From the NCBI GenBank assembly GCA_004796375.1, contig QZLA01000196.1:1-44527 (forward strand): DNA of 44,527 nt. Reading direction: 5' to 3'. Source of the stretch: Desulfobacteraceae bacterium (GTDB taxonomy: Bacteria > Desulfobacterota > Desulfobacteria > Desulfobacterales > Desulfobacteraceae). Below are positions 1 to 44,527 of this stretch, in pieces. The translations under genes were made by a program, and so were the position numbers. Each line of letters opens with the position of its first letter. Within the stretch, counting starts at the first letter, position 1. Below the pieces are notes generated by a model. It was not told where the DNA came from. It searched no databases and saw only the letters and a program-made list of their open reading frames with translations.

Positions 1-1469
1 CATCCACCATCACTCCGCCAAAATTTACCAAGGCCAAAAAGAATCTGGCCAGCGGCACGGAAGTCGCGGCCATGGGTGGCGAGCAAGGCCCTCAGGGGAC
101 AAGCAGCAACATGACCATGACCCAATCCGGCAACAAAGGAACCAGCGCCGCGACCGGAAACAATGTCAAGCTTAATGATGAGCGATCTCTTGAGGAGCTG
201 ATATCCGGAAAACCCAAGACCTATACGGGCAAACCCATTAAAATTGATTTTTATGAGACGGACATCAAGAATGTCTTCAGGATATTAAGAACCATCAGCG
301 GCTTGAATTTTGCCATAGATAAAAATGTCTCCGGCAAGGTCACCATGACCCTTGACAAGCCGGTTCCCTGGGATCAGGTCCTTGACCTTGTCCTTAAAAT
401 GAACGATCTGGGTAAAATCCAGGAAGGAAATGTACTCCGCATTGCACGAAAAGCAACCATTAAAAAGGAGGACAAGGCAAGAAGGGAAATGATTGCTGCC
501 AAGCGTAAGGAACTTGCCGAACGAAAAAGCCTTGAGCCTCTGGTGACTGAGTATATCCCCATCAATTACTCGGATGCTGCAAAAGACATCAAACCCCATA
601 TCGATAAAATTCTGACCAAGGGACGTGGCAAACTCAGTATTGATAAGCGGACCAATATGCTGATCATTACTGACACCAAGGATAAAATTGCCCAGGCCAA
701 AGGCATCATCTACCGCCTCGACCGGGTTACCCCGCAAATCATGATCGAAGCCAAAGTGGTTGAAGTCTCTGATGATTTTACCAAGGAACTGGGTGTTGGC
801 TGGCTTGTGAACCGTAACGAGAGTGCCGATTATACCGGCCAGAATTACGATTACAGCGTGGCGTTGAACCTGCCCCAGGGAAACAATTTTGGCAACTTCA
901 CCTTTTACCGGATCCTCGGCTCCATGGTCACCTCATTGAATGCACAGATCGCTGCATCAGAAACAAAGGGTGACGTTAAAATCGTATCATCACCAAGAAT
1001 TCTCACGCTTGACAACAAAAAGGCTTCCATTAAGCAGGGGCTTGAATATGCCTACCTTGAGCGCGATGATACAGGCGGGTCTTCGGTTAAATTCAAATCC
1101 ATCGACCTGGCTTTGGATGTTACCCCCCATGTCACGCCGGATCAGCGCATTGCCATGCAAATCAAGGTGACTAAAAATGACATTGCCTCGATTACCAATG
1201 GGGTACCCTCATTGACCACAAATGAGGCCAACACGGAGTTATTGGTGAATGACAATGATACCGTTATCATCGGTGGCGTGGTCAAGAAGAGCATCACCAC
1301 AGGAACGACAGGTGTGCCCTACCTGAAACATATCCCGATTGTGGGGCAGTTGTTCAGGACAGATACTAAAAATGACCGGCGGAATGAGTTGATGATCTTT
1401 TTAACGCCAAAGATTGTTCAGCTGACCCAGAAGGAAAATGTCCTGACGACATCCACATCATTGCAGTAA
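1..1469 (+). CDS. pilQ: Type IV pilus secretin PilQ, 5'-truncated by the window edge
   Basis: Outer-membrane secretin that forms the gated channel through which the type IV pilus leaves the cell. The reading frame (codons from base 3) is open to the left edge, so only the last 488 residues are visible and the ATG at 72 is internal. In order: a Ser/Gly/Thr-rich linker, a secretin/TonB short N-terminal domain (about residues 75-130, with the motif FYETDIKNVFRIL), a KH-like secretin N domain (about 200-250), and the C-terminal beta-barrel secretin domain with VEVSDDF, a KIVSSPRILTLDN-type stretch and the signature VPYLKHIPIVGQLF followed by LMIFLTPKIV near the end. These match PilQ rather than GspD in architecture. 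The N-terminal AMIN domains and signal peptide expected for PilQ would lie outside the window. Its 3' end overlaps the convergent TPR lipoprotein gene by 12 bases. Confidence 0.93.
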   Translation, partial: STITPPKFTKAKKNLASGTEVAAMGGEQGPQGTSSNMTMTQSGNKGTSAATGNNVKLNDERSLEELISGKPKTYTGKPIKIDFYETDIKNVFRILRTISGLNFAIDKNVSGKVTMTLDKPVPWDQVLDLVLKMNDLGKIQEGNVLRIARKATIKKEDKARREMIAAKRKELAERKSLEPLVTEYIPINYSDAAKDIKPHIDKILTKGRGKLSIDKRTNMLIITDTKDKIAQAKGIIYRLDRVTPQIMIEAKVVEVSDDFTKELGVGWLVNRNESADYTGQNYDYSVALNLPQGNNFGNFTFYRILGSMVTSLNAQIAASETKGDVKIVSSPRILTLDNKKASIKQGLEYAYLERDDTGGSSVKFKSIDLALDVTPHVTPDQRIAMQIKVTKNDIASITNGVPSLTTNEANTELLVNDNDTVIIGGVVKKSITTGTTGVPYLKHIPIVGQLFRTDTKNDRRNELMIFLTPKIVQLTQKENVLTTSTSLQ

Positions 1470-2231
1470 CTCAAGATCATATACTTTTTTCTTAGCCTCC
1501 TTGTTCAGACTTGAATTTTGGGGGCTAAGCTCTATCACCTTCTTCCATGATTCATAGGCACTCGTGAAATCATTCACTGATTCATAGGCTCTTGCCAGAT
1601 CAGCGTGCAGGATGTCCATCTCAGGATATTCCAGAAGACATTGATTAAGAAAGCGAATACATTCATCCTGCTGCAGCATATCCAGATAAACGGTTGCCAG
1701 ACCATGGGAAGCAACAGGGAAACAGGGCCGTATCTCAAGCGCTTTTTCAAAGGACTGTTTTGCCTTTGAATACTCTTTCTTACCCCGGTAGGCCCACCCT
1801 AAATTGGCGTAGGTGTTCTCCTGTGAGGCATAGAGAAGATTCTGGGACATCTCCTCATACAGTGATATGGCAGCATCCCATTTTTCCTGTTTGATCAGGG
1901 TGACACCCAGATGATTCTTGGCAACGATGTAATCCGGCTTTATAGAGAGTGCTTTGGTAAAATAGGTCTCGGCTGTAGAGTAGCGCTCATTGACCATATA
2001 TACCAGGCCCAGGCTGTTCTGAAGAAATGGGTCGTTCGGGATAATCTTCTCTGCATCCAGCAATTTTCTAAGTGCTTCTGCATATCGACCGGCAAGATAG
2101 TAGCTTTCTCCAAGCTTCTGTTCTGCCTTGGCAATTTCGATCTGGTTCTGTCCTGGCACGCTGCTGCCTGTACTGGCACATCCGGTCAAAACACAAGTCA
2201 TTATTAATGAAACCACCCATCTCATTCTCAT
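1458..2231 (-). CDS. TPR-repeat lipoprotein (PilF/PilW-like)
   Basis: Predicted outer-membrane lipoprotein of 257 residues. The N-terminus is a lipoprotein signal peptide with lipobox LTGC (Cys18), followed by about five tetratricopeptide repeats (roughly residues 35-250, with recurrent patterns such as NSLGLVY, KNHLGVTLI, ANLGWAYRGKKEYSKA). Lipid-anchored TPR proteins of this size (PilF/PilW) act as pilotins that help the PilQ secretin assemble, and the gene sits tail-to-tail with pilQ, so a pilus role is plausible but inferred. The ATG is preceded by AAGGA at 7-nt spacing. It is the last gene of the leftward serS-thrC-LysM-TPR run, 12 bases after the LysM gene. TPR lipoproteins also serve other assemblies, so the pilotin assignment is tentative. 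Confidence 0.8.
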   Translation of the reverse strand: MRMRWVVSLIMTCVLTGCASTGSSVPGQNQIEIAKAEQKLGESYYLAGRYAEALRKLLDAEKIIPNDPFLQNSLGLVYMVNERYSTAETYFTKALSIKPDYIVAKNHLGVTLIKQEKWDAAISLYEEMSQNLLYASQENTYANLGWAYRGKKEYSKAKQSFEKALEIRPCFPVASHGLATVYLDMLQQDECIRFLNQCLLEYPEMDILHADLARAYESVNDFTSAYESWKKVIELSPQNSSLNKEAKKKVYDLELLQ

Positions 2232-2243
2232 GTGAATATCCTT

Positions 2244-3758
2244 TTAATTATATAGACTGATCAGTTTAACGTTTTCTTTTTCAAGGTGATCAAGGGCTTC
2301 AATACTGAGGTGATCAAGCGTTAAAAACAGTTTTCGCCTGGATTTGAACAGATAGAGGCCCGGGATATTGGTGACTCCGTGTGCGGATTTAAAGGTCGGG
2401 TTTTCCCAGATCGAGTATCCCAACTGGGTAAATAGTTTCTGAGCAATATCGTAAACCGCTTCGTTGGGTTTGACCAGGATAATATCAAATTCTTTCTTTC
2501 TGATTTCATCCAGAGCAAAGCCGTAGACATCACCAAAATTAATCAGAATATCGGGCTGCTCGGGTCGACGGATCAATCGTCCGAACCGGGCGGTAAGGTC
2601 TACATCATTTACAGTGAAAGGAATGTCGATTTCAGGAATATAGTCGTAGGATGAATACCCCAGCAGCTTTTTAACAATTTCATGATTATCCATCAGGTTG
2701 CTGTCAATGGTTCCGGTGACCACCAGGCTCTTTTGCTGCTGTGCCATGAGCCTTTCCTTATGGACTGCCTCTGAAATTTTTTCAACCCTGAGATGCTTCC
2801 AGAATGATTTCATGCTTTCCAGAAGCTCTTTTTCAATATTTTTTTCAGAAATCAGCAGTATCTTTTCGCCATCCTGAGTTTCAATAATGGGAAACGCTTC
2901 CAGATCAAGCTCATAACTTTTCTGATCCTTCCTTGGGAAATATATTTTCCCGGAACGCTTGAGTGTACCGCCAATCATGGACGCATACCGGTTGAGTTGG
3001 ACCAGTTGCGCAGCGGAGATTTTCTTGACCCGGGCTTTCGTGGAAATCTGTTTTCTTTGGAGCTTTACAGCCGGTTTCGAGCTGTTCTGCTCAGGTTCAC
3101 CCCGAATTAAATCACCCTCAATTGCAGATTTAAACCAGGATTTTGATAATAATGAGGGATCTGGGAGGTGAATGTAGGATCCTGCATAAATCAGATCGAG
3201 ATTTTTAACATGGGGGTTCGCCACCTTGAATGCTTCGATGCCCTCCTTGGTAATGCTCCCGTCTTCATTTAAGAATGCACGGTCCAGAAGTTCTGAGACG
3301 GTATCACCCGATTGTACCTGGTATTGATCAACGTACTCGGTTAAATCAGCCATATCCGGCATGGTCGCGTATTCGATCACCGGAATGTCAAGAATCCCGG
3401 GGTGGGTTTGATTATAATCCTCCTCTTTCACCTTCTTTAGAGGAATCATGATGTTCTGACCGGGCTCTATTGCATCAATATTACTGATATTGGAGTTCAG
3501 CGCTTTAAAGATGTCCAGAAAATGGGGAAAATCCTTTTCCGAGATCTCCCCCTTTTTCCTGAAAATTTTATACAGCCAGTCATCTTTCTTCACAATATAT
3601 GGTTCACAGATGACATTGCCGTTTTCATATTTGAATATGGTATAGCGCTTGATGGATGTCTTGATGCCTTTGTTTGTGGCAAAAGCATTTTGCACCCCAA
3701 CGCCTATGAAAATAGAGAGGATAAGTGAATAAACAAGTTTATTTCGGATATTATCCAT
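2244..3758 (-). CDS. Secreted LysM-domain protein
   Basis: A 504-residue exported protein that I cannot assign to a named family. It starts with a Sec signal peptide (hydrophobic stretch LVYSLILSIFIGVGV, likely cut after AFA near residue 27). Two LysM-type peptidoglycan-binding modules are visible: one around residues 55-110 (ending in PGQNIMIPL) and one around 148-205 (YQVQSGDTVSELL to YAGSYIHLP). The remaining 300 residues are a charged, mostly helical region with no catalytic motif I recognise. The ATG at 3758 is preferred to the TTG one codon upstream; it overlaps the end of thrC by 8 bases, which suggests translational coupling. Its place between thrC and a TPR lipoprotein, facing pilQ, hints at an envelope role, perhaps anchoring or organising a trans-envelope machine; this is inference. 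Confidence 0.8.
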   Translation of the reverse strand: MDNIRNKLVYSLILSIFIGVGVQNAFATNKGIKTSIKRYTIFKYENGNVICEPYIVKKDDWLYKIFRKKGEISEKDFPHFLDIFKALNSNISNIDAIEPGQNIMIPLKKVKEEDYNQTHPGILDIPVIEYATMPDMADLTEYVDQYQVQSGDTVSELLDRAFLNEDGSITKEGIEAFKVANPHVKNLDLIYAGSYIHLPDPSLLSKSWFKSAIEGDLIRGEPEQNSSKPAVKLQRKQISTKARVKKISAAQLVQLNRYASMIGGTLKRSGKIYFPRKDQKSYELDLEAFPIIETQDGEKILLISEKNIEKELLESMKSFWKHLRVEKISEAVHKERLMAQQQKSLVVTGTIDSNLMDNHEIVKKLLGYSSYDYIPEIDIPFTVNDVDLTARFGRLIRRPEQPDILINFGDVYGFALDEIRKKEFDIILVKPNEAVYDIAQKLFTQLGYSIWENPTFKSAHGVTNIPGLYLFKSRRKLFLTLDHLSIEALDHLEKENVKLISLYN

Positions 3759-5259
3759 CAATTTGTTTCAAGTCTAAATTCTGGGCAATCTGGTTAGTCA
3801 CCTGGTGAACAAACTCAGTAAACCTTTCTTTTTCAAGCCGTTTCTCCTGAGTAGGTACCAGCATGGGATCTGATGGTGATACCAGACTGGGCTGATTGAC
3901 AAATTCGGATTTCGAATCTACCCTGAAGGCATCTGGAATCTGCCCGTCAAAATACAGATTCTGAAATTCAGAGAATTTGATGGCGTGGGCTGTTGCATCC
4001 ACGACCGCAGTTTCAGTAGCACCCACCAGGTTGGTTTGATAAGCCTTTACCAGGCCGGCAAGGCTTTCGCCACCCTGGGTGCATGCGATATGACCATTGC
4101 GGTTTGCCTCAAGCTGCCAGTCCATAATCTCCTGCTCAGATACCTGACAGACAAACACGTTCCGCTTTCCGGTCATCTGGTTATATTGCCGCGCAAGACT
4201 GATCACCCTTGGCATGGAAACCGGGTTCCCGATCATGGCTGCCTGGGCCACACTGGGCTTGACATCCACCGGTTTGAATTCCCGCTTTTCCTCATTCTCT
4301 TCCAAATAGTATTTGAACACCGGATCGGCGTGTTCCGACTGTACGCCGATAATCTTAGGCAAGGTTTGGATAATACCTGCCTGAAAAAATTTCATAAACC
4401 CGTTCATAACGGCAGAAATATTGCCTGCATTCCCGATCGGCACCACCACAACAACGTTTTCAAGGTTCCAGTCAAAATCCTGGGCAATCTCATAGGAGTA
4501 AGACTCCTGCCCCAAGATCCGCCAGGCGTTCTTGGAGTTGAGCAATGCCACGGTATAGTGTGATGCCAGGTGTTCAACCACCTTCATGCAGTCGTCAAAA
4601 ACCCCTGGAATTTCAAACACTTTGGCGCCGCTTCCCAAGGGCTGGGAGAGCTGTTGAGGGGTCACCTTTTTATGGGGCAGCAGCACTGCAGATTTGATAC
4701 CGGGCTGCAGATAGGCCGCATAGAGAGCAGCTGCCGCCGACGTATCCCCGGTGGATGCGCACACTGCAATCACATCGGATAGAATGTTCCGGTCCATGAA
4801 GTATTTCAGTGCAGAAAATGCACTGGCCATCCCCCGGTCTTTGAAAGAAGCACTGGGATTCTGGCCGTCATTTTTGAAAAAAAACCTCAACCCCGCTTTT
4901 TCCTGAAGACGCATGTTGGATTCAACAATGGGGGTATGCCCCTCACCCAGGTATACGACCGACTCTAAAGGGATGATGGATCCCAGGAATTCGTGATACC
5001 TGTAGATCCCTTTCATTGAAGGTATTTTGAGCATCTTCCGGTAATCAAATATCCGGCGCCAGAGATCGCCCGATATAGACTGGTGCTCCTGATCCTGTTC
5101 GTTCCGGATCATCAGGACATGATTGCAGTCCGGGCAGACGTACAGCAAGGTTTCTATGGAATGGGTTTTTGAACATCCCAGGCACTCATAAACCATTTTT
5201 CCCTGGGGCCTGGGTATGATCCATGGACGAATATCTTGGGGAAACAGATCAAGATTCAT
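3751..5259 (-). CDS. thrC: Threonine synthase
   Basis: PLP-dependent enzyme that converts O-phospho-L-homoserine to threonine, the last step of threonine synthesis. The 502-residue product has an N-terminal zinc-ribbon-like segment with two CxxC pairs (Cys26/29 and Cys42/45), then the fold-type II PLP domain. The PLP-binding lysine is in [11 protein letters not shown] (about Lys140), and the phosphate-binding glycine/serine-rich loop follows at [13 protein letters not shown]. Later motifs [11 protein letters not shown] and CTQGGESL fit the family. Length is at the upper end for bacterial ThrC because of the ribbon and a C-terminal extension. The ATG at 5259 is chosen over the TTG two codons upstream; it overlaps serS by 11 bases, and the gene overlaps the LysM gene downstream, so the three are probably cotranscribed. 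Confidence 0.93.
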
Positions 5260-6529
5260 GTTCAATTACCGTTTGGCCTCCCATATAAGGAACCAGCGCG
5301 TCCGGGATCCTGACCGTTCCGTCCGCCTGCTGACAGTTTTCAAGGATGGCTGCAAAGGTCCGTCCTACGGCCAGCCCTGAACCGTTTAATGTATGGACAT
5401 AAAGCGGCTTTTTCTGATCTTTCCTTCTGTATCTGATGTTAGCCCGTCGGGCCTGGAACTCCTCACAATTACTGCAGGAAGAGATCTCCCTGTACTTGTC
5501 CTGACCGGGCATCCACACTTCAATATCATAGGTTTTGGTTGCTGAAAAACCGATATCCCCGGTACAGAGAGTAACGACCTGATAGGGAAGATCAAGGCGC
5601 TGAAGAATGGTTTCTGCATTGGCCAGCAGAGCGTCCAGTTCCTGATAGGAGTTCTCCGGTGTGGTGTATTTCACGAGTTCAACCTTATTGAACTGGTGCT
5701 GCCGAATCAATCCTTTGGTGTCTCTCCCGTAAGAACCGGCCTCTGACCTGAAGCAGGGGGTGTAGGCCGTCACCTTGATCGGTAGATCGTCCTCTTTGAG
5801 AACCTCCCCGCCGTAAATATTGGCCATGGGCACCTCAGAGGTTGGAATCAGGTAGTAATCCCAGCCTTCCAGCTTAAACAGATCCTCTTCAAATTTCGGA
5901 AGCTGTCCGGTACCGATCAGGCTGTTCTTATTCACGATAAACGGAGGCAGGGTTTCAGTATATCCATGCTCTGTGATATGGATGTCCAGCATGAAATTGA
6001 TCAGTGCCCGCTCCAGCCTGGCGCCGCTCTTCATATATAGTGGGAAACGAGAGCCGGCAATTTTTGCCGCACGGGTAAAATCAAGAATCCCCAAATTTTC
6101 GCCGATTTCCCAATGGGACTTGATTTCAAATTCAAACCTCGGTTTTTCTCCAACCTGTTTTTCCAGACGGTTTTCATCCTCATCGCGCCCGACAGGAACA
6201 TCGGGATGAGGGATATTCGGCAGGGACAGGGCAAATTGATCGATCGTTTCCTGGACTGAAGACAGGTCTTTATCTAATGCCTTGATCCGGTCTGATACCT
6301 TTCGCATGTCCTCAATTTCCGACTGGGCATCGTCTCCGGATTTCTTCTTTCTGGCGATTTCATCGGATACTGTATTCCTCTTGTGTCTGAGGTCTTCCGT
6401 TTCTGCAAGCAGCTGTCTCCTTTTCTTGTCAGCCTCGGAGAACCCCGTGAAATCAATATCACTACCTCGGTTTTTAACGGCATTTTCTACCTCAGGCAGA
6501 TGGTCTCGAACATATTTTATATCAAGCAT
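5249..6529 (-). CDS. serS: Seryl-tRNA synthetase
   Basis: Class II aminoacyl-tRNA synthetase that charges tRNA(Ser); it also provides Ser-tRNA(Sec), the precursor of selenocysteyl-tRNA, which matters here because of the selenoprotein candidate at 38187. The 426-residue product has the typical N-terminal antiparallel coiled-coil arm (about residues 30-105) and the catalytic core with [10 protein letters not shown], motif 2 ([15 protein letters not shown]) and motif 3 ([17 protein letters not shown]). It is full length for the family. The start is supported by AAGGA five bases upstream of the ATG. It is the first gene of the leftward serS-thrC-LysM-TPR operon. Confidence 0.97.
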
Positions 6530-6637
6530 TGTATTCCTTACTTTTATTCAACTGTCATTTTCAAAGGCGTTTACGCGCACTACTCAATAGGTAGACAGAT
6601 AGCATGAGACACCTGAACAGTCAATGATTATTGCAGG

Positions 6638-6665
6638 TTGACAATTTTCAACTAGTGCATAATAT
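6638..6665 (+). promoter_or_regulatory. Sigma-70 promoter of the 5-formyltetrahydrofolate cyclo-ligase gene
   Basis: A perfect -35 box TTGACA (6638-6643), a 16-base spacer and a -10 box TAATAT (6660-6665). The predicted transcript starts near 6672, so the GTG at 6666 cannot be the start codon, and the ATG at 6705 has a leader of about 33 bases. Confidence 0.65.
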
Positions 6666-6704
6666 GTGTCCAAATATCATTATTTTTACTCAAAGGAACA
6701 TGTA

Positions 6705-7304
6705 ATGATGGATGATTTGAAAAATAGTAAAAAAAGCCAGCTGACCCAGGTTGCCCAACGCCTTGAATCATACTCGGATGAAGAACTCACCGCCATGTAT
6801 AACAGTATTGAACACAAACTGTTTGAGTTTGCCAATTTCATGGAGGCCCAGCTGGCTTTCCTTTACGCTCCCTTTGACAACGAGATCCAGCATATCAATA
6901 CTGAAAGTATTATTAAGAAATCCCTTCAGATAGAAAAACAGATTGTTCTCCCGGCTTTCACCGATGCGAAAAATGCCATCAACCTCTATAAAATCAGTAG
7001 TTACAGTACAGACCTAATTAAAAGCGAAAACGGGATGCTGGAACCTGACACGGAAAAGTGCAAAAAAATCAATATCGATGATATTGATATTGCCATCATA
7101 CCCGGGTTGGCTTTTGATGACAAAGGCGGCCGGATCGGTTTTGGAAACAACTTCTACAGCAAACTGATTACACGGCTTCCAGAAACCTGCCGTAAGGTAT
7201 CCCTGGCTTTTGATGATCAGCTGGTCGACCAGATTCAGATGGAATCCAGAAAATATACCGTGGATATCATCATCACGGACAAGAAGATTATATATAAGAT
7301 CTAA
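6705..7304 (+). CDS. 5-formyltetrahydrofolate cyclo-ligase family protein
   Basis: The family uses ATP to convert 5-formyl-THF to 5,10-methenyl-THF, returning a storage or inhibitory folate to the one-carbon pool. The 199-residue product shows the family's C-terminal signature IDIAIIPGLAFDDKGGRIGFG, but the glycine-rich tail reads GFGNNFYSKL where most members have GYGGGYYDR, and the N-terminal basic ATP-binding segment is weakly conserved. It is therefore a divergent member and its activity is less certain. The ATG at 6705 is chosen because AAAGGA lies 7 bases upstream and a strong promoter ends at 6665, which excludes the upstream GTG. It is divergent from serS. Its stop codon overlaps by 4 bases the stop of the convergent K+ channel gene. 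Confidence 0.8.
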   Translation: MMDDLKNSKKSQLTQVAQRLESYSDEELTAMYNSIEHKLFEFANFMEAQLAFLYAPFDNEIQHINTESIIKKSLQIEKQIVLPAFTDAKNAINLYKISSYSTDLIKSENGMLEPDTEKCKKINIDDIDIAIIPGLAFDDKGGRIGFGNNFYSKLITRLPETCRKVSLAFDDQLVDQIQMESRKYTVDIIITDKKIIYKI

Positions 7305-8311
7305 GGTTCAATATCAGAATTAACGGCATCACCGAAAGAGATAAGATCAGGGGTTTTACCCATCACAATAACGGTATCCCCTGATTCGATCAAGGTGTCA
7401 TAGGACGGGTTGAACAGCATCTCTCCCGAGGCCTTCTTGATGGATATGATGATCAGGTTAAAATTCTGACGAATACCGGAATCCTTGAGCATCACATTGG
7501 TATAATGTGAATCCTTGGATACAAACACCTCTTCAATCTGAATCGCCTCCTTCTTCCGTGAGAGTGCTATATCGAGAAATGAGCTGACACTGGGCCTGAG
7601 CAAGCGCAGTCCCATGGACACGGCGCCGATGACATACGGAGATTCCACTTTATTTGCACCGGCAACAATAAGCTTCTTCTTCACTCCCGGGTTATCGGCC
7701 CTGGCCATGATGTAGATTTCGGAACTTAACTGCCTTGCGGTGAGTACGAGAAATACATTGGCAGAATCGGTGGCCAGTGCTGCCACCAGAAAGGATGCGC
7801 TTTCGATTCCCGCCTTGATAAGGGCTGACTCATCCCCTGCGTCGCCAATCAGGTAATGCATTTTGTCCTCTTCCAGCAATGGGGCCATTTCCAAATTTTT
7901 CTCGATCACCACAATATTGGAAGACTCCTCCTTAATCAGTTCACACAGAGTTCTTCCAATACGTCCGTACCCGCAGACAATATAGTGGTTTTTCATTTTG
8001 CTGATTCGTTTATCCAACCGTCTCCTCCCCAAAATGGATTGCACTTCCCCTTCTACAATGGACTGTATGATCACACCGGCAATATACAGGAAATACCCGA
8101 CCCCTGAAAAAATCAAAATTATCGTGAACACCCGCCCGGCATCACTCACCTCATGGACTTCCATGAACCCGACGGTGCTCAGCGTGATGGCTGTCATATA
8201 TGCCGCATCAATAAAACTCCACTTTTCCAGAAACATATAACCGAAGCTGCCGCCTGAAAAGATAATCAGTGAAATCAATATGGCTTTTACGATCTGTCCG
8301 AGATTGGTCAT
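7301..8311 (-). CDS. Two-helix potassium channel with RCK (TrkA-N/TrkA-C) domains
   Basis: An inner-membrane K+ channel subunit of the MthK type, 336 residues. It has TM1 (residues 7-28), a pore helix and filter, TM2 (about 60-85), then a cytoplasmic RCK module: a Rossmann TrkA-N domain starting with HYIVCGYGRIGRTL (nucleotide-binding GxGxxG) and a TrkA-C domain in the last 80 residues (ending ESGDTVIVMGKT). The selectivity filter reads TVGFME (residues 46-51) where K+ channels normally have TVGYGD; Phe for Tyr is common in this bacterial subgroup, but Met in place of the second filter glycine is unusual. The ATG has no clear ribosome-binding site. It is monocistronic by context, between two rightward genes. 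Confidence 0.88.
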   Translation of the reverse strand: MTNLGQIVKAILISLIIFSGGSFGYMFLEKWSFIDAAYMTAITLSTVGFMEVHEVSDAGRVFTIILIFSGVGYFLYIAGVIIQSIVEGEVQSILGRRRLDKRISKMKNHYIVCGYGRIGRTLCELIKEESSNIVVIEKNLEMAPLLEEDKMHYLIGDAGDESALIKAGIESASFLVAALATDSANVFLVLTARQLSSEIYIMARADNPGVKKKLIVAGANKVESPYVIGAVSMGLRLLRPSVSSFLDIALSRKKEAIQIEEVFVSKDSHYTNVMLKDSGIRQNFNLIIISIKKASGEMLFNPSYDTLIESGDTVIVMGKTPDLISFGDAVNSDIEP

Positions 8312-8372
8312 AGGCTATTAATACGTTCATCGAAATTAAAAATCAAGCCGAGTTTAAAAATCATGGCAATTC

Positions 8373-8401
8373 TTGACTGCCCCGCCAGTTACTGGTATTA
8401 A
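8373..8401 (+). promoter_or_regulatory. Possible sigma-70 promoter of pcm
   Basis: TTGACT (8373-8378), a 17-base spacer and TATTAA (8396-8401). The expected start of transcription falls at about 8408, on the pcm start codon itself, so the mRNA could be leaderless. No good Shine-Dalgarno precedes pcm, which fits. Confidence 0.45.
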
Positions 8402-8407
8402 GAGCCG

Positions 8408-9061
8408 ATGAACGAAGAATTGAAATATAAACGCTGGCGCCAGGAGATGGTGAAAACCCAGATCAGTTCAAGGGGAATCACAGACTCGAAAGTCCTGCAT
8501 GCCATGTCCACGGCTCCCCGGCACAAGTTTGTGCCCGAGGCCCTCATTGAAAGCTCATACGGTGATTTTCCACTGCCGATCGGAGAGGGGCAGACCATCT
8601 CACAACCCTATATCATCGCGGAGATGACCCAGTGCCTTGAGCTCACGGGAGATGAAAAGGTTCTTGAAATCGGAACGGGATCCGGTTACCAGGCCGCCAT
8701 CCTGGCCCACATCGTTTATAAAGTGTACACCATTGAAAGAAATCAGACCCTTTTCCTCCAGACACGAAAACTTTTTGACCGGCTGAAGTATCATAACATT
8801 GTAACCAAGTATTCAGATGGTACCCAGGGATGGAAGGAACACAGCCCGTATGATGCCATTATTGTTACTGCCGGTTTCAGGCAGATCCCGCCGCCGCTGA
8901 TCGACCAGCTGGCCATCGGCGGAAAACTGGTGATGCCGGTCGGTGGTCATATGAGCCAGGAACTGGTCCGGATAGAAAAAACCAAAGATGGTATTAACTC
9001 CCTGAATCTGGGAGGTTGCAGGTTCGTCAAGCTGATCGGTCAATACGGCTGGGACGAATAA
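8408..9061 (+). CDS. pcm: Protein-L-isoaspartate O-methyltransferase
   Basis: Cytoplasmic repair enzyme that methylates abnormal L-isoaspartyl residues in aged proteins, using S-adenosylmethionine. The 217-residue product has the family's conserved IGEGQTISQPYIIAEM segment, motif I (VLEIGTGSGYQAAIL, residues about 78-92) and the post-I stretch YTIERN. Length is normal for bacterial Pcm. The start ATG lacks a clear ribosome-binding site and sits where the nearest promoter would begin transcription. The DUF368 gene begins 4 bases after its stop, so the two are probably one transcript. Confidence 0.95.
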   Translation: MNEELKYKRWRQEMVKTQISSRGITDSKVLHAMSTAPRHKFVPEALIESSYGDFPLPIGEGQTISQPYIIAEMTQCLELTGDEKVLEIGTGSGYQAAILAHIVYKVYTIERNQTLFLQTRKLFDRLKYHNIVTKYSDGTQGWKEHSPYDAIIVTAGFRQIPPPLIDQLAIGGKLVMPVGGHMSQELVRIEKTKDGINSLNLGGCRFVKLIGQYGWDE

Positions 9062-9065
9062 ACAG

Positions 9066-10166
9066 ATGCTCAAAGCGCTTTTAACCGGCTTCTGCCTGGG
9101 AGCTGCCAACATTATTCCCGGCGTCTCCGGCGGCACCTTTCTGCTCATCTTTAACCTCTACGGGCGTGTATTCTCAGCACTGAACACCATTGATAAAGAT
9201 GCCATCCGCAAGCTCCTTTCTCTGTGCCTGCAAATCATTAAATCCAGGTTCACACCGGGTTCGATAAAGAATCTGCTCACCTTTCTGAGCGACAACGATC
9301 TCATTTTTCTGTTTAAGCTGACTGCAGGGGCGGCCATTGCCATTGTCAGCCTCTCGGCCCTGATTAAGTACCTGCTTGCCAGCCATTTTTGTCCTACCTA
9401 TGCCCTTTTTTTCGGACTGATACTGGTATCCATTGTCATCCCGATGAAGATGCTCCGGTCCAGAACCGTTTTCCTTGTCCTGTTCGCACTTATCGGGGCA
9501 GGGCTGACAATTTTTCTAACGGTTGCTGTGGATCCCTATGCCAAAGCCGTTAAAAAGTCAAAGATGTATGAAGCAAAATACCATGAGACGCGGGTTGATG
9601 GGCAGGGCACAGCGGTAAATGAAGCCACCGACCGCAAAGGTTTTTTTTCATTCTCCAACCAGTATGAACCGGATGAGTACCTGTTTATTATGATTTGCGG
9701 CGCAGTTGCGGTTTCGGCCATGGTGCTGCCGGGGATCAGCGGCTCACTGGTTCTGATACTTCTAGGGCAGTATTACACCGTGATAGGCGCCATATCAGAA
9801 CTGAAACGGCTCAGCCTGGACAGTGTCTTTTTTCTAACGGCCTTCGCCTTTGGAATGATCCTGGGGCTTCTTCTTTTCTCCCGGTTTGTCACGTATGTGT
9901 TCAAACGATACCACGATGCAACAGTGTCATTTCTCCTGGGTCTGATGGCCGGATCGCTTTACGCCCTGTGGCCGTTTAAAAAAGCTTTCACCATTACCCA
10001 TCAGTATGTGCGGCTCAACGGATCCATTGCCGTCATTGAAAATGCCCAAGTTTTCTCAAACATCAACATTCTACCGGAATCATTTTCACAAGCCATTACA
10101 GCACTCCTGTTCTGTGCTGCCGGCAGTCTCATCATGTTTATGTTTATCAAACCTGCAGGGGATTAA
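9066..10166 (+). CDS. DUF368 polytopic membrane protein (PopT-type undecaprenyl phosphate translocase family)
   Basis: A 366-residue integral membrane protein with about eight to ten transmembrane segments. It opens with the family hallmark GAANIIPGVSGGTFLLI, and a second, related half-motif AMVLPGISGSLVLILLGQYY occurs around residues 220-240, so the protein has an internal inverted-repeat look. DUF368 proteins have recently been shown to recycle undecaprenyl phosphate across the inner membrane, the lipid carrier for peptidoglycan and O-antigen; applying that role here is by family membership. A hydrophilic insert lies around residues 160-205. It starts 4 bases after pcm and ends 9 bases before the convergent histidine-kinase gene. 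Confidence 0.88.
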   Translation: MLKALLTGFCLGAANIIPGVSGGTFLLIFNLYGRVFSALNTIDKDAIRKLLSLCLQIIKSRFTPGSIKNLLTFLSDNDLIFLFKLTAGAAIAIVSLSALIKYLLASHFCPTYALFFGLILVSIVIPMKMLRSRTVFLVLFALIGAGLTIFLTVAVDPYAKAVKKSKMYEAKYHETRVDGQGTAVNEATDRKGFFSFSNQYEPDEYLFIMICGAVAVSAMVLPGISGSLVLILLGQYYTVIGAISELKRLSLDSVFFLTAFAFGMILGLLLFSRFVTYVFKRYHDATVSFLLGLMAGSLYALWPFKKAFTITHQYVRLNGSIAVIENAQVFSNINILPESFSQAITALLFCAAGSLIMFMFIKPAGD

Positions 10167-10175
10167 CTCAAAGGG

Positions 10176-12632
10176 TCAGATATCAAGTACCTGACGAACG
10201 ATTTTTTTCAGTTCCTGAATCCGATAGGGTTTTGAGATATGTGCATGGGCCCGGCCAAGCAGGTCTGTCTGATCCTGGTCACTGATCTGGCCCGACGCGA
10301 TGATCACCTTCATGGACGGATCGATCTCAAGTATGTTCTTAAACACTTTGGTTCCTGACATTCTGGGCATAATCAGGTCCAGAAGGACCAGGTCAATGGA
10401 TGGACGATGATCCCTGAACAACTGCAACCCCTCCTCTCCGTCCTCCGCCTCAAGGGTACGATACCCGAACAGCTTAAGTGACTTGACCGCTACATTTCGG
10501 ACCATCTTTTCATCTTCAATGACCAGGATGGTCTCCTGGCCGCCTGGGGTGTCCTTGGGAGGGATGACTGTCATATTTTTTTTCTCAGCCATGGGAAGAT
10601 ATATATGGAAAATCGTTCCATGCCCTTTTTGAGTTTCAATAGAAATATATCCATTATGTTTTTGTGTAATAATATTGTAAACAATTGCCAAGCCCAGCCC
10701 CTGGCCCCTTCGGTCACCCATCTGCTTGGTGCTGAACATGGGATCAAACGCTTTCTCACGGGTCTCTTTATCCATGCCGGGCCCCGTATCCCTGAAGCGG
10801 ATATGGATAAAGCGGTCATCAGGCAATAGTGAGAAATGGTCATCATCTGGAGTTACAGGGGCTGCGGTAATCTCGATAACCTCATCGCCCAGCTCGTTTT
10901 TCTCTTCAATTGCCTGAATCCCGTTTACGCAAAGATTCATGACCACCTGGTGGAGTTCGTCTTCATACCCGTTGACAAAAAAATGATTTTCAACCAGATC
11001 GGATGATTTCCGGATCATGGGATTGGTGGTCTGGCTGACAATATCCAATACGTCTTTCACAATCTTATACAGGTCAACACTGGCCTTTTGGCTGCCCGAG
11101 CTTTTTGCAAACACCTGGAGCTGTTTGATCAGTTTGGAGGCCCGTTTTGAAGATGTGATCGCATTTTCAATATTCTCCTGGTGTTCGGAGTCAAACCCGG
11201 GCTTGTCCATGGCCAGAAGATCCAGGTTACCCATGATTCCTGCCAAAAGATTATTGAAATCATGGGCGATTCCCGCAGCCAGCGTCCCGATGGATTCCAT
11301 TTTTCTTCTCTGCTGAAGCTCAGCCTCCAGGGTCTTGTATTCAGTCATATCCCGGGCAATGGTAATAATATGGGGTTCATTACTCAGATTCAATATCTGG
11401 GATGACAATAGTGCGGGAATCTGTCTTCCCATGATGGTGGGTGTCATCTCAAAATTGACCACTTCACCATCCCGTTTTAAACGGCTGATGAACGACTCTC
11501 TTTTCTCAGGACTCTCCCATACCCCCATCTCATGCGAGAATTTGCCCACCAGGTCCTCCCGGCTGATGCCCAGCCCCTTAAGGAACGCTTCATTGGCGTC
11601 AACAATCATCCCGTCCTCAAGGCGGGTAATGACTATGGCATCCGGTGTTGTCTGGAATATGAGCCGGAATTTTTCCTCACTTTCCTCCAGTGCTTTTTCT
11701 GTCTGCCGGCGTGTGGTGGTATCTTCACCCACAAAGATCACTTTTTCCAGTTGCCCTTCTTCGTCGTTGATCGGGTCAAAGGTCCCTTCAATATAATGAA
11801 AAATACCGTTCTTGTTTCTGAACCTGAACTTGGCATAGGCTTTCATCACTTTTTGCTTTATCGCTTTATCAAGCAGCGTCATAAGTTGATTCACATCCTC
11901 AGGATAGATGAAATCAAAACTGCATCGCCCGATCAGGTCTTTTGGCATATACCCCAGGGTACTGTGCGCCGGATTCACATACTCGTATACGGCCTCTCGA
12001 TTGACAATCGCAATCATAGAGCTGGTGTGCTCTGTAATCAGCCGCTGGGTTCGCACATTCTTTTCAAGTGCTTCTTGTATCTGCTTACGCTCAATGGCAA
12101 TCGCAATCTGGTCTGACACGGCCGTCAGAAGATCCATCTCTTTTTTGGAAAAATAATCCGGGTCAGCGTAATCCTGTACAGCAATGGCACCGATCACATC
12201 CTGTCTCACGATCAAAGGTACCCCAAGCCACACCCGCGGTCTTTCACCAATCACCTCTTTGCGCCGCTCACGCTCCAGCAAATATGCTTCATCAAACAGA
12301 AGGGGTTTCTGGGCAGCGATCACCTGTCCGGTGAGTGATCGCGGATTACCCAGATCCTCAACAATCGGGTCATATTTACACTTTTGGTCAATGCAATATA
12401 CAAACTCGATCAGCCCTTTCTTTGGGTTGAAAATGGCAATAAAAAAATTAGGCAGCGTGATCAAACGGTTTAAAGCGGCATATATCCTTTCATACAGCTC
12501 TTCCAGATTGCGGGTGGTATTGACGGCACTTGCGATATCGAAGAGGGTGTGATTCAACGCCTGAGCATCCTTGAGCGACTGAATCTTGCGCTGGAAGGCC
12601 CCGACTTTCTGGTTGAATTTAGTTAACGGCAT
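10176..12632 (-). CDS. Hybrid sensor histidine kinase (GAF-PAS-PAS-HisKA-HATPase-REC)
   Basis: A soluble hybrid two-component kinase of 818 residues with no transmembrane segment. In order: a short coiled coil, a GAF domain (about 30-175), two PAS domains (about 195-310 and 315-440), HisKA with the phosphoacceptor in AAGIAHDFNNLLAG (His457), HATPase_c with GPGMDKETREKAF and GQGLGLAIVYNI (about 555-670), and a receiver domain with phosphoacceptor Asp752 in LLDLIMPRMSG. The HDFNN form of the H-box is typical of orphan cytosolic kinases in these bacteria. No response regulator lies beside it, so its target is unknown. The ATG at 12632 is chosen over a TTG 24 bases upstream because AGGA precedes it at 8-base spacing. 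Confidence 0.92.
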   Translation of the reverse strand: MPLTKFNQKVGAFQRKIQSLKDAQALNHTLFDIASAVNTTRNLEELYERIYAALNRLITLPNFFIAIFNPKKGLIEFVYCIDQKCKYDPIVEDLGNPRSLTGQVIAAQKPLLFDEAYLLERERRKEVIGERPRVWLGVPLIVRQDVIGAIAVQDYADPDYFSKKEMDLLTAVSDQIAIAIERKQIQEALEKNVRTQRLITEHTSSMIAIVNREAVYEYVNPAHSTLGYMPKDLIGRCSFDFIYPEDVNQLMTLLDKAIKQKVMKAYAKFRFRNKNGIFHYIEGTFDPINDEEGQLEKVIFVGEDTTTRRQTEKALEESEEKFRLIFQTTPDAIVITRLEDGMIVDANEAFLKGLGISREDLVGKFSHEMGVWESPEKRESFISRLKRDGEVVNFEMTPTIMGRQIPALLSSQILNLSNEPHIITIARDMTEYKTLEAELQQRRKMESIGTLAAGIAHDFNNLLAGIMGNLDLLAMDKPGFDSEHQENIENAITSSKRASKLIKQLQVFAKSSGSQKASVDLYKIVKDVLDIVSQTTNPMIRKSSDLVENHFFVNGYEDELHQVVMNLCVNGIQAIEEKNELGDEVIEITAAPVTPDDDHFSLLPDDRFIHIRFRDTGPGMDKETREKAFDPMFSTKQMGDRRGQGLGLAIVYNIITQKHNGYISIETQKGHGTIFHIYLPMAEKKNMTVIPPKDTPGGQETILVIEDEKMVRNVAVKSLKLFGYRTLEAEDGEEGLQLFRDHRPSIDLVLLDLIMPRMSGTKVFKNILEIDPSMKVIIASGQISDQDQTDLLGRAHAHISKPYRIQELKKIVRQVLDI

Positions 12633-12665
12633 CCTTGATTTCCTGAAGCTGTGCAAAGGTTGTCA

Positions 12666-12694
12666 TTGTCAACTACATTAAAACAATATATAAA
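12666..12694 (+). promoter_or_regulatory. Sigma-70 promoter of the small membrane protein gene
   Basis: TTGTCA (12666-12671), a 17-base spacer and TATAAA (12689-12694), giving a leader of about 40 bases before the ATG at 12741. Confidence 0.5.
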
Positions 12695-12740
12695 AAACCG
12701 GAGTTCAGATTCTAATACCCGATACTAAATGAGGCATCCC

Positions 12741-13058
12741 ATGGACAATAGTATCCTGAAGATAAATATCCTTGCCATCGCCATATCCGGGCTCTTGATG
12801 CTGCTTTCAGGTGTGTTGCTGTACCTGTTCAAACACCTTTTATCCGGTGATGTGCTCAGGTATTTTTTACCCATCCCCCCCATCGGGGTTGCCGCGTATA
12901 TCTTTGTGTTTAATATGTTTAAAACCTATAATGCGGCACTTCCTGATAAATCCGTCACGCTGGTTTCGGAAGTATTGATCTCTTCACTGATATCAGGCCT
13001 GATATTCTTTGTATTTGTCGTACTGCTGATTGCCGTCATCAGCCTGTTTTTAAAATAA
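12741..13058 (+). CDS. Small three-helix membrane protein, unknown function
   Basis: A 105-residue hydrophobic protein that I do not recognise. Three transmembrane segments are visible: about residues 9-30, 43-62 and 78-102. The loop between helices 2 and 3 carries a short polar stretch (TYNAALPDKSVT). The start at 12741 is chosen because GAGG lies 6 bases upstream; an in-frame ATG at 12729 overlaps that site. It has its own promoter and ends 2 bases before the convergent epmA stop. No neighbour suggests its job. Confidence 0.7.
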   Translation: MDNSILKINILAIAISGLLMLLSGVLLYLFKHLLSGDVLRYFLPIPPIGVAAYIFVFNMFKTYNAALPDKSVTLVSEVLISSLISGLIFFVFVVLLIAVISLFLK

Positions 13059-13060
13059 AC

Positions 13061-13978
13061 TTACAACATCTCAGGCGTAAATGACACCACGTCATCAATG
13101 GTTGAGGCATTGCAGAACAGCATGACCAGCCGGTCAATGCCAAACGCAACACCGGACGCCGGGGGCATGTGCTCAAGATCATTCAAAAATTTTTCCGGCA
13201 TGCCGGCGACCGGTTTCCCCAACTGCTGCCTGTGCTGGATTTCACCCTTGAACCGACTCATCTGCTCATGGGGATCGGTCAACTCGGTAAACCCATTGGC
13301 CAGTTCCAACCCGGCGATATAAAACTCCATGCGCTGTGCAATCGTCCTGCTCCCAGGCTTTAACCGGGCAAGCGACGCTTGAGATGCCGGGTAATCATAC
13401 AAGAAGCAGGGCACCCGGTTCCCTAAGGCGGGCTCGATATCAAACGCCATCACCTCATCATAGGAGCCGTCTTCCAGTGTTTCATCCACATCCCTGGAAG
13501 CAATGCTTTTAAACGCCTGTTGAACCGTCAGGCGCTCCCAGTCCGCGTCAAGATCAATCACCTGACCCTGATATGGAAGTTTACCTTTGCATTGCAGTTT
13601 TCCGGCCACATACCGGACCATATCCCGGATCTGGTTCATGATATCCAGATAGGTACTGTCAGGGGTATACCACTCCAGCAATGTCAGTTCCGGCAGATGC
13701 CGTTCTCCCCGCTCCTCCTGCCTGAACACCTTGCAAATCTGAAAAATCGGGCCACAACCGCTACCCAGCATCCGCTTCATGCAAAGCTCAGGGGACGCCT
13801 GCAGATACCAGTTCCCTGAAGCCACCGGATCGATGTGTGCTTCAGGTATGATCTCCCTGGTCCTGATCGGTGTTTCAACTTCAAGGTATCCTAAACCCTT
13901 GAAAAAGCAACGGATAGCATCGATCACTTCTGCCCGCTTAACCAGGTTTACGTGCCGCTGATCAAAGGGAATACTCAC
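13061..13978 (-). CDS. epmA: Elongation factor P--(R)-beta-lysine ligase (GenX/PoxA family)
   Basis: A LysRS-like class II synthetase lacking the anticodon-binding domain (305 residues, close to the usual 325). The family attaches (R)-beta-lysine to a conserved lysine of elongation factor P, which relieves ribosome stalling at polyproline. Motif 1 is around VETPIRTREIIPEAHIDP, motif 2 at QICKVFRQEERGERHLPE and motif 3 at PPASGVAFGIDRLVML. The partners efp and epmB (the lysine 2,3-aminomutase-like enzyme) are not in the window. Its ATG overlaps the stop of the upstream deacetylase gene (ATGA, 4 bases), so it is the last gene of a tightly coupled trio. Confidence 0.9.
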   Translation of the reverse strand: MSIPFDQRHVNLVKRAEVIDAIRCFFKGLGYLEVETPIRTREIIPEAHIDPVASGNWYLQASPELCMKRMLGSGCGPIFQICKVFRQEERGERHLPELTLLEWYTPDSTYLDIMNQIRDMVRYVAGKLQCKGKLPYQGQVIDLDADWERLTVQQAFKSIASRDVDETLEDGSYDEVMAFDIEPALGNRVPCFLYDYPASQASLARLKPGSRTIAQRMEFYIAGLELANGFTELTDPHEQMSRFKGEIQHRQQLGKPVAGMPEKFLNDLEHMPPASGVAFGIDRLVMLFCNASTIDDVVSFTPEML

Positions 13979-15285
13979 TTGATCTCATAAATATCTTTTG
14001 TCCGGTCCTGTAAGAATACCCGATGGAAACCGTGCTTATCTGCCTGATCATAAAATGCATACCCCTTTTCGATACAGGCATCACATGCATTTAAGGGGAT
14101 ATGGACGGCCAGAATATGATTTCCGGGTGTGGCGTGGGATTCAATCTCAAAGCAGCCGCCGCAGTCATGACAGACCCGCACCCTTTCTTTCTGCCGCTCA
14201 AATATATTATCCGTATCATAGAAGATCTCCCGGTGGCGCGTCTGTATATCACCATGCTCACCGGCCTCAAGCCGTAATTGATCCCGCTTGTTCCAATAGG
14301 AGTGAATCAGGTCAGCCGTCTTTTTGATCTTATCCGTGATACTGACGGATTGTTTGAGTTTCTCCGGATTATAGTCCGGTTCAACCACCCCTTTATAGTC
14401 CAGTCCGGCCATGGCAAGAATGATTCCCAGATTGACATACGGCAAGGCACCTTCAATGGAATAGCCGCCCTCAAGTACGGCAATATCCGGTTTGAGCAGG
14501 CTGGTCAGTTCGGCATATCCCTGGGCGGAAAAATTCATATTGGTCAAGGGATCGGTGTAGTGGTTATCCTGCCCTGCGGAATTGACCACAATATCCGCGT
14601 TGAATTCCTTTAGGATCGGCATCACGGTGTTCTGGATCACGTAGAGATACCCCTCGGCGGATGTGCCGGGGGGCAGGGGAATATTGAGCGTATACCCCTT
14701 GGCATTGGGACCGCCAAGCTCACTGGGAAAACCCGATCCCGGATACATGGTCCGACCGTCTTGGTGGAGGGAGATAAACAACACATCCGGGTCATGCCAG
14801 AAAATATCATTGGATCCATCCCCATGATGACAGTCGGTGTCGATCACGGCCACTTTTCTGATATTATAACGGGAGCGCAGATACTCCACCATGATGGCTT
14901 CGATGTTGATATGACAGAATCCTCTGCCCCCATGGGCCACCCGCATGGCATGATGTCCAGGCGGCCGTACCAGGGCGAACCCTCTATCCACCTCCTTGTT
15001 CATCACGGCATTGGCCAGGGCAATGGCCCCGCCGGCACTGATCAGGTGAGATTCGGTGATAATGGAATTCTCGTCAGGAACACAGAAGTGGGCCCGCCTG
15101 ATTTCATCAGTTGTCACCATATCCGGCTTGTATTCGATGATCCCCTCGATATCAAACACACCTTCTTCAGACACCTGGTCCTGGGTATAAAGGAGCCGTT
15201 CCTCACGTTCCGGGTGTGTGGGGTCAATGGCCCAATCAAATGCCGGGAAGAAAACCAGTCCGGTTTTATTGGCTGCACGTAACAT
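13975..15285 (-). CDS. Histone deacetylase-like (class II / AcuC-AphA superfamily) amidohydrolase with a Cys-rich tail
   Basis: Zn-dependent deacetylase of the arginase/HDAC fold, 436 residues. Visible motifs are RPPGHHAM (the catalytic His pair, 111-112), GRGFCHIN, DTDCHHGDGSND (zinc ligands Asp151 and His153), a second acidic ligand region at GQDNHYTDP, and EGGYSIEGAL. Bacterial members act on acetylated proteins, polyamines or acetoin-related substrates; the substrate cannot be told from sequence. After about residue 350 there is a C-terminal extension with CxxCxxC (RVCHDCGGC) and a later CDAC pair, a probable zinc-binding site not part of the standard domain. It shares one base (TAATG) with the upstream gene and 4 bases with epmA. 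Confidence 0.88.
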   Translation of the reverse strand: MLRAANKTGLVFFPAFDWAIDPTHPEREERLLYTQDQVSEEGVFDIEGIIEYKPDMVTTDEIRRAHFCVPDENSIITESHLISAGGAIALANAVMNKEVDRGFALVRPPGHHAMRVAHGGRGFCHINIEAIMVEYLRSRYNIRKVAVIDTDCHHGDGSNDIFWHDPDVLFISLHQDGRTMYPGSGFPSELGGPNAKGYTLNIPLPPGTSAEGYLYVIQNTVMPILKEFNADIVVNSAGQDNHYTDPLTNMNFSAQGYAELTSLLKPDIAVLEGGYSIEGALPYVNLGIILAMAGLDYKGVVEPDYNPEKLKQSVSITDKIKKTADLIHSYWNKRDQLRLEAGEHGDIQTRHREIFYDTDNIFERQKERVRVCHDCGGCFEIESHATPGNHILAVHIPLNACDACIEKGYAFYDQADKHGFHRVFLQDRTKDIYEIK

Positions 15286-16973
15286 TATTCCCTCTCAATC
15301 TGTTTGCAAACTGTCTCAAATCCCTTTATCAGGCCGGGCTTAAGTTGTATTTTGGTCCTGAATATCTTTCCCCTGGGAGAGAAATTCCTGACAATATTGA
15401 ACTGTTGAAACTCGACAACCTCTACCTCATCGATGTTTTCCGGATCCGCACCTGTATTCAACGCTTTCTCCCTGAGCAGGTTATACGCGGTTTCCACGGC
15501 ATCATCCTCGGAATAGGATTTTGAAATGGGCTCAGCAAAATCCTCTTCAGGGGCGTTGGTGATCCCCTGTTCCGTATCGGCGAACAATGATACTTCACAC
15601 GTGGTTCTGGCGGTTGCCGCCCCGATTGCGTTGGCCACGGAAAATGCCGGAACCACTTCAGTCTTGATACCAGAAAGCTCCTGAATCCTGGGTGCAAAAT
15701 ACTTGGCCGGTCCACCCAGCAGCAGGATTTTTTCAGGAGATATTTTATATCCTTCGAGAAAATCATGGACCGTATATACCGGTTTCTGGTTAATCCGATC
15801 AACCATCATCCTGGCTCGATCCAGAATCATTGAACAGGTCGTATCTATAATCTTATGGGCCGTATCTTCCAAAGACAGGTTCAGGGCTGATGCAATGGAC
15901 TCAATCCCCGCCTCCGACTTGGCCTTGTCACCCATATCCATCAAGCCCAACATCACCAGTGCATCCGTGGGTGTGGGTAACGGCCCGCCAAATGCCATGG
16001 CCGGCCCCTCTCTTTTGGGCCCGATCGCTAATTCACCATCAACCACATGAATGACGGAATCGCCGCCAATCCCTTTGGAATGGGTTCTCAGGGACCGGAT
16101 CAAGCTTTTGTACCGCCCCCTGCGGATACCGACCGGTTCCAGCAGCGGGACCTGGTTAACCAGGACGGCAAAGTCGGTCGTGGTGCCGCCAATATCCAGG
16201 ACAATGGTATCCTGATTCTCTTCCGAGTGGGGGATAGCGCCCATGATACTGGCTGCCGGTCCGGAAAGGATGGTCTGACCGGGAAACTGCATGGAAGATT
16301 CAAGGGTCATGGTGCCGCCGTCTGCTTTCAAAATCTGTATCGGCACTTTCAACCCTTTTTCTTCCAGAGAGGCCTTCACGGCTTCGAAAAAGGATTTGTG
16401 CTTGCCAAACACTGCCGCATTCAGGTGTGTGGTCGCAATCCGCCTTGGAAAATTCAGGTTCCCCGACACATGATGACCCAGGAATATCTTTTTAAAGTAT
16501 TTGTTCAGGATTCGTTTGATCAGAATTTCGTGGGCCGGGTTCCTGACACAGAACTTACTGACCACACCCACATACTCCACACCGGCTTTTTTCAATTCCA
16601 AAGCAATATCTTCAATCTGCCGCTCATTGACCTGCTGAGTTTCCCTGCCCCGATGGTTGATCGAACCTGAAACCGGATAATAGTGTTTTCCGGTCCTGAA
16701 CGCTTCGGGGTCTATGCCCGGGCCGGCAGAAACAATTATTCCTACGGGATCGAGGTTCTTTTCAACAATGGCATTGGTGGTTAACGTGGTGGAGATCACA
16801 ATCCGGTTGATCGAATCCGGATCTCTTCCTTCTAAAAGGTCGGTCAGGCCTGTCAGAACCGAATTGAAAAGGTTGGAAGAATCTGTGGCCACCTTGATTT
16901 TGTGCTCAAGGCCGTTTTCGCTCAGAAGAACTGCGTCTGTGTGCGTACCGCCAACATCAAGTCCGATTATCAT
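15285..16973 (-). CDS. Hydantoinase/oxoprolinase family protein (HyuA N-terminal type)
   Basis: An ASKHA-type ATPase of 562 residues. The first phosphate loop is GLDVGGTHTDAVLL at the N-terminus, and a second is DIGGTTTDFAVL around residues 260-270; GIGGDSVIHV and LLLGGPAKYFAP follow. Members hydrolyse cyclic amides (hydantoins, 5-oxoproline) with ATP, usually together with a HyuB subunit. Here no hyuB is present; the gene is instead fused by one-base overlap to an HDAC-like gene, so the reaction is open. The protein is shorter than the classical 700-residue HyuA. It is the first gene of the trio ending in epmA. Confidence 0.82.
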   Translation of the reverse strand: MIIGLDVGGTHTDAVLLSENGLEHKIKVATDSSNLFNSVLTGLTDLLEGRDPDSINRIVISTTLTTNAIVEKNLDPVGIIVSAGPGIDPEAFRTGKHYYPVSGSINHRGRETQQVNERQIEDIALELKKAGVEYVGVVSKFCVRNPAHEILIKRILNKYFKKIFLGHHVSGNLNFPRRIATTHLNAAVFGKHKSFFEAVKASLEEKGLKVPIQILKADGGTMTLESSMQFPGQTILSGPAASIMGAIPHSEENQDTIVLDIGGTTTDFAVLVNQVPLLEPVGIRRGRYKSLIRSLRTHSKGIGGDSVIHVVDGELAIGPKREGPAMAFGGPLPTPTDALVMLGLMDMGDKAKSEAGIESIASALNLSLEDTAHKIIDTTCSMILDRARMMVDRINQKPVYTVHDFLEGYKISPEKILLLGGPAKYFAPRIQELSGIKTEVVPAFSVANAIGAATARTTCEVSLFADTEQGITNAPEEDFAEPISKSYSEDDAVETAYNLLREKALNTGADPENIDEVEVVEFQQFNIVRNFSPRGKIFRTKIQLKPGLIKGFETVCKQIERE

Positions 16974-17075
16974 GGCGTATTCCTAACTAAAAAAAGAAAT
17001 TAAACCGCCTTTAGTTTTAAATGCGGATGTCAATGGAAACCCTAAACAAAAATACCCTTGCTTGTCAATCAGATT

Positions 17076-17106
17076 TTCCCCCGGATTCACAAGTCCTGCG
17101 GGGGAA
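17076..17106. repeat. Inverted repeat, 8-bp GC-rich arms
   Basis: Arms TTCCCCCG (17076-17083) and CGGGGGAA (17099-17106) are exact reverse complements around a 15-base loop. It lies between the hydantoinase gene and the crotonase relic. No T-run follows on either strand, so it is not a standard terminator. Confidence 0.5.
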
Positions 17107-17125
17107 TCACCCGGCTTCAGGGTAA

Positions 17126-17413
17126 TTGTTAAAATTCGCCTGTAATGATCTGTTTAAAAAGTGCCTCCATTTCCCGGTACCTGTGATTGCAGCAATTAAC
17201 GGACATGCCTTCGGCAATGGTGACATACTGGCCTGTGCATGCGATTTCAGGTTCATGAACCAGGAGAAGGGATTCTTCTACTTTCCCGAGGTGGATATCC
17301 ATATACCATATTTGCTGAACACAAGCGGCGACTGTACAAGGATAATATCCAATATCCACGTCATCGATACGGAAGATCCAAAATATATCGAACCAATGAA
17401 GCTTTTCCTGTAA
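17126..17413 (+). pseudogene. Relic of an enoyl-CoA hydratase/isomerase (crotonase) gene
   Basis: An open stretch of 95 codons starting at TTG, directly preceded by an in-frame TAA. Its first 60 residues match the middle of a crotonase: FPVPVIAAINGHAFGNG is the oxyanion-hole/CoA-binding region, followed by ILACACDFRFM and FPEVDIHIPY. Functional family members have about 230-260 residues; the N-terminal third (with the first oxyanion-hole segment) and the C-terminal half are missing, and after about residue 62 the similarity fades. No ribosome-binding site is evident. I read it as the decayed remnant of a fatty-acid or aromatic degradation gene. It could alternatively be a small domesticated protein, but nothing supports expression. 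Confidence 0.7.
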
Positions 17414-17433
17414 ACCGTTCGGTATGGATCTGC

Positions 17434-18327
17434 CTATTTTATGAACTGATGCGCATGGTTAATGAACTCCCGGCAGACAGGTGACTGCTCCCGCCGGGAG
17501 TGATAGGTCAGGTAGAAATGACGGGTCAGATCCAGGCCCCTGACCGTCAGTGATGACAGATGGCCAAACGCCACATGATCCTCCACAGCCATGCTCGACA
17601 GGATGGAAACCCCGACTTGATTGAGTATTCCCTGGATAACTGAAGCTGTGTTTCCAAAGGTGACACTGATATTCAGATCTTCCATGCCAACACCTGCCTC
17701 CTCCAAAGCCCTGGAGATGGTAGACCAGGTGCCGGAGCCCTCCTCCCTGGCAATAAACGACTGCCCTAAAAGCATCTTGATGTCGATCTCATTTCGCCCG
17801 GCCCAATCATGATCCTTGGGAACAATCAAACGCATCTCATCTTTAAGCAGTTTTTCCTGGGTGAGCTGGGGATGATCCACTGCAGCGCCCACGATGCCGA
17901 TCTCAATTTTCCCGCTGAGAATATCTCCTGTCACCTGACTGGTGTCACCGGCAGACACTGCAATTGAGATCTCATCAAATCTCTGTTTAAAAGGACCGAT
18001 CAGCTTGGGGATAATATAACTTGAAGGGATGGTGGACCCGCCGATATGCAGGGTGCCTTTTATTTTTCCCAGAAAATCATATATGGCTTCCTTGGTCTGG
18101 TTTTCCAGATCAAGAAGCTTTGTGGCATATTCATACAGGATCTGCCCCGCCCGGGTCGGAACCGACTCTTTGCCCAGGCGGTCGATCAATCGGCAGTTAA
18201 AGTAGGCTTCAAGCTCTTTGATATGTGAGCTGACCGTTGGCTGGGACAGGTGGATCTCTTCAGAGGCTTTTGAAAAACTCTTGGTTTCAACCACCTTGGT
18301 AAATATTTTAATCTGCCACAAATCCAC
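17434..18327 (-). CDS. LysR-family transcriptional regulator, resembling the selenium-metabolism-associated type
   Basis: A 297-residue LysR regulator. The N-terminal winged helix (residues 1-60) carries the recognition region HLSQPTVSSHIKELE; the effector domain begins at KIKGTLHIGGSTIPSSYIIPKL and includes GKIEIGIVGA. This wording is what I recall of the LysR group annotated in Desulfobacterota and Clostridia as selenium-metabolism-associated; that subfamily call needs a profile search. It starts with GTG (AAGGA about 10 bases upstream), 6 bases after coaD stops, so it is probably read with the lpxC-coaD cluster. It faces the crotonase relic. If the subfamily is right, it ties in with the selenoprotein candidate at 38187. 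Confidence 0.85.
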   Translation of the reverse strand: MDLWQIKIFTKVVETKSFSKASEEIHLSQPTVSSHIKELEAYFNCRLIDRLGKESVPTRAGQILYEYATKLLDLENQTKEAIYDFLGKIKGTLHIGGSTIPSSYIIPKLIGPFKQRFDEISIAVSAGDTSQVTGDILSGKIEIGIVGAAVDHPQLTQEKLLKDEMRLIVPKDHDWAGRNEIDIKMLLGQSFIAREEGSGTWSTISRALEEAGVGMEDLNISVTFGNTASVIQGILNQVGVSILSSMAVEDHVAFGHLSSLTVRGLDLTRHFYLTYHSRREQSPVCREFINHAHQFIK

Positions 18328-18333
18328 TTGAGA

Positions 18334-18834
18334 TTATTCCTTCATCTTTGGAAATTTTTCTTTAAGTTTCTGTTTCACAAATACAGGGACCATCCCGGTG
18401 ATATCTCCCCCGAACTGAGCAGCTTCTTTGATGATGGAAGAACTGGTGAAGATCCATCGCAGACCGGTCATTAAAAATATCGTTTGCACCTCTCTGCACA
18501 ACCGCCGGTTCATCAATGCCATCTGGAATTCACTCTCAAAATCGGAAATCGCCCGCATACCCCGAATAACTGCTGTTGCATTCTGCATTCTGGCATAATC
18601 CACCAGAAGGCCGTCAAATGCATCAACCGTCACATTCTCACCATTATTGAAACTCTTCTTAATCATTTCAACCCGTTCCTCGACAGTGAAAAGCGCTTTT
18701 TTAGAGGGGTTGTTCAATATAGCCACAATGACCTGATCAAAAATCTTCAACGCCCGCTCAACAATATCGATATGCCCGTTGGTAAACGGATCAAATGATC
18801 CCGGGTATACAGCAATTTTGATATTCTTACTCAT
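18334..18834 (-). CDS. coaD: Phosphopantetheine adenylyltransferase
   Basis: Catalyses the penultimate step of coenzyme A synthesis, making dephospho-CoA from 4'-phosphopantetheine and ATP. The 166-residue protein has the nucleotidyltransferase signature YPGSFDPFTNGHIDI (with the TxGH motif), AVIRGMRAISDFESEF in the middle and the SSSIIKE motif near residue 130. Length is standard. It follows rsmD by 26 bases in the same direction, the common rsmD-coaD order in bacteria, and precedes the LysR gene by 6 bases. GGGGA lies about 9 bases upstream of its ATG. Confidence 0.97.
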   Translation of the reverse strand: MSKNIKIAVYPGSFDPFTNGHIDIVERALKIFDQVIVAILNNPSKKALFTVEERVEMIKKSFNNGENVTVDAFDGLLVDYARMQNATAVIRGMRAISDFESEFQMALMNRRLCREVQTIFLMTGLRWIFTSSSIIKEAAQFGGDITGMVPVFVKQKLKEKFPKMKE

Positions 18835-18860
18835 CAGCAGTCTTCCCCTTGGTTGTGATG

Positions 18861-19415
18861 TTAAATTGATCGATTCCTCAAAAAGGTAACAAATGACTTT
18901 GAGTATTTTTTTTGCCGTAAGATGTCAAGCCCCTTCATCTCCGCAAAGGGATTCTCCTTGATTGAATGATCGGCAACGATGACCGTGTCGGGATGCATCA
19001 GTTCCCTGAACCAGGCCAGGCGGAACACCTGCCCCAAAAACCCTTGCTCATATGGGGGATCCATAAAAATGAGATCATACGGGCCTTTTGGTATCTTCAA
19101 AGGCCGGATATCCAAGATGTCCAGGCAGAGCACCTGGCACACATCCTCTTCCCGGCATCGGCGGATATTCTCTTCAACGATCCGGCAGGCCAGGGGTGAA
19201 CTGTCAATGAATATGGCCTCCTTTGCACCGCGGCTGATCGCTTCAAGACCCATGGCGCCGGTGCCGGCAAAAAGGTCCAGAACCCGGGCGCCCTGACTCC
19301 TGGTTCCCAGGCTGTTGAAAACAGCCTCTCTTGCCCGGTCTGACGTTGGCCGGATATCATAGTTTTCAGGACGCTTGAGCTTCCTCCCCCGGTGTCGCCC
19401 ACTGATGATCCGCAT
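18861..19415 (-). CDS. rsmD: 16S rRNA (guanine966-N2)-methyltransferase
   Basis: SAM-dependent methyltransferase that modifies G966 of 16S rRNA in the small subunit. The 184-residue protein starts with the family's RIISGRHRGRKLK, has the SAM-binding motif VLDLFAGTGAMGLEAISRGA (split between residues about 50-70) and the catalytic motif FMDPPYEQG. The ATG at 19415 (GGAG 10 bases upstream) is chosen over a GTG three codons earlier, which would leave no room for a ribosome-binding site. It lies 38 bases after ntrX and immediately before coaD. Confidence 0.94.
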   Translation of the reverse strand: MRIISGRHRGRKLKRPENYDIRPTSDRAREAVFNSLGTRSQGARVLDLFAGTGAMGLEAISRGAKEAIFIDSSPLACRIVEENIRRCREEDVCQVLCLDILDIRPLKIPKGPYDLIFMDPPYEQGFLGQVFRLAWFRELMHPDTVIVADHSIKENPFAEMKGLDILRQKKYSKSFVTFLRNRSI

Positions 19416-19453
19416 CGTGTTCACACTCCGCTATGAAGACCGGAAAACGCCAT

Positions 19454-20815
19454 TCATGATTCAGACCCTTTGCCTGTCAGCTCGATCACATGCGCTTGTG
19501 TCACCCCGATCCTTTGTGCCACCCGGTCGGTATCCCCCCCGGCTGCGGCAAGCTTGCATCTTACAAACTCTTTTTCAAAGGCTGCCATGGCATCCTCAAG
19601 CCGTTCAATACTGAAGATCTGCCGCCGCTCCCTGCCATCCGGGCTGGAAAACTCCGGGTTATAGGGCGCCGGAATATCTGAGGCATCGATGACCTCTTTG
19701 TGCACCATGATGGTCAACCGTTCCACCAGGTTCTTAAGTTCCCTGACATTCCCTTTCCAGTCGTTGTGGACAAGCAGCTCCATGGCTTCCGGCGCCAGGC
19801 TCTTTTTAACCTGGCCTTCCGCCTGTGCGGCTTTTTTAAGAAAAATGTCAACCAGCATGGGGATATCCTCTTTCCGCTCCCTCAGGGCCGGTACATGTAT
19901 GGGAATCACATTTAGCCTGAAAAACAACTCCTCCCTGAAGCGGTTATTTTTGATCTCCTCTTCGATATTCTTGTTGGTCGAGGCAATGATGCGGGCATCC
20001 ATCTGAATGTCCCGTCCACCGCCAATCCTTTGGAATGTCTTCGATTCAAGGGTTCTGAGAATTTTGGCCTGGGTATTGAGATTCATATCCCCGATTTCAT
20101 CCAGAAACAATGTACCCTTGGCTGCCAGTTCAAACTTACCCTTCATCTTGGATGTCGCCTGGGCAAAGGCCCCTTTTTCATGACCAAACAGTTCGCTTTC
20201 AAGATTTTCTTCAGGGATTGCCGCACAATTAATAATGATAAACGGTTCTTCCGGCCGCGTACTGAATTGATGTATGGTTCGGGCAACAAGTTCTTTTCCC
20301 GTACCATTCTCTCCGAAAATAAATATGGAGGCATCGCTGGGTGCGGCGCTCATTACATCCTGGTACAACTTCTGGACTGCCGGGCTGGTGCCGTTTATGG
20401 AGTTCCGCTCAATGGTTTTCTTTCTCAGGTATTTGTTTTCCTCTTCCAGCCGCCTGAAATCCAGGGCATTGTTGATGGTGACAATCACTTTGTCTATGGA
20501 CAACGGCTTTTCAAGAAAATCATAGGCACCAGACTTGGTGGCGTCCACGGCAGATTCGATACTGCCGTGACCTGTGATCATCACCACAGGAAGGCTGGGA
20601 TACTCCTCTTTGATCTCTTTTAAGGTTTCAATCCCGTCCATGCCCGGCATCCAGATATCCAGCAGGACAATATCAGGGGACCTGTTTTCAATCTGCTTTA
20701 ATGCTTCATACCCGTTATGGGCGTGCATCACTTCAAATCCATCGTCCGACAAAATCCCCTCAAGGGACTCGATTATGGTGGCTTCATCATCAACAATTAA
20801 TACTGCTGGATACAT
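19454..20815 (-). CDS. NtrX-type sigma-54-family response regulator with an altered GAFTGA loop
   Basis: Response regulator paired with the NtrY-like kinase upstream. Domains of the 453-residue protein: receiver (1-120, phosphoacceptor Asp53 in LLDIWMPGMDG, conserved Thr81 and Lys103), AAA+ ATPase (about 140-370, Walker A GENGTGKE at 168-175, Walker B GTLFLDEIGD), and a C-terminal Fis-type helix-turn-helix (about 415-450). The loop that normally contacts sigma-54 reads GAFAQA (215-220; bases 20156-20173) rather than GAFTGA. The Thr and second Gly are the residues most needed for sigma-54 contact, so this protein may not activate sigma-54 promoters in the usual way. AGGAG lies five bases before the ATG. 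It follows ntrY by 29 bases. Confidence 0.92.
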   Translation of the reverse strand: MYPAVLIVDDEATIIESLEGILSDDGFEVMHAHNGYEALKQIENRSPDIVLLDIWMPGMDGIETLKEIKEEYPSLPVVMITGHGSIESAVDATKSGAYDFLEKPLSIDKVIVTINNALDFRRLEEENKYLRKKTIERNSINGTSPAVQKLYQDVMSAAPSDASIFIFGENGTGKELVARTIHQFSTRPEEPFIIINCAAIPEENLESELFGHEKGAFAQATSKMKGKFELAAKGTLFLDEIGDMNLNTQAKILRTLESKTFQRIGGGRDIQMDARIIASTNKNIEEEIKNNRFREELFFRLNVIPIHVPALRERKEDIPMLVDIFLKKAAQAEGQVKKSLAPEAMELLVHNDWKGNVRELKNLVERLTIMVHKEVIDASDIPAPYNPEFSSPDGRERRQIFSIERLEDAMAAFEKEFVRCKLAAAGGDTDRVAQRIGVTQAHVIELTGKGSES

Positions 20816-20844
20816 GCGTACTCCTATTGCTTTAACTCAACCGG

Positions 20845-23061
20845 TCAGGATACCGGGAGTTCAATTATAAATTTTGCTCCTTTAGGCTTGTTGTCCTGTA
20901 CACGGATCACCCCATGATGATCTGATATAATGGAACTGACAATGGCCAGCCCAAGTCCCATACCTGACCGCTTCGTCGAAAAGTAGGGCTCAAACAGCTT
21001 GGTTTTCTCTTTATCAGATATGCCTTTCCCATCATCCGCAATCTCTATTCTTACCATTTTCAGAATCGGGTCGTGGGAGACATCGATGGTAATGCTGCCT
21101 TTTTTATTGATGGCAGAGATGGCGTTGTCCAGAAGATTGATAAATGCCTGCTTCATATGCTGGGGATCCAGATTCAACACCGGAAGGTTGTCAGAGTAGA
21201 CCGCCCGCATATCCACATTCTCCAGCCCTTCACGATACAGGACCATGGTTTCCTCTATCAATGTGTCAATACGGCACTTGGCCATATTGGTGTCCGGAAA
21301 TTTGGCAAACGTGGAAAACTGATTGACCAGATTTCGAATCAGGTCCACGTGATCCACAATTGTCTTGGTACATGAATCGAAAATCTCATCATTCACCTGC
21401 TCTCCGTATTTACGCTTGAGCCGCTGTGCAGACAGCTTGATCGGTGTCAGCGGGTTTTTCACCTCATGGGCAATTCTCCGTGCCACCTCACGCCATGCAG
21501 CCATCCTCTGCGCTTTTTCCAGTTCGGTCAAGTCATCGAACACCAGGACAAATCCGATATCCTTACCGGTGTCATCTTTCAATATGGAAAAATGGATGTA
21601 CAAATGCTTGGGGTTTCCCTCAATGGACACAGCCAATGGGAACTCATCGCTTTCAAGTCCTGCGGCCACCTTATTGGTGATTTTCTGTGCCACCGCCAGG
21701 TAGCTGCCCTTGAGAATACTTCGATAATCCTGGTTCAGGATATCACGGCTGTTGATACTGAGCATGGATTCTGCGGCCTTGTTCATGGTGGCGATCCTGC
21801 CTCTACTGTCTATGGAGATGACACCGGCAGAAATATTTTTCAGGACCACCTCCATATACTGCCGGCTCTTTTCCAGCTCGGCATACTGCTGCTGGAGCAT
21901 TTTTCCGGACAGGGCCAGCTGCTCCCTCCCCAATGCCAGCTCTTTGGTCATGCTGTTGAAATTCTTGATCAGGGTTCCCAACTCATCATCGGTTTCAAAA
22001 TCGATTTGATAATTCAAATCGCCCTTAGATACCCGCTGGGTGCCTTCTGCAAACTTGGTTAGCGGGATGGTGATCGATTTGGCAAGATGAAACCCGAACC
22101 AGATGGCACAAAAGATCACCAGGAGTGCAACAATGGTCAGGGCGATGTAATTGGATATCTGTGCCGGTTTCTTGGCAAGTTTAAGCTGGTGGTATTCCTG
22201 AATCCCCTTGGATATTGATTTGAGATCCTCTGACAGATCCAATGGGATCCAGGTCGTCATGACAAGGAACGCCTTGGCGTTTTCAGGATTCTCCCCATAC
22301 GGGATCGGTGATACGGTCCGGACCAGTTCACCGGCGGTCAGCTCCTGGGTGATGGTTCTGGTGTCCGCATCAATGGGAATGTTGGTGAGTTCATCACTGG
22401 TCAAAAGCCCGAAATGCTGACTTTCCAGAGCAGTATCCAGTGACAGGCTGATCCGCTTGGCCTCGGAAGAATAAACCTCTACGGCGCTCCGGTTGAATGC
22501 CCGCTGCACCACCTGGGTATATCTCGACAATTTTTCATAATTTTCCTTGAGGTACAGCTTCCTTGAATCGATCTGATATGCTGCCCGCTGGATAAAAAAG
22601 ACATCTTTGTTTTCAATGTACTCATATAATTTCTGCCCTACCGACAATGAACTCTCAAGCGTCTGTTCGACCGGTGCATTGAACCAGAATGCAAGGGAGG
22701 TTGAGATAAAATGGATGGAGAAAAAAAAGAGAACACTGGTGGGCAGCAAAGACAATGTGATGAATGTTGCTGTCAATCTGGTTTTCAGTTTGGTCCCGAG
22801 GATATTTTTCTTTTTCTCATAATACAGTTTTGCCAGATTTCTAAATACCAGCAGGATCAACGACAGCAGTAAGAGGAGGTTCAGGTTGATCAGGATAAAC
22901 ATCAGTACCGTGCTGGATACCGGAAAATCACTCCCGAAATTGGTGATGCGTGTTTCTATAAAGGTCAACACGCCCACCGCCAGCAGGATCACCACGATAA
23001 GAACCACCTGACTCTTTTTGCTTTGGGTCTGCCTTGGCTGATCCGGAATCGTTTTTTCCAT
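20845..23061 (-). CDS. NtrY-type membrane sensor histidine kinase
   Basis: A 738-residue inner-membrane kinase. Three N-terminal transmembrane segments (about residues 19-36, 50-72, 95-115), an extracytoplasmic region (about 120-300), another membrane segment (about 310-330), then HAMP, PAS (about 395-500), HisKA with His532 in ARRIAHEVKNPLTP, and HATPase_c with DDGKGISDKEKTKLF and GMGLGLAIVSSI. The H-box sequence and layout are those of NtrY, whose family responds to nitrogen or redox/envelope cues. It sits between a DUF4390 gene and the ntrX-type regulator, in an operon headed by lpxC; nothing tells the signal directly. Confidence 0.92.
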   Translation of the reverse strand: MEKTIPDQPRQTQSKKSQVVLIVVILLAVGVLTFIETRITNFGSDFPVSSTVLMFILINLNLLLLLSLILLVFRNLAKLYYEKKKNILGTKLKTRLTATFITLSLLPTSVLFFFSIHFISTSLAFWFNAPVEQTLESSLSVGQKLYEYIENKDVFFIQRAAYQIDSRKLYLKENYEKLSRYTQVVQRAFNRSAVEVYSSEAKRISLSLDTALESQHFGLLTSDELTNIPIDADTRTITQELTAGELVRTVSPIPYGENPENAKAFLVMTTWIPLDLSEDLKSISKGIQEYHQLKLAKKPAQISNYIALTIVALLVIFCAIWFGFHLAKSITIPLTKFAEGTQRVSKGDLNYQIDFETDDELGTLIKNFNSMTKELALGREQLALSGKMLQQQYAELEKSRQYMEVVLKNISAGVISIDSRGRIATMNKAAESMLSINSRDILNQDYRSILKGSYLAVAQKITNKVAAGLESDEFPLAVSIEGNPKHLYIHFSILKDDTGKDIGFVLVFDDLTELEKAQRMAAWREVARRIAHEVKNPLTPIKLSAQRLKRKYGEQVNDEIFDSCTKTIVDHVDLIRNLVNQFSTFAKFPDTNMAKCRIDTLIEETMVLYREGLENVDMRAVYSDNLPVLNLDPQHMKQAFINLLDNAISAINKKGSITIDVSHDPILKMVRIEIADDGKGISDKEKTKLFEPYFSTKRSGMGLGLAIVSSIISDHHGVIRVQDNKPKGAKFIIELPVS

Positions 23062-23113
23062 GATGAATGTAAATGTCCTGTATCTTGACGGGAACGTGTC
23101 CCTCAGGGCGGAT

Positions 23114-23686
23114 TCAATAAATAAAGTTAATCAGATACCAGTCTGTCTCAAAATCCCAGTATGACACGAAAAACAACACGTAATGCAGGTACAGCGGCAG
23201 GGTGACCTTATCCAGTTCCGCTTTGATCCGGATCTGATACTTTTCACCCTTGATCACATCGCTTATGCGGGCCACCCGGACATTGTTGATTCGTGTCATC
23301 AGAAGCTTGGCCTCATTGAATGATTTGGTCACCACGGGCTTGCCCGGTTTCCAGGGCCTGTATACGGTGAACTCCTTCTTCAGGGTGTTGTATTGTACCG
23401 TGGATTTAAACTCAACATCTCCAATTTTTGTGTCGAACCAGGTCTCCTGGTCATGGTACAGATAGATATAAAATGAAAATGTGGTTGGGATCCCATTTAA
23501 TACGGCCTGGTTGATTTTGGAAGTAAACGCTCCGTCCACTTCAAAGTATGCAATCAGATCATCCCGCGTATTGGCCAGCCTGATATTCTTAAGTACGGCA
23601 TTATCATCCGCACGGGCCGCAGGAGCGGATATCAGCAGGCACATCAGCGATACTACGCACAGGAGAATATGAATCATGCGGATCAT
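23114..23686 (-). CDS. DUF4390 exported protein
   Basis: A 190-residue protein with a signal peptide (hydrophobic core ILLCVVSLMCLLIS, cleavage after ARA near residue 26) and one beta-rich domain. The family is DUF4390, whose genes usually sit just before an NtrY-type kinase, as here; the molecular function is unknown, and a role as a periplasmic partner of the kinase is a reasonable guess. The longest frame starts at 23743 inside lpxC and would put 19 odd residues before the signal peptide, so the ATG at 23686 is preferred (another ATG is three codons further on). Confidence 0.8.
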   Translation of the reverse strand: MIRMIHILLCVVSLMCLLISAPAARADDNAVLKNIRLANTRDDLIAYFEVDGAFTSKINQAVLNGIPTTFSFYIYLYHDQETWFDTKIGDVEFKSTVQYNTLKKEFTVYRPWKPGKPVVTKSFNEAKLLMTRINNVRVARISDVIKGEKYQIRIKAELDKVTLPLYLHYVLFFVSYWDFETDWYLINFIY

Positions 23687-23708
23687 CGACTGTTGTCCAA
23701 TTTTGATT

Positions 23709-24581
23709 TTAATGCAACTCAACCGGGCCGGTTTCCCACGCATCCTTTTCCTCGAGCAGCTTTTTAATAAACAGGTGATTCAGCGTGTGCCCTGATTTAT
23801 GGGTCATGATATGCCCCTGGATAGGCATTCCGAGAAGGGCAAAATCACCAAGGCTGTCCAGCAGTTTATGCCTGACAAATTCATCCGGATACCTCAGGCC
23901 TTCGGCATTCAGTATTTTATCCTGATCAATGACAATGGCATTCTTAAGGCTCCCCCCTTTGCCCAGGCTGAACATTTTCAGGTAATCCAGGTCCCGGACA
24001 AACCCGAACGTCCTGGCCTGACTGATATCCTGTCTGAAATTGTTGCGGGTGCTGTCATAGCAAAGGGTCTGAGTCCCGATCAGCGGGTGGTCAAAATCGA
24101 TGCTGCAGGTGATCTTAAACCGGTTTTCCGGATGGGCAATGACATACTTATCCTGGTCCTTGATCTCCACATTTTCCTTGACGATAAAAAAATGCCTGGC
24201 CACACCTTGTGCTTCAATACCGGCATCAGCCAGTTTCAGGGTGAATTCCCTTGCCGAACCGTCCATGATCGGCATCTCATAATCATCGATCTCGACCAAG
24301 GCATTGTCTATGCCCAGACCTGCAAACGAGGCCATCAAATGCTCAATGGTGGATACAATGGCACCATTCGTGCCGATAACGGTGGCCAGACTCGTATCCA
24401 CCACATGCTTGAACAGGGCTTGGATATCCTGGGTTCCCGGAAGATCCACCCGCCTGAACTTTATGCCATGATTCTCCTTGGCCGGGTGGATGGTCATATG
24501 GGTCACCTTCCCGGAGTGAACCCCAACACCCTCGTAGGATACCGGTTGGGAGAGTGTCCGCTGCATATAATATTTTGCCAT
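23709..24581 (-). CDS. lpxC: UDP-3-O-acyl-N-acetylglucosamine deacetylase
   Basis: Zn-dependent deacetylase, the committed step of lipid A synthesis in the cytoplasm. The 290-residue protein has the family opening RTLSQPVSYEGVGVHSG and the zinc-site motifs: His in STIEHLMAS, and His/Asp in VRHKLLDSLGDFALLG; the catalytic C-terminal motif is KSGHTLNHLF. Full length. It heads a leftward cluster with DUF4390, ntrY and ntrX, an unusual setting for lpxC, which elsewhere sits in envelope or division clusters. A good promoter lies just upstream (24622-24650). Confidence 0.96.
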   Translation of the reverse strand: MAKYYMQRTLSQPVSYEGVGVHSGKVTHMTIHPAKENHGIKFRRVDLPGTQDIQALFKHVVDTSLATVIGTNGAIVSTIEHLMASFAGLGIDNALVEIDDYEMPIMDGSAREFTLKLADAGIEAQGVARHFFIVKENVEIKDQDKYVIAHPENRFKITCSIDFDHPLIGTQTLCYDSTRNNFRQDISQARTFGFVRDLDYLKMFSLGKGGSLKNAIVIDQDKILNAEGLRYPDEFVRHKLLDSLGDFALLGMPIQGHIMTHKSGHTLNHLFIKKLLEEKDAWETGPVELH

Positions 24582-24621
24582 GTCAGATAAGTACTACCTT
24601 GTTGTTACTCAATTTTTTTCT

Positions 24622-24650
24622 ATATATATCTGATTTCAGTAATGAAATCA
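24622..24650 (-). promoter_or_regulatory. Sigma-70 promoter of the lpxC-ntrYX cluster
   Basis: On the minus strand: TTGATT (24650-24645), a 17-base spacer and TATATA (24627-24622). The transcript would start near 24615, about 34 bases before the lpxC ATG. The surroundings are strongly AT-rich. Confidence 0.5.
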
Positions 24651-24679
24651 AAGTAATTGAGAAATTTCTTTGGTTTGGT

Positions 24680-24708
24680 TTGATTTTCTGATACTTATCC
24701 CATATCGT
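24680..24708 (+). promoter_or_regulatory. Weak sigma-70 promoter candidate of comM
   Basis: TTGATT (24680-24685), a 17-base spacer and TATCGT (24703-24708), in the 159-base gap shared with the divergent lpxC promoter. The -10 box is poor, so this is only a candidate. Confidence 0.3.
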
Positions 24709-24740
24709 GATTTAGATTTAACGCTTGGTGAGGAAAATCT

Positions 24741-26270
24741 ATGCTTTCAAAGGTAAAATCCGGTGCACTCCAGGGAATTGACGGAATCGTGATTGATGTG
24801 GAGACCGACATTTCATATGGCCTGCCGGTGTTTCACATGGTCGGTCTTCCCCAGGCAGCCGTGCGTGAAAGCAGGGAAAGGGTTAAGACCGCAGTGAATA
24901 ACTGCGGGTATCAATTCCCACCGGATCGCGTGGTCATTAACCTGGCACCTGCTGATATCAAGAAACAGGGAACAGGCCTGGACCTGCCGGTGGCTGTTGG
25001 CATCCTGGCCGCCTCAAACCTGATACCCGGCCCGGAACTTGAAGCGTGCATGTTTATCGGCGAGTTATCACTGGATGGACACGTCAAGGGCGTCAACGGC
25101 GTCCTCCCCATGGCCCTTGCAGCTAGAACAAATAAAATCCAGAAACTCTTCGTTCCTTTTGAAAACAGGAATGAAGCATCAGTAGTAAACGGCATTGAGG
25201 TCTACCCGGTCAGACACCTGTCCCAGATTGTGGCGTTTTTTACCGGTCACGAAACGATTGAACCCTGCGTCCCCTTGAAGGATATTTCGGCAAAAAAGCT
25301 AAGTGATACACACCCAGTCGATTTCTCTGACATCCAGGGCCAACAGCACGCAAAAACGGCACTGAAAATAGCCGCAGCCGGTGGGCATCACCTGATCATG
25401 AGTGGAGAACCCGGCTCAGGAAAAAGTATGATGGCCAAACGACTTCCCACCATACTGCCACAACTCTCTTTTGATGAGGCACTGGAGGTAACACGGATCT
25501 ATTCCATCCAGGGAATGACCGGAAATGACACTCCCCTGATCAGCCAGCGGCCGTTCAGGTCTCCGCACCACACGATTTCCGATGCCGGCCTGATCGGGGG
25601 AGGTTCAGCGCCTGATCCCGGGGAAATCAGTCTGGCACATCATGGCGTTCTGTTTTTAGACGAACTGCCGGAATTCAAAAAGAACGTTTTAGAAGTGCTG
25701 CGGCAGCCCCTTGAGAACGGAGAAATCACTATTGCCCGTGCCGGCTTCTCAGCAGTATTTCCGGCACGGGTGATGCTGATCTGTGCCATGAACCCATGTC
25801 CCTGTGGATTCCTGTACAGCGACCTTAAACCATGCACCTGCACCCAGCCCCAGGTCCGAAAATACCGGGCAAAACTGTCCGGGCCGCTCCTGGATCGTAT
25901 CGATATCCAGATTGAAGTACCTAAGGTGTCCTATAAGCAACTGTCCTCAACAAAAACCAACAACCAAGGCTCTGCATCGATCCGTTTTTGTGTGGAGGCT
26001 GCCCGCGCCGTTCAGGCAGAGCGTTTCAAGGGCACACCGATATCCTGTAATGCCGGTATGAATAATGAGATGCTGAGCAGACACTGTAAACTGGATGCAG
26101 ATTCGGGCATGCTGCTCGAAAAGGCGGTGAATACCCTTGGATTTTCTGCAAGGGCCTATCATTCTGTGTTAAAAGTCGCCCGCACCATTGCAGATCTGGA
26201 GAAACGTGTTAATATATGCAGCATGGACGTTGCCCAGGCGATTCAGTACCGGAGCTTTGACAGAAGTTAG
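24741..26270 (+). CDS. comM: YifB/ComM-family Mg-chelatase-like AAA+ ATPase
   Basis: A hexameric AAA+ helicase-like protein; ComM promotes branch migration during natural transformation, and homologues are widespread beyond competent species. The 509-residue product has the N-terminal Lon-protease-like ChlI domain (about 1-170, with VKTAVNNCGYQFP), the AAA+ core with Walker A SGEPGSGKSMMAKRL (about residue 225), RSPHHTISDAGLIGGG, Walker B LFLDELPEF, and the C-terminal Mg_chelatase_C domain. GAGG precedes the ATG at 7 bases. It is divergent from lpxC. Together with pilQ in the same window it is compatible with DNA uptake, but that link is only suggestive. Confidence 0.94.
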   Translation: MLSKVKSGALQGIDGIVIDVETDISYGLPVFHMVGLPQAAVRESRERVKTAVNNCGYQFPPDRVVINLAPADIKKQGTGLDLPVAVGILAASNLIPGPELEACMFIGELSLDGHVKGVNGVLPMALAARTNKIQKLFVPFENRNEASVVNGIEVYPVRHLSQIVAFFTGHETIEPCVPLKDISAKKLSDTHPVDFSDIQGQQHAKTALKIAAAGGHHLIMSGEPGSGKSMMAKRLPTILPQLSFDEALEVTRIYSIQGMTGNDTPLISQRPFRSPHHTISDAGLIGGGSAPDPGEISLAHHGVLFLDELPEFKKNVLEVLRQPLENGEITIARAGFSAVFPARVMLICAMNPCPCGFLYSDLKPCTCTQPQVRKYRAKLSGPLLDRIDIQIEVPKVSYKQLSSTKTNNQGSASIRFCVEAARAVQAERFKGTPISCNAGMNNEMLSRHCKLDADSGMLLEKAVNTLGFSARAYHSVLKVARTIADLEKRVNICSMDVAQAIQYRSFDRS

Positions 26271-26277
26271 CTTTACT

Positions 26278-26307
26278 TTGAAACGCCCGGATTAAAACCT
26301 GAATAAT
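26278..26307 (+). promoter_or_regulatory. Weak promoter candidate of hslO
   Basis: TTGAAA (26278-26283), an 18-base spacer and AATAAT (26302-26307), in the 102-base gap between comM and hslO. Confidence 0.3.
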
Positions 26308-26372
26308 ATTCATTAAAAAGATAGCTGTCGACCCGATAAGTTAAGAACAACTCTTCAAAGACCGATCCAAAA

Positions 26373-27305
26373 ATGATTAAAAAAGATATATTCAACCATG
26401 ATGTAAAAGCCCTTTTAAAAGCCTCTATTGAGGATAAAGTCCACCGGTTCGTGATGGCGGACAACATGATCCGCGGTGCGGTTGTCAAAGCCACACGCCT
26501 GGTGAATGAAATGCAGGCCAACCATGAACTGGGAAGCATTGAAACACTGGTCCTGGGACAGGCCTATATTGCCGCCTCCCTGATGGCCTCAGGCCTCAAA
26601 GGAAAAGACAGGATCAGTATCCAGATCAAATGTGACGGACCCATCGGCGGGCTTGACGTAGAGTCCAATGTATTTGGCGAAGTCCGCGGGTTTTTAAAAC
26701 ATCCTGTCATTTCAACGACCACCTCAAATGAGATCTCCAGTCTGGCTGACCTGATCGGTGAGGGCGACCTGAATGTGACCCGGTACCTTGAAGATGCCGT
26801 TACGCCCTATTCCGGAAGGATCAAGCTCAAATACAAGACACTGGCACAGGACCTGGCTGTCTATTATCTGGAATCGGAACAGATTCCCACCGGCTTCAAT
26901 CTGAGCGTTTTCTTTGACAATAAGGAGCGGGTCAAAGGCGCGGGAGGGATATTCCTGCAGGCACTGCCGGGTGTATCTGACGAACAGGTGGTGATGGCTG
27001 AAGCACTGTTGGAAAATGTAGAGCCCATCGGAGAAGCTCTTGCCAATGGTAAGGGTGCTGAAAGTCTGGTCTTGGAAGGATTTGAGCCCCTGTCTCCCCG
27101 ATTCATTTCCAGCAGTCGGGTGGAATTTTTCTGCCGGTGTTCTAAAGACAAGATGGCCAACTACCTGTCCAAACTACCGGGCAGAGATTTATCGGACCTT
27201 GCCCAGAACGGGCCGTTTCCGGTGGAACTCAGGTGTCATCACTGCAATTCCGCTTATGGATTCACCCGTGAGGAGATTGCCCAGTTCCTCCGGCCCGGAT
27301 CATGA
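26373..27305 (+). CDS. hslO: 33-kDa redox-regulated chaperone Hsp33
   Basis: Cytoplasmic holdase that becomes active when oxidation releases zinc from its C-terminal redox switch. The 310-residue product has the Hsp33 core (GAVVKATRLVNEM, then QIKCDGPIGGLDVESN) and the four switch cysteines as CRC around residue 252 and CHHC around residue 285. Length is a little above the usual 290. There is no obvious ribosome-binding site before the ATG. Its TGA overlaps the start of the metallophosphoesterase gene (ATGA). It adds to the oxidative-stress genes in the window. Confidence 0.95.
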   Translation: MIKKDIFNHDVKALLKASIEDKVHRFVMADNMIRGAVVKATRLVNEMQANHELGSIETLVLGQAYIAASLMASGLKGKDRISIQIKCDGPIGGLDVESNVFGEVRGFLKHPVISTTTSNEISSLADLIGEGDLNVTRYLEDAVTPYSGRIKLKYKTLAQDLAVYYLESEQIPTGFNLSVFFDNKERVKGAGGIFLQALPGVSDEQVVMAEALLENVEPIGEALANGKGAESLVLEGFEPLSPRFISSSRVEFFCRCSKDKMANYLSKLPGRDLSDLAQNGPFPVELRCHHCNSAYGFTREEIAQFLRPGS

Positions 27306-28039
27306 GAATTGCCGTCATATCAGACATCCACAGCAATTCAGACGCCCTTGAAGCGGTACTGAAAGATATCTCCATCCAGCAGGTTCAGGCCATCATCTCC
27401 CTGGGTGACAACATCGGATACGGTCCTGATCCGGAACAGGTGATTCGCCTCTTGGAGACGCACCGGGTCCTGTCAGTCCTGGGCAATCATGAACGGGCAT
27501 GCCTGGATCCTATATACCGCCATACATTCAACCCCTTTGCACTAGAGGCGTTACAGATCAATCTCCGTCTTTTATCTGAACGATCAATGGATTTTATCCG
27601 TTCGCTTCCCCGGGTGCTTCTCAGACACCATGCACGGTTTGTACACGGTTGCCCTCCAGACTCCCTGAGCACATACATTTTCAGGCTGTCTGACGATCGA
27701 ATCACCAGTATCATGGAACAGTCGGCCGAGCGAATCTCGTTTGTCGGACACACCCACCAGTCAAGGGTTTACGAACTGACACCGGATGGCCTCCACCATA
27801 AAAATTTATCAAAACATATTGTTTTGCTTGCAAAAACATACAAATATATTATAAATACCCCAAGTACAGGACAGCCACGTGACGGCTACAATAAAGCTAG
27901 ATACCTCATATGGGATCCTGAGAATCACAACATCGAACCCAGGGTAATACCATATGATATCCAAGCCACTTTGGAAAAAATGAAAAAAGCGGGGATTCCC
28001 CGAATCTACACCCTGCTGTTTGAAAAGGCGACTGCCTGA
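27302..28039 (+). CDS. Calcineurin-like metallophosphoesterase (YfcE/MJ0936-like)
   Basis: A 245-residue dinuclear metal phosphoesterase. The metal-binding motifs are in order: AVISDIHSNSDALE (DxH), SLGDNIGYGP (GDxxGYG), LGNHERACL (GNHE), FVHGCP and FVGHTHQSRV (GHTH). This matches the family of small phosphodiesterase/phosphatases in which the GYGP variant is common. The natural substrate is not known. The start overlaps the end of hslO by 4 bases, so the two are translationally coupled. Confidence 0.88.
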   Translation: MRIAVISDIHSNSDALEAVLKDISIQQVQAIISLGDNIGYGPDPEQVIRLLETHRVLSVLGNHERACLDPIYRHTFNPFALEALQINLRLLSERSMDFIRSLPRVLLRHHARFVHGCPPDSLSTYIFRLSDDRITSIMEQSAERISFVGHTHQSRVYELTPDGLHHKNLSKHIVLLAKTYKYIINTPSTGQPRDGYNKARYLIWDPENHNIEPRVIPYDIQATLEKMKKAGIPRIYTLLFEKATA

Positions 28040-28068
28040 ACACGATATAACAATGAAAGGTGCTAAAC

Positions 28069-28374
28069 ATGTGTAACCACTGCAACGAACATTCCCATCA
28101 CCATCATCACCATCCTGAGATTGTCCAGATCATGCCCACCCAGCAGGAACTATTTGCGGTATATCAGACGGATAAGCCTTTGGAACATGCGGTTCAGAGC
28201 GGCAACGGCAACATCAGCCTGGTACCGGTTTTGTTCATGGGATTGATCAGGCATGGGGAGAAAACCATGGTTGAAGGATTCTTCGCTTCAAACGCTATCC
28301 ACTCGTGTGAGGAGGTTGAAGGTTTCAAGGGGTATGCATCTTCTCTTGAACATGCAGAAAAATTGTACGCATAA
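28069..28374 (+). CDS. Small His-rich CxxC protein, unknown function
   Basis: A 101-residue protein I do not recognise. Its N-terminus is MCNHCNEHSHHHHHHPE: a CxxC pair then seven histidines among eight residues, which looks like a metal-binding tag. The rest is a compact domain (LFAVYQTDKPLEHAV, VPVLFMGLIRHGEKTMVEGFFA) without catalytic motifs. The ATG at 28069 has AAAGG 8 bases upstream and is preferred to a GTG three codons earlier. It lies 29 bases after the phosphoesterase gene and 37 bases before iorA, so it is probably in the same transcript. A role in metal (Ni/Zn/Fe) handling is a guess from composition. Confidence 0.7.
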   Translation: MCNHCNEHSHHHHHHPEIVQIMPTQQELFAVYQTDKPLEHAVQSGNGNISLVPVLFMGLIRHGEKTMVEGFFASNAIHSCEEVEGFKGYASSLEHAEKLYA

Positions 28375-28411
28375 ACCCAGCGGCAGCTTTCAGTTTTTAT
28401 AAGGAGACCTT

Positions 28412-30262
28412 ATGCATAAACTATTACGTGACAAGCCAGGCGAGCAGATCATGCTCCTGGGGAACGAAGCGATTGCCAGAGGGGCAATTGAAGCCGGTGT
28501 GGCGTTTGCCACCACCTACCCGGGAACCCCTTCATCGGAGATATCGCTCAATCTTTTCCAGATGTCTCAGGAATCGGACCTCTATTTCGAGTACAGTACC
28601 AATGAAAAAGTAGCGCTGGAAGTGGCTGCTGCTGCTGCAAACGCAGGCATCAGAACATTTTGCATGATGAAGCATGTAGGGCTGAACGTAGCAGCTGACC
28701 CATTGATGACCCTGGCGTATGTCGGGGTAACCGCAGGAATGGTTATCCTTACGGCAGATGATCCTGCCATGTTTTCAAGTCAGAACGAACAGGATAACAG
28801 ATATTACGGTAAACTGTCCGGTCTGCCGGTGCTGGAGCCCTCCTCCATCCCTGAAGCCAAAGAGATGGTCAAGGCCGCCTTTGATCTTTCCGAGACCCTC
28901 AAAGAACCGGTCATCCTGAGAACCACCACCCGGATCAACCATTCCAATGCATTCGTTACCCTGGATGACATCCGTCCACGGGTGACCAAGGGACGCTTTG
29001 AAAGGGATCCATTCCGCTGTGTCGCCGTACCGGCCGTATCACGGCAGCTACATGTGAAGCTCCTTGAAAATATTGCCAAGGCCAAGACCGTATCAGAAGA
29101 CAGTCCTTACAACTTTGTCGAGGGCCAGGGAAAACTGGGCATCATCACCAATGGGGTCAGCTATGGATATGCGGCTGATGCCATCACCGATCTTGGTATT
29201 GAAAATGATACCCGGCTGATGAGAATCGGTATGTCACATCCCATGCCTGAACAGATGATCAAGGAATATCTGTCCGGATGCGAAAAGGTCCTGGTCATTG
29301 AAGAGGGCGAACCGGTGATGGAGGAATCGGTAAAGGCATTTGCCCAGGAGGCAGGGATTACCATCCCCATTAACGGCAAAGGTGAGTCTCTTTTTTCAAG
29401 ACTGTATGAGTATGACCCGGCCATGGTCAGAAAAACCGTTGCCGGTTATTTTGAACTGCCCCTTGACACCAAGACTCCGGTGGATGTCAGCAATGTTCCT
29501 GAGATCCCCCAGAGACCCCCCAACCTGTGCTCCGGCTGTTCCCACCGGGCCACTTTTTATGAAGTCCAGGCTGCGGCCAAGGATATGGATATCATCTGCC
29601 CGACAGATATCGGGTGTTACACCTTGGGATTCCTGCCCCCGCTGAGCACCGGCGATTTCGTGATCTGCATGGGCTCATCCGTCAGTTCAGCCTGCGGTTT
29701 CGGCCAAGCCACCGACCAGAAGGTGGTCTCCTTTATCGGGGATTCCACATTTTTTCACTCCGGAATTACCGGGCTGGTCAATGCGGTATTCAACAACCAT
29801 AATTTTACCCTGGTGATCCTTGAAAATGACACCACCGCCATGACAGGTCACCAGCCCCATCCGGGTGTAGATATGGAACGAATGGGACTTTCCGGGTATG
29901 GTCGGATCAATATTGAGAACCTTGTCCGCTCCCTGGGCGTAGAACATGTCTCCATTGTCAAACCGTTCAAGGTGAAAAAGAGCATTGAAATCATCAAGGA
30001 AGCACTCGAGTATAATGGGGTTTCCGTCATAATTTCGCAGGAGCCCTGTGCCCTTTACGCCAAAGGTTTGAAAATGCTCAAGCCCCGCGCATTCAAGGTG
30101 AGTGACAAATGCGTGGATCACAGGGACTGCATCAATGCCATTGCCTGCCCCTCCTTCTACCTGGAGGACAACCGGGTTAAAATCGATGCCGACACCTGTG
30201 TGGGATGCGCTGTCTGTGCACAGATCTGCCCTGAAAATGCAATCACGCCTTTAAAAAAATAA
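28412..30262 (+). CDS. iorA: Indolepyruvate:ferredoxin oxidoreductase, alpha subunit
   Basis: Thiamine-diphosphate enzyme that oxidatively decarboxylates aryl pyruvates (from Trp, Phe, Tyr) to aryl-acetyl-CoA and reduces ferredoxin; in anaerobes it can also run in reverse. The 616-residue product has the pyrimidine-binding domain (TYPGTPSSEI near residue 35, EVAAAAANAG), the TPP domain with GCYTLGFLPPL and GDSTFFHSGI, and a C-terminal ferredoxin domain with two cysteine clusters, the second CVGCAVCAQICP. In the first (CVDHRDCINAIACP) only three cysteines are present, as is usual in IorA. AAGGAG precedes the ATG. iorB follows after 11 bases. Confidence 0.95.
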   Translation: MHKLLRDKPGEQIMLLGNEAIARGAIEAGVAFATTYPGTPSSEISLNLFQMSQESDLYFEYSTNEKVALEVAAAAANAGIRTFCMMKHVGLNVAADPLMTLAYVGVTAGMVILTADDPAMFSSQNEQDNRYYGKLSGLPVLEPSSIPEAKEMVKAAFDLSETLKEPVILRTTTRINHSNAFVTLDDIRPRVTKGRFERDPFRCVAVPAVSRQLHVKLLENIAKAKTVSEDSPYNFVEGQGKLGIITNGVSYGYAADAITDLGIENDTRLMRIGMSHPMPEQMIKEYLSGCEKVLVIEEGEPVMEESVKAFAQEAGITIPINGKGESLFSRLYEYDPAMVRKTVAGYFELPLDTKTPVDVSNVPEIPQRPPNLCSGCSHRATFYEVQAAAKDMDIICPTDIGCYTLGFLPPLSTGDFVICMGSSVSSACGFGQATDQKVVSFIGDSTFFHSGITGLVNAVFNNHNFTLVILENDTTAMTGHQPHPGVDMERMGLSGYGRINIENLVRSLGVEHVSIVKPFKVKKSIEIIKEALEYNGVSVIISQEPCALYAKGLKMLKPRAFKVSDKCVDHRDCINAIACPSFYLEDNRVKIDADTCVGCAVCAQICPENAITPLKK

Positions 30263-30273
30263 GGCTGGAAAGG

Positions 30274-30876
30274 ATGTCGAATATGGAAACTACCAGATTG
30301 ATCATAGTCGCAGTTGGCGGACAAGGCAATTTACTGGCCTCCAAGGTATTGGGAGAGGCTGCCCTGATATCCGATGTTCCGGTCCGTATGAGTGAAATTC
30401 ACGGCATGGCCCAGCGGGGCGGTGTGGTGGAATCCGCCATCGTGTTCGGAGATGCCAAAAGCTCAATCATTTCAGATGGTGAGGCAGATATCCTGGTCGG
30501 GTTTGAGCCCTCGGAAACATTACGGGCCCTGAAAAGATGCAACAAAAACACACTGGTGATCACCAACCTGGCAAAACTACCGCCATTCACAGTGTCCATC
30601 GGCAGGGGGGAGTACCCGGATCTTGATCACATGAAGGAACTGATCTCAGATAAAACATCCAAGCTGATCTGCCTGGATGCCATGGCGCTTGCAAGGGAGG
30701 CCGGCAGCCCCATGTCTGTCAATATTGTACTTTTGGGTGCCCTCCTGGCTTCAGGCGGTCTGGCCTTTACCAAAGAGAGTATGGTGGAGGCGATCCGGAG
30801 ACGAACCAAACCCGCCTTCCTCGATATGAACTTGAAAGCCTTTGAGCTGGGGTATGAGGCTGCCGCCGGCACCTGA
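30274..30876 (+). CDS. iorB: Indolepyruvate:ferredoxin oxidoreductase, beta subunit
   Basis: The gamma-type (2-oxoacid oxidoreductase) subunit that pairs with IorA. The 200-residue product opens with the CoA-side motif IIVAVGGQGNLLASKVLG, followed by SEIHGMAQRGGVVESAIVFG, and is of standard length. Two start codons are possible: ATG 30274 (AAGG 9 bases upstream) and ATG 30283 (AAAGG 9 bases upstream). iorA and iorB are adjacent and clearly one operon. Together they indicate fermentation or biosynthesis of aromatic amino acids with ferredoxin as carrier. Confidence 0.94.
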   Translation: MSNMETTRLIIVAVGGQGNLLASKVLGEAALISDVPVRMSEIHGMAQRGGVVESAIVFGDAKSSIISDGEADILVGFEPSETLRALKRCNKNTLVITNLAKLPPFTVSIGRGEYPDLDHMKELISDKTSKLICLDAMALAREAGSPMSVNIVLLGALLASGGLAFTKESMVEAIRRRTKPAFLDMNLKAFELGYEAAAGT

Positions 30877-30906
30877 TTCACCCCTGATGAAAGGTGATAA
30901 CCCGAT

Positions 30907-31362
30907 ATGAATGAACCACTCAAACGGGTCCATGTTCTGCATGGACCCAACCTCAACATGCTGGGAAAACGAGAGCCCCACCTGTATGGCTCAGAAACCC
31001 TGGAAGAGATTGTCCAGTCGCTGGTATCCCTTGCCGGTGAATTGAATATTCACCTGACCTCTTTCCAGTCCAACCACGAAGGGGAACTGGTGGATGACAT
31101 CCACAAGCTGTTTGAAGACGGCATTGACGGGGTGATCATCAACCCGGGCGCATACACCCACACCAGTGTGGCGATAAGGGATGCGCTGCTGATTCTGCCC
31201 TGCCCTATTATTGAGGTGCACCTGTCAAATATTTACAAACGTGAACCCTTTCGGCACAAATCCATGATAACGGATATTGCTACCGGCCAGATTGCAGGGC
31301 TGGGCCCGCAGGGATATGGTCTGGCCGTCAAAGCGATGGCGGTCATGCTCCATGATGCCTGA
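30907..31362 (+). CDS. aroQ: 3-dehydroquinate dehydratase, type II
   Basis: Third step of the shikimate pathway to chorismate. The 151-residue protein has all type II motifs: VLHGPNLNMLGKREP with the catalytic Tyr nearby (HLYG), FQSNHEGELVD, IINPGAYTHTSVA and IEVHLSNIYKREPFRHKS with the catalytic His. It lies 30 bases after iorB and overlaps mqnB by 11 bases. Chorismate is also the entry point of futalosine-type menaquinone synthesis, so the aroQ-mqnB pairing makes metabolic sense. Confidence 0.97.
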   Translation: MNEPLKRVHVLHGPNLNMLGKREPHLYGSETLEEIVQSLVSLAGELNIHLTSFQSNHEGELVDDIHKLFEDGIDGVIINPGAYTHTSVAIRDALLILPCPIIEVHLSNIYKREPFRHKSMITDIATGQIAGLGPQGYGLAVKAMAVMLHDA

Positions 31363-32116
31363 TCTGCTTATTTCATGTGCAACACCGCCCGAACTGGCCG
31401 GATTCACGTCCCCATTCATCCAAACCGGGCAGACCGCCCTTTCGACAACCGTAGCGACGGATTTCAAATCACCGGACCACAGAACAGCCTTCAGGCTCCT
31501 TTATACTGGAATCGGGGTTGTTAATACGGCGCATAGCCTGACACTGGCCATTGAGCGGCATCGCCCGGGTTTGGTCATCAACACCGGTATTGCAGGCATT
31601 TTCAAAGAATCCGGACTTTGTGTGGGGGATATCGGCATCGCATCTGAAGAGCGTTATCTTCATACGGGCGTGGCTTTGGATCAACCTATTCCTGATCCGC
31701 TCCCGTTCGAACTGCTCAAAGGTCTGCCAAAATCAAAACAGGGTATTTTTGAATGCCACCGGGATCTGGGTAAACGCCTGGTACGGCGCATAAAAGATCA
31801 AGGCGATTGTTCACACTACACCATTGCATTGGGGCCGTTCATAACGGTATCGACCATTACCGGCTCACAAAAAACCGCCTCGGCGATCTACAGCAGGGTC
31901 ACCCGGAATACAACAGGTCCTGTCATGGAATCCATGGAAGGGGCTGCTGCGGCACAGATATGTGCGGCATACGGCATCCCGTTTCTTGAAATCAGGGCAG
32001 GATCTAATTTTGTAGGGGAAAGAAACAAAGCCAGCTGGGATATCCCGCTGGCTTCAAATAATCTGGTACATGCACTCGACCGGCTTCTGGATCAGTTTAA
32101 AACGAATCCACCTTAG
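31352..32116 (+). CDS. mqnB: Futalosine hydrolase (MqnB)
   Basis: Nucleosidase of the MTA/SAH-nucleosidase fold that removes hypoxanthine from futalosine in the alternative menaquinone pathway. The 254-residue product has the opening LLISCATPPELAGF, GVVNTAHSLTLAI, the family core INTGIAGIF, and the nucleoside-binding ESMEGAAAAQICAAY, then FLEIRAGSNFVGER. ATG 31352 or the adjacent ATG 31355 is the start; the frame is open further upstream, but that part lies in aroQ. It overlaps aroQ by 11 bases and the convergent solute-binding gene by 4. Other mqn genes are not in the window. Confidence 0.88.
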   Translation: MMPDLLISCATPPELAGFTSPFIQTGQTALSTTVATDFKSPDHRTAFRLLYTGIGVVNTAHSLTLAIERHRPGLVINTGIAGIFKESGLCVGDIGIASEERYLHTGVALDQPIPDPLPFELLKGLPKSKQGIFECHRDLGKRLVRRIKDQGDCSHYTIALGPFITVSTITGSQKTASAIYSRVTRNTTGPVMESMEGAAAAQICAAYGIPFLEIRAGSNFVGERNKASWDIPLASNNLVHALDRLLDQFKTNPP

Positions 32117-32874
32117 CGGTATGTTGTAATGATCTCATCATACTTACCGTTTTGCTTAACCGTATCGACACCTTTCTGCAGGGCGTTCACAATACCATCA
32201 CTGACCTTGGGATTAAATGCAAAGTAAAGATACCCTTCAGAAAATGTCAGGGCCGATTCATATTCGGAACTGTTGAAGCCATAGAGCCCAAGCATCCATA
32301 ACACTGCATTTTCACCATAAGCCCATGCATCGATATTATTCCGGAACAGATCGATCAGGCACAGTCCGGGAAAGGGCCTTGGAACCAGATTCTCGGCTGG
32401 AACCCCCTTTTCAAGAAGCAGCTGCATGGCAACGTCATCCTGGACCACCCCGATTTTATAGTTTTTCTTTTTAATATCTTTTAACGAATTGAAGTTGATA
32501 TTGTTCTCTTTTTTCACCATGAGACAGGAGTTATCCGATGCAATGGGGCCGGCCCATTTAAATGTTTTTTCACGGGCCTTTGTGCGGGTAGTGGAAAACA
32601 ACAGGTTTCCGGCTTCCTTAACCGTTTTCTGGTAAGCGGTGGACCATTGCATCAGGTTGATGTCTGCTTTTGTGACCGGCATTCCGGCTTCCTCGGATGC
32701 GGCAAGCAGAAGATCTACAGCAATCCCCTGAAGCTGGTCATCCTTTTCGTAATTGTAAGGCGGGTAGTATTCTGTCATGATATTCAGGTTCTTCAGGTCT
32801 TGGCCATACACAGGTCCACTGATCGCAATCGCTGTCAATACAATAATCCCAAACACTAATAACTTTTTAAGCAT
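32113..32874 (-). CDS. Extracellular solute-binding protein family 3 (orphan)
   Basis: A 253-residue periplasmic binding protein with a Sec signal peptide (LLVFGIIVLTAIAIS, cut near residue 24). The family 3 fold is shown by MTEYYPPYNYEKDDQLQGI, the Arg motif RTKAREKTFKWAGPI and KNYKIGVVQDDVAMQLL. Such proteins bind polar amino acids or, in delta-proteobacteria, many unknown small ligands. No ABC permease or ATPase lies nearby, so it may serve a distant transporter or a sensor. The second of two adjacent ATGs (32874) is chosen because AGAGG is then 6 bases upstream. It ends 4 bases inside mqnB, convergently. Confidence 0.85.
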   Translation of the reverse strand: MLKKLLVFGIIVLTAIAISGPVYGQDLKNLNIMTEYYPPYNYEKDDQLQGIAVDLLLAASEEAGMPVTKADINLMQWSTAYQKTVKEAGNLLFSTTRTKAREKTFKWAGPIASDNSCLMVKKENNINFNSLKDIKKKNYKIGVVQDDVAMQLLLEKGVPAENLVPRPFPGLCLIDLFRNNIDAWAYGENAVLWMLGLYGFNSSEYESALTFSEGYLYFAFNPKVSDGIVNALQKGVDTVKQNGKYDEIITTYR

Positions 32875-32900
32875 CATCTCCCTCTCGTAACAGGTATCGT

Positions 32901-32928
32901 ACTATATTAGAATGTTTAAATGATCCAA
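32901..32928 (-). promoter_or_regulatory. Sigma-70 promoter of the solute-binding protein gene
   Basis: On the minus strand: TTGGAT (32928-32923), a 16-base spacer and TATAGT (32906-32901). The 262-base gap around it (32878-33139) is AT-rich and carries three copies of ATGTTTAA (32912, 32949, 32956) that could be operator half-sites. Confidence 0.45.
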
Positions 32929-33139
32929 TAGTTTATCATTCAATCAACATGTTTAATGTTTAATATAGATTGTTGATCAAGATTGCAAGTAAAAATTCAA
33001 CCGGTAAAAGCACTATGATTTTTCTTCAAAATGCCCTATTAGTTATTTCAGTATGAATGCGTCCTGAATATCATATAAACGGAACTGATGAAATCCGCAT
33101 TGAACCGATTAATTAAAATGTATAACGAGAATTTGCCCC

Positions 33140-34918
33140 ATGAAGACCGATGAAAAAGTAAAAATGCTTCGATCCATGATGACCCAGGAAGGTATCCACG
33201 CCTGTATCATCCCAACCGCAGATCCCCACCAAAGTGAATATATTGCCCCCCACTGGCAGGCCAGACAATGGTTGAGCGGCTTTTCCGGTTCAGCCGGCAC
33301 GGCTGTGGTGACCCTGAAAACAGCACTTCTGTGGACCGATTCACGGTATTATATCCAGGCAGCAGCTGAGATCCGGGAAAGTGAGTTTGAACTCATGAAA
33401 CAGGGACAGCCAAAGGTGCCGACCATTTCAAAATGGTTGCTGGATCATCTAAATACAGGCGACGTTGTCGGAATTGACGGCCAGATGTTCAGCCATGACT
33501 TTGTCAAAACACTCAAAACCGACCTTGAGGCCAAACCTGTCATCCTTGATCCCGGGATCGATCTTCTTGACCGGATATGGATGGATCGCCCTGAATTGCC
33601 CGGATCCGAGGCATTTGAATTGAAAAGCGTCTACGCCGGACAAACACGGGAGCATAAACTTGAAAAAATCCGGGAGAAGCTCAGGGACAACCATGCCAAC
33701 CTGTGTATCATGACGGCATTAGACGAGATTGCCTGGACCTTCAACCTCAGGGGAAGCGATATTCCATTCAGCCCGGTGAACATTGCGTATGCCATGATTG
33801 ATCTGGACCGGGCCACCCTGTTCATTGATCCTGCCAAGCTTCCCGCAACTGTATCCCAATCGCTTGAAAAAGAGGGTATCACCCTCAAGGGATACACCGA
33901 CTTTAAAGACAGTTTCCATCAGGCTCGAGAAACAGATATTGCACTGGCCCATAGTAAGCATACCAACCACCAGATTTACAGTATTGCCAAGGAGCGATGC
34001 CGTATCATTGATAAACCCTCACCAGCCGGGGAACTCAAAGCGGTGAAATCACAGGATGAAATGACGCATATCAGGAATACCATGGTTAAAGACGGCCTGG
34101 CAGTCACCCGATTCCTGCACTGGGTCGAGACGCGGTTCAGGGATGAATCCATCACAGAACTGTCCGCCGGTGACAAAATGCTGGAGTTGAGACAGCAGCA
34201 GCCTCAATTTATTGAGAACAGCTTTTCTCCGATCATGGCTTTTCAGGAGCACTCACCCATCTGTCACTATTCTGCAGACAAAACCAGTGATAAGCCCATA
34301 AAAGGCACCGGCATGTTCCTGACCGATTCCGGGGGCAACTACCTCACCGGCACCACCGACATTACCCGCACCATCCACCTTGGCCCTCCCCCGGAGGATG
34401 CCGTCCGTGACTACACCCTGGTTCTCAAGGGGCACATCGCAGTGGCCCGGGCCATGTTTCCAAAAGGCACCAAGGGATTTCAGATTGATACACTGGCCAG
34501 ACACCCCATGTGGGAAAGGGGCATCAACTTTGGGCACGGCACGGGTCATGGGGTCGGTTTTTTTCTCAATGTCCATGAAGGACCGGCCAGCATCAGCCCA
34601 AACCCCATAGACAAGGAACTCAAGCCCGGAATGGTCCTGACCAATGAACCCGGTATTTACCGGGAAGGGCAGTATGGTATCCGTATTGAAAATATGATTC
34701 TTGTCCAGGAGGATATGGAAACCGAGTTTGGCAGGTTCCTGTCTTTTGAAAACCTCACCCTGTGCCACTATGAAACCGCGCTTGTGGACCGCACCCTGCT
34801 GACGGAAGATGAGATCCGATGGATCAATACCTATCATGAGCGTGTGTATGAGAGACTTTCCCCGCAACTGGAAACAGAGGTCCAAGACTGGTTGAAAGAA
34901 AAAACCGCACCCATTTAG
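33140..34918 (+). CDS. Xaa-Pro aminopeptidase, three-domain type (aminopeptidase P)
   Basis: Cytoplasmic metallopeptidase that removes an N-terminal residue before proline. At 592 residues it is the long three-domain type (as in eukaryotic XPNPEP1) rather than the 440-residue PepP. It has two creatinase-N-like domains (about 1-130 and 150-310) and the pita-bread catalytic domain (about 315-530). Metal ligands are visible in LTDSGGNYLTGTTDITRTI (two Asp), GHGTGHGVGFFLNVHEG (His), LTNEPGIY (Glu) and GIRIENM (Glu). A C-terminal tail of about 60 residues is the family's usual one. No strong ribosome-binding site is seen before the ATG. Confidence 0.93.
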   Translation: MKTDEKVKMLRSMMTQEGIHACIIPTADPHQSEYIAPHWQARQWLSGFSGSAGTAVVTLKTALLWTDSRYYIQAAAEIRESEFELMKQGQPKVPTISKWLLDHLNTGDVVGIDGQMFSHDFVKTLKTDLEAKPVILDPGIDLLDRIWMDRPELPGSEAFELKSVYAGQTREHKLEKIREKLRDNHANLCIMTALDEIAWTFNLRGSDIPFSPVNIAYAMIDLDRATLFIDPAKLPATVSQSLEKEGITLKGYTDFKDSFHQARETDIALAHSKHTNHQIYSIAKERCRIIDKPSPAGELKAVKSQDEMTHIRNTMVKDGLAVTRFLHWVETRFRDESITELSAGDKMLELRQQQPQFIENSFSPIMAFQEHSPICHYSADKTSDKPIKGTGMFLTDSGGNYLTGTTDITRTIHLGPPPEDAVRDYTLVLKGHIAVARAMFPKGTKGFQIDTLARHPMWERGINFGHGTGHGVGFFLNVHEGPASISPNPIDKELKPGMVLTNEPGIYREGQYGIRIENMILVQEDMETEFGRFLSFENLTLCHYETALVDRTLLTEDEIRWINTYHERVYERLSPQLETEVQDWLKEKTAPI

Positions 34919-35021
34919 AGTGAAATCCGATACTCCTCAGCTGGGTAAAGGGTATTCCGTTCAATTTCCGGCAGCCTATTGGGGAAATTCTTGGCCGATT
35001 AATGGAGCAAGCCTGGATTTA

Positions 35022-37520
35022 TCAAACGGCTCGACGACTGTTCTTTCCCCCCCCTAAAAGAATACGCCGCAATCCATCCTCGTTGCGGGCGCGCTCCCAC
35101 TTATTTTTAAAATGGGGGTCCAGGGCGATCCGGGCGATGGCGGACAATGCCTTGAGATGGGTTGTCCGCCGGTCTCTGGACCCGACGAGAACCACTACCG
35201 CAGACACAGCCGGGGCTGCCTGGGAAAAGTGGATACCGGGAATGCACCGGACCAGAAGCAGACAAAACTGATCCTCTCCCTCTACAATGATATGGGGAAC
35301 AGCAAGGTCCGGGCTGAGTACCGTGCTCATCTCCTTTTCACGCTCGATCAGCATCGCCAGAAGGGATGAGGCAGATATATCGAGCCTTTCGGACAACGGA
35401 TGGGAGATGGCCAGGAAAAATTTTTCAAGGCTCATCTGCTCCGTGAGATCAAGGGTAATACTGTGGCGGATAACCTCATCAATATCATCCTGTGTTACCT
35501 CTTCCTCTTTTCTGATAATCCGCTCCATCTCTTTTTTTGCAGGTTTGGAGGAAAACTCCCGCGCCCTCACCTTCTCCACGATATGCAGCAATGCCTGCTC
35601 TTTATTCGTGTCAAATCTCAATGCCAGTTCCTCAATGCTTTTAAGGGAACCCACCACGGTGACCACGTCTCCCACACGCAACCGGATGGCCCCGTGGGCC
35701 GCCTGACGGCGGCCGTTACGGTGAATGGAGGTGATAATGGTGTCCAGGGGCAGCCTGAGATTGGCCAGGGCAAGGCCGTTGAGTGCCGGGTTCCGGATCG
35801 CCAGGTCAAACACATCCTGATGTTTCCCCATACCCAGCAGCATGGACGCCGTGGAGGGGGAACGGACAAAGTTATCCAGCAGGCTCACAATGGCTGTCCC
35901 CGGCTCCACCACCAGTACGCCAAGCTCATGGAATTGATTGTAATTTTCACGGTTATTCAACCGGACGATCATGTTTTCTGTCCCGAAGTATTCATAAGCC
36001 AGTTCACAAAGTTTAAAATTCTCCTCATCACTGAGCATCCCTACAATGGCATTTGCCTTGGATGCATCAACTCTTCTGAGCTGCCTGAGTGAAAGATCCT
36101 CCATGAGAAAAATGGGAATCCGTGTAGGGGGAAGATCTGATTGCTGTTCTTCCAGTGTTCCGATTTTAACGCGCCAACCATGAGAATCCAACAGGTGGGC
36201 AAGCCCCAGGGATTGCCGGTTCAGCCCGAAAATAAAGGCCTCTCTTCCCCCGTCTTGCGCGGTAACCACATCTGCCCGGGAGTGTGCCTCTCTTACCCTT
36301 TTTAAAGATCGCTTGAACAGGGGAGGACCGGTAATCTGGTTCAATATGATGACAGAGATAATAATGGTGGCAAACGGTGTCCCCCATTCCGGGAATGCAA
36401 CAATGACCTCCTTGGCCAGGCCAAGTCCCACGCCGGCCTGGGTGATGAATGACATCCAGAAAAGGCGGTTGAATTTCAATGGATTACCGGCCAGGGCGCC
36501 GCCGGTAAACGAACCGATAAAAATAGCCCCTGTTCTTACCACAAAAAGTGTCAGGGTGACCACCCAGACACCTGCCATTACATCTAACGCCAGGGAAGCC
36601 CCTGTGAGTGTAAAAAAGGCAATATACACTGCAGGGCCGATCTCCTGTATAATTTTCGAAAATTCGAGCCGGTATCCACAAAAATTGGAGAGATAAAAAC
36701 TGGCAATCATGCATATCAGCAAGGGCTCAAGAAGAATCGTCATGGAAAAGTGGGTTTGAGAATAATGGTGTACCCAGGCGGACAGGTAGAATACCGCATA
36801 CCCACTCAGCAAAACCAGTGCTGTTCTCACCAGGCTATACCCCTTGATCATCATCACCAATCGCAGCCATTTCCCAACCAACACCCCTGAGCACACGGCT
36901 GCAAAAAGCTCAAGCACCAATATCCCTGCAAAGCTGATTTCCAAGCGCGCGCCGGAAAACAAACCGTCTGCCACAGAAGAACATAGCGCAAACAGGGTGA
37001 TCACCACCACGTCCATAATCACGGTAACACCGAGTACCGTCTGGGTGAACGGGCCCTTTGCCCTCAACTCATTGACTATGGCAATGGCGGACGAGGGAGA
37101 TCTGGCCACCATGATAGATCCGGCCAGAATAGAAACCGCTGCCCGGCCGACCACCGTCATCTCCTGCATGAATGGAATGACTCCGGACAGAAAGAAAAAA
37201 GTCAGGCTGCAGAGCGTAAAGGTGGACAACACCAGCCCGCAGGTCACCCAGACGATGCTTTTCATGGTATGCTTCAATTCTTTCAGATAAAGTTCATTAC
37301 CGGCGGCAAACGCGATAAACCCCAAAGACACTTCATCCACAAACCGGAGCCCAGAAAGTGCTTCGGGCTGGATCAGGTCCAGGACATAGGGGCCGGCCAG
37401 CATACCGGTAAACAAGAAGCCACTGATCAGGGGAAGGCCGGTTGAAATCAGCATATGTCCGATCTGCTTGGAAGCCAGGGCAATAATTATGAAACCGCCG
37501 ATGAAAACAAGAATATCCAT
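35022..37520 (-). CDS. Cation:proton antiporter fused to TrkA (RCK) and PTS EIIA-like domains
   Basis: An 832-residue membrane protein. The N-terminal 390 residues are a CPA2-type Na+(K+)/H+ exchanger with about 12 transmembrane segments (GFIAFAAGNEL, and the unwound-helix region ARSPSSAIAIVNELRAKG). Next is a Rossmann TrkA-N domain (about 420-540, with the glycine motif degenerate: IFGLNRQSLGLA), a TrkA-C domain (about 560-640), then a C-terminal PTS_EIIA_2 (EIIA-Ntr-like) domain (about 680-825) with the histidine in LAVPHIIVEG. The EIIA domain suggests control by the PTS-Ntr phosphorelay or by protein contact; no PTS genes are nearby. The ATG has only a weak GGA upstream. Confidence 0.9.
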   Translation of the reverse strand: MDILVFIGGFIIIALASKQIGHMLISTGLPLISGFLFTGMLAGPYVLDLIQPEALSGLRFVDEVSLGFIAFAAGNELYLKELKHTMKSIVWVTCGLVLSTFTLCSLTFFFLSGVIPFMQEMTVVGRAAVSILAGSIMVARSPSSAIAIVNELRAKGPFTQTVLGVTVIMDVVVITLFALCSSVADGLFSGARLEISFAGILVLELFAAVCSGVLVGKWLRLVMMIKGYSLVRTALVLLSGYAVFYLSAWVHHYSQTHFSMTILLEPLLICMIASFYLSNFCGYRLEFSKIIQEIGPAVYIAFFTLTGASLALDVMAGVWVVTLTLFVVRTGAIFIGSFTGGALAGNPLKFNRLFWMSFITQAGVGLGLAKEVIVAFPEWGTPFATIIISVIILNQITGPPLFKRSLKRVREAHSRADVVTAQDGGREAFIFGLNRQSLGLAHLLDSHGWRVKIGTLEEQQSDLPPTRIPIFLMEDLSLRQLRRVDASKANAIVGMLSDEENFKLCELAYEYFGTENMIVRLNNRENYNQFHELGVLVVEPGTAIVSLLDNFVRSPSTASMLLGMGKHQDVFDLAIRNPALNGLALANLRLPLDTIITSIHRNGRRQAAHGAIRLRVGDVVTVVGSLKSIEELALRFDTNKEQALLHIVEKVRAREFSSKPAKKEMERIIRKEEEVTQDDIDEVIRHSITLDLTEQMSLEKFFLAISHPLSERLDISASSLLAMLIEREKEMSTVLSPDLAVPHIIVEGEDQFCLLLVRCIPGIHFSQAAPAVSAVVVLVGSRDRRTTHLKALSAIARIALDPHFKNKWERARNEDGLRRILLGGGKNSRRAV

Positions 37521-37617
37521 GTGTTCCGTCGTCTGAATGTTATGGTTGGTTTACTCAGGTTATACCAGAAGATATAAAAAATTGGCATGGCTTTAATTTC
37601 AGAAGCTTTTAGTCTTG

Positions 37618-37632
37618 TGGCACGCTTCTTGA
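37618..37632 (+). promoter_or_regulatory. Candidate sigma-54 promoter of the redox operon
   Basis: TGGCAC (37618-37623), 5 bases, TTGA (37629-37632). The -24 GG and the spacing (GG, 10 bases, G) are right, but the -12 dinucleotide is GA rather than GC, so the match is imperfect. It lies 109 bases upstream of the first gene. Confidence 0.4.
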
Positions 37633-37639
37633 TAAGTTC

Positions 37640-37651
37640 TTGATTAATCAA
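37640..37651. repeat. Perfect 12-bp palindrome, possible operator
   Basis: TTGATTAATCAA is its own reverse complement and sits just downstream of the sigma-54 candidate, in the position of a transcription start. It may be a repressor or activator site for the redox operon; AT-rich 12-mers also arise by chance. Confidence 0.35.
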
Positions 37652-37692
37652 ATGCTCAAGGCCTTAAAGGCTCGCATGAAAAGAACAACACC

Positions 37693-37720
37693 TTGCAACG
37701 CCTGCTAACGGGCATTGCAA
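37693..37720 (+). repeat. Hairpin in the leader of the redox operon
   Basis: TTGCAA-c-GCC pairs with GGC-a-TTGCAA around an 8-base loop. It ends 9 bases before the AGGAGG ribosome-binding site (37730-37735) of the first gene, so it could affect translation or mRNA stability. Confidence 0.4.
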
Positions 37721-37740
37721 CACTAAAACAGGAGGTCATC

Positions 37741-37902
37741 ATGAACAATTGGGTATGTGAAAAATGCGGATATAAACTGGAAGCGGACACACCACCGGAA
37801 GTGTGTCCATCCTGCAAAAACAAATGTGCCTTTGTTGACAACACCTGCTATACGCCGGATTGTGCAGGCCAGCCTGTTGATGACAGAATCGGCAAAAAAT
37901 AA
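37741..37902 (+). CDS. Rubredoxin-like small protein (RCKP-type)
   Basis: A 53-residue protein with CxxC pairs at Cys6/9 (WVCEKCGY, a rubredoxin-style knuckle) and Cys22/25 (VCPSCKN), so it can hold one iron or zinc ion. The short C-terminal tail carries three more cysteines (29, 36, 41). It resembles the rubredoxin-like domains found at the ends of rubrerythrins and the stand-alone RCKP-type proteins of sulfate reducers. A very strong AGGAGG lies five bases before the ATG, suggesting high expression. First gene of the redox operon; likely an electron carrier or donor to the rubrerythrin-type proteins downstream. Confidence 0.85.
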   Translation: MNNWVCEKCGYKLEADTPPEVCPSCKNKCAFVDNTCYTPDCAGQPVDDRIGKK

Positions 37903-37913
37903 CGGAGGTTCCC

Positions 37914-38126
37914 ATGGCTAATAAGAAATATGGAATAAAAACCGCCTGCCCCCAGTGCGGATGCAGCTCTGTGACCCATCTTTCCAAAGAGGAGATCCAG
38001 AAACGGTTCCCCAATGTTCCCAATGTGGAACTTGAATGTGGAGAGTGTATGCTGATGTATGAAACCAGCATGGAAGAAGCCTGCCCCGAATGGGATGACG
38101 AATGCCGTATGGAGGGCAAGGAGTAA
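37914..38126 (+). CDS. Small zinc-ribbon-like protein, unknown function
   Basis: A 70-residue protein that I do not recognise. It has CxxC pairs at Cys12/15 and Cys42/45 separated by 26 residues, as in a zinc ribbon, plus Cys17 and two cysteines in an acidic tail (57 and 64, CPEWDDEC). GGAGG lies five bases before the ATG, 11 bases after the rubredoxin-like gene, so the two are translated from one mRNA. Cysteine spacing differs from rubredoxin, so I would not call it an electron carrier on sequence alone. Confidence 0.75.
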   Translation: MANKKYGIKTACPQCGCSSVTHLSKEEIQKRFPNVPNVELECGECMLMYETSMEEACPEWDDECRMEGKE

Positions 38127-38145
38127 GTCCGGCCCAAAGGAGACA

Positions 38146-38190
38146 ATGAGACAGAAATGCACCTTTGTATCGTATAAGGAGATATCATGA
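38146..38190 (+). CDS. Possible 14-residue leader peptide before the selenoprotein gene
   Basis: A mini-ORF of 14 codons with AAAGGAG just upstream (rather close, about 3 bases) and a stop that overlaps the start codon of the next gene in an ATGA arrangement. It contains one cysteine codon (residue 5). Its ATGA junction could couple translation to the selenoprotein start, although that gene also has its own AAGGAG. It may be chance. Confidence 0.25.
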   Translation: MRQKCTFVSYKEIS

Positions 38191-39017
38191 AGTGGAAACA
38201 GTTTTTCACTCCGGTTAAATCCATCGATTCCCTTCAGGCAAAGCGCTATATCAATGAACACCCGGGTGATGAATACACTTTGCTGGATGTGAGACAGCCA
38301 TCTGAATACCGGGAAAGCCATCTGCCCGGTGCAACCCTGATCCCGCTGCCCGAACTATCTGACAGAGCCCATGAGATGGCGCTGTCCAAGCCGGTTCTGG
38401 TATATTGAGCCACTGGCGGACGCAGCCGGGTGGCTGCGCAACTGCTTTCAGGGAAAGGGTTTGATACGGTATTGAATGTCAGTGGCGGCATTAAGGCGTA
38501 TCAGGGAAATATTGCCATCGGCCCGGAAGATCAGGGTGTGTACCTGTTTACCGGAAAGGAATCCATAGAAGACACTCTGGTGACGGCCTATTCACTCGAG
38601 CAGGGCCTGAGAGAGTTTTATCTGTCCATGGAAAAACAGGCGGATAATGATCAGGTCAAAGAGGTATTTTCCACCCTGGCAGACATTGAAATCATCCATC
38701 AGGACAACCTTTTGGAACAATACCGCACCATGACCGGAGTGGATACCACAAGGGAAGACATGGAAAAAAAGGTGAAAACCACCCTGTTGGAAGGCGGGAT
38801 GACCACTGAAGAGTACATGGCACTGTTCAATACAGATCTTGGATCCAGCACAGAAGTGGTCTCGATGGCCATGTCCATAGAGGCCCAGGCCCTTGATCTT
38901 TATGAGCGGTCAGCCCGACGGGCCAAGGATGAGCAAACGGTCAGCATGCTTAATAAAATTGCCAATGAGGAAAAGCACCACCTTGAGCACCTTGGCAAAC
39001 TGATGGATTCACTCTAA
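38187..39017 (+). CDS. Candidate selenoprotein: rhodanese domain (Sec74) fused to a rubrerythrin-type diiron domain
   Basis: Read through the TGA at 38406-38408, the gene gives 276 residues. Residues 1-110 form a rhodanese domain: YTLLDVRQPSEYRESHLPGA, then PVLVY, the TGA, and ATGGRSRVAAQLL, which ends NVSGGIKAYQG. In rhodaneses the catalytic Cys stands exactly where the TGA is (C-x-x-G-G-R-S), so I assign Sec74. Residues 130-276 are a ferritin-like four-helix domain with diiron ligands Glu138, E168xxH171, Glu232 and E262xxH265. The frame is clean on both sides, AAGGAG lies five bases before the ATG, and a hairpin fitting a SECIS follows the TGA. Standard gene calling would give a truncated 73-residue rhodanese and a separate protein. 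A nonsense mutation is the alternative. Likely role: sulfane sulfur, selenium or peroxide chemistry. Confidence 0.85.
38421..38438 (+). promoter_or_regulatory. Candidate bacterial SECIS element
   Basis: A perfect 7-bp stem, CGCAGCC (38421-38427) and GGCTGCG (38432-38438), six pairs of it G-C, closes a GGGT tetraloop. The loop begins 19 bases after the TGA. Bacterial SECIS elements lie just 3' of the UGA inside the coding region, with G and U in the apical loop at this distance, for SelB to bind. Confidence 0.7.
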
Positions 39018-39074
39018 ATTCAACACATCCGAATATCGGCTGCTGCCTTTTCGGATATGCTGTCAGGAGATGCT

Positions 39075-40193
39075 ATGGGACGAAAACTTGTATTGGTCGG
39101 GGGCGGGCACGCCCATATGGTCACACTGGCAAACCTGGACCATTTTGTTGAAAAGGGTCATGAGGTGACGGTCGTTGGGCCCTCGGAATACCACTACTAT
39201 TCAGGAATGGGGCCCGGCATGCTGGGCAGGACCTATTCACCGGATGATATCCGTTTTGCCACACGGTTTCTGGTGGAGAAAAAAGGCGCCCGTTTCCTGA
39301 AAGATAAAGTGACTCATATCAATCCGGATGCAAAAACCGTTCATCTTGAATCCGGGAACTCCCTGGCCTATGATGTCCTTTCGTTTAATGCCGGAAGCTA
39401 TGTCCCCAGGGACCGGATCCGTGGTGATGACGCTAATATCTTCAGTGTAAAACCGATTGAGCGCCTGATGCAGGCCCAGGAGAAACTCCTGGACCTGATG
39501 TCCCAAAAAGAGATTATTGTCAGCATTATCGGTGGCGGCCCCTCCTCTGCTGAAATTGCCGGAAATGTCTGGCAGCTTTCCCGGCAAGCCCATACCCATG
39601 CGCCCCAAATCCAGGTATTTGCTGGGAAAAAGTTTATGACCCGGTTCCCTGAATCGGTCCGGAGCCGGATTCTGAATATCCTTAAAAAACGGGATATCAT
39701 CTTCCATGAAGGTGCGTATGTCGATCAGGTAACCGATAGCACGGTGACCCTTGAAAACGGCCGGACATATAACACTGACTTCACCTTCCTGGCGCTGGGG
39801 GTGAAGCCGTCCACCATATTTGAAAGGTCAGGCCTGCCCACAGGTCCTGACAAAGGGCTTCTGGTGAACTCGTTCCTACAGAGCACACGTTACCCGGATA
39901 TTTTCGGTGGTGGGGATTGTATCCATTTTAAAGAGCAGCCGCTGGATAAGGTCGGGGTTTATGCCGTCCGGCAGAATCCGGTGTTGTACCACAATCTCAT
40001 GGCCCGCCTGGAAAACCGGTCACTCATGCCGTTTGACCCGGGCCCGGATTACCTCTTGATCTTCAATGTCGGAGGGTCAAAAGGTGTCCTCAAAAAACAC
40101 GGCCTGGTGTTTGGCGGGCGTCTTGCTTTCAAGATCAAGGATTATATTGATGTAAAATTCATGAAGAAATTTCAAGCGTATGAGCAGACCTGA
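39075..40193 (+). CDS. FAD/NAD(P)-dependent oxidoreductase of the SelD-associated (NDH-2/SQR-like) type
   Basis: A 372-residue flavoprotein of the NDH-2/sulfide:quinone reductase superfamily. It opens with KLVLVGGGHAHMVTLANL (FAD-binding GGGHAH), a second Rossmann motif IIGGGPSSAEIAGNVW near residue 155, and FGGGDCIHF near the C-terminus (FAD ribityl/phosphate). The GGGHAH opening, with HYYSGMGPGML, is what I recall of the oxidoreductase fused to the N-terminus of selenophosphate synthetase SelD in many bacteria. SelD itself is absent here. AGGAG lies five bases before the ATG at 39075, preferred to the ATG at 39057. There is no SQR-type catalytic cysteine pair that I can see. Its product may deliver or accept electrons for the selenoprotein upstream. 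Confidence 0.85.
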   Translation: MGRKLVLVGGGHAHMVTLANLDHFVEKGHEVTVVGPSEYHYYSGMGPGMLGRTYSPDDIRFATRFLVEKKGARFLKDKVTHINPDAKTVHLESGNSLAYDVLSFNAGSYVPRDRIRGDDANIFSVKPIERLMQAQEKLLDLMSQKEIIVSIIGGGPSSAEIAGNVWQLSRQAHTHAPQIQVFAGKKFMTRFPESVRSRILNILKKRDIIFHEGAYVDQVTDSTVTLENGRTYNTDFTFLALGVKPSTIFERSGLPTGPDKGLLVNSFLQSTRYPDIFGGGDCIHFKEQPLDKVGVYAVRQNPVLYHNLMARLENRSLMPFDPGPDYLLIFNVGGSKGVLKKHGLVFGGRLAFKIKDYIDVKFMKKFQAYEQT

Positions 40194-40213
40194 CCCATGC
40201 GAGAGGGGGGTAT

Positions 40214-42358
40214 ATGAAATCTAAACCGGTTGTTAAACTACTGATCGTTCTGCTTGCCGGGCTGCTGTTCTGGGCCTTTTTTGCATTTGACCTCAACACC
40301 TATCTGTCGCTTTCCGAGCTGAAAGCGCGGCTGGACAGTTTCAATGCCTTTTACGAGAGTCACCAATGGCTCACCATGATGATCTACCTTGGCATTTATA
40401 TCCTGGTCGTGGCCCTCTCTCTTCCCGGAGCTGTCATCATGACCCTTGCCGGCGGCGCACTTTTCGGACTGTTTACCGGCACCATCCTGGTCTCCTTTGG
40501 AAGTACCATCGGTGCAACCCTGGCATTTATATTCTCACGGTACATATTCAGAGACATGGTCACCCGAAAATTCGGAAGCCGGCTGGAAGCGATCAACCGC
40601 GGGATTGAGAAAGAGGGGTCACTCTATCTGTTTACCCTGCGCCTGGTGCCGATTTTTCCCTTTTTCATCATCAACCTGGTCATGGGGCTGACCTCAATGA
40701 GTACATTCTCGTTCTACTGGGTCAGCCAGCTGGGGATGCTTCCGGGGACCATTGTCTATATCAATGCCGGAACCGCACTGGCTTCCATAGATTCCTTGAA
40801 CAATATCCTCTCCTTTAAACTCCTGTTCTCTTTTGCACTGCTGGGTATTTTCCCCATCCTTGCCAAAAAAGTGACCGGCCAGATCAAAAAACGCAAGGTT
40901 TATTCGGGGTTCAAGGTGCCGAACAAATTCGAGTACAACCTGGTGGTCATTGGTGCGGGCTCCGCCGGCCTTGTGGCGTCCTATATTGCCGCCGCAGTAA
41001 AGGCAAAGGTTGCTTTAATTGAAGCCCATAAAATGGGTGGGGACTGCTTGAACACCGGGTGTGTTCCAAGCAAGGCCATACTTAAAAGTGCCAAAGTGGC
41101 GGCCTTGATCCGGAATGCATCCAAATACGGCATCTCAGCATCCTCGCCGGATGTCAATTTTGAGGATGTGATGACCCGGGTCAAATCGATCATCAAGCAG
41201 GTGGAACCCCACGATTCCGTAGAACGGTATACCGGCCTGGGTGTTGACTGCATCAGCGGATATGGCAAAATACTCTCACCTTTTGAGGTCCAGGTGAATG
41301 ACCGGGTCCTGACCACCCGGAGTATCATCGTTGCCACGGGCGCCTCACCCCTGATACCGGACCTTGAAGGGCTGGATCAGGTGAAGTACCACACATCTGA
41401 TACCATCTGGGATATTGAAAAACTTCCTGAACGAATGGTGGTTCTGGGCGGTGGGCCCATCGGGTGTGAACTGGCACAGGCATTTTCCAGGCTCGGATCC
41501 AAGGTCACCATTGTACAACGGGGGCCCCAGATCCTTAAACGGGAAGATCCTGAAGCAGCCAAACTTGTGCTGCAGCAGTTTGAGGCAGACGGTATCCGGG
41601 TGCTCACCGGGCATGCCGCCAAAATGATCGATACCCGTGATGGTGACTCTGCACTGATCTGCACCCATGACGGGCAGGAGGTCAGGATTGACTTTACGGA
41701 CATCCTGATTGCACTTGGCCGGACTCCAAATATCAAAGGATTCGGATTGGAAGACCTCGGGGTTGAACTCAAATCCGGGTCCGTGATCGAAACCAATGAA
41801 TTCGCCCAGACCAATTTTCCCAATATTTTCTGCAGCGGTGATGTAAAAGGGACCTATCAATTTACCCATACTGCCGCCCACGAATCCTGGTATGCCTGTG
41901 TCAATGCGCTGTTCGGTTCTTTCAAAACGTTCCGGGTGGATTACTCGACCATCCCCTGGGCCACCTATACCGAACCGGAGGTGGCCCGGGTGGGTTTAAA
42001 TGAAACCCAGGCCAAGGAGATGGATATTGACCATGAGGTCACATGGTTTGATATTGCAGAGCTTGACCGGGCCATTGCCGACTCTGAAAACCGCGGGTTT
42101 GTCAAGGTAATCACTCCTAAAGGCAAGGATAGAATCCTCGGGGTGACCATCGTCGGCAACCATGCCGGGGATATAATTGCCGAATATGTGCTTGCAATGA
42201 AACACCAACTCGGTCTAAATAAGATTCTGGGGACCATTCATATTTATCCCACCATGGCGGAAGCCAATAAGTATGCTGCCGGTATGTGGAAAAAGAATCA
42301 TGCCCCGGAAAACCTGTTGAAATATGTGGAAAAATTCCACGCCTGGAGAAGACGATAA
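40214..42358 (+). CDS. TVP38/TMEM64 membrane domain fused to a mercuric-reductase-like flavoprotein
   Basis: A 714-residue fusion. Residues 1-235 form a TVP38/TMEM64 (VTT, DedA-like) membrane domain with about six hydrophobic segments and the family motifs LSLPGAVIMTLAGGALFG and RLVPIFPFFIINLVMG. From about residue 240 there is a class I pyridine nucleotide-disulfide oxidoreductase: VVIGAGSAGLVAS (FAD), the redox-active CLNTGC (Cys278 and Cys283), VVLGGGPIGCELAQAF (NAD(P)) and FCSGDVKG. At the C-terminal base position it has YPTMAE (Tyr678), not the His of lipoamide dehydrogenases, and no vicinal CC tail as in MerA. So it is probably not a true Hg reductase; a disulfide, polysulfide or quinone-linked reductase anchored to the membrane is more likely. 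Such fusions are known in databases. Confidence 0.9.
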   Translation: MKSKPVVKLLIVLLAGLLFWAFFAFDLNTYLSLSELKARLDSFNAFYESHQWLTMMIYLGIYILVVALSLPGAVIMTLAGGALFGLFTGTILVSFGSTIGATLAFIFSRYIFRDMVTRKFGSRLEAINRGIEKEGSLYLFTLRLVPIFPFFIINLVMGLTSMSTFSFYWVSQLGMLPGTIVYINAGTALASIDSLNNILSFKLLFSFALLGIFPILAKKVTGQIKKRKVYSGFKVPNKFEYNLVVIGAGSAGLVASYIAAAVKAKVALIEAHKMGGDCLNTGCVPSKAILKSAKVAALIRNASKYGISASSPDVNFEDVMTRVKSIIKQVEPHDSVERYTGLGVDCISGYGKILSPFEVQVNDRVLTTRSIIVATGASPLIPDLEGLDQVKYHTSDTIWDIEKLPERMVVLGGGPIGCELAQAFSRLGSKVTIVQRGPQILKREDPEAAKLVLQQFEADGIRVLTGHAAKMIDTRDGDSALICTHDGQEVRIDFTDILIALGRTPNIKGFGLEDLGVELKSGSVIETNEFAQTNFPNIFCSGDVKGTYQFTHTAAHESWYACVNALFGSFKTFRVDYSTIPWATYTEPEVARVGLNETQAKEMDIDHEVTWFDIAELDRAIADSENRGFVKVITPKGKDRILGVTIVGNHAGDIIAEYVLAMKHQLGLNKILGTIHIYPTMAEANKYAAGMWKKNHAPENLLKYVEKFHAWRRR

Positions 42359-42388
42359 TCACCGAAAACAGAAAGGAAGGAGAACAGA

Positions 42389-42580
42389 ATGAAAGTAACC
42401 ATCACGACACAATGCATGGGTGACCGTAATTGTAATGATCTTTGTCCGGAAGTATTTGCATATGATGAAGATCAGCTCAAATCAGATGTGAAAATGGATG
42501 TGATCCCCGACCATCTTCAGGCCATCGTCCGCCAGGCGGCAGAAGAATGTGGTGCAGAGGCCATCATCATCGAAGAGTAA
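42389..42580 (+). CDS. Single-cluster ferredoxin with an Asp ligand (Pyrococcus-type)
   Basis: A 63-residue ferredoxin with the pattern C9-x2-D12-x2-C15-x3-C19-P and a distal Cys54. The Asp in the second ligand position is the arrangement of Pyrococcus furiosus ferredoxin, in which a 4Fe-4S cluster has one Asp ligand and is easily converted to 3Fe-4S. It is acidic, as expected for an electron carrier. It sits 30 bases after the flavoprotein fusion and 27 before rubrerythrin in the same operon; a GGAAGGAG site precedes the ATG. It probably carries electrons between the flavoproteins and the rubrerythrin. Confidence 0.9.
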   Translation: MKVTITTQCMGDRNCNDLCPEVFAYDEDQLKSDVKMDVIPDHLQAIVRQAAEECGAEAIIIEE

Positions 42581-42607
42581 CCATACCGAAACACACGGGA
42601 GATCCCC

Positions 42608-43183
42608 ATGGGTAAATTCAGAGAAAGCCGGACTGCCAAGAACCTGCAGATTTCCTTTGCAGCCGAGGCACAGGCCCGGACCCGGTATAATTTTTTTGCC
42701 ACCAAGGCACTTACGGATGGATATGTCCAGATTGCCAAAATTTTTGATGAGACCGCTGATCAGGAATATGAGCATGCCCTGCGGTTTTTTAAATTTTTTA
42801 ACGGCGGAGATATAGAAATCACCTGGAGTTATCCTGCCGGCGTCATTCTGGATACCCGCTCCAACCTGTTGTCGGCCGCTGAGCTTGAACACCATGTGGC
42901 CACCAATATGTATCCGGTTTTTGCAGATATTGCGGAAGAGGAAGGGTTTGCGAGAGCTGCGGACACCTTCAATGCCATCACGGTTTCTGAGGCCCATCAC
43001 GAAGAGATGTATCTGGAACTTGCTCAGAACATAGAGAAGGACCGCGCCTTCAGCCGCCCGCAGGCGGAGGTCTGGCGCTGCCTGAGCTGTGGATATATAC
43101 ACAAAGGCAACGCTGCACCGGATAAATGTCCGGCATGTGTCAAACCGGCCGGTTTTTTTGAACTGCTGTGCAAAAACTGGTAA
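42608..43183 (+). CDS. Rubrerythrin
   Basis: Diiron peroxidase that protects anaerobes by reducing hydrogen peroxide. The 191-residue protein has the four-helix diiron domain (FAAEAQARTRY, ETADQEYEHA, LEHHVATNMYPVFADIAEEEG, SEAHHEEMY carry the Glu/His ligands) and a C-terminal rubredoxin domain with Cys pairs RCLSCGYI and KCPACVK. The full rubrerythrin fold is present. GGGAG lies 6 bases before the ATG. It is the last gene before a strong terminator and, with hslO and the Sec fusion, shows that this stretch deals with oxidative stress. Confidence 0.95.
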   Translation: MGKFRESRTAKNLQISFAAEAQARTRYNFFATKALTDGYVQIAKIFDETADQEYEHALRFFKFFNGGDIEITWSYPAGVILDTRSNLLSAAELEHHVATNMYPVFADIAEEEGFARAADTFNAITVSEAHHEEMYLELAQNIEKDRAFSRPQAEVWRCLSCGYIHKGNAAPDKCPACVKPAGFFELLCKNW

Positions 43184-43188
43184 CCCAC

Positions 43189-43241
43189 AAATGATACATA
43201 GTTGTCCTCAAATCACAGAGACAACTATGTATCATTTTTTT
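43189..43241 (+). terminator. Rho-independent terminator of the redox operon
   Basis: A perfect 18-bp stem (left arm 43189-43206, right arm 43220-43237) around a 13-base loop, with the T-run continuing to 43241. The stem is long but AT-rich. It begins 5 bases after the rubrerythrin stop. Confidence 0.85.
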
Positions 43242-43341
43242 CAAACCCGCCTCCCGATCTCATCATAAACCCATTTCAGACCACACCCGAACAACCACAA
43301 TATCAAGTTAAATCAGGCAACTATACAAACAAACACAAAAA

Positions 43342-43357
43342 CGGCACACAATTTGCT
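43342..43357 (+). promoter_or_regulatory. Sigma-54 promoter of the DVU0772-like gene
   Basis: CGGCAC (43342-43347), 5 bases, TTGCT (43353-43357): the -24 GG and -12 GC are separated by the required 10 bases, and only the first base differs from the TGGCAC-N5-TTGCW consensus. Start of transcription would be near 43368, about 36 bases before the ATG at 43404. This is the best sigma-54 match I found in the window. Confidence 0.6.
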
Positions 43358-43403
43358 GTTTCCTTAGTTATTCACTGTTGTGTAACCGAAAATGGAGGAT
43401 ATC

Positions 43404-43760
43404 ATGAACCTGAATGATATAAAAAACAATACGCGTCTGATTAATTCCGTGGACTGGGAAATGACCCCTGAAGAAGCCATCGCACTTCATCTCGAATGGG
43501 GTCCCTTGCGCTCCCAGACCTACTATAACTCCCGGGATAATGACAATGAAACCATATACTTTGTTGTCAGCACCTGGCAAAAATCTCCGGTGGTCCGCCT
43601 GGTCCGAAGAAAGGGATTTGATTCTGAAGAACTGGCAGAATTTGAACTGCCTGAAAAACTTAAAAAAGAATTCCTTAGAGGGATCGGCCAGTATAAAGGG
43701 GTTTATGCGGTAGAAGGGCCGATCAAAGACTGGCTTAAAAGAGAGTTAAGGGTGCATTAG
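43404..43760 (+). CDS. Conserved small protein resembling the DVU0772 family
   Basis: A 118-residue cytoplasmic protein. Its opening (LNDIKNNTRLINSVDWEMTP followed by EEAIALHLEWG) is what I recall of the DVU0772 family, a protein conserved in Desulfovibrio and other sulfate reducers; its function is unknown. No catalytic or metal motif is evident. The ATG at 43404 is chosen because GGAGG lies five bases upstream; an in-frame ATG at 43392 overlaps that site. It is preceded by a sigma-54-type promoter and followed by a terminator, so it is probably a single-gene unit controlled by a sigma-54 activator. Confidence 0.75.
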   Translation: MNLNDIKNNTRLINSVDWEMTPEEAIALHLEWGPLRSQTYYNSRDNDNETIYFVVSTWQKSPVVRLVRRKGFDSEELAEFELPEKLKKEFLRGIGQYKGVYAVEGPIKDWLKRELRVH

Positions 43761-43775
43761 CCCCAAAAGCGATAT

Positions 43776-43815
43776 CCTGCAGGATTGACACCGTATCAAT
43801 CCTGCAGGCAGTTTT
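43776..43815. terminator. Bidirectional rho-independent terminator
   Basis: A perfect 13-bp stem: left arm 43776-43788, a 7-base loop, right arm 43796-43808. A short T-run (43812-43815) follows on the plus strand; on the minus strand a TTTT occurs a few bases beyond the stem. It separates the convergent DVU0772-like and proC genes. Confidence 0.75.
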
Positions 43816-43816
43816 A

Positions 43817-44527
43817 TCAGATCCCGTAGTTACGGGTAAACTCAGCCACCATCATATCGCCCAGCTCCTTGGACCGGTTGGTTGCCGCTTCCACAGCATT
43901 GATCAGTGTGGTCCGCAATCCGCCCTCTTCAAGGGTATGGATCCCGGCAATGGCAGTACCCCCGGGAGATGTTACCCGGTCCTTGAGCTGTCCGGGATGT
44001 TCCTTGGACTCCAGCAGCAGCTTGGCTGCCCCAAGAACGGTCTGGGTGGACAGGAGCCGTGAATCCTTTCTGGACAATCCCATCTTCACGCCTGCGTCTG
44101 CCAGGGCATCAATGATCAGAAAAATATATGCCGGACCGCTGCCGCTCAGGCCGGTAAAGGCATCCATGAGGATGTTCTCCTGGATAAACACCGTTTTCCC
44201 CACTGAGTTAAAGATCGCCTGTGCCATGGGAACATCCTCCTCAAGCACATAATCACCTGCTGCAATGGCGGTTGCACTCTCTTTGACAAACGCGCAGATA
44301 TTGGGCATGACGCGGATCAGGCGTAACTTCTTATCCAGCCCTGCTGCAATGGCGGCAAGGGGAACCCCGGCCGCAATGGAGATGATCAGCTTGGATTTAT
44401 CCAGTTCCTCTGCCGTCTCCTTGAGCACGGCACCAAGGATCTGGGGTTTGGTCGCAAACACCACGATGTCTGATTCCTTTGCCACCCTGCAGTTGTCCGT
44501 GGTGGTGTTCACCCTGTATTTTTCATG
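43817..44527 (-). CDS. proC: Pyrroline-5-carboxylate reductase, 5'-truncated by the window edge
   Basis: Last step of proline synthesis, NAD(P)H-dependent. The frame runs open to the right edge, so the N-terminal nucleotide-binding motif (GxGNMG) is outside; 236 residues are visible. Visible motifs: ESDIVVFATKPQ, SIAAGVPL, RVMPNICAFVKES, the family's signature SGSGPAYIFLIIDALADAGV and the C-terminal TSPGGTAIAGIHTLEEGG. The GTG at 44512 lies inside the gene and is not the start. It faces the DVU0772-like gene across a terminator. Confidence 0.95.
   Translation of the reverse strand, partial: HEKYRVNTTTDNCRVAKESDIVVFATKPQILGAVLKETAEELDKSKLIISIAAGVPLAAIAAGLDKKLRLIRVMPNICAFVKESATAIAAGDYVLEEDVPMAQAIFNSVGKTVFIQENILMDAFTGLSGSGPAYIFLIIDALADAGVKMGLSRKDSRLLSTQTVLGAAKLLLESKEHPGQLKDRVTSPGGTAIAGIHTLEEGGLRTTLINAVEAATNRSKELGDMMVAEFTRNYGI

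Follow-up and report, generated by a model that had tools for sequence, protein, structure and literature searches.

Does a rhodanese gene whose catalytic codon is a TGA encode one long selenoprotein, and if it does, what would such a protein do for the cell? The question is raised by a locus in a contig of 44,527 nucleotides from a Desulfobacteraceae bacterium (QZLA01000196.1), and this whole stretch is referred to here as the window. A frame of 276 codons spans the locus, with one in-frame TGA and no further stop before its TAA (Table 1). The first-pass annotation, which had described it as a rhodanese with Sec at the catalytic position fused to a ferritin-like diiron domain, was exact in its coordinates, the single TGA and the 276 residues. 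It had also expected ordinary gene calling to split the gene, with a restart at 38430. That is what is found in the list of open reading frames of at least 80 amino acids under translation table 11, where the sole entry in the frame of the fusion runs from a GTG, 38430-39017, and has 195 amino acids.

Table 1. Features of the fusion locus and the genes next to it, in positions of the window.
Feature	Position	Strand	Basis or remarks
53-aa RCKP rubredoxin-like protein	37741..37902	+	RUBY_RBDX above cut-off; RCKP model below
70-aa Cys-rich small protein	37914..38126	+	One weak NCBIfam match, below cut-off
Shine-Dalgarno-like AAGGAG	38176..38181	+	Sequence inspection
Sec-rhodanese/diiron ferritin-like fusion gene (predicted)	38187..39017	+	276 residues, ATG at 38187, Sec at 74, TAA stop ending at 39017
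Rhodanese domain, PF00581	38268..38504	+	Residues 28-106, Pfam match
In-frame TGA, predicted selenocysteine	38406..38408	+	Residue 74, rhodanese catalytic position; aligned homologues
bSECIS-like hairpin	38421..38438	+	7-bp stem, GGGU loop starting 19 nt past TGA
Rubrerythrin-like diiron domain, PF02915	38571..39005	+	Residues 129-273, Pfam match
FAD/NAD(P)H oxidoreductase (Pyr_redox_2; TIGR03169-like)	39057..40193	+	Profile matches; resembles NDH-2, SQR flavoproteins

Both domains are recognized by Pfam well above the cut-offs, PF00581 with E 2.1e-17 (63.9 bits, cut-off 22.2) and PF02915 with E 5.4e-14 (53.2 bits, cut-off 22.8). The TGA lies within VY-U-ATGGRSR, the catalytic loop of the rhodanese. 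In the second domain E138, E168, H171, E202, E232, E262 and H265 are the candidate ligands of a diiron site. The AlphaFold2 model of the fusion, for which 75 of the 155 sequences described below were aligned, has a pLDDT of 93.2 and a pTM of 0.89. Among the best 60 of 63 matches of a profile search of the PDB, rhodanese and diiron chains appear in separate rows (the best stretch per chain); the best 50 of 536 Foldseek matches are rhodanese-sized, about 84-123 columns, with a best TM by query of 0.35. In these two sets there is no chain that covers both domains or is described as both.

Relatives of the fusion are common in the phylum sample. Matches at E <= 1e-30 occur in 92 of 395 sampled genomes (the source genome counted), and the family and phylum matches are a mixture, some with TGA and some without. 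After duplicates were removed, 175 loci with a frame yielded 154 distinct homologous frames, or 155 sequences with that of the window. Codon 74 is TGA in 84 of the 154 and Cys in the other 70, with no third state, which agrees with the proposal that the TGA takes the place of the catalytic Cys. Outside the 154 are nine places among the phylum matches (in G086, G126, G363, G472, G428:C3, G202, G366, G395 and G256), partial genes, some of them with TGA, and more distant matches of about 25-36% identity. A search of genome contigs provided 17 relatives, all with TGA at the aligned codon. Matches to plasmid records number 312, with none covering more than 80% of the query. One Sec-form homologue (L032) comes from a contig with the label Neomarinimicrobiota, which may point to mis-binning or to a transfer. 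In the source genome itself, the best other rhodanese-domain match (L002, 53% over residues 31-105) has TGT at the equivalent of codon 74.

Conservation extends over both halves of the protein. Both Pfam domains are present in all 75 members of a diverse homologue subset, and the rhodanese residues D34, R36, E40, G48, C/U74, G77 and R79 are identical in all 155 sequences. The diiron ligands that the first-pass annotation had read in the rubrerythrin-type domain are close to invariant as well: H171, E202 and E232 are present in 155 sequences, E138, E262 and H265 in 154 and E168 in 153. D237 and Y239 are also near-invariant. For the four close pairs of genes where dS is neither saturated nor tiny, dN/dS is 0.05-0.15 both upstream and downstream of the TGA; other pairs have a saturated dS or very small counts. 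Because many genomes have the full-length frame with a TGA at this very codon, chance or sequencing error is very unlikely, and with the exclusive exchange for Cys, an error or a pseudogene was rejected. Reassignment of TGA was likewise rejected, since 13 of 34 long open reading frames picked from the window end in TGA.

A hairpin follows the TGA closely, and the first-pass annotation had suggested a bSECIS search. Limits for a bacterial SECIS given in PMC13188914 are a stem of 4-16 bp, a loop of 3-9 nt with G in the first two positions, a distance of 16-37 nt from the UGA and a minimum free energy of -7.5 or lower. The window hairpin lies within these limits, with a 7-bp stem, the loop GGGU, a distance of 19 nt and -22.3 kcal/mol (55-nt stretch). 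Its conserved 5-bp core pairs 38422-38426 with 38433-38437. The core, GCAGC(6 nt)GCUGC, is built by codons +5, +6 and +9 counted from the TGA, and Sec forms vary far less than Cys forms in their synonymous codons at these three positions: CGC at +5 in 75/85 versus 45/70, AGC at +6 in 84/85 versus 55/70, and GCT at +9 in 77/84 versus 11/68. Counting the window gene, 77 of 85 Sec genes have the complete core, as against 9 of 70 Cys genes, so a bSECIS-like hairpin is indeed tied to the TGA forms. Restricted to genes with R, S, A and A at the four codons, the figures are 75/82 Sec versus 8/58 Cys, against an expectation from codon usage of about 0.5-0.6%. Moved to 23 other in-frame offsets, the test is passed by no more than 16/85 Sec genes (at +39 nt, Cys 0/70) and 9/70 Cys genes (at -3 nt, Sec 3/85).

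Eight Sec genes lack the complete core, and six of them (L074, L084, L091, L138, L143 and L181) have a shifted stem, GAGCC/GGCUC. The shifted register in these six genes is made of different synonymous codons. Counting either register, the hairpin is found in 83/85 Sec and 10/70 Cys genes; in two Sec genes (L064 and L072) neither register is intact. Other measures are less selective. Loose bSECIS criteria (the 5-bp version with no energy term) are passed by 84/85 Sec genes, yet also by 30/70 Cys genes and 28% of synonymous shuffles, and by themselves are unspecific. Overall folding energy is ordinary (z -1.02, with 30 of 200 shuffles folding equally well), and mean z values of -0.69 for Sec and -0.2 for Cys forms, with control stretches down to -0.53, do not discriminate. 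Rfam at gathering scores has no matches within the window.

Sec and Cys forms are interspersed on the tree. In a quick maximum-likelihood tree, from which column 74 was omitted and in which some branches are long, no fewer than 19 changes between Sec and Cys are needed, 11 of them forced by well-supported branches. Comparison of 11 independent tree pairs gives, on average, 7.8 pairs with the hairpin on the Sec side, 0.1 opposed and 3.1 with no difference (sign test, median p 0.008, range 0.002-0.18). On this tree the hairpin tends to accompany the Sec/Cys state. Some Cys genes, among them L100, L102 and L103 with TGT at codon 74, still have an intact hairpin, as expected of relics of a recent change from Sec to Cys.

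The source genome, a 5.6 Mb draft that is 93.5% complete, has the machinery for Sec. The four genes that the first-pass annotation had named for checking are all present above their cut-offs: tRNA-Sec (selC) with 76.5 bits against a cut-off of 47, and, above curated cut-offs, selB with 368.9, selA with 612.9 and selD with 373.7 bits. Among 14 control genomes the cut-offs are exceeded in five for selC, two for selB, one for selA and two for selD. The selD gene has one in-frame TGA itself (its frame reads AGUAAK). In a listed subset of host genomes, selA was found in 74 of 77 with the Sec form, the three without a match being incomplete drafts (78-92%), and in 64 of 67 with the Cys form. Since selA is present in 64/67 of the latter, Cys forms reside mostly in Sec-capable hosts. 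The first-pass annotation had expected Cys at residue 74 in non-Sec organisms; the Cys forms exist, but their hosts are for the most part not of that kind. Taken together, the TGA/Cys exchange, the Sec-linked hairpin, its association with Sec on the tree and the presence of selA, selB, selC and selD make this almost surely a real selenoprotein, and 38187-39017 very probably encodes it with Sec at residue 74. SelB and tRNA-Sec would decode UGA codon 74, guided by the hairpin at 38421-38438, and the predicted product of 276 residues would consist of a Sec-catalytic rhodanese followed by a four-helix, rubrerythrin-like domain that holds a diiron site.

Rhodanese-like selenoproteins have a history of their own, as the first-pass annotation had stated. 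Five forms are listed in the accessible part of PMC13188914. Forms 2 and 4 have the motif UxxG, and form 5 is a double selenoprotein resembling a rhodanese/DsbD fusion; form 2 (PF00581, example MBM9537886.1) is credited there to Zhang and Gladyshev 2005, and the example for form 4 is MCY3690685.1. Earlier forms are listed in the part seen of PMC9312934. In a table of PMC5029168, as its columns were interpreted from the portion available, a Sec 'sulfurtransferase homologous to a rhodanese-like protein' is counted in 24 organisms. A sulfurtransferase and a rhodanese-like domain are both named among the selenoproteins of a marine deltaproteobacterium (PMC8318568, in part), and Sec sulfurtransferases are tabulated in the available sections of PMC1088965 and PMC2398784. 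Sec rhodaneses already form a recognized group of predicted selenoproteins, so what looks undescribed is the fusion, together with its scale, and nothing more. The words rubrerythrin and ferritin do not occur in the main text, as available, of PMC13188914, PMC9312934, PMC8318568 and PMC2398784. A literature search of titles and abstract openings, with most subscription papers beyond reach, found no description of a Sec rhodanese-diiron fusion.

Forms 2 and 4 are like the window protein in having Sec in UxxG (here U-A-T-G). In the source as available they are listed by their rhodanese domain only and could be compared with the fusion by description, not sequence, and one of these UxxG forms may be the same family. 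The earlier statement that the fusion is uncharacterized agrees with the titles and abstract openings searched, and is less secure as regards the listed forms. Form 3, NF041203 (rhodanese-related (seleno)protein), is also a rhodanese selenoprotein but has a different motif, CxU; the window protein scores 21.1 bits against its cut-off of 115 and is not a member. In NCBIfam the window protein has 21 matches, all of them below the cut-off of the model concerned.

The diiron domain has solved relatives in the Rubrerythrin / COG1633 ferritin-like proteins (PDB 1vjx, 2fzf and 2oh3 among them), with a profile match over residues 124-275 and two ExxH pairs. Unlike rubrerythrin, the window protein has this domain behind a rhodanese and lacks a rubredoxin domain. 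It does not match the true rubrerythrin model NF045767 at E 0.01 and is not a member, and 3 of 75 homologues match that model at E <= 0.001. Fusions of rhodanese to a metal or flavin redox domain are exemplified by the persulfide dioxygenase-rhodanese fusion BpPRF (5ve3) and the NADH-dependent persulfide reductase 3nta, although their redox domains differ from the diiron domain of the window fusion. Both presumably have Cys in place of Sec. C314 and C531 mutants are named in the titles of PDB entries.

The FAD oxidoreductase at 39057-40193 is a likely operon partner. Among homologues of the fusion with enough sequence around them, 62 of the 66 closer ones have its counterpart next door, and so do 6 of the 80 that are more distant. 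Of 147 loci with enough sequence, 38 also carry a homologue of the RCKP rubredoxin-like protein encoded upstream, a possible electron carrier. The 70-aa Cys-rich protein, which has no Pfam family at E 0.001, has one in 29 of 147, exclusively with Sec forms. Rubredoxin or rubrerythrin frames lie within about 4.3 kb of the fusion in 27 of 155 loci, a count that has no background rate and includes many shorter loci.

Farther downstream in the same direction, 40214-42358 encodes a VTT membrane domain fused to a MerA/lipoamide-dehydrogenase-like flavoprotein, and 16 of the 86 sufficiently long loci have a homologue of it. A DVU0772 family protein is encoded at 43392-43760 (homologue in 15 of 154 homologous loci); a link of DVU0772 to PerR was considered and dropped, as DVU0772 appears in none of the papers listed by a literature search. 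At another locus (L199) a cysteine desulfurase, NifS-like by eye, is fused to SelD in one frame of 737 residues without TGA.

What the selenoprotein does can be stated only tentatively. The reading we favour, with somewhat short of even confidence, is a redox-stress enzyme of anaerobes. The selenol, which may be a more reactive acceptor as the first-pass annotation had proposed, would accept sulfane sulfur or the oxygen of a peroxide, the diiron site would reduce peroxide, and electrons would pass from NAD(P)H to the adjacent FAD oxidoreductase and on to the fusion, perhaps via rubredoxin-type proteins.

It is rather unlikely that the protein is instead a reductase of sulfane sulfur (persulfide or polysulfide), comparable to a split NADH-dependent persulfide reductase, in which Sec takes the sulfur, the FAD partner frees sulfide and the diiron domain is structural or stores iron. 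The solved rhodanese relatives do include those of persulfide reductases and of the persulfide dioxygenase fusion, and SQR and the CoA-disulfide reductases are among the flavoproteins that the FAD partner resembles. However, conservation of the candidate diiron ligands roughly equals that of the rhodanese active site, the rubredoxin and rubrerythrin neighbours at the 27 loci hint at oxygen defence, and the FAD partner has a single invariant Cys across 74 homologues.

A role in selenium handling, with the rhodanese carrying selenium as perselenide for selenophosphate synthesis, is improbable. It would fit the resemblance of the FAD partner to TIGR03169, a model that takes its name from a domain found N-terminal to SelD (263.8 bits, short of the cut-off of 310), and the weak matches of the rhodanese domain, below cut-off, to the selenouridine synthase MnmH. 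Against it, selD is found in 345 of 395 genomes of the phylum sample and in 63 of 67 Cys-form genomes; the co-occurrence of selD with the fusion says little because selD is nearly universal, and on the same grounds a specific tie of the fusion to selenium metabolism was rejected. The sel genes of the source genome sit on other contigs. Nor was a link of the FAD partner to SelD through fusion borne out, as the sole long-frame SelD fusion inspected, that at L199, is NifS-SelD and not an FAD oxidoreductase. That the gene is no selenoprotein at all (a pseudogene, a sequencing error, or two products with a restart at the GTG) is exceedingly improbable. The 195-aa frame of the table 11 list speaks for it; the shared TGA with its exclusive Cys exchange, the Sec-linked hairpin and the constraint downstream of the TGA speak against it.

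The redox-stress enzyme may belong to a widespread, unnamed selenoenzyme family of Desulfobacterota-type anaerobes. In this broader proposal, which is less likely than not, a Sec rhodanese and a diiron peroxidase site would act together and couple sulfane sulfur to the removal of peroxide. Some members would work with an NAD(P)H-FAD partner, and the family would have switched between Sec and Cys more than ten times, in most cases retaining its SECIS hairpin with Sec and losing it with Cys. In such a protein a sulfur-transfer fold and a diiron site would be joined in one polypeptide. Ordinary ORF calling cuts such genes in two where the TGA stands, and the family is common in the phylum. Its Sec and Cys forms are densely mixed and some of the Cys genes retain a hairpin, which makes it a natural experiment on why and how selenium is exchanged for sulfur.
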